DNA from: Paenibacillus albicereus
Lineage (GTDB): Bacteria; Bacillota; Bacilli; Paenibacillales; Paenibacillaceae
Assembly (NCBI RefSeq): GCF_012676905.1
Contig: NZ_CP051428.1
Span: forward strand, 3,868,001-3,932,000
Direction of reading: 5' to 3'
DNA: 64,000 nucleotides
The notes below the pieces were generated by a model, which ran no database searches, was not told where the DNA came from, and saw only the letters and a list, made by a program, of their open reading frames with translations. Both the position numbers and the translations under genes were made by a program. Shown in pieces: positions 1-64,000 of this stretch. The stretch's first letter is position 1. Each line of letters begins with the position of its first letter.

Positions 1-545
1 CACAGTCCCCAGCCGTCATAGTCGCCTGCCGTACGCTGATAATGCACGCGCACCGTATCGGCCGGCAGCTCGGCCGGCTCGAAGCTATGTACTACATCGG
101 AGCCTTGCTTCAGCCACACCTCGTTCATCGCCGGCGAGGCCAGCGCGAACTTCTTATCGCCGCCGTCCTTGTCGCCGCTGGCCGGCTTCATGACGACGAG
201 GCCGACGTTCTTGGCGTCCGCCTTCAGCGGAATATCGACGTACGCTCCATATCCATCGGCCTGTCCGGCCGGGAAAAGCGTGCCGCCGTTCGGCCAGCCC
301 GAAGACGGCTGGGCGACATCGTCGAACTGCCACAGCCCCCAGCCCTCATAGTTGCCGTCCGCGCGCTGGTAATGCACGCGCAGATGGCCCTCCGGCACCG
401 GCGTCGCCGCCATGGCCTGAACGGCTGTATCACCGCCTGCCGCTTCGTTCGCCTGCGCAGGCAGCGCGCCGGAGAACAGGGACAGCAGCATCGCAAAGAT
501 CGCGGCGAAGGAAACGAACCGCTTCGTCGTAGCGCTCATCCTCAT
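1..545 (-). CDS. Secreted pullulanase-like protein, N-terminal part (cut by window edge)
   Basis: The visible 180 or so residues begin with a basic start (MRMSATTKRF), a hydrophobic stretch and an ALPAQA signal-peptidase-like site, so the protein is exported. Next comes a full pullulanase-associated (PUD/CBM41-like) module, starting near 'LRVHYQRADGNYEGWGLW' and ending about 'VHSFEPAEL', and then a second copy begins ('VRVHYQRTAGDYDGWGL'). Such modules bind alpha-glucans in front of type I pullulanase or amylase catalytic domains; the catalytic part lies outside the window, so the enzyme class is inferred. The start is the first of two in-frame ATGs, preceded by GAGGGGGT. Upstream lie a LacI-type palindrome and a cre-like site, which fits sugar-controlled expression. 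Only the sugar-binding modules are directly supported. Confidence 0.75.
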   Translation of the reverse strand, partial: MRMSATTKRFVSFAAIFAMLLSLFSGALPAQANEAAGGDTAVQAMAATPVPEGHLRVHYQRADGNYEGWGLWQFDDVAQPSSGWPNGGTLFPAGQADGYGAYVDIPLKADAKNVGLVVMKPASGDKDGGDKKFALASPAMNEVWLKQGSDVVHSFEPAELPADTVRVHYQRTAGDYDGWGL

Positions 546-595
546 TTTCAACAAGACCCCCTCGAATGAATGACTGCTAAGACAATGACTTTAAA

Positions 596-711
596 GCAAA
601 CGTTTGCATAAAACGGGAAAAAGAGACTCGCTCGTCCAAGAAACACGTGCGATTCACAGGACGGCAAGCATCGGCAACGAAATAAAGCGCTTACATAGAA
701 AACGTTTGCAC
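596..711 (-). promoter_or_regulatory. Operator cluster upstream of the pullulanase-like gene (LacI-type and cre-like sites)
   Basis: A perfect palindrome GCAAACGTTTGC lies at 596-607 and an imperfect copy GAAAACGTTTGC at 698-709. Between them, read on the minus strand, TGTAAGCGCTTTAT at about 682-696 matches the catabolite-responsive element consensus with one mismatch. All three have the central CG of LacI/CcpA-family operators. No convincing -35/-10 pair was found, so the promoter itself is not assigned. Confidence 0.6.
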
Positions 712-760
712 AACCTATTCTAGGGAAGGAGGGCTGACTCGTCAACCCTCTTTTATCCCC

Positions 761-1726
761 CTACTCCAGTCCTACCCCAAGCCCCTCCGTCAGCGCGCGG
801 CGGTAGAAATCCCCCGCCAGCGCCAGATCGAAGATGCCGAGCCCCATCGGATTGAAAAAGATCGTCTCTCCGGCGAGCCGCGCCAGCGCGTCGCGGCAGA
901 CGGCGTCCGCCAGCGTCAGCGCGTCCGGCTCCGCCAGCAGCCCCGCCGCATGCAGCCGCTCGATGTCCGTATCCTCGCGGCATACCTGGCTCCAGTCGTC
1001 GACGAATGTGCGCAGGCCGGCGACGCTGTGCGGCTCGTAGTCCCGCAGCGACACATGCAGCAGCAGCGCTCCCTGCGGCGGCGGCTCGTCGATGTAGCGG
1101 CTCGGCGCGACCGTGCAGGTCGCGGTCACATCCGACTGCCGATATAGCTCCCGCCAGTCTGTCGTCGCCTCGACGCGGCCGATCATCTCCGGCGGGATGC
1201 TGTCCTCCGCGATGCCGCGCACGTCATGCAGCAGCACCCGCTCCAAGCGCGGCCCGAGCAGCGCCGCCGCCATGTCCAGATGCAGGCGGCCGATCGGCCC
1301 CCAGCCGATGACGCCGAGCGTGAAGCCCTTGCCGCCCGCCGGACGCAGCTTCGCGTACCGGCGCAGCATGGCGCCGCTGACCGCCGCCGCGCGCAGCCCG
1401 TTCAGCAGGTCGCTGCGCAGCACGGCGAGCGGCTCGCCCGTCGACGGATCGTTCAGCGCGATCAGGTTGCGGGCGCGCGGCAGCCCCCGCTGCGGGTTGC
1501 CGGGGAAGCCGGCGATCCACTTGATGCCGGCCAGCTCCGTGCTCCCGCCCAGATAGGCCGGAGTCGCGATGATCCGGTTCGGCGTGCCGGGAAAGCGCAG
1601 GTACCCCTTGAGCGGCGCGGCGCTGTCCCCGGCGTCCATCGCGCGCACCGCATCCTCGACCCGGTCCGCCAGCCGTTCCCAATCCCAGCCGAGCTGGCGG
1701 ATATGTCCGTCGTTCAGGTAAAGCAT
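761..1726 (-). CDS. sbnB: 2,3-diaminopropionate biosynthesis dehydrogenase SbnB-like
   Basis: A 321-residue member of the ornithine cyclodeaminase/mu-crystallin family. The nucleotide-binding region is visible as GVIGWGPIGRLHLD near residue 138; the N-terminal segment 'GIKWIAGFPGNP' and the 'SDLLNGLRAAAVSG' region are typical of the SbnB branch. In siderophore and antibiotic pathways SbnB oxidises N-(1-amino-1-carboxy-2-ethyl)-glutamate to L-2,3-diaminopropionate and 2-oxoglutarate using NAD+. It lies 85 bp downstream of the sbnA-like gene in the same direction, the standard partner. Start chosen for GGAGGAG five bases upstream. The pairing makes the pathway call strong; the end product is unknown because no NRPS or NIS synthetase is in the window. 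Confidence 0.85.
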   Translation of the reverse strand: MLYLNDGHIRQLGWDWERLADRVEDAVRAMDAGDSAAPLKGYLRFPGTPNRIIATPAYLGGSTELAGIKWIAGFPGNPQRGLPRARNLIALNDPSTGEPLAVLRSDLLNGLRAAAVSGAMLRRYAKLRPAGGKGFTLGVIGWGPIGRLHLDMAAALLGPRLERVLLHDVRGIAEDSIPPEMIGRVEATTDWRELYRQSDVTATCTVAPSRYIDEPPPQGALLLHVSLRDYEPHSVAGLRTFVDDWSQVCREDTDIERLHAAGLLAEPDALTLADAVCRDALARLAGETIFFNPMGLGIFDLALAGDFYRRALTEGLGVGLE

Positions 1727-1811
1727 CGCATCTCCTCCTCTGTCCTGCGCTTCCTGGCCTTCTCCCCGACCTTCTCGATGCCGACCGCCTCCTTGCCCAT
1801 CAGACGCTCCG

Positions 1812-2804
1812 TCAAGGCGCGCCGTCCAGCTCCTCGTCCGGCTCCAGGCCGAGCTCGCGGCTCGCCCATCCGGCGTCGAACGCCGTATCGAGATAGCGGT
1901 CGCCCCGATCCGGCAGGATCGCCGCGACGACCGCTCCGGCAGGCAGGCTGCCGGCCATCCGGCGGATCGCGGCGACGACGCCGCCCGAGGAGGCTCCGGC
2001 GAGGATCGCCTCCCGCCTCAGCAGGCCGCGGCAGCCGCGCACGCAGTCGGCGTCGCTGACGCGCGCGACCTCGTCGGCCAGATCCGCGCGATGCAGCCCC
2101 GGCTCCAGCGCCGCCCCGAGCCCTGGAAAGCGCCGGACGCCGCTGCCCCCGCCGAACAGCGCGCTGCCCTGGGCGTCGACCGCGACGATCCGGGTCGGCC
2201 AGCCCCGGGCGCGAATGTAATCGGAGCAGCCTCGGATCGTGCCGCAGGAGCTGACGCCGCAGAACAGCCAGTCGACCTCCCCGAGCTCATCGGCGATCTC
2301 GGCCATCGTCGTGCGCTCATGCGCGGCGGCGTTGTCGGGATTGGCGTATTGATTTGTCCAGTAGGCTCCGGGGATGGACGCCCGCAGCTCCTGCACGCGG
2401 GCGATGCGCGCAGGCAAGAATTCGCCGGTCGCCGGATCGGGACGGCTCACCAGCTCGATCTCGCCGCCATAGGCGGCGATGAGCGACTTGTGCGTCTCGG
2501 TCGTGCGCGGGTCGACGACGCAGATGAAGCGCAGGCCCGCCTGCCGGCACAGCTGCGCGAGGCTGATGGCGAGATTGCCGGAGCTCGACTCGACGACCGC
2601 GCCGCCGGCACCCAGCTCCCCGCGCCGCATCGCCTCCTTCAGCATGTGGAGCGCGGCCCGGTCCTTGGCGCTGCCGCCCGGATTCATCCCTTCCAGCTTG
2701 GCATGCACCTCGAACGCCTCTCCGGCGAACAGCCGCGAGAGCCGCACGAGCGGCGTCCGCCCGATCGTCGACGCGATGCCTCCCTCCAGCTCCGGCCCCT
2801 GCAT
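1812..2804 (-). CDS. sbnA: N-(2-amino-2-carboxyethyl)-glutamate synthase SbnA-like (PLP enzyme)
   Basis: A 330-residue fold-type II PLP enzyme of the cysteine synthase family. The PLP lysine is in 'NPGGSAKDRAAL', the substrate loop in 'ESSSGNLAISLAQLC', and the phosphate-binding glycine-rich stretch in 'GVSSCGTIRGC'. SbnA condenses O-phospho-L-serine with L-glutamate; SbnB, encoded next, completes 2,3-diaminopropionate formation. The ATG follows AAGGGGAG by eight bases and overlaps the stop of the preceding gene by one base (TGATG), so translation is probably coupled. The SbnB neighbour separates it from ordinary O-acetylserine sulfhydrylase. Confidence 0.88.
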   Translation of the reverse strand: MQGPELEGGIASTIGRTPLVRLSRLFAGEAFEVHAKLEGMNPGGSAKDRAALHMLKEAMRRGELGAGGAVVESSSGNLAISLAQLCRQAGLRFICVVDPRTTETHKSLIAAYGGEIELVSRPDPATGEFLPARIARVQELRASIPGAYWTNQYANPDNAAAHERTTMAEIADELGEVDWLFCGVSSCGTIRGCSDYIRARGWPTRIVAVDAQGSALFGGGSGVRRFPGLGAALEPGLHRADLADEVARVSDADCVRGCRGLLRREAILAGASSGGVVAAIRRMAGSLPAGAVVAAILPDRGDRYLDTAFDAGWASRELGLEPDEELDGAP

Positions 2805-4330
2805 CACGACGACTCCCCTTCCCCGTAAAAAATCTTCTTGCGCTTGATCGGCCCGTCGGCCGCCTCGTCGCCAAGCCGCACCCTCCGCACCGCGATGCTC
2901 TCCAGCAAGCCGCTGCGGATCATCTCCCCGATCGCCGGGATGCGGGCCTCCACGTCCCGACCCGCCAGCTCCAGCTCCTCGTCGGAAGCGGACGGACTGT
3001 CGATGCCGATCGCCAGCCGGTTGCCCCGCATCTCGACGCGCAGCCGCGCGTCCGGCAGCCGGCGGCTGACCGCGTCCTCGATGTCGTACAGGCTGATCTT
3101 CTCGCCATGCTTGAGGTCGGGCCCGATGCGCTTGACGAGTCCGGCGAAGCTTTGTCGCAGCCGGCCGCCCGCGACAATCGGCCGCAGGTCGCGCACGACG
3201 TCGTAGGTGACGTAGCGAAGCGCCGGAAACGCCTCGCGCAGCGCGGAGGTAAGCACGAGCACCGTCTCGCCTTCCGGCAGCGGGTCCAGCCCGTCGCCAA
3301 GCGCTTCCGCAGGCACGCCCTCCGCGAGCAGCCCGTCGGCCAGCAGATAGCGGCCCTGCTCCGGGGAGTAGGAGGCGATCGTGCCGATCTCGATGGAGCC
3401 GTACGTATCGGCGACGTCGAGCTCGGTCAGGCCGAGCCGCGCCGCCGCCGCGTGCCGCCAGCCGGGCGAGGCCAGCTCGCCGACGAGCAGCACGCGCCGG
3501 ATGCCGAGCTCCGCCGTCCGGTCGGCCGACGCCAGGATGCGGTCGAGGATCGACGGCATCGTGTAGAGCACGTCCGGACGCAGCCGCTCCAGCGCAGATA
3601 CATGCTCCGCGATCGGCAGCTGGAACGGCAGCGTCTCGACCGAGAGGCCGAGCTCGCGGAACACCTCGCCCGCCGTCGCTTCGGCATGGCCCGTTCCCAT
3701 GTCGGAGACGGCCGTCCGCCACTCGCCGCCGGCCAGCAGCTCGCGGAACACGTCCAGCTTGACGCGCAGGTAATCCGCCTCGTCCTGCGGCGTGTAGTAG
3801 ATCGCCTTGCGCCGGCCCGAGCTCGTGCCGGACGTGCGGTAGACGTTCAGTCCCGCCTGCTCGGCGAGCGGATTGCCGTCCGTGTAGTAATGCCGCTCCA
3901 GCGCCGCCGCCGTCAGCAGCGGCAAGCCTTTCAGCAGCAGAAGCGACTCCGCCAGCTCCTCGGCAGAAGCAGCCGCGGATAGACGGCCGTCGCCGGCTCC
4001 ATCCACAGCGTCGGCCGCCTCGGCCGCGGCCTCCGTCCCTTCCTCTTGCGACGACGCTTCGCCGGCAGCACCGGCAGCCGCCCCCTCCGACGACGCTCCG
4101 CCCGCAGCACCGGCAGCCGACCCTTCCGACGACGCTCCGCCGGCAGCACCGGCAGCCGACCCTTCCGGCGACGCTCCGCCGGCAGCACCGGCAGCCGCCC
4201 CTTCCGACGACGCTTCGGTTGAATCCGCTGCTTGGTTCCCCGATGGTCCATCAGCCTCCGCCAGCCCGTCGATCCACGGAAAGCTCCGGCGCAGCCGTCC
4301 GATCGCCGCGCTCCACTCCGCTGCCCGCAT
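2804..4330 (-). CDS. Adenylate-forming ligase of the phenylacetate-CoA ligase-like superfamily, with Ala/Gly repeat insertion
   Basis: About 508 residues. The AMP-binding P-loop is seen as 'YRTSGTSSGRRKAIYY', the adenine-contacting region as 'DTYGSIEIGTIASY', and a C-terminal basic segment 'GPIKRKKIFYG' may supply the catalytic lysine. The family activates carboxylic acids as adenylates, then usually thioesters. Near the N-terminus (about residues 40-95) is a 13-residue Ala/Gly/Ser/Glu repeat encoded by a 39-bp DNA repeat, probably a flexible linker. The ATG used is preceded by GGAGG at seven bases; an upstream in-frame start is possible but has no ribosome binding site. First gene of the operon with sbnA and sbnB, so it may activate or load diaminopropionate or its partner acid; that is inference. 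Confidence 0.75.
   Translation of the reverse strand: MRAAEWSAAIGRLRRSFPWIDGLAEADGPSGNQAADSTEASSEGAAAGAAGGASPEGSAAGAAGGASSEGSAAGAAGGASSEGAAAGAAGEASSQEEGTEAAAEAADAVDGAGDGRLSAAASAEELAESLLLLKGLPLLTAAALERHYYTDGNPLAEQAGLNVYRTSGTSSGRRKAIYYTPQDEADYLRVKLDVFRELLAGGEWRTAVSDMGTGHAEATAGEVFRELGLSVETLPFQLPIAEHVSALERLRPDVLYTMPSILDRILASADRTAELGIRRVLLVGELASPGWRHAAAARLGLTELDVADTYGSIEIGTIASYSPEQGRYLLADGLLAEGVPAEALGDGLDPLPEGETVLVLTSALREAFPALRYVTYDVVRDLRPIVAGGRLRQSFAGLVKRIGPDLKHGEKISLYDIEDAVSRRLPDARLRVEMRGNRLAIGIDSPSASDEELELAGRDVEARIPAIGEMIRSGLLESIAVRRVRLGDEAADGPIKRKKIFYGEGESS
4050..4215. repeat. 39-bp tandem repeat inside the ligase gene
   Basis: Units begin at 4050, 4089, 4128, 4167 and 4206 (last partial), an exact 39-bp period. 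Each unit encodes 13 residues of the form GA(S/P)EG(S/A)AAGAAG, keeping the reading frame. Copy number is likely to vary between strains. Confidence 0.95.
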
Positions 4331-4939
4331 CGCTTCGCCTCCTCTTGTCGGCGGAGTCGATTCCGCCCATCGCAATACCGTATGCCATCGCGGCGCGGCA
4401 GGTGCGCCTCCCGCCGTCTCTAGCCTCCAGCCCCTATGCACGCAGGTTCCAGACCCGTGCAGACCCGTTGCCGCTTCGACCGAAGCCGGTTTTCTGCTCT
4501 TCCGAGGGACCTATGCTATGCATTTCCCTCTCCTGCCAACGACTGCTCAGACGCTTAAAGTCCCTTTTATCGCTTCTCCAAACTTCTAACGACGAGTCAG
4601 GCGCTTAAACTAGCCTCCAGCCTCTTCCCGCATGTTTTTTCGGCGTTTTGGCATGGCTAAGCCCATCACGCGCCGTTAGATTTGCGGGCTGCCCCCGCTG
4701 GGGGTTCTAACGATCTGATTCGTCGTCAGCTGCTCTGATTCGTCGTCAGCCGATCTGATTCGTCGTCAGCTGCTCTGATTCGTCGTTAGCCGATCTTATT
4801 CGTCGTCAGCCCCCGTTCACGCCGCGACCGGACAACCCGCCCGCCCTCCCTCCCTGATCCTCCATCGATCCGCGCCCAGTCGCCCGCCGCGCCTCGCCCA
4901 TACACTGGAACCATCCCTCCAGCGAAAGGAGCTAGCGGC
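4331..4939. other. Intergenic region between divergent ligase operon and ATP-grasp gene
   Basis: About 600 bp with no credible gene. It contains two similar segments around 4536-4562 and 4587-4612 ('CGCTTAAA' ends), then the 20-bp tandem array listed separately. Promoters for both flanking genes must lie here but no clear -35/-10 pair was recognised. Confidence 0.6.
4714..4813. repeat. 20-bp tandem repeat array, five copies
   Basis: Five head-to-tail units TCTGATTCGTCGTCAGCTGC begin at 4714, 4734, 4754, 4774 and 4794. The last bases alternate CTGC / CCGA, giving a 40-bp higher-order period. There are no spacers. It sits about 130 bp before the start of the ATP-grasp gene. Confidence 0.95.
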
Positions 4940-5746
4940 ATGTCTAGCGGTGAAAGCGGCGGCGACGCCACCCGGCGGTCCGTCGCCAGCAAGATGGAGA
5001 AGACGCAGCGGCTGCTCCAGCACGCGGAGCTCGCCAAGTCCGTGCCCGCGACGCGCTGGCTGAGCGAGGAGTCGCTCGCGGAGATGCTCCGCAAGCACCG
5101 CATGGTGTACGTGAAGCCCGACGTCGGCCGGATGGGCATCGGCGTCATGCGCGTCGAGCGCACCGCCAGCGGCTGGGCCTACCAGAGCGGCGAGACGGTG
5201 CGCCGCTTCGCGACCCGCAGCGGCCTGTACCGCTCGCTCGCCAAGCGGATCGGCGAGACGCCCTACCTCGTGCAGCGGGGCATCCGCATGCTGGAGCATG
5301 AAGGGCGTCCGTTCGACTTCCGCCTCATGATCCAGCAGGGCGAATCCGGCGCATGGGCCTGCAACGGCACAGCAGGGCGCGTCGCCCACCCCGCCAAGAT
5401 CGTCAGCAACGGCAGCCAAGGCGGCACGATCTTCGAGCCGAGGCGGCTGCTCGAGCCCGCCTTCGGCAAGTCGGAGGCCGAGGCGCTGCGGCGGCGCATG
5501 GACCGGATCGCGCTGCAGACGGCAGGCGAGCTCGGCCGATCGTATCCGGCGCTGCGCGAGCTCGGACTCGACCTTGCGGTCGACAAGAGCGGCAAGCCGT
5601 GGATTCTCGAGGTGAACACGCGCCCCGATCCGTGCCCGTTCACCAAGCTCGACGATCCGGCGATCATCCGGCGCATCGTCGAGTACGGCAAAGGCTACGG
5701 CCGCCGCTACAAGCTGATCTGCAACAAAGCGAAAAAAGCGCCCTGA
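4940..5746 (+). CDS. YheC/YheD-type endospore coat-associated ATP-grasp protein
   Basis: 268 residues, shorter than B. subtilis YheC/YheD and matching their ATP-grasp half. Visible landmarks are 'YVKPDVGRMGIGVMRV' (ATP-binding lysine), 'FDFRLMIQQGE', 'GTAGRVAHPAKIVSN', and the metal-binding end 'DLAVDKSGKPWILEVNTRPD'. Homologues are associated with the spore coat or mother-cell compartment, and no reaction is established for them. The ATG follows AAAGGAG. The gene is monocistronic, with a terminator overlapping its last codons. Confidence 0.85.
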   Translation: MSSGESGGDATRRSVASKMEKTQRLLQHAELAKSVPATRWLSEESLAEMLRKHRMVYVKPDVGRMGIGVMRVERTASGWAYQSGETVRRFATRSGLYRSLAKRIGETPYLVQRGIRMLEHEGRPFDFRLMIQQGESGAWACNGTAGRVAHPAKIVSNGSQGGTIFEPRRLLEPAFGKSEAEALRRRMDRIALQTAGELGRSYPALRELGLDLAVDKSGKPWILEVNTRPDPCPFTKLDDPAIIRRIVEYGKGYGRRYKLICNKAKKAP

Positions 5747-5757
5747 GGGGGCGCTTT
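5735..5757 (+). terminator. Terminator of the ATP-grasp gene
   Basis: Perfect 9-bp stem AAAGCGCCC / GGGCGCTTT with loop TGAGG, followed by CGTTCGTT. It overlaps the end of the coding sequence. The T-tract is short, so the efficiency is uncertain. Confidence 0.7.
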
Positions 5758-5908
5758 CGTTCGTTCGCATGTGAAAAGGGCATCGCGGCTGCGCGCCCCG
5801 ATCACCGCCGGGTCCGCTCCCGGCATTTCCTGCGGGCATGACGTCTGCGCGCCTCCGCCCGCACCGCCGGGTCTGCTCCGCGTTAAACCCTCGAAGCATC
5901 TACCTGCT

Positions 5909-6763
5909 TCATTTGATGCCGGAGATGTTGTAGTTCTCGATGATCTGCCGCTGGAAAAAGATGAAGATGACCATGATCGGCAGCACCATGAACGCCGCTC
6001 CCGCCATCTGCAGGGCGAAGTTCGTGCCGTGCTGCCCCTTGAGCAGCTGCAGGCCGACCGAGAGCGTGTACAGCTTCTCGTCGTTGGCGATGATGAGCGG
6101 CCACAGGAAGCTGTTCCAGCCGCCGATGAACGTCAGGATCGCCTGCACGGCGAGGATCGGCTTGGACATCGGCAGCACGACCTGCGCGAACAGCCGGTAC
6201 TCGCTCGCGCCATCGAGGCGCGTCGCCTCCATGATCTCCTCCGGCAGCGTGCTCATGAACTGACGGAACAGGAAGATGCCGAACGCGCTCGTGAAGCCGG
6301 GCAGCACGATGCCGAGCATCGTGTTGGTCAGTCCGGCGCCGTTCAGGATGAGATAGACCGGGATCATCGTGACCTGGCCGGGAATCATCATCGTGGCGAG
6401 CACGAGCAGGAACAGCTTCTCCCGCCCCTTGAACCGATACTTGGCGAAGCCGAAGCCGGCCATCGCGTTCAGCAGCAACCCGACGAACGAGAACAGCGTG
6501 ATGAGCAGCGTGTTGCTCAAGTAGGTGCCGAAGTCCATCTCCGTGAACAGCCGGGAAAAGTTGTCCCAGGTGAACGCCTCCGGCCAGAGCGTCGGCGGGA
6601 TGCGCTTGATCTCGCCCTCGGTCTTGAAAGCGGACAGCACCATCCAGACGAACGGCAGCACCATGGCGATGCCGAATACGGTCAGCACGATGCCGGCGGC
6701 CCACTGCGAGAGCCTTCCTCTCGGAGCGGCCGCGGCCGGCTTGCGGGTCGTCGCTTGTTTCAT
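5909..6763 (-). CDS. Sugar ABC transporter permease, MalG type
   Basis: 284 residues with six predicted membrane segments and the cytoplasmic EAA loop 'EEIMEATRLDGASEYRLF', which docks the ATPase. It is the second permease of the carbohydrate uptake (CUT1) transporter encoded with the upstream MalF-type gene and the lipoprotein SBP; no ATPase gene is present, so a shared MsmX-type ATPase is expected. Start supported by AGGAGGAGG upstream. Twelve bases separate it from the preceding permease gene. Sugar specificity follows from the neighbouring GH94 phosphorylase and is inferred to be a beta-glucan oligosaccharide. Confidence 0.9.
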   Translation of the reverse strand: MKQATTRKPAAAAPRGRLSQWAAGIVLTVFGIAMVLPFVWMVLSAFKTEGEIKRIPPTLWPEAFTWDNFSRLFTEMDFGTYLSNTLLITLFSFVGLLLNAMAGFGFAKYRFKGREKLFLLVLATMMIPGQVTMIPVYLILNGAGLTNTMLGIVLPGFTSAFGIFLFRQFMSTLPEEIMEATRLDGASEYRLFAQVVLPMSKPILAVQAILTFIGGWNSFLWPLIIANDEKLYTLSVGLQLLKGQHGTNFALQMAGAAFMVLPIMVIFIFFQRQIIENYNISGIK

Positions 6764-6775
6764 GTGAGCCTCCTC

Positions 6776-7660
6776 CTATTCCTCGGCTTGCTTCCGCTGC
6801 AGCCGCAGCTGCACCATCGTGACGGCGATGATGAGGAAGAACAGTACGAACGAGCCGGCGGCCGCATAGCCGAAGTGGCTGTACTGGAAGCCGTTCTGGT
6901 AGATGAACAGCGCGGCCGAGACGGTGCCGTTCAGCGGTCCGCCCTCGGTCATGACGAAGGGCTCCTCGAAAAATTGCAGCCAGCCGATCATCGTCGTGAC
7001 GGTCACGAAGAAGATCGCGAAGCGCATCATCGGCAGCGTGATCCGCGTCAGCTGCTGCCAGCCGCTCGCTCCGTCGAGCTGCGCCGCTTCATAATAGGAG
7101 CGGTCGATGCCCTGCAGCGCGGCGATGAAAATAATCATGTTCAGTCCGATGCTCCGCCAGAGCGCCAGCAGGATGAGCGACAGCTTGGCGATCGTCGGCT
7201 CGGTCAGCCACGGCACCTTGTCGAAGCCGATCGACGTCAGGATGAAGTTGAACAGCCCGATGCCCGGGTTGTACAGGTAGCTCCAGACGACGGCGACGGC
7301 GACGACGTTGGTCACCGAGGGCAGATAGTAGACGACGCGGAACACCTTGAACAGCCGCGAGCGGCCGAAATGGATGAGCAGCGCCACGCCGAGCGAGCAG
7401 GCGATGACGAGCGGCACGCCGATGACGACGTAAAAGAGCGTGTTGCGCAGCGCCAGCAGGAACACCGGATCGCCCAGCACGTCGGCGTAGTTGGTCAGGC
7501 CGACGAACGAAATGGACGAGTAGTCGGCCAGTCCCGCAAGGTCCATGTCGGTCAAGCTGATGCCCAGGGCGACGAGGATCGGCAGCAGCGAGAACACCGC
7601 CAGCAGGAGCAGCGTCGGTCCGATGAATACGTACGGCGCGGCTTTGGAGGAACCCTTCAT
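6776..7660 (-). CDS. Sugar ABC transporter permease, MalF type
   Basis: 294 residues with six membrane segments and the EAA loop 'DRSYYEAAQLDGASGWQQL'. It pairs with the MalG-type permease downstream. It lies 98 bp after the SBP gene, and that gap holds a strong GC-rich hairpin which may lower permease expression relative to binding protein, the usual stoichiometry in such operons. AAAGGAAGTG precedes the ATG. Confidence 0.9.
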   Translation of the reverse strand: MKGSSKAAPYVFIGPTLLLLAVFSLLPILVALGISLTDMDLAGLADYSSISFVGLTNYADVLGDPVFLLALRNTLFYVVIGVPLVIACSLGVALLIHFGRSRLFKVFRVVYYLPSVTNVVAVAVVWSYLYNPGIGLFNFILTSIGFDKVPWLTEPTIAKLSLILLALWRSIGLNMIIFIAALQGIDRSYYEAAQLDGASGWQQLTRITLPMMRFAIFFVTVTTMIGWLQFFEEPFVMTEGGPLNGTVSAALFIYQNGFQYSHFGYAAAGSFVLFFLIIAVTMVQLRLQRKQAEE

Positions 7661-7701
7661 ACACTCACTTCCTTTGCAAGTCGTGGCCGCTCATGACGGC
7701 A

Positions 7702-7744
7702 GGCGGTGGCCGAAAGCGGACCGGATCCGCCTCCGGCCGCCGCC
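7702..7744 (-). promoter_or_regulatory. Intercistronic hairpin between SBP and permease genes
   Basis: Outer arms GGCGGTGGCCG (7702-7712) and CGGCCGCCGCC (7734-7744), inner arms GCGGA / TCCGC. No T-run follows, so it may stabilise the SBP mRNA or attenuate transcription. Role is inferred from position. Confidence 0.5.
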
Positions 7745-7758
7745 GCGGCCCCTTCGCT

Positions 7759-9000
7759 CTACTTGTCGAGCAGCTTCTGGGATTGCTCGTTGAACGCCTT
7801 CAGCTTCGCATCCAGGTCCGCGTTCGCCCGGTAGATTTCTTCGAACGTCTGCAGGAAGTTCTGCGAGATGTTGTCCCACGGCTTGACGAGCGGCATCGGC
7901 TCGGCGTTCTCCAGCTGCTCGCCGACGACCGCCATGTTCGGATCGCCGCTCAGCTGCGGGTCTTCCCAAGCCTTCCGATTGGCCGGCAGCTCGCCGGTCT
8001 GCTTCATCCACTCCAGCTGGTTCTCCGGCTTGCTCAGGAACGCGATGAACTTCATCGACTCCTGCTTCTGCTTGCTGAAGCCGAATACGGTCAGGTTCGA
8101 GCCGCCGAGCGAGCTCATGTTGTTCTCCTTGGAAGGCAGCACCGCGGTCGCCCACTTACCCTCGATGTCGGGAACCTGATCCCGGATCGTTTTTATCATC
8201 CACGGGCCGCTGATGAACATCGGCACCATGCCGTCGCCGCCGAACGTCTGCGACGTATCGAGTCCGAGGTCGACCGGCGCGTAGCCGTTTTTGAAGTAGC
8301 CGTCCAAGTAGGCGACCGTATCGCGGAACGCCGGCTGGTCGAACTGCGCCTTGCCGTCCTCGATCAGCTTCGAGCCGTTCTGGCGGGCGAACATGAAGTT
8401 CAGCGTCGGCTCCTTCGGATCGAGGCCGATGCCGTACTTGTCCTTGCCGCGCTCGGTCAGCTTCTTGGAGGCGTCGAGCAGCTCGTCCCACGTCTTCGGC
8501 GCCTGGTCGTAGCCGACCGACTGGAGCACGTCCGTGCGGTAGAACAGGATGCGCGTCTCGGCCAGCCATGGCACGCCGACCGTCTTGCCGTCGAACTGGG
8601 TGGAGGTGACCGTGCCGTCGAAGAAGTTGTCCGCGGCAAGCTCCGGATAGTCGGCCAGGTCGCCGGTCAGGTCGGCCAGCGCGCCGGCCGCGGCGAACTC
8701 CGGCATCCACGTCGTGCCCATCTGCAGCACGTCGGGCCCTTTCTTGGACGCGACGGCCGTCAGCAGCTTGTCGTGCGCGCTGCCCCACGGGATGGCCTGC
8801 ACCTTGATCGAGACGTCCGGATTCTCCTTGGAATAGGCTTCCGCCATCTGCTCCATCGGCTTGCTGCTGTCTCCCATCGCCCATACGTTCAGCACGGTCT
8901 TGCCGCCCTCCGCGCCGTCTCCTCCGGACGAGCAGCCTGCCAGCGTTCCTCCCGCCAGCATCGCCGCGGCGAGCGCCGTTCCGATTTTTTTCTTGTCCAT
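7759..9000 (-). CDS. Oligosaccharide-binding lipoprotein of CUT1 ABC transporter (probably beta-1,2-glucooligosaccharide)
   Basis: 413 residues with a lipoprotein signal (lipobox LAGC, then a Ser/Gly linker) and an SBP_bac_1 (MalE-like) fold, seen in 'LNVWAMGDSSKPMEQMAEAY', 'GPDVLQMGTTWMPEF' and 'VPMFISGPWM'. It delivers sugar to the two permeases encoded downstream. The ATG is preceded by GGGGAGG, and a clear promoter with an overlapping LacI-type operator lies upstream. It is divergent from a GH94 phosphorylase, the arrangement known for sophorooligosaccharide uptake in Listeria innocua; that ligand is inferred. Confidence 0.85.
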   Translation of the reverse strand: MDKKKIGTALAAAMLAGGTLAGCSSGGDGAEGGKTVLNVWAMGDSSKPMEQMAEAYSKENPDVSIKVQAIPWGSAHDKLLTAVASKKGPDVLQMGTTWMPEFAAAGALADLTGDLADYPELAADNFFDGTVTSTQFDGKTVGVPWLAETRILFYRTDVLQSVGYDQAPKTWDELLDASKKLTERGKDKYGIGLDPKEPTLNFMFARQNGSKLIEDGKAQFDQPAFRDTVAYLDGYFKNGYAPVDLGLDTSQTFGGDGMVPMFISGPWMIKTIRDQVPDIEGKWATAVLPSKENNMSSLGGSNLTVFGFSKQKQESMKFIAFLSKPENQLEWMKQTGELPANRKAWEDPQLSGDPNMAVVGEQLENAEPMPLVKPWDNISQNFLQTFEEIYRANADLDAKLKAFNEQSQKLLDK

Positions 9001-9044
9001 TTCGCCATATCCTCCCCTGGTTTCGGTTGCCCCTCGGTATCGGT

Positions 9045-9090
9045 GAAACGTTTCGAATTGAATTATAGATCAAAATGAAATCGCATTCAA
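9045..9090 (-). promoter_or_regulatory. Promoter and LacI-type operator for the SBP-permease operon
   Basis: On the minus strand, -35 TTGAAT (9085-9090) and -10 TATAAT (9062-9067) are separated by 17 bp. Just downstream is the palindrome GAAACGTTTC (9045-9054), placed to block initiation. The same palindrome recurs in the divergent promoter. Confidence 0.88.
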
Positions 9091-9171
9091 GCCCTCCTGC
9101 TGAAACAATTTTTTCTTCATTAATGCCGAAGAGGGAGCTTGAATGGCATGGAAACGGTCTCCGATCTTCGT

Positions 9172-9227
9172 TTGACTTCTTTTACTGCTTCCGTTTATAC
9201 TCGTCTTGGTTGTTGTCGAAACGTTTC
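9172..9227 (+). promoter_or_regulatory. Promoter and LacI-type operator for the GH94 phosphorylase gene
   Basis: -35 TTGACT (9172-9177), 18-bp spacer, -10 TATACT (9196-9201), then palindrome GAAACGTTTC at 9218-9227. It is the second copy of the operator in this divergent region, so both transcription units are likely controlled by the LacI-type protein encoded downstream. Confidence 0.88.
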
Positions 9228-9267
9228 TATCGTCATGTCCCACGTTCCCGCAAAAGGAGGAAGCACC

Positions 9268-12200
9268 ATGCGATTCCCATCCCAGCCTTCGCCGTCCGCC
9301 CGCTGGCGGCTCGAGCGCGACGGCCTTGCCTTCACCTTCCACCCGACCGGCGACCTGTACGAGGCGACCGGCAGCGGCATGATGCTGAACCAGCTGCGCA
9401 GCCATCCGCTGGACGGCTCGCTGAACCAGCTGTACCTGCGCGTGCGCGGCCCGCAAGGAATCCGCTCCTGTCCGCTGATCGGCATCGCCTCGGACAGCCG
9501 GGTCGGCTGCGGGGAAGGCCGCGTCGTCTGGAGCGGCGAGGCGTTCGGCATCCGCTACGAGGCGGCCTTCCTGCTCGGATCGGGCGGCGTCTGGTTTTGG
9601 CGCGTGCGGCTCGACGCGGACGCGCCCGGCCTGGCCGCCGACGTCGTCTATGGCCAGGATATCGGCCTCGGGGCTCCGGCCGCCGTGCTCGGCAACGAAG
9701 CGTACAACGCCCACTACCTCGATCATTCGGCGTACGAGGATGAACGCCGCGGCTGGATCGTCTGCACCCGCCAAAACCAGCCCCAGGGCGGACGCTTTCC
9801 CTATCTGCAGCAAGGCTGCCTGACCGGATCGGTCTCGTTCGCGACCGACGGCTTCTCCTTTTTCGGCCGCTCGTTCAAGGATACGCATCGGCCGGAGGCG
9901 CTGGAGCGGGACCGGCTGCCCGGAGAGGTGCTGCAGTACGAATTCGCTTATACGGCGCTCCAGTCCCGCCCGGTCGATCCGGCCGGAGGCGCGGAGATCG
10001 CCTTTTACGGGCTGTTCCGGGACGACCATCCCGAGGCGGTGTCGGAGGCCGAGTACGGCGAGATCATCGAGCGGAGCTGGGCGGACATCGTCCGGACCTC
10101 CGATGAGCCGGTGCCGCTGCAGCCGGCTCCGCGACGGGCCGCCGATCTCGGCGAGCCGCTGCAGGCGCGCTCCCTGACCGAAGCGGAGATCGCCGAGAGG
10201 TACCCGGAGCGGATCGAGGAGGAGCGGCACGGAGACGAGCTTCAGGCCTTCTTCACCCCCGACTACGCGCATGTCGCGCTCAAGGCCAAGGAGCTGCGGC
10301 TCGACCGGCCGCACGGGCATATTCTGCTCAGCGGCGCGCCGGATCTGCCGGGAGCGGAAGTGCTCGCCACGACCGCCTATATGTACGGCGTCTTCCATTC
10401 GCAGGTCGTCGTAGGCAATACCAGCTTCAATAAGCTGATCGGCCATACGCGCAATGCGCTCAACGCGGCGCATGCGTCCGGCCTGCGCCTGTACGCCGAG
10501 CAGGACGGACGATTCCGCCTGCTGGCGATGCCGAGCCTGTTCGAGATGGGCTTCAACTACGCCCGCTGGGTGTATGCGCTGGACGGCGATACGATCGTCG
10601 TCACGAGCTGGACGGACGCGGACGCGCCCGGGACGACGCTGAGCGTCGCGTCGGCCGCCGGCCTTCCGCGGCGCTATCTGCTCTCCGCGCAGATCACGAT
10701 GGCCGAGCGGGAGCTGGAGGCTCCGTATCGGCTGGAGGAACGGCCGGACGGCTCGCTGCGGTTCGCCCCCGGCGACGACTCGCCGATCCGCGCCGCATAC
10801 CCGGAGCTTGCGTACCGGCTGACGACCGCCGGCGCCGCCGTCGAGCGCTTCGACGACCGCCGGCTGCTGCCTGAGCTGGAGCCCGGCGCATCGCCGCTGC
10901 TCGTGCTGCAGACCGGCGCCTCGGCCAGCTGGAGCGTGCGCATCGAAGGCCGGCTGGATGGCCTGCGCGAGCCCGCCGCCGCGGGACCGGATCTCGCGGC
11001 AGCGACGGCGCAGTACCGTTCCGGCATGGCCGAGCTGATGCGCGGCTTCCGCCTCGAGCATCCCGGCGGCGATCCGGCCGTCCGGCGGCTCGACGCGCTC
11101 GCCTGGTGGTACGTCCACAATATGCGCGTGCACTTCCTGTCTCCGCACGGCCTGGAGCAGTATGGAGGCGCCGCCTGGGGCACGCGCGACGTCTGCCAGG
11201 GACCGGCCGAGTTCTTCCTCGCGATGCAGCGCTGGGACGCGGTCCGCGGCATCCTGACGACCGTGTACGAGCATCAGTACGAGCAGAGCGGCGGCTGGCC
11301 GCAATGGTTCATGTTCGACCGCTACAGCCGCGTGCAGCAGCACGAGAGCCACGGGGACATCATCGTCTGGCCGCTCAAGCTGCTCGGCGACTACCTCGCC
11401 GCTACCGGCGACTTCGGGCTGCTGGACGAGGAGCTGCCGTACACCGACGAGGCGACGTTCGATTTTACGGATCGCCGCCGCCCGCTGCGCGAGCATGTCG
11501 AGCGCCAGCTCGACCATATCCGCGAGCGCTTCCTGCCCGGCACGATGCTGTCGGCCTACGGAGACGGCGACTGGGACGATACGCTGCAGCCGGCCCGGCC
11601 GGAGCTGCGCGCCTCGATGGCGAGCAGCTGGACCGTCGCCCTGACCTATCAGGCGATGCGCACGCTCGGCCAAGCGCTCGCCTCGGAGCCGCGGCACGCC
11701 TCCCTGTCGGAGGAGCTGCTCCGCCTTGCGGACGGCATCCGCCGCGACTTCGCCGCCTACATGGAGCCGGACGGCGTCGTGCCCGGCTTCCTCGATCTGG
11801 CCGATCCCGCCCGTCCGGCCAAGCTGCTTCATCCGGACGACGTCCGGACCGGCATCCGCTACCGGCTGCTGCCGATGACGCGCAGCATGATCGCCGAGCT
11901 GCTTACCCCCGAGCAGGCCGAGGCGCATCGCGGCCTGATCCAGCGGGAGCTGCGCTTTCCCGACGGCGTCCGCCTCATGAACCGGCCCGCGACCTATGAG
12001 GGCGGGGTCAGCGTGCGCTTCAAGCGTGCGGAGCAGGCGGCCAACTTCGGCCGCGAGATCGGGCTGCAATACGTGCATGCGCATATCCGCTATATTGAAG
12101 CGATGGCCAAGCTCGGCGAGGCCGAGGAAGCGTGGCAGGCGCTGCAGGTCATCAGTCCGGTCGGCATTCAGGCGACGGTTCCGAACGCCGCGCCGCGTCA

Positions 12201-12648
12201 GAGCAACGCCTACTTCAGCAGCTCGGACGGCGACTTCGCCACCCGCCGCGAGGCGGCGGAGCGGTTCGAGGAGCTGCGCAGCGGAGAGGCCCCCGTCAAG
12301 GGCGGCTGGCGCATCTATTCGAGCGGCCCCGGCATCTACTTGAACCAGCTCGTCTCCAGCGTGCTCGGCATCCGCGCGGCCGCCGGCCGGATCGTGCTCG
12401 ATCCCGCCCTGCCCGCTTCGCTCGGGTGCCTCGCCGTCCGCTTCGAGCTGGCCGGCCGGCCGGTCCGCATCGTCTACCGCCTGAGCGGCTCCCCGGTGTC
12501 CCGCATCACGGTCAACGGACGCGAGGCCGCCTTCTCCCGCCTGTCCCATCCGTACCGGAGCGGCGGCGCGGAGCTGCGCCTGGACGAGCTGGAGCCGCTT
12601 TGGACCGACGAGTCCGGGCAGCTGCAGGAGCTTCTCGTCTACGCCTGA
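9268..12648 (+). CDS. GH94-family glycoside phosphorylase, probable beta-1,2-oligoglucan phosphorylase
   Basis: 1126 residues, cytoplasmic. The large N-terminal half forms the beta-sandwich part and the C-terminal half the (alpha/alpha)6 barrel, with 'GAAWGTRDVCQGP', 'GGWPQWFMFD', 'SHGDIIVWPLKLLG' and the catalytic-acid motif GDGDWDDT at residues 765-772. GH94 enzymes cleave beta-glucosidic bonds with phosphate to glucose 1-phosphate. Length and motif context resemble 1,2-beta-oligoglucan phosphorylases more than the roughly 800-residue cellobiose phosphorylases. The start chosen has AAAAGGAGG at eight bases; earlier in-frame ATGs lie inside the promoter/operator. Substrate assignment is by family resemblance and neighbours. 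Confidence 0.75.
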   Translation: MRFPSQPSPSARWRLERDGLAFTFHPTGDLYEATGSGMMLNQLRSHPLDGSLNQLYLRVRGPQGIRSCPLIGIASDSRVGCGEGRVVWSGEAFGIRYEAAFLLGSGGVWFWRVRLDADAPGLAADVVYGQDIGLGAPAAVLGNEAYNAHYLDHSAYEDERRGWIVCTRQNQPQGGRFPYLQQGCLTGSVSFATDGFSFFGRSFKDTHRPEALERDRLPGEVLQYEFAYTALQSRPVDPAGGAEIAFYGLFRDDHPEAVSEAEYGEIIERSWADIVRTSDEPVPLQPAPRRAADLGEPLQARSLTEAEIAERYPERIEEERHGDELQAFFTPDYAHVALKAKELRLDRPHGHILLSGAPDLPGAEVLATTAYMYGVFHSQVVVGNTSFNKLIGHTRNALNAAHASGLRLYAEQDGRFRLLAMPSLFEMGFNYARWVYALDGDTIVVTSWTDADAPGTTLSVASAAGLPRRYLLSAQITMAERELEAPYRLEERPDGSLRFAPGDDSPIRAAYPELAYRLTTAGAAVERFDDRRLLPELEPGASPLLVLQTGASASWSVRIEGRLDGLREPAAAGPDLAAATAQYRSGMAELMRGFRLEHPGGDPAVRRLDALAWWYVHNMRVHFLSPHGLEQYGGAAWGTRDVCQGPAEFFLAMQRWDAVRGILTTVYEHQYEQSGGWPQWFMFDRYSRVQQHESHGDIIVWPLKLLGDYLAATGDFGLLDEELPYTDEATFDFTDRRRPLREHVERQLDHIRERFLPGTMLSAYGDGDWDDTLQPARPELRASMASSWTVALTYQAMRTLGQALASEPRHASLSEELLRLADGIRRDFAAYMEPDGVVPGFLDLADPARPAKLLHPDDVRTGIRYRLLPMTRSMIAELLTPEQAEAHRGLIQRELRFPDGVRLMNRPATYEGGVSVRFKRAEQAANFGREIGLQYVHAHIRYIEAMAKLGEAEEAWQALQVISPVGIQATVPNAAPRQSNAYFSSSDGDFATRREAAERFEELRSGEAPVKGGWRIYSSGPGIYLNQLVSSVLGIRAAAGRIVLDPALPASLGCLAVRFELAGRPVRIVYRLSGSPVSRITVNGREAAFSRLSHPYRSGGAELRLDELEPLWTDESGQLQELLVYA

Positions 12649-12729
12649 GCCCGCCGCCGCAGCCGTACGAGATCAGCGATGGAAAGTTGTGGTATAGTGA
12701 ACAAAAAGCCTTCCACGGGAGGAATCGCG

Positions 12730-13704
12730 GTGGTCAGCATCAAGGATATTGCCCGGAAGGCCGGCGTGTCGATCTCGACCGTCTCTTACGCGCTGAACGG
12801 CAATCCCAAGGTAACTCCCGAAACGAGCGCCCGCATCCTGGCGATCGCCAAGGAAATGAACTACATTCCCAATGCGGCGGCCCGCCAGCTCAAGAAGCAG
12901 GAGTCGAGGATCATCGGCGCGTTCCTGACCGACTTCACGGGAGCGTTCTACGGCGACCTGCTGCAAGGCATGAAGGAAGTGCTCAACCGCAAGGGCTACG
13001 ACCTGATCGTCTGCAGCGGCCTGCAGTCGCATCGGCTGCTGCCGGAGCGGATGATCGACGGGGCGATCATCCTCGACTCCACGTTCTCCGACGAGGAGCT
13101 GCTCGACTACGCGGACCGCGGCCACCGGCTCGTCGTGCTCGACCGCGAGCTGAGCCACCCTGCCGTCAACCAGGTGCTGCTCGACAACAAAGCCGGCGCC
13201 AACCTGGCGATGGACTACCTGATCGAGACCGGCCATCGCCGCCTGTACGTCGTCTCCGGCCCTTCCGACAGCTTCGACTCGCGCCAGCGGATGAGCGCCG
13301 TGCGCCAGACGCTGAGCCGCCATCCCGAGCTGGACGCCGTCGTGCTCGAGGGCGACTTCAATCAGGGCTCGGGCGAGGCGGCCGGCCGCCTCATCCTGGA
13401 GCAGTGGCAAGGACCGGCCGGCGTCTTTTGCCTGAACGACGAGATGGCGATCGGCCTGTTCAACGCCGTCGCCGCGTCGGACTCCGGCATCCGCGTCGGC
13501 GAGGAGCTGTCGATCGTCGGCTTCGACAACATCGCCCTCACCCGCTACATCCAGCCCCGCCTGGCGACGATCGAGTACTCCAAGTACCGCTGGGGCGCGA
13601 TGGCGTCCGAGCAGCTGCTGCGGATGATCGCCGGCGAGGAGGTCGAGCACGAGCGGATCTACGTCTCGCTCGTCGAGAGCGAGTCGGTCCAGGACCGGCG
13701 CTGA
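12730..13704 (+). CDS. LacI-family transcriptional regulator of the phosphorylase/transporter locus
   Basis: 324 residues from a GTG start with GGGAGG seven bases upstream; the longer frame to an earlier ATG would begin before the natural start 'VVSIKDIARKAGVS'. Helix-turn-helix 'SIKDIARKAGVSISTVSYAL', hinge helix 'PNAAARQLKKQ', then a periplasmic-binding-like sugar domain ('GFDNIALTRYIQPRLATI'). It probably binds the two GAAACGTTTC palindromes between the SBP and phosphorylase genes and releases on an oligosaccharide or its product. An extended -10 (TGGTATAGT, ending 12695) lies upstream, so it can be transcribed on its own. Confidence 0.9.
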   Translation: MVSIKDIARKAGVSISTVSYALNGNPKVTPETSARILAIAKEMNYIPNAAARQLKKQESRIIGAFLTDFTGAFYGDLLQGMKEVLNRKGYDLIVCSGLQSHRLLPERMIDGAIILDSTFSDEELLDYADRGHRLVVLDRELSHPAVNQVLLDNKAGANLAMDYLIETGHRRLYVVSGPSDSFDSRQRMSAVRQTLSRHPELDAVVLEGDFNQGSGEAAGRLILEQWQGPAGVFCLNDEMAIGLFNAVAASDSGIRVGEELSIVGFDNIALTRYIQPRLATIEYSKYRWGAMASEQLLRMIAGEEVEHERIYVSLVESESVQDRR

Positions 13705-13780
13705 GCGCCGGACCTGCTTTTCCTGCTCGCCGATCAGGGCGCAGTCGGACCGATCGCCTACCGGCGCGCAGCCTGACCCA

Positions 13781-13834
13781 TAGCGGCTCTCCCGCGGCCC
13801 AGCGCCGCGCGGAGAGCCGCTATTTCCTTTTTTT
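13781..13834 (+). terminator. Terminator after the LacI gene
   Basis: Twelve-base arms TAGCGGCTCTCC (13781-13792) and GGAGAGCCGCTA (13811-13822), followed by TTTCCTTTTTTT. Confidence 0.9.
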
Positions 13835-13921
13835 CTCCTGCCGGGAAAAAGATGGATAGCCGCTCCGCATCTGGATCACCCTAATTCCTTCCATCCACTA
13901 CGACAGAAATCAGGTGATGCG

Positions 13922-15427
13922 ATGACGACATCTCCTACAGCAGCCGAGCACCCGGAAGCGGACCGCCTCGGCCGCTCTCTTGAAGCGAACGCGGAGCGCG
14001 TCCGCGAAGATTCGGCTCCAGCCCGGATCTGATTGCCCGGGACTTCCAGGTGAAACTGGACGGCGGAGCGCTCGTGCCCGGCAAGCTCTGGTATATAGAC
14101 GGCATTTCCAATCCCGCCTCGATGCTGCAGGCGCTCTTCGCCTCCGGCGGCGACAACGGCTCGTCCTGCGGCAGCACGGAGGAGTGGCTCGAGCTGTGCC
14201 GCTCCCGCATGCTGCCGGAAGGCGCGATCCACTCGGTGGAGCGCCTCTCGGAAACGTTCGCCATGCTGCTGGACGGCCATACGGTCGTCATGGCGGAAGG
14301 GACCTGCTCCGCTCTCGCCGTCGGCACCAAAGAGGTGAAGGCGCGCTCGATCGAGGAGCCGAACGTGCAGTCGGTCGTGCGCGGTCCGCGGGAAGGCTTC
14401 ACCGAGGTGCTGAGCTGGAATATCGCCATGCTGAGGCGGAAGATCGCGAATCCCGACCTGCGCTTCGAGCCGATGAAGCTCGGGAACGTGACCAACACGG
14501 CGGTCACGGTCGCCTATGTCCGAGGCATCGTCTCGCCGGAGGTGCTCGCGGAGGTGAGGAAACGGATGGCGGGCATCGAGCTGGACGGCATCCTGGAGAG
14601 CAACTATCGAGGAGTTCATCCAGGACCGCATCTACACGCCGTTCCCGACGATGTTCAACTCGGAGCGGCCGGATGTCGTCGCCGCCGGCCTGCTGGAGGG
14701 ACGGGTGGCGATCCTCGTCGACGGCACGCCGTTCGCGCTGCTCGCGCCGGCGCTGTTCGTCCAGTTCTTCCAGTCCAGCGAGGACTACTACCAGCGCTCG
14801 GACTTCAGCACGCTGATCCGCTTGCTCCGGTTCCTCGCCTTCGTGCTCGCCACGCCCACGCCGTCGTTCTACATCGCCATCACGACATTCCATCAGGAGA
14901 TGCTGCCGACGACGCTGCTGTACAATCTGGCGAGCCAGCGAGAGGGCGTCCCGTTCCCGGCGTTCATCGAGGCGCTGCTCATGGAAGTGACGTTCGAGAT
15001 CCTGCGCGAGGCGAGCGTGCGGATGCCCAAGACGATCGGCCAGTCCATCTCCATCGTCGGCACGCTCGTCGTCGGCCAGGCGGCGGTGGACGCCGGGCTT
15101 GTCAGCGCCGCCATGGTCATAGTCGTCTCCATCACCGCGATCGCCAACTTCGTCCTCCCGGCGTTCAACATGGGCATCGCCGCCCGCATCATCCGGTTCG
15201 GCCTCATGATTCTCGCGGCGTCGTTCGGACTGTACGGCATGTTCATCGGCATCATCGGGCTGGTGCTCCATCTGTGCAGCCTCCGCTCGTTCGGCGTCCC
15301 TTACATGGCGCCGCTCGCTCCGTACCAAGCGGAAGACCAGAAGGACACGCTGTTCCGGGTGCCGCTCCCGCGCATGCGCGACCGTCCCCGCAGCCTCAAG
15401 CCGCAAAAGCTCCGGAGGCAGCGTTGA
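13922..15427 (+). pseudogene. GerA-family spore germination protein, disrupted by two indels
   Basis: The conceptual product (about 500 residues if repaired) is a GerA/GerAA-type germinant receptor subunit: soluble N-terminal domain ('SLEANAERVRED', 'SSPDLIARDFQVKLDG', 'VEGTCSALAVGTKE'-like region) and a membrane domain ('PTTLLYNLASQREGVPFPAF', 'RMPKTIGQSISIVGTLVVGQ'). The first frame stops at TGA 14030 because one base, probably a T in GATTCGG near 14011, is missing; the middle segment runs in another frame to about 14606, where two bases seem lost in AACTATCGAG, restoring the original frame. Net loss is three bases. Start ATG has AGGTG upstream. Sequencing error cannot be excluded, but the neighbouring gene is also damaged. 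Confidence 0.8.
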
Positions 15428-15729
15428 ACGGCCGTCGCCCGGCCGCGCGCCTGCTGCTTGCGCGGCTCCTGGGCTCGCTGCTGGGCGCGGCGCTGCTCGC
15501 CTCGGCGGCCGGCTGCTGGAGCCGCCATGAGCTCAACGGCATCAGCATCGTCGTCGGCATGGTCGTCGTCGCTGAGATGTCTTATCCGGACACGGTGTTC
15601 GTGCAGGATTTCCTGTCCAAGAACTGGACGGCGTTCGCCTCGATCTTCCTTCTTTACGTCCCCCTGCTCCTTTATGTCGTCCTGCGCTTCCGCGGGCGCG
15701 GCAAAAAGCAGCCGGCCCCGTCGTCGTGA
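15424..15729 (+). pseudogene. GerC lipoprotein start fused to a GerB-like permease tail (deletion product)
   Basis: A 101-codon frame starting at TTG, overlapping the gerA-like stop (TTGA) with CGGAGG upstream. It opens with a lipoprotein signal and lipobox (SAAGC) followed by 'WSRHELNGISIVVGM', the signature start of GerC-type germination lipoproteins. After about residue 43 it switches to 'SYPDTVFVQDFLSKNW' and a terminal membrane helix 'FLLYVPLLLYVVLRF' with a basic tail, like the end of a germination permease. A deletion of roughly two kb between gerC and gerB would give this. The GerB assignment of the tail is less certain than the GerC start. Confidence 0.6.
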
Positions 15730-15809
15730 CGGAGCCGGCTGCTTCACGTTTATTTTCACATTTTAGCTAATTATAATTTATATTCCAACTAATTATGAAT
15801 CAAGTTAAG

Positions 15810-16259
15810 TCATTTAAATAACGTAAAAATTAAAATTTCTTTTTCCAACAGCCCATCGCGGCCGATCTTCTTATCACAATCGGTAAGCAAATAACGAAGC
15901 TTGATACTGTCTGTAGAATCAGACGAATTATCCGTACGGATACCTTTGCAAATGGCTGTCTCTTTTTTGATTCTATTGGATCCTGATTGGGGATGGAAAA
16001 CATATTTATATACGATTTCGTTTTTTTGTGTCGATAAAACGGCTTTATCGGCTGACCCTTCATCGTCTATGTAAAGAAATCGGATTTCTTTTGCCTTGCC
16101 CGTTTGAAAATCTGTCATCCACTGGTCCAATTGATCTACATTGGTAGCGCCAGTCGGCCCCTCCACTACCTCCCCATTTGAACTCGCCTCTCCCTTTGGA
16201 TTTGAACTGCACCCTGTTAATAAGCAGATGAGAAACAGTAAAAAATAAAGTCGACGCAT
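15810..16259 (-). CDS. Small secreted lipoprotein, DUF4362-like
   Basis: 149 residues: short basic start, hydrophobic helix, lipobox LLTGC, then a soluble domain ('NVDQLDQWMTDFQTGKAKEI', 'YIDDEGSADKAVLS', 'ETAICKGI', 'LRYLLTDC') that follows the pattern of DUF4362 proteins of Bacillales; two cysteines match those of the family. Function is unknown. The ATG has AGGGGTGG upstream. Its base composition is far more AT-rich than the surroundings, which suggests recent acquisition together with the adjoining gene remnant. Confidence 0.7.
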   Translation of the reverse strand: MRRLYFLLFLICLLTGCSSNPKGEASSNGEVVEGPTGATNVDQLDQWMTDFQTGKAKEIRFLYIDDEGSADKAVLSTQKNEIVYKYVFHPQSGSNRIKKETAICKGIRTDNSSDSTDSIKLRYLLTDCDKKIGRDGLLEKEILIFTLFK

Positions 16260-16284
16260 GAACACCACCCCTGAATAACAGTAT

Positions 16285-16524
16285 ATGGGAGAAATATTAG
16301 ATGAGGGTTCTCCCCGAAACCTTCGTAGAGATATTGCTAATCCTTCAAAAGAAGATGCCAAGGTTATTGTACCAGGTACTAATTATTAGGTGTTAGTTAC
16401 CAGAATTCTAAAAGGTGAAACTGCTCAGATAATTAACATTGTCGTAAACGGTGGAACTTATAAAGCTGTATCTAAACCAAAGAGAGCAACATTAGTTAAA
16501 GACGAAATTTATGACCGAAGCTAG
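16285..16524 (+). pseudogene. Unrecognised AT-rich gene remnant with internal stop
   Basis: An in-frame stretch of 79 codons interrupted by TAG at 16387. First part: 'MGEILDEGSPRNLRRDIANP' to 'KVIVPGTNY'; second part: 'LVTRILKGETAQIINIVVNG' to 'TLVKDEIYDRS'. It reads like ordinary protein but the family was not recognised. No ribosome binding site precedes the ATG, and an upstream in-frame stop limits it. Most likely the 3' end of a gene lost on the same AT-rich islet as the lipoprotein. Confidence 0.4.
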
Positions 16525-16568
16525 TCTTTTAAGCATTATAGAAGACCATAAAAAAAACGATCAAGCAA

Positions 16569-16594
16569 AGAAGGGTCCATTAAAGGACCCTTCT
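16569..16594 (-). terminator. Terminator after prkA
   Basis: Arms AGAAGGGTCC / GGACCCTTCT (16569-16578 and 16585-16594) with a 6-base loop; on the minus strand it is followed by a T-rich stretch ending in seven Ts. Confidence 0.75.
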
Positions 16595-16621
16595 CTGCGT
16601 TTTCTCTCCAAAGACTCCGCC

Positions 16622-18517
16622 CTAGCGGTTCAGCAGGCTGCCGACGTACCGCAGCAGCTCGTTGGCGCTGGCGGGCGTGTAGCCATGCTCGTCGACGAGG
16701 CGCTTGGTCACCTCGTTCATGCGCTTGAGCTGGTTCTCGTCCGGCGTCTTCGTCGACGTCGTGATCTTGACGATGTCCTTGAGATCGGCGAACAGCTTCT
16801 TCTCGACCGCCTCGCGCAGCCGCTCGTGGCTCGTGTAGTCGAACTTGCGCCCTTTGCGCGAGTAGGACGAGATGCGGATGAGGATCTCCTCGCGGAACGC
16901 TTTTTTGGCATTTTCAGAGACGCCGATCTGCTCCTCGATGGAGCGCATGAGCCGCTCGTCGGGATCGAGCGCCTCGCCCGTGAGCGGGTCCTTGATCTTG
17001 GACCAGTTGCAGTACGCCTCGATGTTGTCGAGATAGTTCTCGAACAGCGTGCGCGCCGACTCCTCGAACGAATAGACGAACGCCTTCTGCACCTCGTTCT
17101 TGGCCAGCTGGTCGTATTCCTTGCGCGCCGCCGAGATGAAGTTTAAGTAACGCTCGCGCTCCTCCTTGGTGATCGAAGGATGCTGGTCGAGCCCGTCCTT
17201 GAGCGCCCGCAGCACGTCGAGCGCATTGATATGGTCCATCTCGCCCTTGATGAGGGCGCTGGAGATGCGGTTGATGACATAGCGGGGATCGATGCCCGAC
17301 ATGCCTTCTTCAAGGAACTCGTTCTGCATTTCCTTGAGGTCGGCGTCCTTGTAGCCCTCGACCTCCTCGCCGTCGTACATGCGCATCTTCTTGACGAGGT
17401 CCATGCCCTGCTTCTTGGACTCCTTGAGCCGGGTCAGGATCGAGAAGATGGCCGCCGTGCGCAGCGCGTGCGGCGCGATGTGCACATGGCGCAGATCGCT
17501 CTGGGCGATCAGCTTGCCGTAGATCTTCTCCTCCTCCGACACCCTCAGGTTGTACGGGATCGGCATGACGATCATCCTCGACTGCAGCGCCTCGTTCTTC
17601 TTGTTGGAGATGAACGACTTGTACTCGGACTCGTTCGTGTGCGCGACGATCAGCTCGTCGGCCGAGATGAGCGCGAACCGGCCGGCCTTGAACTGGCCTT
17701 CCTGCGTCAGCGACAGCAGGTTCCAGAGGAACTTCTCGTCGCACTTGAGCATTTCCTGGAACTCCATCAGGCCGCGGTTGGCCTTGTTGAGCTCGCCGTC
17801 GAACCGGTAGGCGCGCGGATCGGACTCCGAGCCGTACTCCGTGATCGTCGAGAAGTCGATGCTGCCGGTCAGGTCGGCGATGTCCTGCGACTTCGGATCC
17901 GACGGGCTGAACGTGCCGATGCCGACCCGGTTGTCCTCCGACAGGAACACCCGCTCGATCTGCACGTTCTCGATGTCGTTCTCGAACTCGCTCTTCAGCC
18001 GCAGCTGGCAGTGCGGGCACAGGTTGCCCTCGATGCGCACGCCGAGCTCCTTCTCCAGCTCCGGCCGCAGCTCATGCGGGATCAGGTGGAGCGGATCCTC
18101 GTGCATCGGGCAGCCCTTGATCGCGTAGACCGCTCCCTGGTCCGTGCGCGAGAACTTCTCCAGCCCTTTCTTGAGCATCGTGACGATCGTCGACTTGCCG
18201 CCGCTGACCGGACCCATGAGCAGGAGGATCCGCTTGCGCACGTCCAGCCGCCGCGCCGCCGAGTGGAAATATTCCTCCATCAGCTTCTCGACCGCCCGGT
18301 CGAGGCCGAAAATCTCCTGCTCGAAGAACTTGTAGCTCTTCTGTCCGTGCTTCTCCTCGATGCCGTGCGACTTGATCATCTCGTACACCCGCGCATGCGC
18401 CGTCATCGCCGGAGCCGGATCGTTCCGCAGCAGCTCGATGTACTCTTTGAACGTCCCCGTCCAGGCGAGCCGCTCGCCCTCCGACTTGTATTCCGCGATC
18501 CGTTTGAAAATATCCAT
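16622..18517 (-). CDS. prkA: PrkA serine protein kinase / AAA protein
   Basis: 631 residues, the expected family length. The Walker A motif GPVSGGKST is at residues 102-110 in an AAA module, followed by 'CPHCQLRLKSEFEND' and the long C-terminal PrkA domain that ends 'NELLRYVGSLLNR'. B. subtilis PrkA is a sporulation-stage protein made in the mother cell, described as a kinase and also as a Lon-like protease. GGGAGGAGG precedes the ATG. In many Bacillales yhbH follows prkA; here it does not, and spoVR is absent from the window. No clear sigma-E promoter could be read by eye. Confidence 0.95.
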   Translation of the reverse strand: MDIFKRIAEYKSEGERLAWTGTFKEYIELLRNDPAPAMTAHARVYEMIKSHGIEEKHGQKSYKFFEQEIFGLDRAVEKLMEEYFHSAARRLDVRKRILLLMGPVSGGKSTIVTMLKKGLEKFSRTDQGAVYAIKGCPMHEDPLHLIPHELRPELEKELGVRIEGNLCPHCQLRLKSEFENDIENVQIERVFLSEDNRVGIGTFSPSDPKSQDIADLTGSIDFSTITEYGSESDPRAYRFDGELNKANRGLMEFQEMLKCDEKFLWNLLSLTQEGQFKAGRFALISADELIVAHTNESEYKSFISNKKNEALQSRMIVMPIPYNLRVSEEEKIYGKLIAQSDLRHVHIAPHALRTAAIFSILTRLKESKKQGMDLVKKMRMYDGEEVEGYKDADLKEMQNEFLEEGMSGIDPRYVINRISSALIKGEMDHINALDVLRALKDGLDQHPSITKEERERYLNFISAARKEYDQLAKNEVQKAFVYSFEESARTLFENYLDNIEAYCNWSKIKDPLTGEALDPDERLMRSIEEQIGVSENAKKAFREEILIRISSYSRKGRKFDYTSHERLREAVEKKLFADLKDIVKITTSTKTPDENQLKRMNEVTKRLVDEHGYTPASANELLRYVGSLLNR

Positions 18518-18677
18518 GCTGCGCCTCCTCCCATTCCTTCCGCGTCAAGACCCTCGCCGTCCGCTTCGCCCAGGCTGTATCTCTGCTTCCCACTCCTGAA
18601 TAGCATCGTATTCGAAGTATTAAAGCCTATGCGGAGGAGAGCGATAACTTGACCGGAAATTTGGAGTCGGACAAGAT

Positions 18678-18706
18678 TTGCCAGACCTCCGGCGATCTCC
18701 TATAAT
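18678..18706 (+). promoter_or_regulatory. SigA-type promoter of the DUF2161 gene
   Basis: -35 TTGCCA (18678-18683), 17-bp spacer, -10 TATAAT (18701-18706), 60 bp before the start codon. Confidence 0.8.
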
Positions 18707-18765
18707 GGACGGAATGAGAACGCCTGTGCCGGTGGCGCGGCGGGCAGCGGGGAGGCCGAAAAGGC

Positions 18766-19518
18766 ATGGCGGTGAAGGAGGAAGCGGAGCTGTACGGGCC
18801 GGTGAAGGCCTATCTGGAGGCGCGGGGCTACGAGGTCAAGGGCGAGGTGCTGAGCTGCGACCTGGTGGCGGTCCGGCCGGACGGCGACACCGTGATCGTA
18901 GAGATGAAAAAGACGTTCACGCTCGCGCTGCTGCTGCAGGGCGTCCAGCGGCTGCCCATCGCGGACAAGGTGCTGCTCGCCGTCGAGCGCAACCGCTCCC
19001 GCAAGGGCGCGGTCAACCAGCGCTTCGGCGAGCTGGCGGAGCTGTGCCGCATGCTCGGGCTCGGGCTCATGACGATCACCTTCTACAAGACCAAGTCTCC
19101 GGTGCTGGAGCTGCTCTGCGAGCCCGGCGACGCCCCGCTGCGCGGCAGGCGGCCTTCGCGGGAGCGGCGGCTGCTGCAGGAGTTCCGCGAGCGCAGCGGC
19201 GACTACAACGTCGGCGGCAGCGGGCGCGTCCGGGGCAGCCGGATCATGACCGCCTACCGCGAAAAAGCGCTCCGCCTCGCCTGGGCTCTCCAGGCGCACG
19301 GAGCGCTGTCGCCGGCCCGCGCGCGCGAGCTGACCGGCGTCGCCAAGTCCGGCGAGTTCCTGCGGGCGAACTACTATGGCTGGTTCGCCAAGGTGGAGCG
19401 CGGCGTCTACCGGCTGCTGCCCGCCGGCGAGGCCGCCCTCGCGGAGCATGCCGCCGTCATCGACGGCTGGCAGCTTCAGCCGGGCGCGGCGGCGGCCGAA
19501 GAGGGCGAGCCGCATTAA
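18766..19518 (+). CDS. DUF2161 family protein with PD-(D/E)XK-like nuclease fold
   Basis: 250 residues. The N-terminal 'EAELYGPVKAYLEARGYEV', 'DLVAVRPDGDTVIVEMKK' pattern gives the D...ExK catalytic arrangement of the PD-(D/E)XK fold; the C-terminal part ('RLAWALQAHGALSPARARELTGV') looks like a winged-helix-type DNA-binding unit. Members of DUF2161 are annotated as possible phosphodiesterases; no substrate is established. GGGGAGG lies ten bases upstream and a good promoter further up. It is convergent with the next gene, with a 16-bp hairpin between them. Confidence 0.75.
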   Translation: MAVKEEAELYGPVKAYLEARGYEVKGEVLSCDLVAVRPDGDTVIVEMKKTFTLALLLQGVQRLPIADKVLLAVERNRSRKGAVNQRFGELAELCRMLGLGLMTITFYKTKSPVLELLCEPGDAPLRGRRPSRERRLLQEFRERSGDYNVGGSGRVRGSRIMTAYREKALRLAWALQAHGALSPARARELTGVAKSGEFLRANYYGWFAKVERGVYRLLPAGEAALAEHAAVIDGWQLQPGAAAAEEGEPH

Positions 19519-19598
19519 GGCGCGTGCTCACGCCTTGCGCCCGGGCTATGAGGCGAGGCGTTTCCTCGCCCAGCCCCGATCGGGCTCGCTCGCGCCGG

Positions 19599-19635
19599 CC
19601 GCGATCAGGCGAGGGGGCTCCTCGCCTGATCGCGG
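19599..19635. terminator. Perfect 16-bp hairpin between convergent genes
   Basis: CCGCGATCAGGCGAGG (19599-19614) and its exact complement CCTCGCCTGATCGCGG (19620-19635) with a 5-base loop. There is no T-run on either strand, so it may be a transcription or mRNA-end barrier rather than a classic terminator. Confidence 0.6.
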
Positions 19636-19640
19636 GCCGC

Positions 19641-20759
19641 TCAGCTCCGCGCCGTGAACTCGCGCATCGCCCCGGCGAGCCCGCTCAGCGCCAGCGCCAG
19701 CTGCGCGCCGCTCGCGGCTCCGGCGGCGAGCCGCGCCGCGCCGGAGTCCGGCGCCTCTGCGAAGCCCGCGCCGGCGACCCCGATGCGCAGCCCGCGCAGC
19801 CGGGCCGCGCGCTGCAGGGCGCGCGCGTCCAGCCCCTCGGGCAGCAGCAGCTCCACCGCCGCGCCGCGCGGATCTCGCCGCCAGCGCAGCCCGGCCGGCA
19901 TGGAGGCGGCGCCCAGCGCCTCCTCCAGCTCCCGCAGCGCCGCTTCGCACGCCGCTGCCGCCGCGGCGCGGCGCGGCTCCAGCTCGCCCAGGCCGAGCAG
20001 CTCCTCCAGCACGAGCAGCTCCCATCCGCTCGCCGCGCCGGCGCGCCGCTGCTGCTCGCGCACCCGCCGCAGCAGCTCCGGCGGCCCGCTCGCCCAGGCC
20101 GCGCCGAGACCCGGCGCGCCGCTCGCGAGCGAGCCGACGGCGATGCGCCGAGCGGACGGCCCGAGAGCCGCTCGCCGCCCGCCCTTCCCTTCCGCATCCA
20201 TCGGCGCCCGCCAAGACCAGGCGCTGTCCGGCCTCAGCTCGACCTGCCAGTCGTCCGCCCCGTCCTCTTCCGCAAGGTGCCGCTCGTCGCTCAACTTCAG
20301 CCGCCCGCTCTCCCTGCCTGGCCCCTGCTCCCCGCGCTCCCGCTCTACGCGCGTGCTTCCCCTATCTTGCTGTTCCGGCTCTATTCCCTCCCAATCCGCT
20401 TCGTTCCGTCTCGGCTGGCGCCTCTCTGCGCCGGGCTCCTTGCTCTCCCGACCCGCTTCGCCCCGCTCCCGGTCCGCCGGCCGGAGCCTGCCGCATCCCG
20501 GTCCCAGCGCCCTCCGGATCAGCTCCAGCGCGGCTTGCGGGCTCGAGGCGACAACGATGCCCTCGCCCGGCCGCGCCGTCTCCTCGGCGCCGAGCCCCTG
20601 CTGCAACAGCGCGGCCAGCCGCCGTCCGGCCTCCTCGCCTGCGGACGGCTCCTCCCGCGCCAGCGTCCGCCTCGCTGCCTCAAGCACTTCGCTGTCCGAA
20701 TACAGGCGCAGCGCTTCCCCCGGCCGATCCAGCGCCACGATGCCTCTTTCCTTCGCCAC
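19641..20759 (-). CDS. Aminotransferase-fold (MocR-like) protein lacking the PLP lysine
   Basis: 372 residues from a GTG start with GGAGGAGG upstream. Several segments line up with the class I aminotransferase domain of MocR regulators: 'IVVASSPQAALELI' (68-81) with the usual VTSGAQQALDLI, 'LAEEDGADDWQVE' (162-174) with the EDDYDSEF strand, 'GSLASGAPGLGAAW' (209-222) with GSFSKTLAPGLRLGW, and 'PPELLRRVREQQ' after it. The lysine that carries PLP is missing, and residues 90-155, where substrate motifs should be, are charged low-complexity sequence. There is no N-terminal helix-turn-helix. Third-base G/C bias supports translation. It may be a pseudoenzyme or a decaying gene; the family call is from short motif alignments by eye. 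Confidence 0.5.
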   Translation of the reverse strand: MAKERGIVALDRPGEALRLYSDSEVLEAARRTLAREEPSAGEEAGRRLAALLQQGLGAEETARPGEGIVVASSPQAALELIRRALGPGCGRLRPADRERGEAGRESKEPGAERRQPRRNEADWEGIEPEQQDRGSTRVERERGEQGPGRESGRLKLSDERHLAEEDGADDWQVELRPDSAWSWRAPMDAEGKGGRRAALGPSARRIAVGSLASGAPGLGAAWASGPPELLRRVREQQRRAGAASGWELLVLEELLGLGELEPRRAAAAAACEAALRELEEALGAASMPAGLRWRRDPRGAAVELLLPEGLDARALQRAARLRGLRIGVAGAGFAEAPDSGAARLAAGAASGAQLALALSGLAGAMREFTARS

Positions 20760-20808
20760 GGCTCATCCGCCTCCTCCTTCTTCGCCCGATCCCATCCGCG
20801 CCAAAAAA

Positions 20809-20840
20809 ACGTCTCCGAAGCATATATGCTTCGGAGACGT
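20809..20840 (-). terminator. Terminator after the first SBP gene
   Basis: A 32-nt perfect palindrome, arms ACGTCTCCGAAGCATA / TATGCTTCGGAGACGT, followed on the minus strand by seven Ts. Confidence 0.93.
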
Positions 20841-20853
20841 TCCTTAGAACCGC

Positions 20854-22182
20854 TTATTTCTTCGCCATGCTGGTCCACTTGGACTCGATGTTCTTCAGCA
20901 GGCCAGCCTTGTCGACCTTGCCGGCGACATACGCCTGCATCTCCGCTCCCACTTCCTGCGGCAGCCCTTCCGGCATCTGATTGAAGTACCAGCCGGACGT
21001 CTTGTTGTCCTTGGAGTACGCCATGATGTCGGTCGCGATCGCGCCGAGCACCTTCTCGTCGGTCACCTCGATCGACTTGAGCGCCGGGATGAACTTGAAT
21101 TCCTCGACGATGTAGCGCTTGCCCGTCTCGGAGGTCGCCAGCCAGGCGAGGAACTCCTTGGCCGCTTCCTTGTTCTTGGAGTTCTTGTTGACCGCCCAGT
21201 TGTTCGGCACGCCGACCATGATGTTGCCGCTCTTCTCGCTGTCGTCGATCGGCATCGGCAGCACGCCGATGTTCATGTCCGGGGTGATGCCGTCGATCTG
21301 CACCTGCGTCCAGTTGCCCTGCTGCATCATCGCCGTCTTGCCGCTGGCGAACAGCGTCACCTGCGTGTTGTAGTCGGTCGTCAGCGGGTTCTTGTTGCTG
21401 TACTTCATCGTCAGGTCGAACAGGTCGAACCACTTCTCGACGACCGGGTTGCCGGCGAGGCCGCCCTTGCCCTCGTTGAGGCCCTGGATCAGCGCCGCAG
21501 GATCGTCCTGGTCGGCGAGCGCTACGTTGAACAGGTGGTTGCCGAGCACCCACCACTCCTGATAGCCGTTGGAGAACGGCGTGATGCCAGCGTCCTGCAG
21601 CTTCTTGGCAGCCGCGTCAAGCTCCGTGAGCGTCTTCGGCAGCTCGGTGATGCCCGCCTGTTCGAACAGGTCCTTGTTGTAGATGTAGCCGTAGCCCTCG
21701 ATGCCGATCGGCATGCCGTACATCTTGCCGTCGCGGCTGATCGGCTCCTTCGCCGTATCGAGCACGTCGCTCACCCAAGGCTGGTCGGACAGGTCCTCCA
21801 TCTTGTCGATCCACGTCGTCAGCTCGGCGTTGCCGCCGTTGTTGAAGATATCCGGCTCCTGGCCGGAGGCGAACTTCGCCTTCAGGCCCGCGCCGTAGTC
21901 CGCGCCTCCACCCATCGTCTCGATGTTCAGCGTGACGTTCGGATGCTCCTTTTCGTAGTCCGCTTTCAGGCGGTTCATCGCATCGGCGATCTCGACTTTA
22001 TATTGGAAGATATTGAGCGTGACCTTCTCGCCGCTGCCGGAGTCCGTGCCGGAGCCGGCGTTCGTCGCCGTATTCGCCGGAGCTTCGTTGCCGCCGGAGC
22101 CGCTGTTGCCGGAAGTGCTGCAGCCAGCCGCCAGGCTGAGCGCCAGGCCTGCGGACAAGATGGTGACCATCGATTTTTTCAT
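20854..22182 (-). CDS. Sugar ABC transporter substrate-binding lipoprotein, paralogue 1
   Basis: 442 residues: lipoprotein signal with lipobox SLAAGC, Ser/Gly/Asn linker, then a CUT1 SBP fold ('VTLNIFQYKVEIADAMNRLK', 'GQEPDIFNNGGNAELTTWI', 'GKTAMMQQGNWTQ'). It is closely similar along its whole length to the next gene upstream, so the pair arose by tandem duplication. It has its own promoter-operator and terminator, so the two binding proteins can be expressed apart from each other and from the permeases. AAGGAGG precedes the ATG. Ligand unknown. Confidence 0.93.
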   Translation of the reverse strand: MKKSMVTILSAGLALSLAAGCSTSGNSGSGGNEAPANTATNAGSGTDSGSGEKVTLNIFQYKVEIADAMNRLKADYEKEHPNVTLNIETMGGGADYGAGLKAKFASGQEPDIFNNGGNAELTTWIDKMEDLSDQPWVSDVLDTAKEPISRDGKMYGMPIGIEGYGYIYNKDLFEQAGITELPKTLTELDAAAKKLQDAGITPFSNGYQEWWVLGNHLFNVALADQDDPAALIQGLNEGKGGLAGNPVVEKWFDLFDLTMKYSNKNPLTTDYNTQVTLFASGKTAMMQQGNWTQVQIDGITPDMNIGVLPMPIDDSEKSGNIMVGVPNNWAVNKNSKNKEAAKEFLAWLATSETGKRYIVEEFKFIPALKSIEVTDEKVLGAIATDIMAYSKDNKTSGWYFNQMPEGLPQEVGAEMQAYVAGKVDKAGLLKNIESKWTSMAKK

Positions 22183-22281
22183 TCGGTTTTCCTCCTTGGA
22201 TAATGACCCTCGTTCTGATCTTGCAAGCGCTTAACCTTTATCGAACTATCGTTCTCCTGGGCTTCCCCTCGGAACAATCTC

Positions 22282-22349
22282 AGTATACCTTCCGCCATGC
22301 AAACGCTACCACCGAGGATGTTGAACAAAAAGGGGGAAAATATTGATGC
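22282..22349 (-). promoter_or_regulatory. Promoter and operator element (copy a) of SBP paralogue 1
   Basis: On the minus strand, -10 TATACT (22282-22287) with no good -35. Instead, 16 bp upstream begins a 46-bp element (22304-22349) containing CCACCGAGGATG and AAAATATTGATGC that recurs at the two other promoters of this locus at nearly the same distance. It is a likely binding site of the AraC-type response regulator encoded nearby; the binding is inferred. Confidence 0.65.
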
Positions 22350-22377
22350 CGGATATCCGGATCAATATTTTCCCCCT
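22331..22377 (-). terminator. Terminator of SBP paralogue 2, overlapping operator copy a
   Basis: Arms AGGGGGAAAATATTGAT (22331-22347) and ATCAATATTTTCCCCCT (22361-22377) with an inner CCGGATATCCGG; on the minus strand TTTTTG follows. One arm is part of the operator of the next gene. Confidence 0.85.
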
Positions 22378-22391
22378 GCGGGTTGACACGC

Positions 22392-23693
22392 TTACTTGGC
22401 GAAGTTGCTCCATTTGTTCTGGATGTTCGTCAGCATCTGTTCCTTGCTCGACTTGCCGGCGACATACGCCTGCATTTCAGCGCCGACTTCCTGCGGCAGC
22501 CCTTCCGGCATCTGGTTGAAGTACCAGCCGGATGTCTTGCCGTCCTGGGAGAAGGTCATGATCTCGTTCGCGATCGCGCCGAGCACCTTCTCGTCGGTCA
22601 CCTCGACCGACTTCAGCGCCGGGATGAACTTGAACTCCTCGACGGTGTAGCGCTTGCCCGTCTCGCTCGTCGCGAGCCAGTTGAGGAAGTCCTTGGCGGC
22701 TTCCTTGTTTTTGGAATTCTTGTTGACGACCCAGTAGTTCGGCACGCCGACGAAGATGTTGCCGCTCTTCTCGCTGTCGTTGATCGGCATCGGCAGGATG
22801 CCGACGTTCATGTCCGGCGTGATGCCGTCGATCTGCACCTGCGTCCAGTTGCCTTGCTGCATCATCGCCGCCTTGCCGCTCGCGAACAGCGTCACTTGCG
22901 TGTTGTAGTCCGTCGTCAGCGGGTTCTTGTTGCTGTTCTGGATCATGAGGTCGAACAGGTTGAACCATTCGCCCACGACCTTGTTGCTCGCCAGATCGCC
23001 CTTCTGCTCGTTCATCGACTGGATGAACGCGGCCGGGTCGTCCTGGTTCGCCAGCGCGACGTTGAACGTGTGGTTGCCGAGGATCCACCATTCCTGATAG
23101 CCGTTCGCGAATGGCGTGATGTTCGCCGCCTTGAGCTTCTCGACGGCCGCCTTCAGCTCCGTGAGCGTCTTCGGAGGCGTATCGATGCCCGCTTGCGCGA
23201 ACAGGTCCTTGTTGTACAGCAGGCCGTAGCCTTCGATGCCCATCGGCAGGCCGTAGTTCTTGCCGTCGCGCGTGATGCCTTCCTTGGCCGTGTCGATGAC
23301 GTCGGACTGCCAAGCCTCGCCGCTCAGGTCCTCCAGCTTGTCCATCCACGTCGTCAGGTCGGCATTGCCGCCGTTGTTGAAGATATCCGGCTCCTGGCCG
23401 GAGGCGAATTTCGCCTTCAGGCCCGCGCCGTAGTCCGCGCCGCCGCCCATCGTCTCGATGTTCAGCGTGACGTTCGGATTCTCCTTCTCGTAGTCCGCCT
23501 TCAGGCGGTTCATCGCGTCGGCGATCTCTACCTTGAACTGGAAGACGTTCAGCGTCACTTTCTCGCCGCTGCCCGCGTTTCCTCCGTTCGTGGCCGCCTC
23601 GTTGCCGGCGCCTCCGTTGTTGGACGTGCTGCAGCCGGCCAGCATGGCGATGGCTACGCCCGCGGATACCGCGGCCATCAAGCTCTTTTTCAT
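22392..23693 (-). CDS. Sugar ABC transporter substrate-binding lipoprotein, paralogue 2
   Basis: 433 residues with lipobox MLAGC and the same CUT1 SBP architecture as paralogue 1; most blocks are identical or conservative ('ADYGAGLKAKFASGQEPDIF', 'PDMNVGILPMPINDSEKSG'). It lies directly after the permease genes in transcription order, so it is probably the original partner, and paralogue 1 the copy. Own promoter-operator (copy b) and terminator. AAAGGGG precedes the ATG with about ten bases spacing. Differences are scattered, leaving open a changed ligand. Confidence 0.93.
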   Translation of the reverse strand: MKKSLMAAVSAGVAIAMLAGCSTSNNGGAGNEAATNGGNAGSGEKVTLNVFQFKVEIADAMNRLKADYEKENPNVTLNIETMGGGADYGAGLKAKFASGQEPDIFNNGGNADLTTWMDKLEDLSGEAWQSDVIDTAKEGITRDGKNYGLPMGIEGYGLLYNKDLFAQAGIDTPPKTLTELKAAVEKLKAANITPFANGYQEWWILGNHTFNVALANQDDPAAFIQSMNEQKGDLASNKVVGEWFNLFDLMIQNSNKNPLTTDYNTQVTLFASGKAAMMQQGNWTQVQIDGITPDMNVGILPMPINDSEKSGNIFVGVPNYWVVNKNSKNKEAAKDFLNWLATSETGKRYTVEEFKFIPALKSVEVTDEKVLGAIANEIMTFSQDGKTSGWYFNQMPEGLPQEVGAEMQAYVAGKSSKEQMLTNIQNKWSNFAK

Positions 23694-23782
23694 CTTGTAC
23701 AGTCCCCTTTCCTATCCTTGCTCCCCTTAGTATGCCAATGATTCCGCATCGGATGCGGGAGCATCTCTGCTTTATATCTCAA

Positions 23783-23849
23783 ATTATAAGGGTTTCGCGC
23801 AAACGTTGGCACTGACGATATTGCGGCAAAAGGGGGAGGATATTGACCT
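23783..23849 (-). promoter_or_regulatory. Promoter and operator element (copy b) of SBP paralogue 2
   Basis: -10 TATAAT on the minus strand (23783-23788), no matching -35, and a diverged copy of the operator element at 23804-23849 (GCACTGACGATATTG, AGGGGGAGGATATTGACC), 15 bp upstream of the -10. Confidence 0.55.
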
Positions 23850-23879
23850 CGCGCAAGCGCGGATCAACATCCTCCCCCT
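23831..23879 (-). terminator. Terminator of the permease genes, overlapping operator copy b
   Basis: Arms AGGGGGAGGATATTGACC (23831-23848) and GGATCAACATCCTCCCCCT (23861-23879) with one or two mismatches, and TTTTG following on the minus strand. Confidence 0.75.
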
Positions 23880-23916
23880 CGGGGAAGCGTCTCTTGAAAG
23901 GGGCTTTATTCGCCGA

Positions 23917-24747
23917 TCAGCCCTTCACCGAGCCGGCCGTAATGCCCTCGATGATATGGCGCTGCAGCGTCAGGAAGAAGATCAGGATCGGCAGCACGCC
24001 CATGACGAGGCCTGCGAGCGCCAGGTCCCATTGCTTCGTATACTGGCCGAAGAACGAATACGTGGACAGCGGGATCGTCCGGTTCGCTTCGCCGAGAATC
24101 AGGTTCGGCAGCAGGAAGTCGTTCCAGATCCACAGGCTGTTCAGAATGATGATCGTCGCCGTCATCGGCTTGAGCAGCGGGAAGACGATCCGCCAGAAGA
24201 CGCCGTAAGGCGTGCAGCCGTCGACCGTCGCCGACTCCTCGATCTCAAGCGGAATCGACTTGACGAAGCCATGGTAGAGGAAGATCGTGAGCGACGAGCC
24301 GAAGCCCATGTAGCACACCCACAGCCCCCAGATGCTGTTCGTCAGGCCGAACGACGCCGTCACCTTCATGAGCGGAATCATGATCGACTGGAACGGGATG
24401 ACCATCGCCGCGACGAACACCATGAACAGGATGTTGTTGTACTTGGACGGATGGCGGACCATCCGGTAGGCGCACATCGAGCAGATGATCGCCAGGCCGA
24501 TGATGCTCGTCAGCGTGATGAGGAACGAGTTGGCGAACGACGCCGGGAAGTTCATGATGTCCCAGGCCCGGGTGAAGTTGTCGAACGTCCACGGATTCGG
24601 CAGCGCGGCCGAGTCGAGCAGGATGTCCGCGTACTTCTTCAGCGAGTTGCTGACGAGGAAGTAGAACGGCACGAGGAAGATCAGCGCGACGAGCACCGCA
24701 AGGATTTCCAGGACGAGCGTCGACCAGCGATAGCGGCTGTTTTCCAT
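23917..24747 (-). CDS. Sugar ABC transporter permease, MalG type
   Basis: 276 residues, six membrane segments, EAA loop 'PLEIEESATVDGCTPYGVFW'. The ATG overlaps the stop of the MalF-type gene by one base (TGATG), so the two permeases are translationally coupled and this start is fixed; longer in-frame extension into the neighbouring gene is spurious. It works with the adjacent MalF-type permease and one or both SBPs; no ATPase gene is present. Confidence 0.93.
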   Translation of the reverse strand: MENSRYRWSTLVLEILAVLVALIFLVPFYFLVSNSLKKYADILLDSAALPNPWTFDNFTRAWDIMNFPASFANSFLITLTSIIGLAIICSMCAYRMVRHPSKYNNILFMVFVAAMVIPFQSIMIPLMKVTASFGLTNSIWGLWVCYMGFGSSLTIFLYHGFVKSIPLEIEESATVDGCTPYGVFWRIVFPLLKPMTATIIILNSLWIWNDFLLPNLILGEANRTIPLSTYSFFGQYTKQWDLALAGLVMGVLPILIFFLTLQRHIIEGITAGSVKG

Positions 24748-25628
24748 CAGACCTGCACCTCCTTGCGTTTCGTCGCCCATACCTGCACGGACGAGATGAG
24801 CGCGACGACGATGAAGAAGATCAGCGCTTTGGCCGTGCCGAGGCCGTAGTTGTTGTTCTGGAACGCTTCGTTGTAGATGTTGAGCGCCACGGACTGGGTC
24901 GAGTTGTACGGTCCGCCCTTGGTCAGCGACAGGATGATGTCGAACGACTTGAACGACCAGCTGAGCGCGAGGAACAGCGAGATCGTCACGGCCGGCATGA
25001 TGAGCGGCACCGTGATGTGGCGCAGCCGCTGCCAGGCGGTCGCTCCATCGATCGACGCCGCCTCGATCAGCTCGCGCGGCACGTTGATGAGCGCCGAGAT
25101 GTAGATGACCATCAGATAGCCGGCCGTGCTCCAGATCGTCACGATGACGATGCCCCAGAAGGCGGTCGTCTCGTCGCCGAGCCACGGCAGGTTGAACAGC
25201 GCCCAGCCGGTCTTCTCGCCGACGGCCGCGAAGCCTTTGACGAAGATGAACTGCCAGATGAAGCCGAGCAGCAAGCCGCCGATGACGTTCGGCATGAAGA
25301 AGATCGTGCGGAGCACGTTCCGGGACTTGAGAGGCTGCACGAGCAGCAGCGCCAGCAGGAAGCCGACGAGGTTGGAGAGGATGACGGCCGCCACCGTGAA
25401 CCGGGCCGTGAAGGCGAAGGAATTCAGGAATGTCTGGTCGCTGAAGATGTTGATGAAGTTGCTGAAGCCGATGAACTCGGCATTGTCGGACACGCCGTTC
25501 CACTCGAAGAACGAGTAGTACATGCCCATAAAGAAGGGAAGCGCAACAATGATCGCGAACGCGAGCGTGACCGGGCCCGTGAAGACGATCTGTTGGATCC
25601 ATGATTTGGACCATCCGTTGCTTTTCAT
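24747..25628 (-). CDS. Sugar ABC transporter permease, MalF type
   Basis: 293 residues with six membrane segments and EAA loop 'PRELIEAASIDGATAWQRL'. First gene of the permease pair, preceded by AAAGGGGAG and a promoter with operator copy c. The divergent neighbour is the YesM/YesN-type system that probably controls it. Confidence 0.93.
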   Translation of the reverse strand: MKSNGWSKSWIQQIVFTGPVTLAFAIIVALPFFMGMYYSFFEWNGVSDNAEFIGFSNFINIFSDQTFLNSFAFTARFTVAAVILSNLVGFLLALLLVQPLKSRNVLRTIFFMPNVIGGLLLGFIWQFIFVKGFAAVGEKTGWALFNLPWLGDETTAFWGIVIVTIWSTAGYLMVIYISALINVPRELIEAASIDGATAWQRLRHITVPLIMPAVTISLFLALSWSFKSFDIILSLTKGGPYNSTQSVALNIYNEAFQNNNYGLGTAKALIFFIVVALISSVQVWATKRKEVQV

Positions 25629-25713
25629 CCCGTATCTCCCCTTTCGCTTGAATCGTAGTCAGTTTGGCCTGCGTAATGTCGAACTATGCCTGCCGCTGGC
25701 CTCATTATTCTCA

Positions 25714-25780
25714 AGTATAAGCGCGGGAGGAAGACGCTCCCACCGAGGATGATGACCGGAAAGGTGTAAAATATTGATGC
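25714..25780 (-). promoter_or_regulatory. Promoter and operator element (copy c) of the permease operon
   Basis: -10 TATACT on the minus strand (25714-25719) and, 15 bp upstream, the 46-bp element (25735-25780). It shares CCACCGAGGATG and AAAATATTGATGC with copy a, but here no terminator hairpin is present, so the sequence is conserved as an operator and not merely as part of a terminator. Confidence 0.65.
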
Positions 25781-25802
25781 GCATGGCGCTTGCCGCTATA
25801 AT
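25774..25802 (+). promoter_or_regulatory. SigA-type promoter of the kinase/response-regulator genes
   Basis: -35 TTGATG (25774-25779), 17-bp spacer, -10 TATAAT (25797-25802). The -35 lies inside operator copy c, so binding there could repress the kinase/regulator genes while activating the permeases. Confidence 0.75.
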
Positions 25803-25853
25803 CGAACGATAGCCCTTCCTGACCGGAAGGCATGTCAAAGGAGCGCACCGGCG

Positions 25854-27704
25854 GTGAAATTCTACTGGCTGAGGCGCAGCATCCGGACCAAGCTGGCCGT
25901 CTTCCTGCTGCTGGCGATCGGGATTCCGATGCTCGTCTCCATTACGATTACCAATACGCGGACGGCCCGCTTCGTCGAAGAGGACACGATCCGGCAGAAC
26001 TCCAACCTGCTCTATCAGGGCAAGACGAATCTGGACAACTATTTCCGGTCCTTTTTCCAGACCTCGCTCGCGCCTTATTCCGATACGACCTTGTACCGCA
26101 CGCTCGAGACCGGACGAAGCGACTATCTGACCGACAACCAGATTTTCGTCAGCCTGCAGCTCATGTCGTCGTCGGTCAAGGAGATCTATCAGGTCTACCT
26201 TCATTCCCCGCTCGCGGAGCGCGGCTACTTGTACTCCAAAGGCCAATACAAGCGGATGGAGCAGATCGTCAACGCTCCCGGCACGTCGCTGCCGGAAGGC
26301 GTCCCCTATTCGATCCGGCCGCTGCACATGAGCAGCAACTACAACATCAGCGCGGCGCCGCCGTTTCTGTCGAAGCCTGTCATCACCGTCATCCGGCCGA
26401 TCCTGCAAATTCCGAGCGACAAGCAGATCGGCACGCTTGCGCTCGACATCACGACCGAGATGATCGTATCGATCTGCGACCAGCTGTATCAGCGGGGCGA
26501 GGGCGAGGAAGTATACCTGCTCGATCCGGACGGCGTCATCATCTACGGTCCCGACACCGACCGGTTCGGACTCAAGCTCGATGCCGACTGGTCGCGCGAG
26601 CTGCTCGGGCAGGCGTCCAAGCCGCTGCCGGACGGAGCTGCGGACGGGGCGCGCTCGACGAGGCTCGGCAGCGGCGAGCAGGAGGCCGTCTTCATCTACG
26701 AGCAGATCGAAGCGGGAGACAAGATGTGGACGCTCGTCAAGCGCATCCCCGACCACGTGCTGATGCGGGCGACGAACCAGGTCACGCAGGTGAATACCGG
26801 CGTGCTGATCGGCTCGCTGCTGATCGTCGCCGCCGCCGCGCTGTTCATCTCGTTCTGGATCACCCGGCCGATCAAGCGGCTGACCGGCTACGTCAGCCAG
26901 ATCCAGTCCGGCCAGCTCCATACCGACATCCATCTCGGGCAGGCCGACGAGATCGGCCAGCTCGCCCGGCGCTTCCGCATGATGATGGAGACGATCAACA
27001 ATCTCGTGCTGCGCGAGTACAAGCTGGAGCTGGCCAACAAGACGAACCAGCTCAAGGCGCTGCAGGCGCAGGTGCATCCGCATTTCCTGTACAACGCGCT
27101 GCAGTCGATCGGCACGACCGCCCTCAAGCGCGGGGTGCCCGACCTGTACAAGCTCATCATGCAGCTCGGCAAGATGATGCGCTATTCCATGAATACGGCG
27201 GAGGAATTTGTCGCTATTTCCCAGGAAATCGACCATGCCCGCTCCTACCTGGAGCTGCAGCGGCATCGCTTCGACGACAAGCTCACCTATGAGATCGCGA
27301 TGGACGGCGACGTCGGCCAAGCCATGCTGCCGCGCATGGTCATCCAGCCGATCGTCGAAAATGTATTCAAGCATGCCTTCGATCCATCGGGCGGTGAAGT
27401 CCACGTCTCGATCCGCTGCTTCCGCGAGGACGGCTGGATCAAGATCGAGATCGCCGACAACGGCCCCGGCGTGAAGCCGGACCGGCTGCAGGCGCTGCGC
27501 GCGAGCCTGCGCCGCGTCGACGAGGACAGCGCCTCGGTCGGCGAGCATATCGGACTTGCCAATGTCGCGGCCCGGCTCGCCCTCCACTGCGGCTCGACTT
27601 CCTCGATGAAGCTCGATTCCGGGCTGGAGCCGCTCGGCGGATTCTCCGTCACGCTCGTCATTCCCGATCAACCTACATCCCAGACTAGCGAGGTGTCCCC
27701 ATGA
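25854..27704 (+). CDS. YesM-type sensor histidine kinase
   Basis: 616 residues from a GTG start with AAAGGAG ten bases upstream. One membrane helix near the N-terminus ('LAVFLLLAIGIPMLVSITI'), a large extracellular Cache-like sensor, a second helix ('VLIGSLLIVAAAALFISFWI'), HAMP, then His_kinase (PF06580-type) with the phospho-acceptor in 'QVHPHFLYNALQSIG' and an ATPase with 'QPIVENVFKHAF' and 'DNGPGV'. Such kinases sense sugars, often with an SBP, and phosphorylate the AraC-type regulator encoded next, with which it overlaps by four bases. Confidence 0.93.
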   Translation: MKFYWLRRSIRTKLAVFLLLAIGIPMLVSITITNTRTARFVEEDTIRQNSNLLYQGKTNLDNYFRSFFQTSLAPYSDTTLYRTLETGRSDYLTDNQIFVSLQLMSSSVKEIYQVYLHSPLAERGYLYSKGQYKRMEQIVNAPGTSLPEGVPYSIRPLHMSSNYNISAAPPFLSKPVITVIRPILQIPSDKQIGTLALDITTEMIVSICDQLYQRGEGEEVYLLDPDGVIIYGPDTDRFGLKLDADWSRELLGQASKPLPDGAADGARSTRLGSGEQEAVFIYEQIEAGDKMWTLVKRIPDHVLMRATNQVTQVNTGVLIGSLLIVAAAALFISFWITRPIKRLTGYVSQIQSGQLHTDIHLGQADEIGQLARRFRMMMETINNLVLREYKLELANKTNQLKALQAQVHPHFLYNALQSIGTTALKRGVPDLYKLIMQLGKMMRYSMNTAEEFVAISQEIDHARSYLELQRHRFDDKLTYEIAMDGDVGQAMLPRMVIQPIVENVFKHAFDPSGGEVHVSIRCFREDGWIKIEIADNGPGVKPDRLQALRASLRRVDEDSASVGEHIGLANVAARLALHCGSTSSMKLDSGLEPLGGFSVTLVIPDQPTSQTSEVSP

Positions 27705-29290
27705 ACGTATTGATCGTCGATGACGAAAGCCACGCGCGCGAGGCGGCGAAGCTGCTCGTCGACTGGCACGGACTCGGGTTCCAGCGCGTGCTCGAGGCCG
27801 ACAACGGCGAGGCCGCCAAGATGCTCATGGACGAGCATGGCCCGATCCTTATCCTGACCGATATCCACATGCCGATTACGAACGGCCTCCGCTTCATGGA
27901 GTGGATCAGCACCCATCACCCGGATGCCAAGGTGATCGCCATCAGCGGCTACAACGACTTCGACTACGTCCGCAAGACGATGAAGTACGGCGGCCGGGAC
28001 TATATCCTGAAGCCGATCGACCCCGATCAGCTGAACGAGGCGGTGCATCGGGCGCTCGAGGAGCATCGGGCCGAGACGAAGGAAAAGCAGCGCCAGGTGG
28101 AGAGCGGCATCGCGCTGAACCAGTACAAGCCCGTTTATTGGAGCCATCTGTTCGGCCGCCTGCTGGCCGGCTCCCAGGAGGCCGAAGCGGCCGCCGTCCA
28201 GCTGAAGGCCGAGTTCTCCGGCTTTCCCGATCAGGCTCCGATGCAGGCGGTGCTGCTCAGCCTGTATCCGATCCCGGACAAGCTGCTGCGCCGCTTCCGC
28301 GGAGACCGGGAGCTGCTCGATTTTGCGATCGTCAACGTGCTGAACGACCTCCTGCGGACGGAATGGCGCTGCGGCTACGCATTCCGCAGCTCCGACACGC
28401 CCGATGAGCTGGTCGCCCTGTTCTGGGATGGCTTCGACCGGCTCGAAGAGCGCGTCCGCCAGCTCATGGAGGCGGTGTCGATGACGCTCAAGGCGGAGCT
28501 TCATGCCGGCATCGGCAGCAAGGAAGAACGGGCTTCCGCCGCCTGGCAGTCGGTCAAGGAAGCCCGGAGCTCGCTTTCCCAGCGCAACCTGCTTGCCCCG
28601 GAGCAGCGCATCCATCGCAGCGGCCCCCCTGCGTCAAGCGCCGCGCTGCCGAACCTGTCGGCGATCGGCGACGCGCTGCGGCTGTCGATCCAAGTGCGCA
28701 ACGCCGCCGAGGCGACAGCCTCGCTCGGCCAGTGGTTCCGCCTCGTCCGCAGCCACGGCGTCGTCACGCCGGCTCACGTCCGTGCCTGGGAAACGCAGAT
28801 GAGCGTCATGCGCAGCCGCATTGAGCAGGAGTACGGGATCGAGACGCTGCGCGATCACGAGCTTCCCGTCGTGTTCAGCGACCAGGGCCGGCTGCTGCTC
28901 GACGAGACCGAGAAGGAATGGCGCCTGCTTCTGCTCGACTGGATCGACGCGCTGCTGCGGAGCATCCGGCAGGAACGCAGCATCATCGACGAGATGAGCT
29001 CGTATATCTCTTCGCACCTGGAGGAAGACTTGAGCTTGCAGGCGCTCGCCTCCCGCTTCTTTCTCAGCCGCGAGCACGTGAGCCGCCGCTTCAAGCAGGA
29101 GACGGGGCAGACGCTGAGCGATTATGTGGAGAGCATGCGCATGGACAAGGCCCGCAAGCTGCTCTCCTCGCCGGAGCTGCGCGTAGGCGACGTCGCCGTT
29201 CAGGTCGGCTATGCCGACGAAAAATACTTCAGCAAAGTCTTCAAGAAGCATGCCGGCTTGTCGCCGGGACAATATCGCCAACGCTCATGA
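27701..29290 (+). CDS. YesN-type response regulator with AraC DNA-binding domain
   Basis: 529 residues. Receiver domain at the N-terminus ('NVLIVDDESHAREAAKLLVD', phosphorylation Asp in LTDIHMP, 'KPIDPDQL'), a middle region of unknown role, and a C-terminal AraC pair of helix-turn-helix motifs ('LSLQALASRFFLSREHVSRR', 'VGDVAVQVGYADEKYFSKVF'). Cognate to the kinase encoded upstream. The likely targets are the three similar elements upstream of the permease and SBP genes; that link is inferred from position and repetition. Confidence 0.93.
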   Translation: MNVLIVDDESHAREAAKLLVDWHGLGFQRVLEADNGEAAKMLMDEHGPILILTDIHMPITNGLRFMEWISTHHPDAKVIAISGYNDFDYVRKTMKYGGRDYILKPIDPDQLNEAVHRALEEHRAETKEKQRQVESGIALNQYKPVYWSHLFGRLLAGSQEAEAAAVQLKAEFSGFPDQAPMQAVLLSLYPIPDKLLRRFRGDRELLDFAIVNVLNDLLRTEWRCGYAFRSSDTPDELVALFWDGFDRLEERVRQLMEAVSMTLKAELHAGIGSKEERASAAWQSVKEARSSLSQRNLLAPEQRIHRSGPPASSAALPNLSAIGDALRLSIQVRNAAEATASLGQWFRLVRSHGVVTPAHVRAWETQMSVMRSRIEQEYGIETLRDHELPVVFSDQGRLLLDETEKEWRLLLLDWIDALLRSIRQERSIIDEMSSYISSHLEEDLSLQALASRFFLSREHVSRRFKQETGQTLSDYVESMRMDKARKLLSSPELRVGDVAVQVGYADEKYFSKVFKKHAGLSPGQYRQRS

Positions 29291-29338
29291 CACATTCTGT
29301 TCACAATTTGAATCGTTTTCTTTTATTCTCCAGTTGGG

Positions 29339-29344
29339 TATAAT
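29339..29344 (+). promoter_or_regulatory. -10 element before the 32-residue gene
   Basis: TATAAT, 28 bp before the start codon. The -35 position (TTTTCT) is weak. Confidence 0.45.
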
Positions 29345-29372
29345 GAAGACAATTCGTACGGAGGTGCTACAT

Positions 29373-29471
29373 ATGTCCTTACCGTTTATCGTAGTCGTGC
29401 TGGTTTCGCTGCTCTTCCTGACGGCGATGCTCACCGCGGCGTACAACGACGACAAGACCAAAGGCCTGTAA
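29373..29471 (+). CDS. Small single-pass membrane protein, 32 residues
   Basis: ATG preceded by GGAGG at eight bases. The product is one hydrophobic helix ('LPFIVVVLVSLLFLTAMLTA') with a charged tail 'YNDDKTKGL'. It was not recognised. The good ribosome binding site, its own -10 and a terminator after it argue that it is expressed. It could be a small regulator of a membrane complex. Confidence 0.6.
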   Translation: MSLPFIVVVLVSLLFLTAMLTAAYNDDKTKGL

Positions 29472-29553
29472 GAGGCTCGGCACGACGATGCGGCGAGATG
29501 GCGATACGGCTTTCTTCTCCCTCTAGCGGCGAATCTCGTATCGGGCCAAAAAA

Positions 29554-29586
29554 GATAAGCCCCGTACGCGAGCTTATCCTCCTTTC
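29554..29586 (+). terminator. Terminator after the small membrane-protein gene
   Basis: Arms GATAAGC / GCTTATC (29554-29560, 29572-29578) followed by a T-rich stretch. A second hairpin, AAAGGCCAG... CTGGCCTTTTT at about 29598-29640, follows and may terminate leftover transcripts. Confidence 0.7.
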
Positions 29587-29667
29587 TTTTTGCAGCAAAG
29601 GCCAGACGTTCCGGGTTTCTCCGGTCCGCCTGGCCTTTTTCTTTGCGCGATCGAAGCAGGCACCGCC

Positions 29668-29916
29668 TCAGCGGCGCAGCTGCACCATTTGTCCCATGCA
29701 TTCCGCGCACAGGAACCTCTCCTTGAACTCCCGAACCTCTTCCATCGATCCGCAAAAGACGCAGCGGGGACGATAGCGCTCCAGGATGATGTGATCCCCT
29801 TGCACGAGGATTTCAACGGGATCGCCTTCGTTCATTTGATAGCGTTTGCGCAGCGACTTGGGCAGGACGATCCGTCCCAGCTGATCGACCTTGCGCACGA
29901 CTCCGGCCGGTTTCAT
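29668..29916 (-). CDS. AbrB/SpoVT-type transition-state regulator with cysteine pairs
   Basis: 82 residues. The N-terminal swapped-hairpin DNA-binding domain is unmistakable ('GVVRKVDQLGRIVLPKSLRK'), followed by a tail with CVFC and CAEC, likely a zinc knuckle also seen in some AbrB relatives. AAGGAG precedes the ATG. AbrB-type proteins regulate transition-phase genes; which genes it controls cannot be told. Confidence 0.92.
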   Translation of the reverse strand: MKPAGVVRKVDQLGRIVLPKSLRKRYQMNEGDPVEILVQGDHIILERYRPRCVFCGSMEEVREFKERFLCAECMGQMVQLRR

Positions 29917-30127
29917 CGGTTGTATTCGCTCCTTATGTCTGAAAATCTAGTCACAACCAACCCTCGGCGAACCTTGGTCTCAGGGCTATTGGATGTCTAT
30001 TCCCTCTTGTTGTTCGCTTTGCGCGATCGGATTCCTTCCTGAATCGCCTTATTTCTTAATATAGTCCAACTCCTGGCAAAATGGACTTCCGCTGGATGAC
30101 GGGACGAGAGACATGCTTCCGCCGCGA

Positions 30128-30592
30128 TCAAGCCATACCGGGAAACCCGTTCTGGCGCAACGCTTCGAACAGAATGACGGCTGCGGAATTGGACAGATTC
30201 ATCGATCTGACCTCGCCTGTCATCGGCATGCGAATCGCCGATTCGCGGTTGGCCTCGATCAGCTCCGGCGGCAAGCCCTTCGTCTCCTTGCCAAAAACGA
30301 GCAGGTCACCGTCGCGATATGCGACCGTGTCATAGCGACGGCTCGCCTTGGTCGAGGCATAGAAAAAGCGGCCGTGCGGAAACCGCTCCTGAACCTCCTG
30401 GAACGAATCGTAATAAGCCACGCGGACGGCGTGCCAGTAGTCCAGGCCGGCACGCTTCAGCGTCCGGTCGTCCGTCTGGAAGCCGAGCGGCCGGACGAGA
30501 TGCAGATGGGCGCCGGTCGCGGCGCAGGTGCGCGCGATGTTGCCGGTATTCGCCGGAATCTCCGGTTCGACAAGAACAATATGGAAAGCCAT
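30128..30592 (-). CDS. trmL: tRNA (cytidine(34)-2'-O)-methyltransferase TrmL
   Basis: 154 residues, the usual size of this single-domain SPOUT methyltransferase. Motifs: 'LVEPEIPANTGNIARTC' (substrate and SAM side), 'LVFGKETKGLP', and the knot ending 'MTGEVRSMNLSNSAAVILFEA'. It methylates the wobble nucleotide of tRNA-Leu. The ATG chosen gives MAFHIVLV, matching relatives; a TTG nine bases upstream lies nearer AAAGGA and cannot be excluded. Confidence 0.93.
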   Translation of the reverse strand: MAFHIVLVEPEIPANTGNIARTCAATGAHLHLVRPLGFQTDDRTLKRAGLDYWHAVRVAYYDSFQEVQERFPHGRFFYASTKASRRYDTVAYRDGDLLVFGKETKGLPPELIEANRESAIRMPMTGEVRSMNLSNSAAVILFEALRQNGFPGMA

Positions 30593-30621
30593 TGCCTTCA
30601 AGACATCCTTTCGTTGACGCT

Positions 30622-30638
30622 TTTACATTCCTTTTACG
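30622..30638 (+). promoter_or_regulatory. Pho-box-like direct repeat before the OmpR-type regulator
   Basis: TTTACA and TTTACG separated by 5 bp, an 11-bp period like B. subtilis PhoP boxes (TT[ACT]ACA repeats). Only two units are seen, so the call is tentative. Confidence 0.3.
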
Positions 30639-30709
30639 CGCCATTGATTCCTCTCTAAAGGTCGCGCTTTATGCTGGTTCAAAGAACCTGGAAAAGGAGA
30701 CCGACCAAG

Positions 30710-31435
30710 GTGACGAAAAAAAAAGTTCTCATTGTCGACGACGAGCCTTCCATCTCCATGCTTCTGGAATTCAATCTCAATCTTGCCGGCTACGAAGTCC
30801 GCTCCGTCCATGACGGCTTGGCCGTGTTCGATACGCTCAAGCCGTTCCGGCCCGATCTGATCGTGCTCGATCTGATGCTTCCCAAGATGGACGGCATCGA
30901 GGTATGCCGCGAGCTGCGGCGGCGAGGCAACGCCGTCCCGATCGTCATGCTGACGGCGATGCAGGACGTCACCGATCGCATCGCCGGACTCGACAACGGC
31001 GCGGACGATTACATGACCAAGCCGTTCAGCCCGCAGGAGCTGATCTCCCGCATCCAGGCCGTCCTGCGCCGCGTGCAGGCGCAGCCCGGGCAGATGGAAG
31101 AGATCAACTACGATATCGGCCCGCTGCACGTCGATCTGGGCCGCCGCGAGGTGCACTTGAACGGATCGGCCATCGAGCTGACGCCCAAGGAGTTCGAGCT
31201 GCTCGCCTTCCTCTGCCGGCATCGGGGCAAGGTGCTGAGCCGCCAGCAGCTGCTCCAGGGCGTATGGGACTATCATTTTCTCGGGGACACGCGCATCGTC
31301 GACGTGCATATCAGCCATCTGCGGGACAAGATCGAGCGCAGCGCCCGTTCCCCGGAATTCATTATGACCGTACGGAATGTCGGATACAAGCTCGCCGGCC
31401 CCGGACCGCATGATCGGAAGAGCGCGCTGGCCTAG
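30710..31435 (+). CDS. OmpR/PhoB-family response regulator (orphan)
   Basis: 241 residues from a GTG with AAAAGGAG upstream. Receiver domain ('KVLIVDDEPSISMLLEFNL', Asp in VLDLMLP, 'MTKPFSPQELI') and a C-terminal winged helix ('ELTPKEFELLAFLCRHRGKV', 'VDVHISHLRDKIE'). No kinase gene adjoins it. The closest look-alikes are PhoP-type regulators, but this is not decisive. Divergent from trmL, with a terminator after it. Confidence 0.9.
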   Translation: MTKKKVLIVDDEPSISMLLEFNLNLAGYEVRSVHDGLAVFDTLKPFRPDLIVLDLMLPKMDGIEVCRELRRRGNAVPIVMLTAMQDVTDRIAGLDNGADDYMTKPFSPQELISRIQAVLRRVQAQPGQMEEINYDIGPLHVDLGRREVHLNGSAIELTPKEFELLAFLCRHRGKVLSRQQLLQGVWDYHFLGDTRIVDVHISHLRDKIERSARSPEFIMTVRNVGYKLAGPGPHDRKSALA

Positions 31436-31505
31436 CTCGATGAGGGCGGCTCTTCGATATCCCGATCAAGCGGCAGTCTTCCGCTGGGGGGGACCCGCAC
31501 AAAAG

Positions 31506-31548
31506 GCAGCAGCGCCCTTGCCGGCAAGTCCGGCAAGGGCGCTGCTGC
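31506..31548. terminator. Bidirectional terminator between the regulator gene and serC
   Basis: Nineteen-base arms GCAGCAGCGCCCTTGCCGG (31506-31524) and their complement (31530-31548) with a 5-base loop. A TTTT follows on the minus strand. Confidence 0.8.
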
Positions 31549-31573
31549 TTCAGGCAAGCTGTGCATGCTTTGC

Positions 31574-32662
31574 TCAGCCGTTTTGGCGCTGGAACTCGGC
31601 CATGAACTCGGCGAGCGCCTGGCAGCTCTCCAGCGGCACCGCGTTGTAGGTCGATGCCCGCAAGCCGCCGACGTCGCGGTGACCTTTGAGGCCGACGAAT
31701 CCAGCCTGCTCCGACTCCTGGATGAACTTCTTCTCCAGCTCTTCGCTCGTCAAGCGGAACGTGACGTTCATGAGCGAGCGGCTGCCGGACTCCGCTACGC
31801 CGCGGTAAAAGCCGCCGCTGCCGTCGATCGCGCTGTAAATGAGGCCCGTCTTCTCGCGGTTGAGGCGGTCGATCCCTTCCAGGCCGCCCTTGTCGCGGAT
31901 CCATTCCAGCACGAGGCCGACCATGTAGACCGCGAAGGATGGAGGCGTATTGTAGAGCGACTTGGACTTGGCATGCGTATCGTAGCGCAGCATCGTCGGC
32001 ACGCCGGGCCGGCTTGCCTCGAGCAGGTCGTCGCGGACGATGACGAGCGTGACGCCCGATGGACCGAGGTTCTTCTGCGCGCCGGCATAGATCATGCCGA
32101 ACGAAGGGATGTCGAGCGGGCGCGACATGATGTCGCTCGACATGTCCGCGATGAGCGGCACCGCTCCCGTATTCGGGAAGGAAGCGAGCTGCGTGCCTTC
32201 GATCGTCTCGTTGGACGTCAGATGCAGGTAAGCCGCATTGTCCGGCAGCTCCACGGCCGCGAGATCCGGCATGCGGGTGAAGCGGGCGTCTTCGGAAGAG
32301 GCGACGACGCGCGTCTCTCCGATCAGCTTGGCTTCCTTGATCGCCTTTTTGGCCCAGCTGCCGCTGTTCACGTAAGCGGCCGTCTTGCCGTCCGCGAGCA
32401 GGTTCATCGGCACCATCGCGAACTGCGTGCTGGCCCCGCCCTGGAGCAGCATGACGCTGTAGCCGTCCGGCACGCCGAGGAGCTCGCGCACGAGGCGCTC
32501 CGTGTTGTCGTTGACGCCCTCGAATGCCTTGCTGCGATGGGACATCTCCATGATGGACATGCCCGCACCCTTGTAATCGACGAACTCCTCCTGGGCCTGC
32601 CGCAGCACTTCAAGCGGCAGCGCGGCCGGTCCGGCATTGAAATTGTAGGCTCTCTTCGTCAC
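31574..32662 (-). CDS. serC: Phosphoserine aminotransferase SerC
   Basis: 362 residues, standard length. 'YNFNAGPAALPLEVL' opens the protein and the PLP lysine lies in 'YAGAQKNLGPSGVT'; 'GGASTQFAMVPMNL' binds the cofactor. It converts 3-phosphohydroxypyruvate and glutamate to phosphoserine in serine (and pyridoxine) synthesis. GTG start, with a weak AGGGG upstream. Phosphoserine is also the substrate of the sbnA-like enzyme at the start of the window. Confidence 0.96.
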   Translation of the reverse strand: MTKRAYNFNAGPAALPLEVLRQAQEEFVDYKGAGMSIMEMSHRSKAFEGVNDNTERLVRELLGVPDGYSVMLLQGGASTQFAMVPMNLLADGKTAAYVNSGSWAKKAIKEAKLIGETRVVASSEDARFTRMPDLAAVELPDNAAYLHLTSNETIEGTQLASFPNTGAVPLIADMSSDIMSRPLDIPSFGMIYAGAQKNLGPSGVTLVIVRDDLLEASRPGVPTMLRYDTHAKSKSLYNTPPSFAVYMVGLVLEWIRDKGGLEGIDRLNREKTGLIYSAIDGSGGFYRGVAESGSRSLMNVTFRLTSEELEKKFIQESEQAGFVGLKGHRDVGGLRASTYNAVPLESCQALAEFMAEFQRQNG

Positions 32663-32718
32663 GCTCTCGCACCCCTGTCTCTGTCGCTGGAACGAAACGC
32701 TCCAGTAAAGTTATGAGT

Positions 32719-32747
32719 ATCTTAACAAGTTTGGGTCTATCCTTCAA
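32719..32747 (-). promoter_or_regulatory. Promoter of serC
   Basis: On the minus strand, -35 TTGAAG (32742-32747), 17-bp spacer, -10 TAAGAT (32719-32724). The 5' leader is about 50 nt and shows no riboswitch. Confidence 0.55.
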
Positions 32748-32870
32748 GGACAAATTCGCGAATGCTAGCCGGGAAAAGGGAAGCCATCATTCGGATTTAG
32801 GCAAGCTTCCCCGTGGCTTGCCCGAAGCCTGTCCGCCGCTCTCATCCGCTTCCCTGCCCCGCATGAAAAC

Positions 32871-32895
32871 AAGGCTCCCTGAAACAGGGAGCCTT
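32871..32895 (-). terminator. Terminator of glnA
   Basis: Perfect 11-bp stem AAGGCTCCCTG / CAGGGAGCCTT with loop AAA, followed on the minus strand by GTTTTC. Confidence 0.85.
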
Positions 32896-32917
32896 GAGGG
32901 TATGAGTGCGAATCCGA

Positions 32918-34342
32918 TTAGCAGTCGAAGTAGAGGCCGTACTCGTGCGGATGCACGCGGATGGCGACGGCTTTGGCTTCTTGACGCTTGAAGGCCACGT
33001 AGTTGTCGATGAAGTCCTGGCTGAACACGCCGCTTTCGGTAAGGAACGCGGAGTCTGCCTCGAGAGCGTCCAGAGCTTCGTCCAGCGTTCCGGGAACGCT
33101 GCGGATCTCTTTTTTCTCCTCATCGGACAGCTCGTAGATGTTCTTGTCGTACGGACCGTAGCCGAGAGCCGTCGGATCGATCTTGCGCTGGATGCCGTCC
33201 AGGCCGGCGAGCAGCATGGCCGCGAACGACAGGTACGGGTTGGCCGTGGAGTCCGGCGTGCGGAACTCGATGCGGCAGCCCTTCGGCGTGACCGCGGCGA
33301 CCGGGATGCGCACGGCTGCGGAGCGGTTACCTTTGGAGAACACGAGGTTGACCGGAGCTTCGTAGCCTGGAACGAGGCGCTTGAAGGAGTTCGTGCTCGG
33401 GTTCGTCAGGGCGATCAGCGCCGGCGCGTGGTGCAGGATGCCGCCGATGTAGTGCAGCGCCATCTGGCTCAGGTTCGCGTAAGCGCCTTTCTCGTAGAAC
33501 AGCGGGCTGTCGCCGTCGAAGATCGACTGGTGGACGTGCATGCCGCTGCCGTTGTCGCCGAAGAGCGGCTTCGGCATGAACGTCGCGACCTTGCCGTATT
33601 GGCGAGCCGTGTTGTGCACGAGGTATTTGTAGAGCAGCAGATTGTCCGCCGTCTTGGTCAGCGTGTCGAAGCGGAAGTTGATCTCCGCTTGGCCGGCCGT
33701 CGCCACTTCGTGGTGATGGCGCTCGACGCGCAGGCCCGCTTCCTGCATCAGGCGGACCATCTCGCTGCGGATGTCCTGCTGGGAGTCGACCGGCGCGACC
33801 GGCACGTAGCCGCCTTTTACGCCGACCTTGAAGCCGAGGTTGCCGCCCTCTTCCTTGCGGCCCGTGTTCCAAGCCGCTTCCTCGGAGTCGACCGAGTAGT
33901 AGGAGGTGTTCATGGAGCTTTCGTAGCGCACGTCGTCAAAGATGAAGAATTCGGACTCTGGGGCAAAGAATGCCGTCGTGCCAACGCCGGAGGATTGGAG
34001 GTATTCTTCCGCTTTTTGGGCGATGCTGCGCGGATCGCGATCGTAGCGCTCGCCGTCAGGCGTGTGGATGTTGCACATCACGTTCAGCGTCGGATGGTCC
34101 GTAAAAGGATCGATGAAGACGGATTCCGTATCCGGCATCATGACCATGTCGGACTCTTCGATCCCGCGGAAGCCCGGAATCGAGGAACCGTCGAACGCAA
34201 CGCCGTTGACGAACGTGTCACCGTCCACTTCCGTCGCAGGAAGGGTGATGTGGTGAGCGCGGCCGGCAAGATCCACAAAACGGAAATCGACAAACTGGAT
34301 GCTGTTTTCTTTGATTTTGTCTAATACACCTTGAACTGACAT
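32918..34342 (-). CDS. glnA: Glutamine synthetase, type I, beta-like subclass
   Basis: 474 residues, about 30 longer than the I-alpha enzyme of B. subtilis. Core motifs 'VAFDGSSIPGF', 'FFAPESEFFIF', 'HHHEVATAGQAEINFRF', 'PLFGDNGSGMHVHQS' and 'NRSAAVRIP' are intact. The C-terminal part follows the E. coli type, including 'DKNIYELSDEE', where Tyr403 corresponds to the adenylylated tyrosine of I-beta enzymes. No adenylyltransferase is in the window, so modification is unproven. It is monocistronic; glnR is not next to it, but a perfect GlnR box lies upstream of its promoter. GGAGG precedes the ATG. Confidence 0.96.
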   Translation of the reverse strand: MSVQGVLDKIKENSIQFVDFRFVDLAGRAHHITLPATEVDGDTFVNGVAFDGSSIPGFRGIEESDMVMMPDTESVFIDPFTDHPTLNVMCNIHTPDGERYDRDPRSIAQKAEEYLQSSGVGTTAFFAPESEFFIFDDVRYESSMNTSYYSVDSEEAAWNTGRKEEGGNLGFKVGVKGGYVPVAPVDSQQDIRSEMVRLMQEAGLRVERHHHEVATAGQAEINFRFDTLTKTADNLLLYKYLVHNTARQYGKVATFMPKPLFGDNGSGMHVHQSIFDGDSPLFYEKGAYANLSQMALHYIGGILHHAPALIALTNPSTNSFKRLVPGYEAPVNLVFSKGNRSAAVRIPVAAVTPKGCRIEFRTPDSTANPYLSFAAMLLAGLDGIQRKIDPTALGYGPYDKNIYELSDEEKKEIRSVPGTLDEALDALEADSAFLTESGVFSQDFIDNYVAFKRQEAKAVAIRVHPHEYGLYFDC

Positions 34343-34420
34343 CTGAAATTTCCTCCATTTCCGAACGTTAGCATTGATTGGAGCCCAAATTGTTCAACTT
34401 TGACCCTAAACCTTGAAGTA

Positions 34421-34449
34421 ATTATAAAACTCTCGAATAACAGCGTCAA
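34421..34449 (-). promoter_or_regulatory. Promoter of glnA
   Basis: On the minus strand, -35 TTGACG (34444-34449), 17-bp spacer, -10 TATAAT (34421-34426). Confidence 0.9.
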
Positions 34450-34455
34450 TAGCTA

Positions 34456-34494
34456 TGTCAGGTATTTCTGGCACAAGTGTAAGCATTACTCACA
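34456..34494 (-). promoter_or_regulatory. GlnR operator(s) upstream of glnA
   Basis: TGTAA-N7-TCACA at 34478-34494 matches the GlnR/TnrA consensus TGTNA-N7-TNACA exactly. A second, imperfect copy (TGTCA at 34456-34460, TGGCACA near 34469-34475) sits between it and the -35. This predicts nitrogen control of glnA. Confidence 0.8.
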
Positions 34495-34535
34495 ACATTT
34501 ATACAATATTCACGCGAAGGACCGCCTTTCCGCAC

Positions 34536-34579
34536 AAACATCCGTAAATCCTTGAGAGATCAAGGTTCTACGGATGTTT
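34536..34579 (-). terminator. Terminator-like hairpin after aroF
   Basis: Arms AAACATCCGT / ACGGATGTTT with inner CCTTG / CAAGG. It lies between the glnA regulatory region and the aroF stop. T-runs are short on both sides. Confidence 0.6.
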
Positions 34580-34675
34580 TACGAACATTTAGAGGGAACG
34601 CGATTCATGTCGTTATTCGTATTCCTACATATTTATGCGAAAACGCTTTCTTTCTCTCTCCCTCGAGCGCTGGTT

Positions 34676-35737
34676 TCAGCGCTGCCAGACGGCGAAAGCC
34701 TCGGGCTGCTCCTTCTTCGTGTCAAATTTCTTGCCGACGATCGGGGCGAGCCGCTCGAGGTCCTTGAGCAGGCCGGCGAACTGGTCGGGGAAGAGCGACT
34801 GCACGCCGTCTCCGGTCATGGAGTTGTCCGGATCGGTATGCATCTCGATGATGAGGCCGTTCGCGCCGGCTGCGACCGATGCCTTGGCCATCGGCTCGAC
34901 GAGCTCGCGACGGCCCGTGCCGTGGCTCGGATCGGAGATGACGGGCAGGTGGCTCAATCCTTGCAGCACCGGGATCGCCGACAGGTCGAGCGTGTTGCGC
35001 GTGTACGTCTCGAACGTGCGGATGCCGCGCTCGCACAGCATGACGTTGGGATTGCCTCCGGCGAGGATGTATTCGGCCGCGTTGAGGAACTCGTCGTACG
35101 TGCTGCTGAAGCCGCGCTTGAGCAGCACCGGCGTCTGGATCGTGCCGAGCTTGCGCAGCAGGTCGAAGTTCTGCATGTTGCGCGTGCCGACCTGCAGGAT
35201 ATCGGCATGCTCCGCGCAGATGTCCACGTACTCCGGGGTCATGACCTCGGTAATCGTGAGCAGGCCGTGCTTCTCGCCGGCCTCGCGCATCATCTGCAGT
35301 CCCTCGACGCCTACGCCCTGGAAGCTGTACGGACCCGTGCGCGGCTTGAACGCGCCTCCGCGCAGCACCTGGCCGCCGGCAGCCTTCACGAGGCGCGCGA
35401 TCTCGTCGCTCTGGGCCGGCGATTCGACGGCGCAAGGACCGCCCATGATGACGAGATTGTCGCCTCCGATGCGGACGCCCTTGATGTCGATGATCGTATC
35501 CGCCGGATGGAAGTCGCGGCTGGCGAGCTTGTAGGACTTGGAGATCTTGATGACGTTCTCGACGCCCTTGAGCTGGCGCAGATGCTCCGCGAGCGTCGGC
35601 GCGGCCTGGCCGATGATGCCGATGACGGTGCGGTCGGTCCCTTTCGATACATGGGCCGTGACGCCTGCCTGCTCGATCTGCGCGACGATCTCGGCGATGC
35701 GCGCGTCGCTGATGGACGGTTGGGTGATGACGATCAT
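34676..35737 (-). CDS. aroF: 3-deoxy-7-phosphoheptulonate synthase (AroF, type I-beta)
   Basis: 353 residues. An N-terminal ferredoxin-like regulatory domain (about residues 1-75) precedes the TIM barrel with 'VIMGGPCAVES', 'GGAFKPRTGPYSF', 'LLKRGFSSTYDEFL' and 'SDPSHGTGRREL'. It condenses PEP and erythrose 4-phosphate, the first step of the shikimate pathway. GGAGAG precedes the ATG, and a strong promoter lies about 100 bp upstream. Confidence 0.96.
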   Translation of the reverse strand: MIVITQPSISDARIAEIVAQIEQAGVTAHVSKGTDRTVIGIIGQAAPTLAEHLRQLKGVENVIKISKSYKLASRDFHPADTIIDIKGVRIGGDNLVIMGGPCAVESPAQSDEIARLVKAAGGQVLRGGAFKPRTGPYSFQGVGVEGLQMMREAGEKHGLLTITEVMTPEYVDICAEHADILQVGTRNMQNFDLLRKLGTIQTPVLLKRGFSSTYDEFLNAAEYILAGGNPNVMLCERGIRTFETYTRNTLDLSAIPVLQGLSHLPVISDPSHGTGRRELVEPMAKASVAAGANGLIIEMHTDPDNSMTGDGVQSLFPDQFAGLLKDLERLAPIVGKKFDTKKEQPEAFAVWQR

Positions 35738-35841
35738 GACGGTTCTCTCCTTCGGCGGTTCGGATGGTTGGCGCTATTCGGACGGACAAGACTTTCGCGC
35801 TTGTTCGCTTTTAAGCTTTTATGCTTTTATTTGCTAAAGCT

Positions 35842-35871
35842 ACTATAGCCGATCGCGCCTCTCCCTGTCAA
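35842..35871 (-). promoter_or_regulatory. Promoter of aroF
   Basis: On the minus strand, -35 TTGACA (35866-35871), 18-bp spacer, -10 TATAGT (35842-35847). The roughly 95-nt leader contains direct AAAAGC(A/T) repeats of unknown meaning. Confidence 0.88.
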
Positions 35872-35967
35872 GAAGCGGCCAGGGGCAGCCGCGTCCAGCC
35901 TTGCGCTCCAGGCTCGGGCCCTCGAACGGCCAAGAAGCGCCCTTGGCGGGCCGCCCGACCGTCGCGG

Positions 35968-37164
35968 CTAGCCCGCCGAAGGCGATGCTCTTTTATTCCG
36001 ATGCAGATAGACATAGGCGAGAAGCGCCAGCAGCAGGTAAGCCCAATAGACGTTGCGGAACCCGAGCTGCTCCGCGGCGAACCCGCTGCCCATATTCCCG
36101 AGCAGCCTCCCGAGGGTGGAGGCATTGGCATAGATGGCGGCCGCGATGCCTGGAGAGCCAGGAAACCATTCCATGAAATAGCTCAATCCGTTGCCCATGA
36201 CGATCGCCACGAATATCGCCTGCAGAACCTGCGCCGCCATGACCTGCCATACCTCGCCCGCTGAGGCGAGCACGATGCCGTACAGCATGCCGACCAGGCA
36301 ACCGACCCTCAGGAGCAACGGGCTGCTTATGTGCCTGCCCAACGCTCCGAGAACGAGCAGGATCGGAATTTCCAGTCCTGCGCAGAGGCTCACCATCCGG
36401 CCCACATCCGCATGCGTCCCCCCGATTTCGTTCACCATGAACAACGGCGTATGGACCGTGTTGAACGCATTGGCCATGAACAGCAAGACGAAGGCAAGGA
36501 ACGGCTCGCGAAACGCCTTGCTTCGGAACGATGGCATGGAAGCCCTGCTCGTCCGCGCCGCCGCAGGCACGGCCGGTTCCGCGCGATGCACGAACAGCAG
36601 GACAAAGGCCGCTAGGACGGCGTAGAGCCCTGCCGTTGCCGCAAACAGGCCTTGATACCCGTACCCGGTCAAAACGAACGTGCCGGCCAGAGGTCCGGTC
36701 AAGAAGCCGACCGAAATGAGAGTGCGCAAGGCGGACATCGCGAAGGGCTTGTCCGTCGATCCGCTCGCATCGGCCGCCTCCTGGGCGGATGCGTACACCT
36801 GGGGAACCGCGATGGCTCCGATGCCGGTCAGCAAGCTCACAAGAAGCAGGAGAAGGACGTACTGGTGAATCGTCATATACGCAAGGTAAGCCAGCATCGA
36901 GCCGACGGCCGCGGCAAGGATCAGCCATTTTCGGTTGAGGCCGTTGTCCGAATGCCGGGCCAGCCCTGTATTGACAAGCACGCCGGATAAGGAGCTTGCG
37001 GCCATGAAGATGCCGAAGGCCGTGGCGCTCATGCCGAGCTCTTCGGTAAAATAAAGGGCCAAATACGGGGTCGTGATCGATACGCCGATTCCGATGAGGA
37101 GCATGCACAGAAACAGCACGGGATACCTCGGGATGGCGAAGATGCTCTTCATGCGTTGAATCAA
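35968..37164 (-). CDS. MFS transporter, sugar-efflux (SetA)-like
   Basis: About 398 residues with twelve hydrophobic segments. 'YPVLFLCMLLIGIGVSITTP', 'MAASSLSGVLVNTGLARHSD' and 'FMANAFNTVHTPLFMVNEIG' resemble sugar efflux transporters of the SetA group. The TTG start is preferred because AGAGGA lies seven bases before it; the ATG four codons later lacks a ribosome binding site. It is divergent from an AraC-type regulator with a 93-bp gap, so it is probably that regulator's target. Substrate unknown. Confidence 0.85.
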   Translation of the reverse strand: MIQRMKSIFAIPRYPVLFLCMLLIGIGVSITTPYLALYFTEELGMSATAFGIFMAASSLSGVLVNTGLARHSDNGLNRKWLILAAAVGSMLAYLAYMTIHQYVLLLLLVSLLTGIGAIAVPQVYASAQEAADASGSTDKPFAMSALRTLISVGFLTGPLAGTFVLTGYGYQGLFAATAGLYAVLAAFVLLFVHRAEPAVPAAARTSRASMPSFRSKAFREPFLAFVLLFMANAFNTVHTPLFMVNEIGGTHADVGRMVSLCAGLEIPILLVLGALGRHISSPLLLRVGCLVGMLYGIVLASAGEVWQVMAAQVLQAIFVAIVMGNGLSYFMEWFPGSPGIAAAIYANASTLGRLLGNMGSGFAAEQLGFRNVYWAYLLLALLAYVYLHRNKRASPSAG

Positions 37165-37257
37165 GGCGCGGTCCTCTTTTCTCCTTCTGCTCGCGCCATC
37201 GCAAGCGGGTTGGTTTAATTTTATAATGGGAGCAGCCGCACCGAGGAGGATGAAACC

Positions 37258-38187
37258 ATGACCATCGAAAGCCTGGCCAAGATGCAGAACGAAATGGCGC
37301 AGCTGCTGCAGCGCCATCATGGCCGTGAAGAGGGAGTCCTCGAAAGCAGGATCCCCTCGCTGTCCACCATCTACCGCATCGGGCGCACCGAGCCGAGCCA
37401 TCGGCTGTACCATCCGGCTTTCTGCTACATCGCCAGCGGCCGCAAAGAACTGCGGCTGGCGGATGAGCGGCTGGAATACGGACCGAACGACTATCTGATT
37501 GCTTCGATGGATGTTCCCGTCATCGGCAAAATCATCCAAGCCACGGCCGCAGAGCCCTACCTCAGCTTGAAGCTGGACTTTACGCCGGTCGAGCTGATCG
37601 AGGTGGCGAAGGAAGCCGGGCTTCCTGTCCGCCGAAACGAGCCTTCTCCCCGAGCGCTCGCCGTCGAAGAGATCGAGCCTTCCATCTTGGAGGCAGTCCT
37701 TCGGTATGTCCGGCTGCTTGACCGGCCGGGAGACATCCCTTTTCTCGCTCCCATCTACAAAAAAGAAATTCTGTACCGGCTGCTGCAAGGGCGGTACGGC
37801 TTGATGCTTTCGCAGCTGGCCATCGAAGACAGCGCCGGCTTCCGCATCCGCGACGCGCTCCAACGCATCATTCGCGATTTTGCCCGCCCGCTGCGGGTAG
37901 ACGAGCTGGCGGAAGAGGCGCGGATGAGTCCGTCGACCTTCCATCGCCATTTCAAGGATGCGACCGCCATGAGCCCGATCCAGTTCCAAAAGCAGCTCCG
38001 GCTGCAAGAAGCAAGGAGGCTGCTGATAGCGGAGTCCCTCGATGCCGCAGACGCCGCTTTTCGGGTCGGATACGAGAGCTCTTCGCAGTTCAGCCGCGAG
38101 TATGCGCGCATGTTCGGCGCTCCGCCCGCTGCCGATCGCAAGCGGTGGCAGGAATCCCTCCCGACCTCGCCGCGCGCCACTTCCTGA
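37258..38187 (+). CDS. AraC-family transcriptional regulator
   Basis: 309 residues. N-terminal AraC_N (PF06719-type) domain ('FCYIASGRKELRLADERLEY', 'DYLIASMDVPVIG') and two C-terminal helix-turn-helices ('RVDELAEEARMSPSTFHRHF', 'AADAAFRVGYESSSQFSREY'). GGAGGA precedes the ATG. Regulators of this kind often control neighbouring oxidoreductase and exporter genes, which fits the flanking MFS and aldo-keto reductase genes. Confidence 0.92.
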   Translation: MTIESLAKMQNEMAQLLQRHHGREEGVLESRIPSLSTIYRIGRTEPSHRLYHPAFCYIASGRKELRLADERLEYGPNDYLIASMDVPVIGKIIQATAAEPYLSLKLDFTPVELIEVAKEAGLPVRRNEPSPRALAVEEIEPSILEAVLRYVRLLDRPGDIPFLAPIYKKEILYRLLQGRYGLMLSQLAIEDSAGFRIRDALQRIIRDFARPLRVDELAEEARMSPSTFHRHFKDATAMSPIQFQKQLRLQEARRLLIAESLDAADAAFRVGYESSSQFSREYARMFGAPPAADRKRWQESLPTSPRATS

Positions 38188-38262
38188 TGCGTGCGGCGAC
38201 GGAGGCGAATCGGCAAGCGGCCGCCTTAGCGGCCTGCTCGCGGAATCCTGTCCGATCCCTGA

Positions 38263-39156
<894 letters not shown>

Positions 39157-39288
39157 TCAACGCCTCTTCCTGAATCTATTATGGTCGCATCCCGGTCTCG
39201 ACCGTTAACCCATTCGTGCCGAATGATTGCCTATTCCTCTCGCCCTGGACGCAACGCTGCCTGGGGAGAGTCCGGCGAGACGTCGAAA

Positions 39289-39318
39289 AGCCGCTTCCCA
39301 AGCGTTCGGGAAACGGCT
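39289..39318 (-). terminator. Terminator of the GT39-like gene
   Basis: Arms AGCCGCTTCCC / GGGAAACGGCT (39289-39299, 39308-39318), followed on the minus strand by TTTTCG. Confidence 0.75.
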
Positions 39319-39331
39319 GCAGCTCGTTCCA

Positions 39332-41617
39332 TTACTTCAGCGTGACTTCGTAGAGCGTCGCCGCCGCCGACGCAGAGGAGCCATAGGCCGACGGCTCGAC
39401 CGCCTTGCCGTGCTGCTCGATCCAGGCGTTCAGACTGTCGCTCCCCCGTCCGCCTCCTCCCCCGAAGCCGCCTCCGACAAGGAAGTACTTCACCTTGCCC
39501 GAGCGGACCAGCGCCTCGAGCTTCGCCTCGTCGTAGACCGGATCGGAGTTCTGGAACCCGTGCAGGATGACGACCTTCTCGCCTTCTCCGACGATGTAGG
39601 GAGCTGCCGTGCCGTAGTCGGACACGGCGATCAGATAGTCCGTCGTCTCGTTGTCCCGCAAGTAGGCGAGCAGGCCCTGATCGACCGCGACATCGCCTCC
39701 GCTTCGCCCGACGGGGAACGATCCGGCCGTCATGCCGCCGAAGCCGTTCTGTTCCTGCGAATCCGCCGCGCCGCCGGAGCCGTTGCCGGAGCCGTCGCTG
39801 AGTCCGCCGGGAGCGCCGCCGCCTGCACCGTCATCCGCTCCGTCGCCTTGGGCGCCGCTCCAGCCGCCCGCGCCGGGCATTCGCCCGCCCGCTCCTCCTT
39901 CCGGCATCGCGCCGGGAAATCCGCCGGCCATGCCGCCGGCGGCTCGTCCGGACATCGCCCCGCCGAAGCCGCCCACGCCGGAGTCCGGTCCGGCGGCCGG
40001 AATCATCGTATTCTGCCCGTACACGATCGGCGTCGCCGACCACCAAGCCGGTCCGACGAGCAGAACCATCAGGCCCGCCGCCGAAATCCAGCGCACGGAG
40101 CGGCGGTTGCGTCCTGCCGCCCCGGTCGTGCCCAGCACGAGAACCGACAGCAGGCCGAGTCCGGCGACGGCGATCGTCCAGCCGAGACCGATCGTCGATT
40201 CGTACGCTTGCAGGACATAGCCCTGGAACAAAGCCGTCGCCGCGATCGACGCCGGCAGCAGCCAGGACTGCCAGCTCGTGCCTTCGCGGTAGCGCGCCCA
40301 CAGCGTCCATGCCCCCGCGCCTGCCAGCGCGGCGATCGGCGGCGCCAGCATGATGAGATAGTACGAGTGGAAAAAGCCGGCGACGCTGAAAAATGCCGCT
40401 GCCGGAACGAGCCACGCCAGCCAGAACAGCGTCTCCTTCTGCGCCGCCGTCAGGCTGCGGAGCCGCAGCGGCAGCAGCAGCGCCAGCGCCGACAGCAGCG
40501 CCAGCGGCAGCAGCCAGCTCGCCTGGCCGGACAGCGCCTGCTGGAACAGCCGCAGCGGCCCTGCCTCGCCCGTGTTGAACATGCCGCCTCCGCCGAATCC
40601 GCCGCCAGCGCGGCCTCCGCCAGCGCCGGCAGTGCGGCCTCCGCCATCGCCGGCAGTCCGGCCTCCGTCCGAGCCGAAGCTCCCGGCTCCGAACCCTCCG
40701 CCCGCATCCGACCGATCCGCCCCCTCTCCGCCCATCCCGCTCGCACCGCTCGCACCGCTCGCACCGCTCGCACCGCTCGCACCGCTCGCACCGCCCGCGC
40801 CGCCACGGTCGCCGGTCAGGCGGGACAGGCCGTTGTAGCCGAACGCCAGCTCCAGCACGGAGTTCGTCTCGCTGCTGCCGATATACGGCCGCTTGTCCGC
40901 CGGCACCGCGTCGACGACGACCGCCCAGGAGACGGAGATCAGCAGCAGGAGCGCGGTGCAGCCGGCCAGCAGGCCGTACTTGGCCTTCGCCTTCATCCGC
41001 ACGCCCAGCAAGTAGAGCAGGTAGAACGCCGGCAGCACCATGTACGCCTGGAGCATCTTCATGTTGAAGCCCGCTCCGATCAGCGCGAACGCGGCCAGCA
41101 GGCTGCCCGCGCGTCCTTCGCGGACGCCGCGCAGCAGGAACCAGGCCGCGAGCGCAAGCGTGAACACGAGCATCGCGTCGATGTTGTTCGTCCGCGACAC
41201 CGCGGCCGCCACCGGCGTCAGCGCCATTGCCCAGGCGGCGCCGCGCGCCGCGACCGCGCCGAAGGTCGGCTTCACGCAAGCGTACAGCAAAGGCACGGTC
41301 GCGACGCCCGCCAGCGCCTGCGGCAGGATGACCGACCAGCCGTGCAGGCCGAACGCCCAGGCGAACGCCGCTTGGATCCAGAAGGTCAGCGGCGGCTTGT
41401 CGACCGTCACCGACCCGGCCGAGTCCAGCGCCCCGTAGAAGAAGTTGTGCCAGCTCTGCAGCATGCTCCCGACCGCCGTCGTGTAGTACGTGTTGGCATA
41501 CGTCTCCTGCCAGATGCCGTACCCGTTCAGGAAGGCCGCCGCGGCGATCGCCGCCAGCAGCCATCCGTCCGCGGCGATGCGGCGGCGCGGCCTCGCTGCC
41601 CTCTCATTTCCTCTCAT
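39332..41617 (-). CDS. GT39-like membrane glycosyltransferase (YkcB/ArnT-like) with Gly-rich insertions
   Basis: 761 residues with about a dozen membrane helices. The N-terminal 'YYTTAVGSMLQSWHNFFYGA' and 'SVTVDKPPLTFWIQAAF' are the PMT_2 signature of polyprenol-phosphate-sugar-dependent glycosyltransferases. Two soluble glycine-rich regions interrupt the helices: a GAS-repeat loop (about residues 275-350) and another before the C-terminal extracellular domain (about residues 555-640). Such enzymes glycosylate cell-envelope polymers or lipids. The ATG is chosen for AGGAGAG at eight bases; a GTG nine bases upstream is too close to that site. The acceptor is unknown. Confidence 0.85.
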   Translation of the reverse strand: MRGNERAARPRRRIAADGWLLAAIAAAAFLNGYGIWQETYANTYYTTAVGSMLQSWHNFFYGALDSAGSVTVDKPPLTFWIQAAFAWAFGLHGWSVILPQALAGVATVPLLYACVKPTFGAVAARGAAWAMALTPVAAAVSRTNNIDAMLVFTLALAAWFLLRGVREGRAGSLLAAFALIGAGFNMKMLQAYMVLPAFYLLYLLGVRMKAKAKYGLLAGCTALLLLISVSWAVVVDAVPADKRPYIGSSETNSVLELAFGYNGLSRLTGDRGGAGGASGASGASGASGASGASGMGGEGADRSDAGGGFGAGSFGSDGGRTAGDGGGRTAGAGGGRAGGGFGGGGMFNTGEAGPLRLFQQALSGQASWLLPLALLSALALLLPLRLRSLTAAQKETLFWLAWLVPAAAFFSVAGFFHSYYLIMLAPPIAALAGAGAWTLWARYREGTSWQSWLLPASIAATALFQGYVLQAYESTIGLGWTIAVAGLGLLSVLVLGTTGAAGRNRRSVRWISAAGLMVLLVGPAWWSATPIVYGQNTMIPAAGPDSGVGGFGGAMSGRAAGGMAGGFPGAMPEGGAGGRMPGAGGWSGAQGDGADDGAGGGAPGGLSDGSGNGSGGAADSQEQNGFGGMTAGSFPVGRSGGDVAVDQGLLAYLRDNETTDYLIAVSDYGTAAPYIVGEGEKVVILHGFQNSDPVYDEAKLEALVRSGKVKYFLVGGGFGGGGGRGSDSLNAWIEQHGKAVEPSAYGSSASAAATLYEVTLK
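40741..40794. repeat. 9-bp microsatellite in the GT39-like gene
   Basis: Six head-to-tail TCGCACCGC units, encoding Gly-Ala-Ser triplets on the minus strand. Copy changes keep the frame, so loop length can vary without breaking the gene. Confidence 0.92.
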
Positions 41618-41753
41618 CGTTCCCACTCTCCTCGTCCATCCGGGCTGATTCCACCATCTTACGGGATCAAGATGAACGAAAAATGAACGAGGCCGCGCTC
41701 AAAACGAACCAATTGGGGCAGCCGCCGAAATCCGCAGAACGCTGGACCATCCA

Positions 41754-42012
41754 AAACCTGCACCCGCTTCGCAGAGCCGGGACTCAATTGAAACCTGCAC
41801 CCGCTTCGCGAAACGCTGGAGCATTCGAAACCTGCACCCGCTTCGCTGAGCCGGGACTCAATTGAAACCTGCACCCGCTTCGCGGAGCCGGGACTCAGTT
41901 GAAACCTGCACCCGCTTCGCGAAACGCTGGATCATTGGAAACCTGCACCCGCTTCGCAGAACGCTGGATCATTCGAAACCTGCACCCGCTTCGCGGAGCG
42001 GGGACTCGTTCC
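41754..42012. repeat. Island I: 37-bp tandem repeat, seven copies
   Basis: Units start with AAACCTGCACCCGCTTCGC at 41754, 41791, 41828, 41865, 41902, 41939 and 41976, an exact 37-bp period. The second half of the unit alternates between two versions (ending CAATTG or CATTCG). Confidence 0.96.
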
Positions 42013-42125
42013 GATCTCCCTGGAGCCCAGATTCCTTCGATCTCCTTCTCTTAAACGGAAGGAATCCGGCCTCCAAGGGAACCGCTGCCGCTTCTCCACG
42101 AGCCCCCGTCCGCTACGCTCTTCGG
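42005..42125. repeat. Island I: conserved block A
   Basis: Shared with 58905-59030 and, inverted, with 42830-42955 and 59440-59560. It contains TCCCTGGAG ... CTCCAAGGGA and ACCGCTGCCGCTTCTCC (42081-42097). Internal inverted halves could fold into a hairpin. No coding frame is credible. Confidence 0.85.
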
Positions 42126-42300
42126 TTCCATTTCTAGACTCTCGCTTCGCGCACGCGGCTCGGTCCACTGCCTCTCCCGCCAAAATGCAGCTCGGCTCCG
42201 ACCGTTCGCTCCGCCTAACGGAAATCCGCTCAGCCGACATTGCACGATGGGCTCCGTTTTGCTGCGCGTCTTCGGCCTTTACTCCAACCCGCATTCCAAC
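42126..42300. other. Island I: unique spacer
   Basis: About 175 bp between block A and the satellite, with no recognised gene, promoter or repeat. Confidence 0.5.
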
Positions 42301-42745
42301 TAACTCGATTTATTCGACTTACCGGCTCGACTTCGCTTCCCCGAGTACCCGTTAACTCGATTTATTCGACTTACAGGCTCGACTTCGCTCCTCCGAGCAC
42401 CCGTTAACTCGTTTTATTCGACTTACCGGCTCGACTTCGCTCCTCCGAACACCCGTTAGCTCGATTTATTCGACTTACCGGCTTGACCTCGCTCCTCCGA
42501 ACACCCGTTAACTCGATTCTTTCGACTTACCGGCTCGACCTCGCTTCTCCGAACACCCATTAACTCGATTCTTTCGACTTACAGGCTCGACTTCGCTCCT
42601 CCGAGCACCCGTCAACTCGATTTACTCGACTTACAGGCTCGACTTCGCTTCTCCGAACACCATTAACTCGATTTACTCGACTTAACAGTTCGACTTCGCT
42701 CCTCCGAGCACCCGTTAGCTCGATTTGTTCGACTTATTGGCTCGT
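42301..42745. repeat. Island I: 52-bp satellite, about 8.5 copies
   Basis: Units of the form TAACTCGATTTATTCGACTT + 32 bp begin at 42301, 42353, 42405, 42457, 42509, 42561, 42613, 42664 and 42716. Copies differ by a few bases and there are no spacers. Stops occur in the frames, so it is not coding. Confidence 0.96.
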
Positions 42746-42771
42746 TTCCCAGGTATGCGGGAGACGGCCAA

Positions 42772-42794
42772 CTCCCCCCCAAAAAAGGGGGGAG
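42772..42794. other. Island I: C/G-run hairpin before inverted block
   Basis: CTCCCCCC and GGGGGGAG separated by an A-run. A similar structure stands at 59385-59409 in island II, at the same place in the module order. Confidence 0.75.
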
Positions 42795-42829
42795 CAAGTA
42801 ATGAGGGACAAGGCAGAGCGAAGCGAGCC

Positions 42830-42955
42830 GATGCCTTTCGGAGAAGCGGCAGCGGTCCTCTTGGAAGACGGATGGCCTCCGTATAGGAGGTCGGGAAATC
42901 AGGGCATCCGGCTTCCAGTGGAATCGGAGAAAGGCTCGGCTCGTGCAGCGGCCTT
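42830..42955. repeat. Island I: block B (block A inverted)
   Basis: Carries GGAGAAGCGGCAGCGGT at 42840-42856, the exact complement of the 17-mer in block A, then TCCTCTTGGA and a second half CCGGCTTCCAGTGGAATCGG. It nearly matches block B of island II (59440-59560). Confidence 0.88.
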
Positions 42956-43013
42956 CTTGCCCACCGAAGTGGCCCGGCTCGCGCCAACGGACTTTTTTTC
43001 CCATGCGCAAAAA

Positions 43014-43044
43014 GCCGCCCGCGAGCCCGAAGCTCGCGGACGGC
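43014..43044 (-). terminator. Terminator of the htrA-to-DUF2062 gene run
   Basis: Arms GCCGCCCGCGAGC / GCTCGCGGACGGC with loop CCGAA, followed on the minus strand by TTTTTG. Confidence 0.88.
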
Positions 43045-43109
43045 CGTATGGAACTACCTTGCCGCTGCCTGCATCGGCGGCAGCAGCCAACATCGGACAG
43101 CGGCTCCGC

Positions 43110-43664
43110 TCAGCCCCGCGCGATGTCCGGCTCAGATGCAGCTGCGGGGCGCCGACGAAGCCGGCGGCGTTCCTTGCGCTGCGCAGCCAGATAAAGCAGC
43201 AAGGAGCGCATCGCGATGAACAGCACCGCGCCGATCCACAACCCGTCGACCATGCCGCCGACGATCAGCTTGAGATTCAGCAGCAGGATGCGGTTGATCT
43301 CCTCGCCGATGAGCGGCAGGTGGAAGCTGAGGCGCGTCGGCAGCACCCAGCCCCCGACGACGGAGTGCAGGTAGGCGAGCGGCAGATAGACGACCTTGCC
43401 CAGCACGAAGCCGACAAGCGCTCCCGCGAAGCTCCCCCGCAGCACATAGATCAGCGGGAAGATCAGGAAAAACGCGAGCCCGTACGTCGGCAGCGTGAAC
43501 ATCTCGCAGAAGAAGCCGACGGCGAAGCCCGTCGCGACGAAGGTCGGCCCGCCCGGAGCGCGCAGCAGCTGCAGCAGCTTGAAGCGCGCCCAGCGGCGGA
43601 TGCCGGCCGGCCCGAAGCGAAGCCCGGTACGCCTGCTCCGCCCCGCTTCTTTCCGATCGGTCAT
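43110..43664 (-). CDS. DUF2062 membrane protein
   Basis: 184 residues with the DUF2062 pattern ('[20 protein letters not shown]', '[20 protein letters not shown]', '[17 protein letters not shown]') and three or four membrane helices, followed by an Arg-rich tail. Function unknown; family members often accompany glycosyltransferase or isoprenoid genes. The ATG overlaps the ispH stop by four bases (ATGA), which fixes the start. Confidence 0.87.
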
Positions 43665-44611
43665 GGGGTCGACTTGACCTTGACCTTGGGCAGCAGCTTG
43701 GCCATGTCGACCGTCCGCTTGAGCTCCCATGTGGCCGGGTCCTGCTCGTCGTACTGCTCCAGGAACTGGATGACCTCGCGCGTCAGCGGCGTCGGGGTGG
43801 AGGCGCCGGAGGTGACCGACACCCGCTGCTTGCCCTGCAGCCACTCCAGCTTGAGCTCGGACAGGTCGGCGATCCGGTACGCCGGCACGCCGGAGATTTC
43901 CTCCGATACCTGCGCGAGCCGGTTGGAGTTGTTGGAGCGCGGGTCGCCGACGACGATCGTCAGCTCCGCCGCTCCCGCCTGGTCGGCGACCGCTTCCTGG
44001 CGCACCTGCGTGGCGAGGCAGATTTCGTTGTGGATCTCGGCGTGCGGGAACTTCTCCAGCAGGCGGGAGATGAGATGGCGGATGTCCCACTGCGACATCG
44101 TCGTCTGATTCGTGATGAGGATGCGGTCGCCCGCCACCTCCAGCCGCTCGATGTCCTCCTCGCGCTCGATCAGATGCACGAGGTCAGGCGCGACGCCGAC
44201 GGCGCCTTCCGGCTCGGGGTGGTTCTTTTTGCCGATATAGATGATCCGGTAGCCCTCCGCCGTCTTCTCGCGGATGAGGTCATGCGTCTTGGTGACGTCC
44301 GGGCAGGTGGCGTCGACGACGGTCAGGCCCTTCTCCTTGGCGCGGCGGCGCACCTCCGGAGAGACGCCGTGCGCGGTGAAGATGACAGTGCCCGACTCCA
44401 CCTGCTCCAGAATGTCGAGGCGGTTCTCGCCGTCGAGCGTGATGATGCCCTCTTCCTTGAAGGCGTCGGTGACATGCGCGTTGTGCACAATCATGCCGAG
44501 AATATAGATAGGGCGCGGGAGATCGAGATTGCGCGCGGTCTGCAGCGCCAGCACCATCGCGTCGACCACCCCGTAGCAGTAGCCCCTGGGCGATATTTTG
44601 ACAACTTCCAC
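43661..44611 (-). CDS. ispH: 4-hydroxy-3-methylbut-2-enyl diphosphate reductase IspH
   Basis: 316 residues. The three iron-sulfur cysteines are in '[11 protein letters not shown]', '[13 protein letters not shown]' and '[11 protein letters not shown]'; 'FTAHGVSP' holds a substrate histidine. It makes IPP and DMAPP in the last step of the MEP pathway. GTG start with AGG upstream. It follows a histidine kinase gene by 86 bp and overlaps the DUF2062 gene, so it may share an envelope-stress transcript. Confidence 0.96.
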
Positions 44612-44697
44612 TTGGATGACCTGCCTTCCCTGCCGCCGCCCGTAGGATATCGATCCGGCATCCCCGAGCCCGCGGCGCTAGCTGTCTCCAGTATACT

Positions 44698-46173
44698 CTA
44701 TATGGCCGGGACGGAAAAGGCGACCGGCAGCCAGACGGTGAACGTCGTGCCCGCGCCGGGACTCGTATGCACCTCGACCGAGCCTCCGTGCTCGTCGATG
44801 ATCCACTTGGCGATCGACAGGCCGAGGCCGGTGCCGCTCGTCACGCCCCGCGACTCGTCGGCGCGGTAGAACCGTTCGAAGATATGCGGAATCTGCTCCG
44901 GGCTCATGCCGAGGCCGGTGTCGCGGATCAGGATGCCGGCCTGGCCTCCGCTCAGCGTCGCCTCCAGCCGCACGAAGCCCTCCGGCGTGTACTTGAACGC
45001 GTTCTCGATGAAGATGAACATGAGCTGGCGCAAATAGTCCGCGTTGCCGTGCACGCCGATGCCCTCCAGCGCCGACAGGTCGCCCGGCCGCCACTGCGCC
45101 GTGCGCGGCAGCAGCGCGGCCCGCCGCACGACGTCGTCGAGCAGCGGCAGCAGCTCGATCGGCTTCTTCTCCATGACGAAGCCGGCGTCGGCGCGCGCGA
45201 GCGCGAGCAGGTCGTTGACGAGGCGGCTCATGCGCCGCGCCTCGTCGCCGATGTCGCGCATCGACTCGCGCGACATCTCCTGCCGCAGCGCCTCCTGCTC
45301 CGAGACCGGCTCGGAGCGTCCGGCCTCGGCTTCCAGAGCGGGCGTCCACATCTTTTCAAGCAGGTCGATGTTGCCCCGGATCGTCGTGAGCGGCGTACGC
45401 AGCTCATGCGAGGCGTCGGAGACGAACCGGCGCTGCGCGTCGTACGCCTCGTCGAGCTCGTTGTAGGCGCGCTCCATCCGGCCGAGCATGCCGTTGAGCG
45501 TATCCGTCAGCCGCCCGAGCTCGTCGCTCGGCCCGTCCCAGGCGATGCGCATGCGCAGGTCGGAGCCCTTGTCGATCTGCTCGGCGGCCTGGATGACGAT
45601 CTCGATCGGCCGCAGCGCCTGCCGCGCCATGATGAGCCCGACCGAGAACGCCAGCAGCAGCCCCATGATCGACGAGAACACGAGGATCGTGCGCAGCTGC
45701 TGCAGCAGGTTCTCCTGGGCGCCGACGAACAGTCCGACCTGCAGCAGCCCGACCGTCTGCTGGGTGCTCGTCGCCTGGATCGGCACCTCGTAGATGTAGA
45801 ACGGATTGCCGGAGACGGACGTTTTGACGAAGCGGGCCTCGGTCACCTTGCCCGCGTCCTTTTCGTAGGGAAAAAGCAGATTGCGCTGCACGAGGCCCGC
45901 GGAACGCTGCCCGTCATCGGTCCGGTAGTTGTAGATCTGGATGTAATATTCGTCCTGCAAATAGGAAGACCGGTCCAGCTGCAGCCGTCCGGGATCGAAT
46001 ACGCTGTTCTGCACGATCTGCTGGCCCAGATTCTGGCCCTGCTTCTGGAGCTTGCCCTTCATCTCGTTGTACGTGTTGTGGTAGAGGAACGCATACACCG
46101 AGCCGCTCAGGATAATCAGCACGAACGCCAGGATGCCGCTGTACCAGAGCGTCAGCTTGAGACGGATCGGCAC
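44698..46173 (-). CDS. Sensor histidine kinase (HAMP/HisKA)
   Basis: 491 residues: membrane helix at about 9-30, extracytoplasmic sensor of about 135 residues, second helix ('ILVFSSIMGLLLAFSVGLIM'), HAMP, HisKA with 'FVSDASHELRTPLTTIRGNI', and an ATPase with 'NAFKYTPEG' and 'DTGLGMSPEQIPHIFERF'. GTG start one base after the stop of its response regulator, so the two are coupled. Located after htrA, which suggests envelope stress sensing as in CssS-like systems, but the signal is unknown. Confidence 0.93.
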   Translation of the reverse strand: MPIRLKLTLWYSGILAFVLIILSGSVYAFLYHNTYNEMKGKLQKQGQNLGQQIVQNSVFDPGRLQLDRSSYLQDEYYIQIYNYRTDDGQRSAGLVQRNLLFPYEKDAGKVTEARFVKTSVSGNPFYIYEVPIQATSTQQTVGLLQVGLFVGAQENLLQQLRTILVFSSIMGLLLAFSVGLIMARQALRPIEIVIQAAEQIDKGSDLRMRIAWDGPSDELGRLTDTLNGMLGRMERAYNELDEAYDAQRRFVSDASHELRTPLTTIRGNIDLLEKMWTPALEAEAGRSEPVSEQEALRQEMSRESMRDIGDEARRMSRLVNDLLALARADAGFVMEKKPIELLPLLDDVVRRAALLPRTAQWRPGDLSALEGIGVHGNADYLRQLMFIFIENAFKYTPEGFVRLEATLSGGQAGILIRDTGLGMSPEQIPHIFERFYRADESRGVTSGTGLGLSIAKWIIDEHGGSVEVHTSPGAGTTFTVWLPVAFSVPAI

Positions 46174-46174
46174 G

Positions 46175-46870
46175 TCAAGCCCCTCCTCCGCGCAGCACGT
46201 AGCCGGTGCCGCGCACCGTCTGGATGAGGCGGCTTTCCTTGCCGGAGTCCTCGGTCTTCTGACGCAGCATGGCGATGTACACCTCGAGCACGTTGGACTC
46301 GCCGCTGTAGTCGTAGCCCCAGATCTTGTCCATGATGGAGTCGCGCGTCAGCACCCGCTTCGGATTGCTCATGAAATACTGCAGCAGGTCGAACTCCTTG
46401 GCCGTCAGCTCGATGCGGCGTCCGCCGCGGATCGCCTCGCGCGAGTCGAGGTCGAGCACGAGGTCCTCGAAGACGAGCCGGTTGGACGGCTCCTCCAGCT
46501 TGTCCGGCTTGCGCCGCAGCAAGGCGCGCACCCGCGCCAGCAGCTCCTCCAGCGCGAACGGCTTGACGAGGTAGTCGTCCGCGCCGAGATCGAGCCCTTT
46601 GACCCGGTCGCCGATGTCATCCTTGGCCGTCAGCATGAGGATCGGCACGGAGCTGCCCCCTTCCCGTACGCGGCGGCATACTTCCCAACCGTCCACCTGC
46701 GGCATCATCACGTCGAGGATGAGCAGCTGCGGCTCGATGCCGAGCAGCACCTTGAGCCCCTCTAGCCCGTTGCCGGCCGTCGTCACCTCATAGCCCTCGA
46801 AAGCCAGGCTGCGGCGCAGCATCGATATGATCTTCTCGTCGTCGTCGACGACCACGATATGCGGTCTCAT
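46175..46870 (-). CDS. OmpR-family response regulator
   Basis: 231 residues from ATG (MRPHIVVVDDDEK) with GGAGGAGGGG upstream; an earlier in-frame codon lacks spacing. Receiver Asp in ILDVMMP, 'DYLVKPFALEELLARV', and a C-terminal winged helix ('ELTAKEFDLLQYFMSNPKRV', 'LEVYIAMLRQKTE'). Partner of the histidine kinase that follows. Confidence 0.93.
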   Translation of the reverse strand: MRPHIVVVDDDEKIISMLRRSLAFEGYEVTTAGNGLEGLKVLLGIEPQLLILDVMMPQVDGWEVCRRVREGGSSVPILMLTAKDDIGDRVKGLDLGADDYLVKPFALEELLARVRALLRRKPDKLEEPSNRLVFEDLVLDLDSREAIRGGRRIELTAKEFDLLQYFMSNPKRVLTRDSIMDKIWGYDYSGESNVLEVYIAMLRQKTEDSGKESRLIQTVRGTGYVLRGGGA

Positions 46871-46940
46871 GTTCCGCCCCTCCTCCATCCATCCTGCCTC
46901 TATCTGCCTCTATCGTACCGCATTGCCGCCGCACGCAAAA

Positions 46941-46970
46941 GCGCAGGCGCCTGTTTCGAAGCGCCTGCGC
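46941..46970 (-). terminator. Terminator after htrA
   Basis: Arms GCGCAGGCGC / GCGCCTGCGC with a 10-base loop, followed on the minus strand by TTTTG. Confidence 0.85.
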
Positions 46971-47005
46971 GTCCGCAGCGGCTTTCGTCGAGCCGCTTCT
47001 ACCGC

Positions 47006-48637
47006 TTACTCCATGTCGAACTGGCTCTTGTCGCCGACCTCGACGGTCACCTGCATCTTGTCGCCCTTGCGCATGACGTCCAGGACGACCTTGTCGCCGA
47101 CCTTCTTTTTCTGAATTTCCGCGATGAGCTCTTCCTTCTTGGCATAGGCTTTCCCATCCATGCCCGTGATGACGTCATATTGCTGCAAGCCGGCCTTGTA
47201 CGCAGGCGAGTTGAACAGCGTCTCGCGCACGATCGAGCCGTCCGTGTTCGGCAAGCCGAGGTTCTGCTGCATCTGCTCGCTGATGTCCGCGAGCGTCGCG
47301 CCGATGAACGGCGTCGGCATCGTCACGTTCTGGCTGCTCTTCAGCTGCTCGAGCACTTCCTTGATCGTGGAGGTCGGGATCGCGAAGCCGATGCCCTGCG
47401 AATCCGCGCTGATCGCCGTGTTGATGCCGATGACCTCGCCGCTGGTATTGAGCAGCGGTCCGCCGGAGTTGCCGGGGTTGATGGAGGCGTCCGTCTGCAG
47501 CAGATGCTGGTACGTCCGGGCCGTGCTGCCCGTGCTGTCCGCCGCGACCTGGATCGTGCGCTCGCGCGCGCTGAGCACGCCGACCGTCACCGTGTGGTCA
47601 AAGCCGTTCGGGTTGCCGATCGCGACGAGCCAGTCGCCGATCGCGACGGCTTCGGAGTCGCCGAGCGGCAGCGTCGGGAAGTCCTTGCCGTCCACCGGCT
47701 CGACCTTCAGCACGGCCAGGTCGAGGTCCTTGGCGGAGCCGAGAAGCTTGGCCGTCAGGTCCTTGCTTTCGCCCTGCACCTTGACCTTGATCTCCTCGGC
47801 GCCGTCGATGACGTGCTGGTTGGTCAGGATGTAGCCGTCCTTCTCGAAGAAGAAGCCGGAGCCGAGGCCCGTCTCCTGCAGCTGCCCGCCGTTCCCTCCC
47901 TGGCCGCCTTGCCCGCCCTGGCCGCCTTGTCCACCTTGCCCGTCTTGTCCGCCGCCTCCGAACTGGTCGCCGAAGAATTGGCGGAAGAACGGATCGTCGT
48001 ACAGGCTGCTGCCGGAGCTGCTGCTGCGCGAGCTCGCATACGTCGTGATGAGCACGACGGCCGGCGAAGCCTGCTCGGAGATTTGGGCGATGTTCATCGG
48101 ACGGGTCGTATCCGCAGCCGTGGATGCCTTGCCGCTCGTCGGCACGTTCGTGGAGCTCTGGCCGGAGAGGGCGACGGCCGGAGCCGAGTCGCCGGTGAAC
48201 CAGTTGTCCGTATCGGCTTTCCACATCAGGCCGCCGACCGCGATGACGCCGGCGAGGAACGAGACGGCCGCCGTGCGCAGGCCGCTGCCGCGCTTCTTGT
48301 TGCCGCCTCCGCCGCCGCTGCCCTGCCATTCGCCCTTGCCGGCCGACGAGGCGGGCACGAACGGACGAAGCTGGCGGGGCGGAGTGACGACGACGTTGCG
48401 CGGCTCGCCGCCCTCGGCCTGGGCCCGCTCTTCCGGCTGCCGGGAGGCCTCGTTTGCCGCGCCCTCCGGCTGGCCCTGCTTGAACGGCCCGTACGAATAG
48501 TAGTAGGACGAAGAGCTTTGGGACCGATCGGAGCCTTGTCCTTGCTGGTCCTGCTGCTCCTGCCGATCGTCCCGGTCCCGTCCCGCCTCGGAGTCCTTGC
48601 CGCTCCAAAACTCGTCATAGCGATTGCGATCGTCCAT
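47006..48637 (-). CDS. htrA: HtrA/DegP-type membrane-anchored serine protease
   Basis: 543 residues. A long hydrophilic cytoplasmic N-terminus (about 115 residues, Gln/Ser-rich), one membrane anchor ('AAVSFLAGVIAVGGLMW'), a trypsin-like domain with His in TNQHVI, Asp in KDLDLAVLKV and Ser in NPGNSGGPLL, and a C-terminal PDZ domain. Before the catalytic histidine is a GGQ-repeat loop encoded by 9-bp repeats (around 47890-47945). It degrades misfolded proteins outside the membrane. AGGAGG precedes the ATG. Confidence 0.95.
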   Translation of the reverse strand: MDDRNRYDEFWSGKDSEAGRDRDDRQEQQDQQGQGSDRSQSSSSYYYSYGPFKQGQPEGAANEASRQPEERAQAEGGEPRNVVVTPPRQLRPFVPASSAGKGEWQGSGGGGGNKKRGSGLRTAAVSFLAGVIAVGGLMWKADTDNWFTGDSAPAVALSGQSSTNVPTSGKASTAADTTRPMNIAQISEQASPAVVLITTYASSRSSSSGSSLYDDPFFRQFFGDQFGGGGQDGQGGQGGQGGQGGQGGNGGQLQETGLGSGFFFEKDGYILTNQHVIDGAEEIKVKVQGESKDLTAKLLGSAKDLDLAVLKVEPVDGKDFPTLPLGDSEAVAIGDWLVAIGNPNGFDHTVTVGVLSARERTIQVAADSTGSTARTYQHLLQTDASINPGNSGGPLLNTSGEVIGINTAISADSQGIGFAIPTSTIKEVLEQLKSSQNVTMPTPFIGATLADISEQMQQNLGLPNTDGSIVRETLFNSPAYKAGLQQYDVITGMDGKAYAKKEELIAEIQKKKVGDKVVLDVMRKGDKMQVTVEVGDKSQFDME

Positions 48638-48754
48638 GTTTTTGTTCCTCCTCTTGGTCTCTATGAGATGCGCCTATCGGCGCCTGACTGGTATGGTTCT
48701 ATCATGCACAACCTTCCTTAAAAGAAACTGAAAAAGCGTTTAAGACAACATAAA

Positions 48755-48793
48755 AAAGCCTCAGCTCCCAAATGATCGGGGCAAAGGCTTTTG
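48755..48793 (-). terminator. Probable terminator after yugN
   Basis: AAAAGCCT / AGGCTTTT (48755-48762, 48786-48793) with a long loop, followed on the minus strand by TTTTTT overlap. The stem is only 8 bp. Confidence 0.55.
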
Positions 48794-48845
48794 AAACCGG
48801 GCCGCAGGACGCCCGCTTGCCGGAAGGAGCGGTCCGTCGCGACCG

Positions 48846-49265
48846 TCAGCGGGCCGTCAGCAGCTGGTCCTCGGCGCGGCGAAGCTGCTCCCCGGCGAGA
48901 TCGACCCACTTGCCGTCCACCTCGGCGTCCGGATCGACCGGCGCCTGGAACTGGTCGAACAACGCGCCGACCGTACGCGCCTTCGCTTCGGGATCGTTCC
49001 CTTCCCGGTACAGATGGCGCAGCACGTACGGAGTCGTGAGCTTGACGGAGGCGTCGTTGTCCTCCGTCTGGTCGTCGACGTTGCCGCGGAGCACGTCGAA
49101 GCCCAGACGCAGCCATACCTTGTTCTCTTCGTCGAGGTTCAGGTCGAAGGAGCCGCTGCCGTAATCCCAGTTGCCTCCCAGCACGAAGCCTTGCTTCTCC
49201 AGCACGCGCTTGATCTGAACGAAATCATGCTCGGTCCCCTCCAGCGGGGATTGAATCGCGATCAT
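48846..49265 (-). CDS. yugN: YugN-family protein
   Basis: 139 residues. 'MIAIQSPLEGTEHDF', 'GGNWDYGSGSFDLNL' and 'LRHLYREGNDPEA' follow the YugN family, whose function is unknown. ATG chosen because AAGGAGAGG sits at the right distance and the product begins as in relatives; eight extra upstream codons are possible. Monocistronic. Confidence 0.82.
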   Translation of the reverse strand: MIAIQSPLEGTEHDFVQIKRVLEKQGFVLGGNWDYGSGSFDLNLDEENKVWLRLGFDVLRGNVDDQTEDNDASVKLTTPYVLRHLYREGNDPEAKARTVGALFDQFQAPVDPDAEVDGKWVDLAGEQLRRAEDQLLTAR

Positions 49266-49417
49266 GGACACCTCTCCTTGTCGGCTCAAGTAGGATCAGC
49301 ATTCCCTGTGGGGAGCCGGCTTATGTGCGGGAGCAGAGGCGCCATGCAGCGCGGCCGGGCGCGATGCGGGCCGGATCGGCCCTCAAGGCGCGAGCGGACC
49401 TTGCCGCGGCACGCCGG

Positions 49418-50080
49418 TCAGGCCTTGACCCAGCCCTTGCGGTGGGCATAGACGGCCAGCTGGGTGCGGTCCTCCATCTCGCATTTCATAAGCAGGTTGC
49501 TTACATGGGTCTTAACCGTTTTGATGCTGATGTGAAGCTCCTCGGCAATCTCTTTGTTGGCCCGGCCCTCGGCGATGAGCAGCAGCACTTCCTTCTCGCG
49601 CTCGGTCAGTCCCTCGTCTACGCCCTGCGCGGAGCGCTGGCGCAAGCCGCGGGTGAGCGCCTGGGAGACGTCCGAGGTCATGACCGGCATGCCGCGCAGC
49701 GCGCCGTTCAGCGCATAGACCAGCTCCTCGGAGCTGACCGTCTTGAGCACGTAGCTGACGGCGCCCGCCTCGACGGCGGCGACGACCTTCTCATCCTCGA
49801 GGAAGCTCGTCAGCAGCACGATGCGCATCGCCGGGAACGCCTCGATGACGCGGCGCGTCGTCTCGACGCCGTCCATGCCGGGCATCATCAAGTCCATCAG
49901 CACGAGATCCGGCGGCCCGTCCGGGAGGCCGGTCTCCAGCAGCCGCAGCGCCTCTTCCCCGCTGCCCGCCTCGGCCACGACCTTGAATTTCGGCTCCAGC
50001 ATCAAATACGTCTTGAGCCCCATCCTCACCATATCGTGGTCGTCCACGATCATGATCCGGCAAATCTGCGTTTCCGTCAT
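49418..50080 (-). CDS. liaR: LiaR-like response regulator (NarL/LuxR family)
   Basis: 220 residues. Receiver domain with phospho-acceptor in VLMDLMMPGMDGVE, and a C-terminal LuxR helix-turn-helix ('LTEREKEVLLLIAEGRANKE', 'ISIKTVKTHVSNLL'). The ATG overlaps the liaS stop by four bases. LiaFSR responds to cell-wall-active antibiotics; the usual liaIH targets are not in the window. Confidence 0.92.
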   Translation of the reverse strand: MTETQICRIMIVDDHDMVRMGLKTYLMLEPKFKVVAEAGSGEEALRLLETGLPDGPPDLVLMDLMMPGMDGVETTRRVIEAFPAMRIVLLTSFLEDEKVVAAVEAGAVSYVLKTVSSEELVYALNGALRGMPVMTSDVSQALTRGLRQRSAQGVDEGLTEREKEVLLLIAEGRANKEIAEELHISIKTVKTHVSNLLMKCEMEDRTQLAVYAHRKGWVKA

Positions 50081-51114
50081 CCTTCCGCCCGCTCCTCTGC
50101 TCCATAATTCGGGAGCGACACCCGAATGCGGGTGCCTCCTCCCGGCTTGCTGACGATGGCGGCGTCTCCGCCGAGCTGCAGCGCCCGCTCCTGCATCGTC
50201 GACAGTCCGTACGATCCCGGGCGGACCTGGTCCGCGCGGAAGCCGATCCCGTCATCCTGCAGCAGCATCGTAAGTCCGGTCCGCGTATCCGACAGGCTGA
50301 GCGTGACGCTCGTCGCCTGCGCATGCTTGACGACGTTGGCCATCGCTTCCTGCACGATCAGGAACAGCTGATGCTCCTTGGCCTCGGAAATGTTGCCCTG
50401 CACGCGCCAATCCAGCTCTCCCTGCAAGCCGTTCTGCCGGCAATAGTCCGGGAACCACCGCTCCAGCGCATCCTCCAGCGATCGTCCCTCCAGCTCCAGC
50501 GGCCGCAGCTGGGCGATCAGCCCGCGCATCTGCTTCTGCGCGTGGGAGCTCATCGTGATGAGCTGCTCCATCACCTCGCCCGCGCGCTCCGGACTCGCGG
50601 AGAGCAGCTTGGGCAGCGAGGAGGCCGACATATGGATGGCGAACAGCTGCTGGCTCACCGTATCGTGCAGGTCTCGCGCAAGCCGCTTGCGCTCCTCGAG
50701 CACCGCTTCTTCATTGGAAGCCGCCTGCTGCAGCACATGCATCTCGTTCTGGCGCTGCATCACCTGCAGCCTCCGCTCCAGCTTGCCGGCCAGCTCGTTG
50801 AACTCGGCATAGGCCGCGCCGAGCGAGTAGCCTTCGCGTTCCGGCAAGCGCACGGCGAGATTGCCCTGGGCCGCCTGCTTGAGCGCCAGATGGAGCGCGT
50901 CGATGCGCGACTGCTGCCGGCGTCCTACGCCATAACCGAAGCCTACGCCCGTCAGCGCGAATATGATCGTGCCGATCATCCACAGCTGCGCGGTGGAGGC
51001 GTCCGGCATGGCGGTATGCTTGATTGCATAAAGAATGCTCCACGGAAGCACGGAGCTGATGATGAAGAACATCACCAGCTCCAGCCTTCCGCTTCTCAGC
51101 AGCTTGACCATCAT
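50077..51114 (-). CDS. liaS: LiaS-like sensor histidine kinase
   Basis: 345 residues with two N-terminal membrane helices separated by a very short extracellular loop (intramembrane-sensing type), a HAMP region, HisKA_3 with the phospho-acceptor in 'LARDLHDTVSQQLFAIHM', and an ATPase ending 'SYGLSTMQERALQLGGD'. It lies ten bases after liaF, the inhibitor of the kinase in B. subtilis. Confidence 0.92.
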   Translation of the reverse strand: MMVKLLRSGRLELVMFFIISSVLPWSILYAIKHTAMPDASTAQLWMIGTIIFALTGVGFGYGVGRRQQSRIDALHLALKQAAQGNLAVRLPEREGYSLGAAYAEFNELAGKLERRLQVMQRQNEMHVLQQAASNEEAVLEERKRLARDLHDTVSQQLFAIHMSASSLPKLLSASPERAGEVMEQLITMSSHAQKQMRGLIAQLRPLELEGRSLEDALERWFPDYCRQNGLQGELDWRVQGNISEAKEHQLFLIVQEAMANVVKHAQATSVTLSLSDTRTGLTMLLQDDGIGFRADQVRPGSYGLSTMQERALQLGGDAAIVSKPGGGTRIRVSLPNYGAEERAEG

Positions 51115-51124
51115 GACCGATTTC

Positions 51125-52249
51125 TCACCCGACCTTCGTCACTCGCACATCCCCGATGAATGTGCTGCATACCAGCTTGATCCGGCGCTCGCTGTCGCGG
51201 AAGCCGGTCGATTGCGTGTCCATGTGGCGGAACATGCCGCCTTCCTTGCGCCCGAGCACCTTGGAGTCTCCGATGAACGCGCTCGAGACCACTTGGATGC
51301 CGATGTCGGAGTCGGTCGGGAGGAACACCTTGACGTCTCCGATGAACGAGCTCACCGTAATCCGGGTCTCGCCGGGCGCGATGTTCGCGCGCGTCAGGTC
51401 GATCACCGTATCGCCGATGAAATGCGAGATGTTGAGCGGCACGAGGTCCCAGTAATCATGGCCGAGATGGATGTCCCCGATGAAGTTCGAGCGGGTCTGG
51501 ACGTTCGCCTCGGTGTTCCACCATTCGGTGCGCCCGCCCGCCCGTTCCTGGCGCTCGCGGCGATCGGCGCGGTGGGAGTGCAGATGATGGCGGCCCTGCT
51601 TGACCGCGTCCCGGATGTCCTCCTGCACCTCCCTCAGGTCATCCTTCAGCTCCCGCTTGGCGCGGCGCAGCTCATCTCGCCAGTCGTCGGCTTCCCCTTG
51701 TCCGTCGGCGGGCCGGGCCGGACCGTCCTGCTCGCGCGGTCGGCTTGCCTTGCCAGGAGGCGGCGGAGGCGCGGAGCCGGGGGACTCAGAGCCTTCGCGG
51801 TCGAGATCCTTGCCGAGCGGGTCCGGATGAAGAGGCGGCGGCTCGGGAGCGTCATAGGGAAAGGAATCGTAGGAGGTCCACTCCTCCTCCTTGGCTTCCT
51901 TGCGGCGGCTCCGGTTCGATCGGCCCAGCAGCAGCTGGAGGCCGTAGGCGATGATGCCGACCGGGATGAGATAGCGGATCACGTCGCCGAATTCCATATC
52001 GTAAAAGCCCGAATTGCGGCTCAGCATGACGAGCGCGAACACCGTCACGGCCAATCCCGGCAGCCATCCGCCTCCGAGCAGCATCGATACGCCGACATAG
52101 AGCGGGGCGATCGGCCAGTAGCGGCTGATGAACTCCCCGATGCCGAGCGGCTCGAAGCCGAACAGGCCGGCGGTATGGAACAGGAACAGCGCTCCGATGG
52201 CGACGATGGCGAGGCCCGTCAGCACCTGATTCAGTTTGGCATGGTTCAT
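51125..52249 (-). CDS. liaF: LiaF-like membrane inhibitor
   Basis: 374 residues: four N-terminal membrane helices ('LNQVLTGLAIVAIGALFLFH', 'LIPVGIIAYGLQLLLG'), a long charged/Pro-rich linker (about 115-230, longer than in B. subtilis), and the C-terminal beta-rich domain with repeated 'FIGD' motifs ('SNFIGDIHLG', 'SHFIGDTVID', 'SSFIGDVKVF', 'SAFIGDSKVL', 'STFIGDVRV'). First gene of liaFSR. GAGGAG precedes the ATG. Confidence 0.93.
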   Translation of the reverse strand: MNHAKLNQVLTGLAIVAIGALFLFHTAGLFGFEPLGIGEFISRYWPIAPLYVGVSMLLGGGWLPGLAVTVFALVMLSRNSGFYDMEFGDVIRYLIPVGIIAYGLQLLLGRSNRSRRKEAKEEEWTSYDSFPYDAPEPPPLHPDPLGKDLDREGSESPGSAPPPPPGKASRPREQDGPARPADGQGEADDWRDELRRAKRELKDDLREVQEDIRDAVKQGRHHLHSHRADRRERQERAGGRTEWWNTEANVQTRSNFIGDIHLGHDYWDLVPLNISHFIGDTVIDLTRANIAPGETRITVSSFIGDVKVFLPTDSDIGIQVVSSAFIGDSKVLGRKEGGMFRHMDTQSTGFRDSERRIKLVCSTFIGDVRVTKVG

Positions 52250-52641
52250 CTATGACACGCTCCTCGGATGTAGTTCCGTTGTGATAGTTGAAGTATAGCG
52301 CATGGGATTGCCGCGCTCCAGAGGCTGGCGGTCGATCCTCGCCTCGGTCTGCAGACCGAGGACAGGTCACGGACCGGCGGCTGGCGGCACGAGGATGAGA
52401 GATGAGGAGAAAGAAGATAAGATAGCTTACATTGACCTACCATTAATTTCGGCAGGCTGAACTCCATTCCTATCCTTCCTTTGCCGAATTCTCCCCCATT
52501 CCCCTTCCTTTTACTTGCGTAAAGCATGAAATGGACGGGACGGCGTTGCTGTTCGCAATCAAAAACCTCTACTCATTCTCTTCTTTATATGTTATGTTTA
52601 TTGACATCAATATTGGTTTGCAGAAAGGAGTTCAACCGGCC
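52250..52641. other. Divergent intergenic region between liaFSR and the Lrp-type gene
   Basis: About 390 bp. A TATACT at about 52295-52300 on the minus strand may be the liaF -10 but has no good -35. A TTGACA lies at 52601 on the plus strand close to the Lrp-type gene without a -10 in place. No gene or repeat was seen. Confidence 0.45.
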
Positions 52642-53100
52642 ATGAAGCTCCCCCACCTGGACGAGATCGACCAGCGGATCGTGCAGCTGCTTCTAGAGAA
52701 CGGACGGATGCCCTACGCCAAGATCGGGGAGGCGCTGAGCCTGTCGCGCGTGGCCATTCAGAAGCGCGTCGAATCCTTGCTCGACAGCGGCGTTTTGGAG
52801 CATTTCACCGTTCGCGTCAACGTGGCGAAGCTCGGTCGCACCGTCTCCGCCTTTTTCGAAGTGCAGGTCGAGCCCCGTCATGTCGATGCGGTCGGGCAGC
52901 AGCTGTCCGAGGAGGTGCAGGTCATCAGCATCTACCAGATGACCGGCTCGAGCACGCTCCATGTCCACGCCCTGCTGCGGGACGAGGAGGAGCTGGAGAT
53001 GTTCCTGTACGACAAGCTCTACGTGCTCGAAGGCGTCGTCAACGTGCAGACCCAGCTCATGATCAAGAAGTACAAATCGGCCAGCGGGCTTGATGTCTAG
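52642..53100 (+). CDS. Lrp/AsnC-family transcriptional regulator
   Basis: 152 residues. N-terminal helix-turn-helix ('LDEIDQRIVQLLLENGRMPY', 'LSLSRVAIQKRVESLLDSGV') and C-terminal RAM domain ('VISIYQMTGSSTLHVHALL'). ATG with AAAGGAG upstream; longer in-frame starts lack a site. Such proteins regulate amino-acid genes; targets unknown. Confidence 0.92.
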   Translation: MKLPHLDEIDQRIVQLLLENGRMPYAKIGEALSLSRVAIQKRVESLLDSGVLEHFTVRVNVAKLGRTVSAFFEVQVEPRHVDAVGQQLSEEVQVISIYQMTGSSTLHVHALLRDEEELEMFLYDKLYVLEGVVNVQTQLMIKKYKSASGLDV

Positions 53101-53115
53101 CCGGCCGAGCGAGCG

Positions 53116-53155
53116 AAAAAAGCTGAAGCCTCCCTGAGGAGGCTTCAGCTTTTTT
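53116..53155. terminator. Bidirectional terminator between the Lrp-type and 3D-domain genes
   Basis: AAAAAAGCTGAAGCCTCC and its exact complement with loop CTGA; A-run and T-run on both sides. It overlaps the last codons of the 3D-domain gene. Confidence 0.95.
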
Positions 53156-53963
53156 GTTCGTCGATCAGCAGGCTCTTGCCCGCCTTCATCGCTTGGTTCA
53201 TCCGGTTCAGCGTCGACTGGTCGAGCTTGCCGCTGCCGAACCTCAGCACCTGCACGGTGACCTGCTTCTTGCCCCATTCCTTGTACACCTGCTTCGTCGT
53301 ATCGAAGTACAGGTCGATGCGGCGTCCTTTGATCTTGGAGCCGGTATCGGCGACGACGCCGTAGCCGTAGCCCGGCACGTAGACGATCGTGCCGATCGGC
53401 ATCACCTTCGTATCGGCAGCGATCGTCGACACGTCGCCGCGCCGGACCTTGACGCCGGAGCGGGTGATGCCGTAGAGCGGATGCCCCGGCTTCTTGCCCG
53501 TCGACTCGATGCCGGCGGTATAGCCTGTGGCAAGCACCGAGATCGACTTGAGCGCCGGAGGAACCGCCCGGCTCGCCGGTGCGGCAGGCTTGTCCGCCTC
53601 ATGGCGCCGCTGCGGAATGGCCGGCCTCGCCGGCTTGGCCTCGCGCGCCTGGATGACGCGGTGCAGCCGGGCGATGCCGGGCTGAGCGGAACGAACCGCC
53701 GGCTCGTGGTGCAGCGCCGCGAGCGGCGCCGCTTCCTGCAGGCGCTTGTCGAGCTTCTCTTCCAAGCGGATGCGGGACGCTCCGCCTGCAGGTCCGCTGC
53801 CGTCCGCCACGACAGGCTTGGCCGGTTCCGGCGCGTCCGCCACGACGACCAGACGGCCGGCGGCCAGGCAGAGCGCGGCGACCAGCAAAAGCAGCAGCGT
53901 ATGGGCAGCGCTCCAGACGAAGCGCGTCTTGCCATATGGATCGTTTCGATAGCCTTTCGGCAT
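53145..53963 (-). CDS. 3D-domain cell-wall protein (YocH/YabE C-terminal type)
   Basis: 272 residues: one N-terminal membrane helix or uncleaved signal ('[20 protein letters not shown]'), a low-complexity linker, and a C-terminal 3D domain ('[20 protein letters not shown]', '[19 protein letters not shown]', 'GRRIDLYF') with the three conserved aspartates. 3D domains resemble the catalytic core of MltA lytic transglycosylases, so a peptidoglycan role is likely. No LysM or G5 domain is present. Confidence 0.87.
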
Positions 53964-54033
53964 GTTTGCAATCTCCCCTTTACACGGAGGTTACCCGCCG
54001 CAGAAGGAGCTTATTCAGATTCAAGGCCAAAAA

Positions 54034-54060
54034 AGCGCCCTCCAATTGCTGGAGAGCGCT
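54034..54060 (-). terminator. Terminator of thrS
   Basis: Arms AGCGCCCTCCA / TGGAGAGCGCT with one mismatch, followed on the minus strand by six Ts. Confidence 0.88.
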
Positions 54061-54072
54061 AATGATCTATCG

Positions 54073-56016
54073 CTATTGCACGGTTTTGCTGCGGATTTCT
54101 TCCGCAAGCTGCGCCGCCAGCTCCGCGACCGGACGGGCGCCGAGGTCGCCTTCGCCGCGCTTGCGCACGGAGACGGTGCCGGCTCCGGCCTCGTTCTCGC
54201 CGACGATCAGCATGTACGGGATCTTTTCGAGCTGCGCCTCGCGGATCTTGTAGCCGAGCTTCTCGTTGCGCAGGTCGCTCTCGGCGCGCACGCCGGCGGC
54301 GAGCAGCTGCTCCTCGACGCTGCGGGCATAGCTTTCATACGCCTGGGAGACCGGAATGACGCGCGCCTGCTGCGGGCTCAGCCAGAGCGGCAGCGCGCCG
54401 GCGAAGTTCTCGAGCAGGAACGCCGTCATGCGCTCCATCGTGCTGATGATGCCGCGGTGGATGACGACCGGACGATGCTTCTTGCCGTCCTCGCCGACAT
54501 ACTCCAGCTCGAACCGCTCCGGCAGCAGGAAGTCGAGCTGGGCGGTGGAGAGCGTCTCCTCCTTGCCGAGCGCGGTCTTGATCTGCACGTCGAGCTTAGG
54601 CCCGTAGAACGCCGCCTCGCCCTCCGCCTCGAAGAACGGCAGGCCGAGCTCCTCCACGACCTCGCGCAGCATGCGCTGGCTCATCTCCCACATCTCGTCG
54701 TTCTGGAAGTACTTCTCCGTGTCCTTGGGATCGCGGTACGACAAGCGGAAGCGGTATTCCTTGATGCCGAAGTCCTCGTAGACCTGCTGGATGAGGTTCA
54801 CGACGCGCGCGAACTCCTCCTTGATCTGGTCCGGACGGCAGAAGATGTGGGCGTCGTTGAGCGTCATCGCGCGCACGCGATGGAGGCCGGTCAGCGCCCC
54901 GGACATCTCGTAGCGGTGCATCGTGCCGAGCTCGGCGACGCGGATCGGCAGGTCGCGGTAGCTGCGCATGTCGCTCTTGAACACCATCATGTGATGCGGG
55001 CAGTTCATCGGACGCAGCACGAGCTCCTCATTGTCCATGACCATTTTCGGGAACATGTCCTCGCTGTAGTGCTCCCAGTGTCCGCTCGTCTTGTACAGAT
55101 CGACGTTGGCGAGCACCGGCGTGTAGACGTGCTGGTAGCCGAGACGCTCCTCCAGATCGACGATATAGCGCTCGAGCGTGCGGCGCACGCGCGCGCCGTT
55201 CGGCAGCCAGATCGGCAGGCCTTGTCCGACCTCCTTGGAGAACGTGAACATCTTCAGCTCGCGCCCGAGCTTGCGGTGATCGCGCTTCTTGGCCTCCTCG
55301 AGCAGGTGGAGATGCTCGTCGAGCTGGGCTTTCTTCGGGAAAGCCGTGCCGTAGATGCGCTGCAGCATCTTGTTCTTGGAGTCGCCGCGCCAGTAGGCGC
55401 CCGCTACGCTGAGCAGCTTGAACGCCTTGATGCGGCCGGTGCTCGGCAGATGCGGCCCGCGGCACAGGTCGAAAAATTCGCCCTGGTCGTAGATCGTGAT
55501 GGCGGCGGATTCCGGCAGGTCGCGGATCAGCTCCAGCTTGAGCGGGTCTTCCAGCTCCGTGAAGATGCGGACCGCTTCCTCGCGGCTCACCTCGCGGCGG
55601 CGGATCGGCAGGTCCTCCTTGATGATGCGCTCCATTTCCTTCTCGATCTTCTCGAGGTCCTCCGGCGTGAGCGACTGCTCCATGTCGATATCGTAATAGA
55701 ACCCGTCTTCGATGACCGGACCGATGCCGAGCTTCACCGTCTTCTCGCCGTAGATGCGCTTGATCGCCTGCGCCATCAGATGCGCCGTGCTGTGCCGGTA
55801 CACCTCCAGGCCGTCGGCCGAGTCCAGCGTGACGATCTCGACGGTCGCGCCGTCGGTGACAGGCGCGTACAGGTCGACGACCTTGCCGTCGAGCTTGCCG
55901 GCGACCGCGTTCTTGCGCAGGCCGGAGCTGATCGAGCCGGCCACGTCCTCGATGGTCGCTCCCGCTTCGTACGAGCGCGCCGCTCCGTCGGGGAGCTTGA
56001 TTTCTACTGCTGCCAT
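54073..56016 (-). CDS. thrS: Threonyl-tRNA synthetase
   Basis: 647 residues. TGS domain at the N-terminus, editing domain ('[17 protein letters not shown]'), class II catalytic core ('[13 protein letters not shown]', '[16 protein letters not shown]', '[15 protein letters not shown]') and anticodon-binding domain ending '[16 protein letters not shown]'. GGAGG is nine bases before the chosen ATG and only three before an ATG two codons earlier. Expression is governed by the T-box leader directly upstream. Confidence 0.97.
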
Positions 56017-56049
56017 ATTCATTCGCCTCCGCCAAAAATTGTTGTCGTA

Positions 56050-56345
56050 GGACGCAAAAAAGCACTGCGTCCCGCAAAGGGACGAGTGCTGTCGGTTCAG
56101 ACCCGTGGTTCCACCCTCATTCAACGTCCCTCGGCCGCAGCGGCCGAACAAGGAGCGTTCTCCTGATGTCCGGTAACGGGGACGAGTCGTCAGGACATAC
56201 TGCCGGCGGACCGGGTTCCATCCTGCAGCTTCGAAGGGGTACCGCCATCCGCGCTCGCATCGGGGGCTTGCAGCCTAAGGCTCCCGTCTCTGAAAAGGGC
56301 TGTCGGAGGCCGCATGTCTTCGTCACGGCTTTGTGTTGCCATTAT
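56050..56345 (-). ncRNA. T-box riboswitch leader of thrS
   Basis: On the minus strand the T-box core AGGGTGGAACCACGG (complement at 56102-56116) is intact. It is followed by a terminator: GCACTCGTCCC (complement at 56079-56089) pairs with GGGACGCAGTGC (complement at 56062-56073), then six Ts. The upstream Stem I region contains an AGAGA-type motif and an ACC triplet (56214-56216) as the likely Thr specifier. Uncharged tRNA-Thr would favour readthrough. The exact 5' end was not determined. Confidence 0.9.
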
Positions 56346-56366
56346 AGCGGCGCGAAGGCGAGCCCG

Positions 56367-57311
56367 TCAAGGCTCGCCGCCGCCCAATCCTTCCCGGCGC
56401 TCCTCGGCGCAGTCGGGGCACCCTCCGCAAATGCCGATCCGGCTGTCGAAGATCGATCGGATCGTCCGCACGACCTGATGCTCCGGATCGGACGTATGGA
56501 TCCGAATCGAAGCCGGCGCCGCGGCGATGAGGCTGCTCAGCACCATGTCCTCCATGTTCAGCTCCGCGTCCACGAGCTCGGCCAGCGCTTTACCTTCCGA
56601 CCGGATGTCGAGCGGCTCGCGGCTCTCGTCCAGCAGCCGGATGCCGCGCTCCGGCTCGTGAAGCACATGCACGAGGCTGCGGCGGCTCGGCTGGGAGGCC
56701 ACGTAATACTTCAGCAGCGAGATGAACTCCTGGTACTGCTTATCCATCACGTATTCCTCTACCGCGTACTCCGCCGCGTCCCGCAGCTCCTGCCAATATC
56801 CGTGCAGGCGGAAGGTCACATAGCCTTGCAGATGCAGGCTCGCGTTCTCTTCGAAATAATCGCGCAGCTCCGCCGCGATCCGGCTGCTGCGCAGGCTGCG
56901 GCCGGAGCCCGGCGCATCCGCTTCCTCTCCGGCGCTCCACTGCTCGCCGGAAAGAACGAGGCGGCAGCAGCGCTCGACAGCCAGCTCCTCCTCGCGGGAG
57001 TAGCGATAATGCTTGCGGATGATCTGGCGGACCAGGTCGCCTTCGTGCCGGTCGACGATATAGTCGGACAAGGCGCTTGCCGCTCCTTCATACAGCAGCC
57101 CCCCATGCTCGCCGAGCCGGAAGCGGGGCAGGTTCGCCGTGCAGCGCAGCCGGCCGGCTTCCTCGGCCAGCCCCCAGCTCCAAAGCGGCTCCTCCGAGGC
57201 GGCGCTGCCTTGGCTCGCGGCCAGGGCGGCGTGCTCGTTCAGCCGCTCCAGCAGCAGCGCGGCGCCGCCGTCCTCTCCTTTTTCGATGAGCTCCACGACA
57301 AGCAGTTCCAT
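56367..57311 (-). CDS. ytxC: Sporulation protein YtxC
   Basis: 314 residues. 'RFRLGEHGGLLYEGAASALS', 'RYSREEELAVERCCRLVL' and 'YVTFRLHGYWQELRDAAEYA' fit the YtxC family, known from spore formers and commonly found near thrS. Its biochemical role is unknown. ATG chosen with AAAGGAGG nine bases upstream; an ATG two codons earlier is too close. The C-terminus carries CGGCPDC, a possible metal-binding pair. Confidence 0.88.
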   Translation of the reverse strand: MELLVVELIEKGEDGGAALLLERLNEHAALAASQGSAASEEPLWSWGLAEEAGRLRCTANLPRFRLGEHGGLLYEGAASALSDYIVDRHEGDLVRQIIRKHYRYSREEELAVERCCRLVLSGEQWSAGEEADAPGSGRSLRSSRIAAELRDYFEENASLHLQGYVTFRLHGYWQELRDAAEYAVEEYVMDKQYQEFISLLKYYVASQPSRRSLVHVLHEPERGIRLLDESREPLDIRSEGKALAELVDAELNMEDMVLSSLIAAAPASIRIHTSDPEHQVVRTIRSIFDSRIGICGGCPDCAEERREGLGGGEP

Positions 57312-57421
57312 CGCCATCCGCCTCCTTTCCTTCCGCTAGTATATGGCTGAGCGCGGTCGGATATGCGGCTTGCAGGGCGTCGTTCGTAAGCCCTAAAGAT
57401 GTAGGAAAATGGTGGTTAATC

Positions 57422-58639
57422 ATGAAATATCTATTTAGGGAGGATTGGAATGAATTCATATTCATGGTATATTGTTTAACGTGCATCATTAGCTTTCTAG
57501 CTGGAGTGAACCTAACCTTGGATGATCAACTGCTCGACTTCACCCGGGCGCGCTGGAACCGGATGCTGATGAACGGCTTCTGGTGCCTGCTCGTCTTGAT
57601 GGTCATATTGGAAGGCCTGTTCCTGATCTTCATCACTCCGCTTGCTCCGGATGTTTTTTTGCGGCGGTACATGCTGCTGCCGACGTCCCTCCATCTGAGC
57701 GTGCTCGTGCTGACGGAGCTATGCCTCCGCTTCCTGGAAGAGCGGCTGCGCGACTATTCGCTGCTGGCTGCCTCCTCGCTGCTGACGTTCATCATCGTCG
57801 ACATCAACATCGAGATCGGCTACATCATCCCGGCGCTGTTCCTGCCCGTGCTCGTCTCGATCTTCTACTTCTCATCGCGCAAGCTCATCGCCGCCGCGAT
57901 CCTATCGCTGACGACGCTGTACAGCCTGTACTTCTTCAACCGGAGCCTGGATATCTCCGTCGTCGGCATCCTGTCGCTGACCGCGATGCTGGGCGCGTTC
58001 TGCCTCATCGCCTGGGGCGTCATCTCGCGGGGCAAGGAGATGCGCAGCTACTACATCCACGCCGCCAAGTCCAACCAGGAGCTGCTTGTGAAGAACATCC
58101 TGATGGACAAGCTGGCCAAGACCGATGCGCTGACCGAGCTGTACAACCATATCACGTTCCACGAATACCTGGACAAGCTGATCGAGCATCACGACGCGAC
58201 GTCGATGCCGCTGCAGCTTGCCCTGATCGATATCGACAACTTCAAGTCCGTCAACGACCAGTTCGGCCATCGCGCCGGCGACTCCGTGCTCAAGCAGGTC
58301 GCCGACCTCGTCCGCTCGCAGGCCGGCATGAACGATTTCGTCGCCCGCTACGGAGGCGAGGAGCTGGCGCTCATCTTCACGGACAAGAGCGCCGACAAGT
58401 CGCTGCAGCTGCTGGAGACGATCCGCCACAACATCGAGGCGGCTTCGTACGAGGAGCTCGGCTCGCGCAAGATCACCGTCAGCATCGGCTTCGCGGATTA
58501 CCTCGGCGAAGGCAAGGAGCAGTTTTTCGTCCGCACCGACCAAGCTCTCTACGCCGCCAAGTCGCAGGGCAAGAACCGCATCGTCACCGCTGCCGCGGAG
58601 CCCGATCCCGGCTCGAAGTCCCGTTTCGCCTGGCAATAA
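57422..58639 (+). CDS. Membrane-bound GGDEF diguanylate cyclase
   Basis: 405 residues: five or six membrane helices in the first 200, then a GGDEF domain ('LAKTDALTELYNHITFHEYL', 'LIDIDNFKSVNDQFGHRAGD', signature RYGGEELALIF). GGEEL with the Asp/Asn context intact suggests an active enzyme making c-di-GMP; no EVE-type I-site was seen. The start has only a weak GGTGG site. A better site (GGGAGG) serves a 9-codon out-of-frame reading at 57450-57479, which might be a leader or show a mis-set start. Confidence 0.88.
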   Translation: MKYLFREDWNEFIFMVYCLTCIISFLAGVNLTLDDQLLDFTRARWNRMLMNGFWCLLVLMVILEGLFLIFITPLAPDVFLRRYMLLPTSLHLSVLVLTELCLRFLEERLRDYSLLAASSLLTFIIVDINIEIGYIIPALFLPVLVSIFYFSSRKLIAAAILSLTTLYSLYFFNRSLDISVVGILSLTAMLGAFCLIAWGVISRGKEMRSYYIHAAKSNQELLVKNILMDKLAKTDALTELYNHITFHEYLDKLIEHHDATSMPLQLALIDIDNFKSVNDQFGHRAGDSVLKQVADLVRSQAGMNDFVARYGGEELALIFTDKSADKSLQLLETIRHNIEAASYEELGSRKITVSIGFADYLGEGKEQFFVRTDQALYAAKSQGKNRIVTAAAEPDPGSKSRFAWQ

Positions 58640-58644
58640 TGTAG

Positions 58645-58678
58645 ACAGCCCTTTCCTGCGGGAACGGGCTGTTTTTTT
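58645..58678 (+). terminator. Terminator of the GGDEF gene
   Basis: ACAGCCC / GGGCTGT (58645-58651, 58666-58672) followed by seven Ts. Confidence 0.9.
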
Positions 58679-58711
58679 CGTCGGCTTCGCCGAGCGGGCG
58701 GTTGAGTTTCG

Positions 58712-58917
58712 AAACCTGCGCTCGCTGCGCGGAGGGGCCAAGGTAACCGTATGAACCCTGTATCCGCTGCGCGGAGGGGCCAAGGTAACGTATGAAACCT
58801 GCATCCGCTGCGCCGAAGGGCCAAAGTAACGTATGAAACCTGCATCCGCTGCGCCGAAGGGCCAAAGTAACGTATGAAACCTGCATCCGCTGCGCGGAGC
58901 GGGAACTCGTTCCGATC
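58712..58917. repeat. Island II: 41-bp tandem repeat, five copies
   Basis: Units beginning AAACCTGCATCCGCTGCGC at 58712, 58754, 58795, 58836 and 58877. The first 19 bases match the 37-bp unit of island I with three changes; the remaining part (ending AAAGTAACGTATG) differs. Confidence 0.95.
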
Positions 58918-59030
58918 TCCCTGGAGCTCGGATTTTTTTGAATTTATTATTCGCAATGAAAAAATCCGCCCTCCAAGGGAACCGCTGTCGCTTCTCCACG
59001 AGCCCCCGTCCGCTCCGCTCTCCGGTTTCA
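58905..59030. repeat. Island II: conserved block A
   Basis: Matches block A of island I: CTCGTTCCGATCTCCCTGGA, then CTCCAAGGGAACCGCTGTCG and CTTCTCCACGAGCCCCCGTC. The middle is a hairpin with T7 and A6 loops (GGATTTTTTT / AAAAAATCC). Confidence 0.9.
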
Positions 59031-59060
59031 TTTAGGACCGCTCGCCAGCACATCTCTTGC

Positions 59061-59335
59061 GAAGGTAGTCCTGACCCCGTCACAAGCGCAAATGAGCTTA
59101 CGCTATGCTCGCGAAGGTAGTCCCGACCCCGTCACAAGGGCAAATGAATTTTCGCTACGCTCGCGAAGGTAGTCCCGACCCCGTCACAAGGGCAAATGAA
59201 CTTTCGCTACGCTCGCGAAGGTAGTCCCGACCCTGTCACAAGGGCAAATGAACTTTCGCTACGCTCGCAAAGGTAGTCCCGACCCCGTCACAAGAGCAAA
59301 CGGGCCTTCCCTACGCTCGTGACGGAAGTCACGAC
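59061..59335. repeat. Island II: 52-bp satellite, about 5.3 copies
   Basis: Units of form GAAGGTAGTCCCGACCCCGT + 32 bp begin at 59061, 59113, 59165, 59217, 59269 and 59321 (partial). The period equals that of the island I satellite but the sequence is unrelated. Confidence 0.96.
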
Positions 59336-59439
59336 GGGGGGATGGCATGTACCATGTTCCGCCTTCCGGTTCTATGGAAGGCGTCCCTCCCCCAAAAAAA
59401 AGGGGTGGGCGGGCAAGTGGACAAAGCAAGCGAAGCGAG

Positions 59440-59560
59440 GCGATGCCTTTCGGAGAAGCGGCAGCGGTCCTCTTGGAAGACGGATGGCCTCCGCATAGGA
59501 GGTCAGGGGATCAAGGGCATCCGGCTTCCAGTGGAATCGGAGAAAGGCTCGGCTCGCGCA
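59440..59560. repeat. Island II: block B (block A inverted)
   Basis: GGAGAAGCGGCAGCGGT at 59452-59468, TCCTCTTGGAAGACGGATGG and TCCAGTGGAATCGGAGAAAG. It is almost identical to 42830-42955 and is the inverted counterpart of block A. Confidence 0.9.
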
Positions 59561-59750
59561 GCGGGTTTCTTGTCCTAAAAAAGTTCCGGCTGCTGCCGAG
59601 AAAGGCTCGGCTTGCGCAGCGGGTTTCTCGTACTAAAAAAGTTCCGGCTGCCGCCGAGAAAGACTCCGCTCGCGCAGCGGGTTTCTCGTACTAAAAAAGT
59701 TCCGGCTGCCGCCGAGAAAGACTCCGCTCGCGCAGCGAACTCCTTATCCG
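59553..59750. repeat. Island II: 58-bp tandem repeat, about 3.3 copies
   Basis: CTCGCGCAGCGGGTTTCT begins units at 59553, 59611, 59669 and 59727 (partial). The GCAGCGGGTTTC word is the complement of the start of the AAACCTGC repeats, so this array is a second expansion of the element's end, in opposite orientation. Confidence 0.93.
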
Positions 59751-59760
59751 CATGAAAAAA

Positions 59761-59788
59761 AGCCTTTTCCCGAATTCGGGAAAAGGCT
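59761..59788 (-). terminator. Terminator of mqnC
   Basis: Perfect 28-nt palindrome AGCCTTTTCCCGAA / TTCGGGAAAAGGCT; on the minus strand it runs into seven Ts. Confidence 0.92.
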
Positions 59789-59805
59789 CTTCCTGCACGT
59801 CAAGC

Positions 59806-60939
59806 TCAGTTCTGCATGACGAAATCGCGCTCCGCATGCTCGCCCTCGCGGAACACGCGAAGGATATCATAGCGGGTGTTGCGCTGCGCGGGAACCTTGC
59901 CCGCCTCGCGGATGTACTGCAGGATCAGCTCGATGTTGACCTTGTGCGTCGTGCCTGCGGCGGAGACGACGTTCTCCTCCAGCATCGTGCTGCCGAAGTC
60001 GTTGACGCCGTACGACAGCGACTGCTTGCCGATCTCCGGTCCCATCGTCACCCAGCTCGCCTGCATGTTCGGGATGTTGTCCAGCATGATCCGGTTGATG
60101 GCGACCATCTTGAGGTACTCCTCCGGCTTGGACTTCTCCCGCTTGAGGTTCGTGTTGTCCGGCTGGAACGGCCAGGTGATGAACGCCAGGAAGCCGGGCG
60201 ACGGATAGCCGAGCTCCTTGCACTCGTCCTGCGCCTCGCGCACGCGCAGCATGTGCAGCGCGCGCTCCTCCATCGACTCGCCGAAGCCGTACACCATCGT
60301 CGCGGTCGTGTTCATGCCGTTGCGCCAGGCCGCCTTCATCGTATCCATCCAGTCCGTCCAGGAGCCCTTGAGCCGGCTGATCTTGCGGCGCGTCCGGTCG
60401 TCGAGGATCTCGCCGCCGCCGCCCGGCAGCGAGTCGAGGCCCGCCTCATGCAGCTGCCGCAGCGTCTCGTCGAGGGAGAGGCCGGAGAGCACTTTCATCT
60501 TTTGAATTTCGGCCGGGGAGAAGCTGTGCATCGTGATGTCCGGGAAGCGCGCCTTGATCTTGCGAAGGATATCGAGATAGTACTCGAAAGGCAAGTCCGG
60601 GTTGACCCCGCCCTGCATCAGCACCTCGTCGCCGCCCACATCGGACAGCTCCTGGATCTTCTGCAGGATCGTCTCGTCCGGCAGCACGTAGCCTTCCTTG
60701 GAGCCCGGGGGACGGTAGAATGCGCAGAAGCGGCAATACACGTCGCACACGTTCGTATAGTTGATGTTGCGGCCGATGTTGAAGGTGACGATCGGCTCCG
60801 GATGGCGCCGCCTCATGATCTCGTCTGCGGCCCGTCCCATTTTTTCGATCTCGTCGGACTCCAAAAGAACGATGCAGTCCTCGAGGCTGATCCGCTCGCC
60901 CTGCAGCGCCTTATCCAGCACGCGGTCCACTTGTTGCAT
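59806..60939 (-). CDS. mqnC: Cyclic dehypoxanthinyl futalosine synthase MqnC
   Basis: 377 residues. Radical SAM cluster in 'CDVYCRFCAFYRPPGS', then 'LMQGGVNPDLPFEYY', 'PGGGGEILDD' and 'ITWPFQPDNTNLK', typical of MqnC. It cyclises dehypoxanthinyl futalosine in the futalosine route to menaquinone. GGAGG precedes the ATG. The other mqn genes are not next to it. Confidence 0.96.
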   Translation of the reverse strand: MQQVDRVLDKALQGERISLEDCIVLLESDEIEKMGRAADEIMRRRHPEPIVTFNIGRNINYTNVCDVYCRFCAFYRPPGSKEGYVLPDETILQKIQELSDVGGDEVLMQGGVNPDLPFEYYLDILRKIKARFPDITMHSFSPAEIQKMKVLSGLSLDETLRQLHEAGLDSLPGGGGEILDDRTRRKISRLKGSWTDWMDTMKAAWRNGMNTTATMVYGFGESMEERALHMLRVREAQDECKELGYPSPGFLAFITWPFQPDNTNLKREKSKPEEYLKMVAINRIMLDNIPNMQASWVTMGPEIGKQSLSYGVNDFGSTMLEENVVSAAGTTHKVNIELILQYIREAGKVPAQRNTRYDILRVFREGEHAERDFVMQN

Positions 60940-61283
60940 CTCTGCGGCCTCCTTCTATCGCGAGGCGGCGCCGGGGCTCATCCAGAGCCTCGGCGCCGCA
61001 GCTGTTCAATTTGAACTACGTTCCTATTTTCACAGCTTATGTTACCATGAAGCGCTTCCCGCGTCACGTTGCAATTCCATGTCCAAAATGGAGCACGGAC
61101 GAGAATGCGGCCGCTCCGCGGCTCGCGATCGCTTGATTCAGGCTGCCTTCCGGATTGCGCTGCGGCGCGGTTCTGTGTCCATAACCCGACTAGGCAGCCC
61201 CTCCGGATTCCGGCAGGACTGCCTAGGACAAAGATCACCGTCCGCCGCCTCGCTCCTGCACGCAGAACAAGGGCGCAATCGGC
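60940..61283. other. Intergenic region upstream of mqnC
   Basis: About 340 bp holding a 5'-leader hairpin of mqnC, GCGGCGCCG (60965-60973) with CGGCGCCGC (60991-60999), and a hairpin CTAGGCAG / CTGCCTAG (61190-61197, 61219-61226) near the end of the sulfur operon. No gene was recognised and the mqnC promoter is unclear. Confidence 0.5.
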
Positions 61284-62066
61284 TCAAACCATGTCGATCC
61301 AGATTTTGATGGCAGTCGCCACGATCAGCAAGGCGAGGATAAGCTGCAGCAGCTTCGTATTCATGCGCTTGCCGAGCGCCGCTCCCAGGGGAGAGGCGAT
61401 GAGGCTGGCTACGACCATCACGGCGGCGGCCGCATAGTCCACTTGTCCCGTCGAGACTTTGCCTGCCGTCGAGCCGATCGAGGAGATGAACGTGATCGCC
61501 AGCGAGGAGGCGATCGTCATGCGAGTCGGGATGCGGAGCACGACCAGCATGATCGGCACGAGCAGGAACGCTCCGGCCGCGCCGACGATGCCCGAGCCGA
61601 TGCCGACAGCCAAGGCGAGCGCAGCCGCCAGCGGGCGGTTGAATCTCACCTCGTTCAGAGGCAGGTCTTCGGAGCCTCTTTTGGGAAAGAACATCATGAC
61701 CGCCGCGATCGAAGCCAGTATGCCGTAGACGATATTGATCGCCTGCTCGCTCATCGCGCCCGAGCCGAAGCCGCCGATGAAGCTGCCTGCGAGAATCGCC
61801 GTGCCCATGTATCCGATCAGCGGACCGTTGAGGTAGCCTCCCTTGCGGTAAGCCCACACGCCGCCGATCGTCGCGAACAGAACCTGTACGGCGCTGATGC
61901 CCGACACCTCATGCGCGCTGTAAGCGGCATAGCCGAGCAGCGGAGGAATGTAGAGCAGCATCGGATACTTGATGATCGAGCCGCCGATGCCGACCATGCC
62001 GGAGACAAGCGAGCCGACGAAGCCGATCAGAAACAGCGTGACGACGAAGCCGAGGCTCATCTCCAT
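61284..62066 (-). CDS. yrkJ: TauE/SafE-family anion exporter (YrkJ-like)
   Basis: 260 residues with about eight membrane helices. '[20 protein letters not shown]' and '[20 protein letters not shown]' are the two paired signature repeats of the TauE/SafE family. In sulfur-detoxification operons this exporter removes sulfite or related anions. It follows the rhodanese/metallo-hydrolase gene by one base gap, so same transcript. Confidence 0.9.
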
Positions 62067-62067
62067 G

Positions 62068-63192
62068 TCATCTCACCGCACAGCGGTTCGGCCCGATCTC
62101 CATCTCCCGCTGCTGCTCCTCGCCGGGCTGCAGCCGCCCCATATTCGTCTGCCGGATTTCTTGATAAGCGTTGGGCTGCGGGGGCAGCTGCTCCGTCACC
62201 ATCGAACGGAACTCCTGCTCGTCCTTGACGTTCAGGCCATGATTGCGGCGAAGCAGCTCGCCGAGCGGGCGGGAGACGGTGCCGTCCGCGTTGAGCTCCT
62301 CCATGACCATGAAGTGCGCGGGCAGCACGAGCAGTTCTTCCGAAAGGGCCCGGTAGCGCACGTACAGCGTCTCCCTCAGATCGCCGACCCAGTCTTGCGC
62401 CGATCCGGCAAGATCCGGCCGGCCGATCGAGTCGACGAACAGGATGTCTCCCGTCAGCAGATAGCTGCCGTCGATGATGAAGGACATCGAGCCGATCGTA
62501 TGGCCGGGAGTTTCCAGCGCCTCGATCCGGATGCTCGACGAGCCGACCGCAAGTTCGAGTCCCGGCTCCAGCGGCTCGTAGCGGTAAAGAACCTGCTCCG
62601 CGTCTTTGGGCGGCAGCCAATAGCTCGCCGAAGCGGCTTCCGCGATGCTCCGGCCTCCCGAAATATGGTCGGCATGAAGATGCGTATCGAAGACATGCCG
62701 AATCTGGACGCCGCGCCGCTTCGCAAAGTCGAGGTAGACCTCCGTCATGCGCGTCGCATCGAACAGCGCCGCTTCGTCTCCGGAGATCGCCATGTAGGAC
62801 AGGCATCCCTTCCCGATGCGGTTGAACTGGAACAGCTCTCCTCCGCCAGCCAGATCCCCGACCTTCAGCGGCACCAGATGCTCGCTCCAGGCTTTCATGC
62901 CGCCCTTCAGATACCCGACTTGCCGCCCGTGCCCGTCCAGCATCTCCGCGATCATCCTCGACGATCCTTCCTTGGCGCAGACGACAAGAATGTCTTCATC
63001 CGCCGGAAGACGGTCCAGAATGTTCTCCACTCCGTCGATCAGGTCGTAATAGGGTACGTTCAAGTAGCGAAAGCCTTCTCCCTCGACCTTCCAATCCCGG
63101 AAAGCCTCTTCGTTGCGCACGTCCAGAATGAACAGGGAATCGCCGCCGATCGCTTTCGACGCAAGCTCCGCCGCTTCCACTTCTCTCATCAT
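62068..63192 (-). CDS. yrkH: Rhodanese-metallo-beta-lactamase fold protein (YrkH-like, persulfide dioxygenase type)
   Basis: 374 residues. Rhodanese domain first (about 1-105, active-site Cys in [12 protein letters not shown]), then a metallo-hydrolase domain with HxHxDH in '[12 protein letters not shown]', '[12 protein letters not shown]' and '[16 protein letters not shown]'. The domain order is the reverse of CstB of Staphylococcus. Expected to oxidise persulfides with oxygen and move sulfane sulfur. The ATG overlaps the stop of the preceding gene by four bases; a second ATG follows directly. GGAGGAG upstream. Confidence 0.88.
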
Positions 63193-63788
63193 CGGCTCTC
63201 CTCCTTGACCGGTTTTCCATCGATGGCTTCCAGTTCCCCCGTCCACCCGTTCATGCCGGGCACGACATTGAACACGCGCCGGAAGCCCGCTTCCGTCAGC
63301 AGCCTCGCCGCCAGATCGCTGCGCGTGCCGGACCGGCAGATGACATACAGCTCCGACTCCGCATCCAGCTCCGACCGGCGCTGCTCCAGCTCGCCCAGCG
63401 GAATGGAGATCGCCCCCGGGATGTGGCCGAAAGCATACTCCGCCGGCTCCCTCACATCCAGCAGCAGCGCTCCGCCGTTGAGCTTCTCCCTCAGCGCGTC
63501 CAGCTCCGCGACCGCCTCGTGCCGTCCCTCTTCCGCTGCTGCTTGCTCGGTGCTGGCCGCCTTGCGGACATAATGGCGTAGCACGCCCTGCTCCTCCTTC
63601 GTGCCCAGGTACTGATGGCCGGCGCTTTGCGCCCACGCTTTGAGATCGGAGGTCGAGCCCGCATCCGTCGCTTCGATTTCAAGCACCAGACCCTCGCCGA
63701 GCTCCTTCATCGCTTTTTTGGTGCGCACGATCGGCATCGGGCAGGCAAGCCCTTTCGCATCCAGCTTTTGATCGCTAGGTATGGTCAC
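63189..63788 (-). CDS. yrkF: TusA-rhodanese fusion sulfurtransferase (YrkF-like)
   Basis: 199 residues. N-terminal TusA domain with its Cys in '[19 protein letters not shown]', then a rhodanese domain with the catalytic loop '[12 protein letters not shown]'. It relays sulfane sulfur among the proteins of the operon. GTG start with AAAGGAG nine bases upstream. Confidence 0.92.
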
Positions 63789-63797
63789 GTCAATTCT

Positions 63798-63838
63798 CTC
63801 CTTTATACATATACGAGTATGGGTATTTTATAAGGTAT
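63798..63838 (-). promoter_or_regulatory. AT-rich segment with possible CsoR/CstR-type operator
   Basis: On the minus strand, between the DsrE-like gene and yrkF, stand ATACCTTATAAAATACCC and ACTCGTATATGTATA. ATACC-type half sites are used by CsoR/CstR persulfide sensors, so this could be an internal control site. It is an AT-rich gap and the match is weak. Confidence 0.3.
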
Positions 63839-63872
63839 AAAAAACGACAGCCCGCTCTGTTCGGCTTCCCTG

Positions 63873-64000
63873 TTAAATAAACAAATTGACCCGGCCCTGC
63901 TCCGCATCGCCCAGATAAGCCGCCACGCCGGCGTATTCGATGCCGTCGAGAAGCTCGGCTTTCTGCAGTCCCAGCAAGTCCATCGTCATCGTGCACGCGA
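63873..64000 (-). CDS. yrkE: DsrE-family protein, C-terminal end (YrkE-like; cut by window edge)
   Basis: Only the last 41 or so codons are inside the window: 'ACTMTMDLLGLQKAELLDGI' then 'AAYLGDAEQGRVNLFI' and TAA. This is the end of DsrE/DsrF-like proteins of the YrkE group, with the conserved Cys of ACTM, which pass on sulfur in operons of this type. It precedes yrkF, yrkH and yrkJ in the same direction, as in the B. subtilis yrk locus. Confidence 0.8.
   Translation of the reverse strand, partial: ACTMTMDLLGLQKAELLDGIEYAGVAAYLGDAEQGRVNLFI

Follow-up and report, generated by a model that had tools for sequence, protein, structure and literature searches.

The repeat islands of Paenibacillus albicereus are tentatively read as composite non-coding structures, in which an inverted pair of a structured element, X, frames a core of hairpin satellites and the spacing of the hairpins is constrained (probability roughly 0.4). 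Some constraint on unit length is needed, because the core has been swapped while the period was kept, both within the genome, as a sequence-only reading of this DNA had claimed, and at the same locus of a sister species. X would supply the islands with conserved ends and, probably, with homology through which they recombine with each other. The families of satellites, M1 to M4, would be amplified by ordinary recombination or slippage and would replace one another. The constrained quantity would be the distance from hairpin to hairpin, 51-52 bp or about five helical turns. Its most likely cause is a putative factor that may bind successive hairpins or palindromes at that spacing, on DNA or on the transcript.

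The window is the whole stretch of 64,000 nucleotides analysed (G000:C1:3868001-3932000) from the single-contig genome of P. albicereus (G000, 5.17 Mb). Island II (58711-59750) is non-coding and lies between convergent GGDEF and MqnC-like genes (Table 1). All modules that the sequence-only reading had assigned to it were found in place: the 41-bp array, block A, the 52-bp array, the hairpins, the inverted block and the 58-bp array. Blocks A and B do form an inverted pair, but block B is a homologous, diverged inverted copy of block A and not a second, unrelated block. The motif GGTAGTCCCGACCCC recurs in the core at distances of 52, 52, 52 and 52 bp. Hairpins resembling the one at 59360-59383, with changed stems, were seen by eye in regions L011, L012 and L020. 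Island I shows the same order of modules, i.e. 37-bp array, X, 52-bp array, hairpins and inverted X, as had been read from the letters; an array outside its inverted X was not found by TRF. Its TAACTCGATTTATTCGACTTA hairpins are all spaced 52 bp except for one distance of 51 bp. The 52-bp units of both islands are unrelated, with a best local score of 8.0 versus 7.6 ± 1.6 in 100 shuffles.

Table 1. Modules of islands I and II and the genes next to island II (positions in the window).
Feature	Position	Strand	Evidence
GGDEF protein gene, 3' end facing island II	57422..58639	+	Pfam PF00990
MqnC/CofH-like radical SAM gene, 3' end facing island II	59806..60939	-	Pfam PF19288, PF04055
Island II outer array, A side: 41-bp unit x4.6, X outer edge and flank in tandem	58711..58899	+	TRF
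Island II block A, structured X copy	58889..59019	+	profile match, covariation, covariance-model R1 match at G000:3926881
Island II core: M1 satellite, 52-bp unit x5.3, GGTAGTCCCGACCCC once per unit	59059..59335	+	TRF
Island II hairpin CGCCTTCC...GGAAGGCG between core and block B	59360..59383	+	read by eye
Island II C-run / A-run / G-run hairpin	59385..59409	+	read by eye
Island II block B, inverted X copy	59429..59562	-	profile match, covariance-model R1 match
Island II outer array, B side: 58-bp unit x3.4	59540..59737	+	TRF
Island I outer array, base unit 37 bp	41733..42007	+	TRF
Island I block A, X copy	41988..42119	+	profile match
Island I core: M3 satellite, 52-bp unit x8.6, hairpin TAACTCGATTTATTCGACTTA	42301..42744	+	TRF
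Island I block B, inverted X copy	42817..42949	-	profile match

Arrays within 1500 bp of an X copy were classed as inner or outer by the side of the nearest X on which they lie; arrays shorter than 60 bp or with periods below 15 bp were excluded, and overlapping rows were reduced to the base period. In the fetched regions of P. albicereus, 23/29 inner arrays have a period of 51-53 bp or a multiple of it, as do 2/33 outer arrays (Fisher p = 2e-9). The corresponding counts in P. pasadenensis DSM 19293 (G004) are 37/46 and 2/34 (p = 6e-12). The shared period is not due to chance, and an excess of 52 bp, which the sequence-only reading had proposed to look for, is present on the inner side of X in both species. 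Some of the inner 51-53 bp arrays have fewer than four units. Beyond the window, 28 regions of the genome were fetched; 20 of them carry 51-53 bp arrays, as do both window islands, and two of the 20 (L036 and L037) are devoid of X. Other inner periods are 15, 28 (L021), 33 (L015), 37 (L027) and 63 bp (L032) in P. albicereus, and 23 to 42 and 78 bp in P. pasadenensis. The clearest exception to 52 bp is the inner 63-bp unit (x4.8; L032:4688-4989, G000:4795687-4795988), which was not found in the orthologous island of P. pasadenensis.

Judged by eye, outer arrays consist largely of the outer edge of X repeated in tandem. Purging of indels within the 51-52 bp arrays had been suggested by TRF indel percentages (0.9 and 0.8% versus 2.6 and 3.1% in outer arrays). 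In the direct count, spacings differ by over 1 bp from the mode of their array in 10/285 cases versus 14/162 in outer arrays (p = 0.028), and by any size in 47/285 versus 34/162 (p = 0.25). Purging of single-base indels is therefore unsupported. Strong purifying selection is disfavoured, as changes in spacing, counted at any size, have about the same frequency as in the outer arrays. Folding of the units by the same procedure gave mean z scores of -2.2 (n = 26) and -2.7 (n = 36) versus -1.2 (n = 26) and -1.0 (n = 20) for outer units; two of four units from other species (L074, L110) remained above -2.

Orthologous islands were compared with P. pasadenensis DSM 19293, a close relative with a 98% identical MqnC. 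Forty of its regions were picked among the matches listed, and 17 have both flanks matching one P. albicereus region (outer sides were paired by hand). At the island II site, flanks are about 88-91% identical and both X blocks are kept; the core is M1 in P. albicereus and, in P. pasadenensis, M2 (52 bp, x5.7) plus M4 (51 bp, x4.0). Clear core swaps occurred in three of the 17 pairs, at island I (M3 versus M2 and M4), at island II and at L022 (M1 versus M2 and M4 in both). At least one family was kept in both species at nine (L012, L015, L016, L017, L018, L021, L025, L030 and L031), where others were often gained or lost. The remaining five (L023, L024, L026, L027 and L032) have no 51-52 bp array in one or both species. 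Where both species have a 51-52 bp core, the length was kept in 12 of 12 pairs. L027, the sole pair in which the inner arrays of both species all have other periods, shows 37 versus 41 bp. Most outer arrays differ in period between the species. At island II, the periods in P. albicereus and P. pasadenensis are 41/29 bp (A side) and 58/38-39 bp (B side); further ones are 35/31, 47/42, 37/36 (with 42), 34/33, 22/42, 37/38, 35/39, 83/40 and 52/162. An unchanged outer period (37/37) was found at island I and at L023. At the island II site, Paenibacillus humicus and P. herberti share both flanking genes, and neither X nor an array was found there. The islands thus offer loci with the same frame and a different satellite in two species, and the outer arrays serve as a built-in control for length drift. 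Selection on spacing and a copying ruler are therefore distinguishable by experiment.

P. albicereus harbors M1, M2 and M3; P. pasadenensis harbors M2, M3 and M4 besides two weak M1-like matches. By eye, M2, M3 and M4 are hairpins with T- or A-rich loops, and M1 has a weak dyad. Each family consists of a motif of about 20-27 bp common to its islands, and the other ~25 bp of the unit are island-specific and repeated within the array. Spacings of same-type hairpins in both genomes are 52 bp (253 cases), 51 bp (70), 53 bp (3) and 50 bp (2); 49, 39, 104 and 157 bp occur once each. M2 sites number 195 in P. albicereus and 275 in P. pasadenensis, and the M2 sequence was found in none of six other genomes of the genus. 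In L303:6812-7729 (G004:C14), an 18-fold 51-bp array is separated by over 2 kb from the region's X copy.

These families bear on an explanation without any constraint, in which the period was inherited from one spreading ancestral 52-bp array and concerted evolution changed the sequence faster than the length. Units of M3 and M4 are related (score 27 versus 8.6 ± 2.8 in shuffles), M3 and M2 are weakly similar (2 of 100 shuffles scored as high), and arrays of one family occupy many loci, all as expected from a single ancestor. However, no similarity by score was found between M1 and M2, M3 or M4. Most outer arrays changed their period between the sister species over the same time. In addition, Cohnella and further Paenibacillus carry 51/52-bp arrays of other sequence, and parts of PMC8161180 describe 52-nt repeats of Bacillus that lack sequence conservation. 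A single ancestor is difficult to reconcile with the unrelated sequences and the drift of the outer arrays, and this explanation is considered improbable.

Junctions between families also bear on how arrays arise. Those of M4 with M2 are out of register in 5/5 cases (62, 72, 126, 167 and 169 bp), and the only M4-M3 junction is at 52 bp. Junctions between M2 and M3 fall at 52 or 54 bp in 15 of 18 cases and are out of register in three (32, 84 and 184 bp). Exactly 54 bp separate the hairpins at nine M2/M3 junctions in the two genomes, which gives the impression of a single composite junction spread to numerous loci. Those at 52 or 54 bp may be copies of a few junctions. A continuous 52-bp lattice through a core is not supported, since the M4/M2 and three of the M2/M3 junctions are out of register. 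Higher-order multiples of 103-104, 155-156, 205-208 and 259 bp are common (L013, L016, L018, L019, L030 and L035), which suggests that recombination amplifies whole blocks. Since arrays grow in blocks, an established period can be preserved by recombination or slippage; the puzzle is why independent arrays start and stay at 51-52 bp.

The main rival to constrained spacing places the answer at the birth of the array. A copying ruler would duplicate a hairpin in the lagging-strand template, or its RNA, along with some 25 bp of adjacent DNA and would thereby yield a 51-52 bp unit from any seed. Such a ruler accords with the recurrence of the same hairpin with different spacers across islands, at 51-52 bp, and with a period characteristic of the hairpin family (M4 51 bp, M1 52 bp). 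It also fits the junctions of M4 with other families, mostly out of register, and the polarity of arrays with the replication fork (see below). However, a candidate enzyme is lacking. Y1 (RAYT) transposases (PF01797) were not detected in P. albicereus at E 0.001, while the control matched 5/14 genomes, and TnpB (PF07282) was not detected in G000, G002 and G003, all of which carry X. Reverse transcriptases do not track the arrays, with matches in six of eight genus genomes with or without M2. In P. albicereus, a reverse-transcriptase domain lies in a 631-aa open frame (G000:C1:2024919-2025752). RAYT, TnpB and reverse transcriptase as agents are thus not supported by the gene searches. Moreover, the higher-order repeats imply that recombination is enough after the first dimer. 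The ruler is held to be unlikely, and selection on hairpin spacing is favoured. Still less likely is its general form, in which Bacilli own a sequence-independent ruler of about 52 bp that acts on fork-oriented hairpins and founds or rewrites satellites inside the frames, with arrays outside remaining free. If this were true, satellites at the same locus would arise in different species at one unit length regardless of their sequence.

Arrays show a strand polarity. In P. albicereus, dnaA is located at 1069, and the terminus was assumed to lie opposite. Among the 26 typed arrays of the fetched regions, 24 have their A-loop strand, or in M1 the G-rich one, oriented in leading sense. Of the two that disagree, one (L034 4771, 53 bp, 5 mismatches) seems to be an outer array that was mistyped; it remains in the count. 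Another five M2 arrays lack an X copy within roughly 1.5 kb, and three of them are in leading sense (exceptions at 1.236 and 1.315 Mb), which gives 27/31 in total (p = 3e-5). In tandem-gene contexts the array strand follows the gene direction in 17/19 cases, and fork polarity is confounded because genes mostly share the direction of the fork. For arrays in convergent or gene-opposed contexts, two of which were judged by eye, the fork is followed in 7/9 (p = 0.18), or in 7/8 without the mistyped array (p = 0.07), neither being significant. Genes were called by an own script; of five Pfam-named genes close to the islands, it gave four the correct strand and missed the DUF2062 one. Gene calls of 60-78 aa inside the islands were removed by a 100-aa limit for the polarity counts.

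The polarity of X itself was considered as a fork effect in genome G030. There, the complementary strand, rcX, is in leading sense at 38/43 sites and follows the gene direction in 30/32 tandem contexts (the gene caller's training set started with one gene). Both tandem pairs that run against the fork still show rcX with the gene direction. The direction of the genes is an equally good or better explanation of this polarity, and transcription can account for it because rcX follows the genes even against the fork. G030 has 101 X copies, and 77 of the 85 listed clusters are single; rcX is mostly co-oriented with the flanking genes.

A frame that imposes 52 bp on its contents, as a transposon or a large RNA with X ends, would explain the strong contrast of inner and outer periods. 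The arrangement in P. nanensis, with a 51-bp array inside X and a 65-bp array outside, agrees with it and is an independent replicate of the inner/outer pattern. Yet inner arrays of 51-53 bp are found in 0/5, 0/6, 1/4 and 0/0 cases in the sampled X regions of G001, G003, G007 and G030, so X does not impose 52 bp. None of the X copies in the 40 sampled G030 regions adjoins a 52-bp array. Regions were fetched for 40 of 85 clusters in G030, 40 of 58 in G001, 20 of 28 in G003 and 20 of 27 in G007. Inner arrays of other periods exist, and 52-bp arrays also occur outside frames, in L036 and L037 and, with no X within about 1.5 kb, in L259, L309, L311, L313 and L332. The strict version is refuted by these counts, and a frame that sets the length is the least credible of the explanations considered. 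Part of the sequence-only reading is lost here. Its demand for some constraint on length holds, but not the frame as the setter, and the 52-bp excess does not extend to the sampled relatives. Cores with satellites had been expected in most copies, yet in the sampled regions of G001, G003, G007 and G030 most copies have cores without them. Arrays of 51/52 bp with other sequences lie near the same gene in P. agaridevorans, P. nanensis, Cohnella sp. GbtcB17 and C. caldifontis; together with P. pasadenensis, this makes five of 80 loci.

The first paper of Subirana and Messeguer on 52-nt repeats reportedly appeared in J Bacteriol in 2020. In the parts available of two of their papers, the 52-nt tandem repeats of Bacillus and Paenibacillus, whose length is constant and whose sequence varies, are presented as an unsolved puzzle (PMC8161180; PMC8625621). 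They are said to be abundant in Paenibacillus (PMC8161180, in part), transcribed in B. coagulans (PMC8625621, in part), and partially conserved between B. coagulans strains (passages of both papers). The islands resemble the repeats as portrayed in those sections of PMC8161180 in several respects. The units measure 51-53 nt, islands I and II have at least four of them, and the arrays are non-coding. Several families of the same length and different sequence coexist in a genome, with the kinship of M3 to M4 and, weakly, to M2. Short signals, often with their reverse, occur in each unit, matched here by the hairpins of M2-M4 and weakly by M1. The fixed length of 52 nt itself has already been published. 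New are the frame of X copies, the exchange of cores at orthologous loci, the use of outer arrays as an internal control, and the strand polarity. In contrast to the 52-nt repeats in the published sections, the arrays here have a flanking frame, a core swap at orthologous loci with a free-running control, and strand polarity; in the main text of PMC8161180, as far as accessible, the word 'flanking' is absent. No description of X or the frame was recognised among the papers listed on Paenibacillus repeats and on 52-nt/52-bp repeats, in a search covering few subscription journals.

X is an intergenic, structured block of about 135 nt with covarying positions and three helices. P. albicereus has 45 copies in 31 clusters according to a covariance model. 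The 45 copies in the fetched regions were reduced to 41 by length, and 40 were aligned after a partly deleted copy from region L025 had been dropped. In this alignment, 94.6% of the cells of the three-helix structure are paired, and changes on both sides occur in 14 of 17 pairs. Doubly changed cells number 99 versus 30.8 ± 4.1 in shuffles, counts that are not probabilities because the aligned rows are related copies. Pairing falls to 50-57% when the partner is shifted by one column. Across the 17 pairs, A.C mismatches, which are G.U on the other strand, stand to G.T pairs at about 20 to 6, with ten A.C at one pair. This is a weak hint that rcX may be the folding strand.

By covariance model, X occurs in 29 of 59 genomes searched, P. 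albicereus included: in all eight of the genus (P. albicereus among them), 17/28 other members of the family and 4/23 other members of the order. A class sample gave X in 17/200 genomes, all 17 in Paenibacillaceae, with strict filters that lose weak matches. Copy numbers reach about 100 per genome among the Paenibacillaceae searched. Profile matches covering fewer than 60 profile positions were discarded, and 97 of the 101 X positions of G030 were used. In an Rfam scan of island I and six loci other than island II, X had no match at the gathering score; RF03538 and RF04239 overlap X, both far below it. A known Rfam RNA is thereby ruled out at the loci scanned, and X is apparently an undescribed structured element.

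REP and REPIN elements, dispersed intergenic palindromes that occur in inverted pairs, are associated with RAYT transposases. X is likewise dispersed and intergenic and forms inverted pairs, but it differs in its length of ~135 nt, its three helices and the satellites of fixed period. Large dispersed intergenic repeats of the bcr type in Bacillus, as well as MITEs, occur in tens of copies and are non-coding and structured. X resembles them in copy number, structure and its non-coding, intergenic location, a comparison by description and not by sequence. In CRISPR arrays, a conserved palindromic part alternates with other DNA at regular spacing. The islands differ in that the ~25 bp of intervening DNA are repeated within the array and are not unique spacers.

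Chi sites act in one direction, and this was used for reading the orientation of a motif in X and the outer arrays. Passages in PMC4824097 and PMC11442139 give AGCGG as the AddAB Chi site of B. subtilis. As a recombination frame, this motif would be oriented so that AddAB entering from outside switches to recombination at the core, leading to core exchange. CCGCT on the X strand occurs 21.9 and 21.0 times per kb in X and 16.0 and 20.1 times in outer arrays of P. albicereus and P. pasadenensis, respectively, versus 2.7-3.4 in flanks and 1.1-1.2 in 52-bp arrays; the counts are not independent because the copies descend from related X edges. It is the commonest 5-mer carried once per unit (34/64 outer arrays), and it is also denser in X of G001 (12.0 per kb) and G007 (15.1 per kb). 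However, it reaches only 3.0 per kb in X of G030 versus 1.0 in flanks, and is missing from the 3' half in 36/51 copies there. Once per unit, it occurs in 4/18 outer arrays of G001, G003 and G007, and the outer array of P. nanensis has none. In addition, the Chi site of B. subtilis may not be that of Paenibacillus. A Chi frame, weaker outside the genus, is highly improbable. In X and outer arrays the motif reaches about five to eight times the flank density, with the same strand of X carrying it at either end; in the satellites it falls below flank level.

X was found as inverted pairs and also singly, and tandem copies occur in three relatives. G007 shows units of about 420 and 274 bp with three forward and then five reverse copies (G007:C1:4440563-4443745), G001 a unit of about 171 bp (G001:C1:3108773-3109442), and G030 a unit of about 226 bp (G030:C1:562685-563728).
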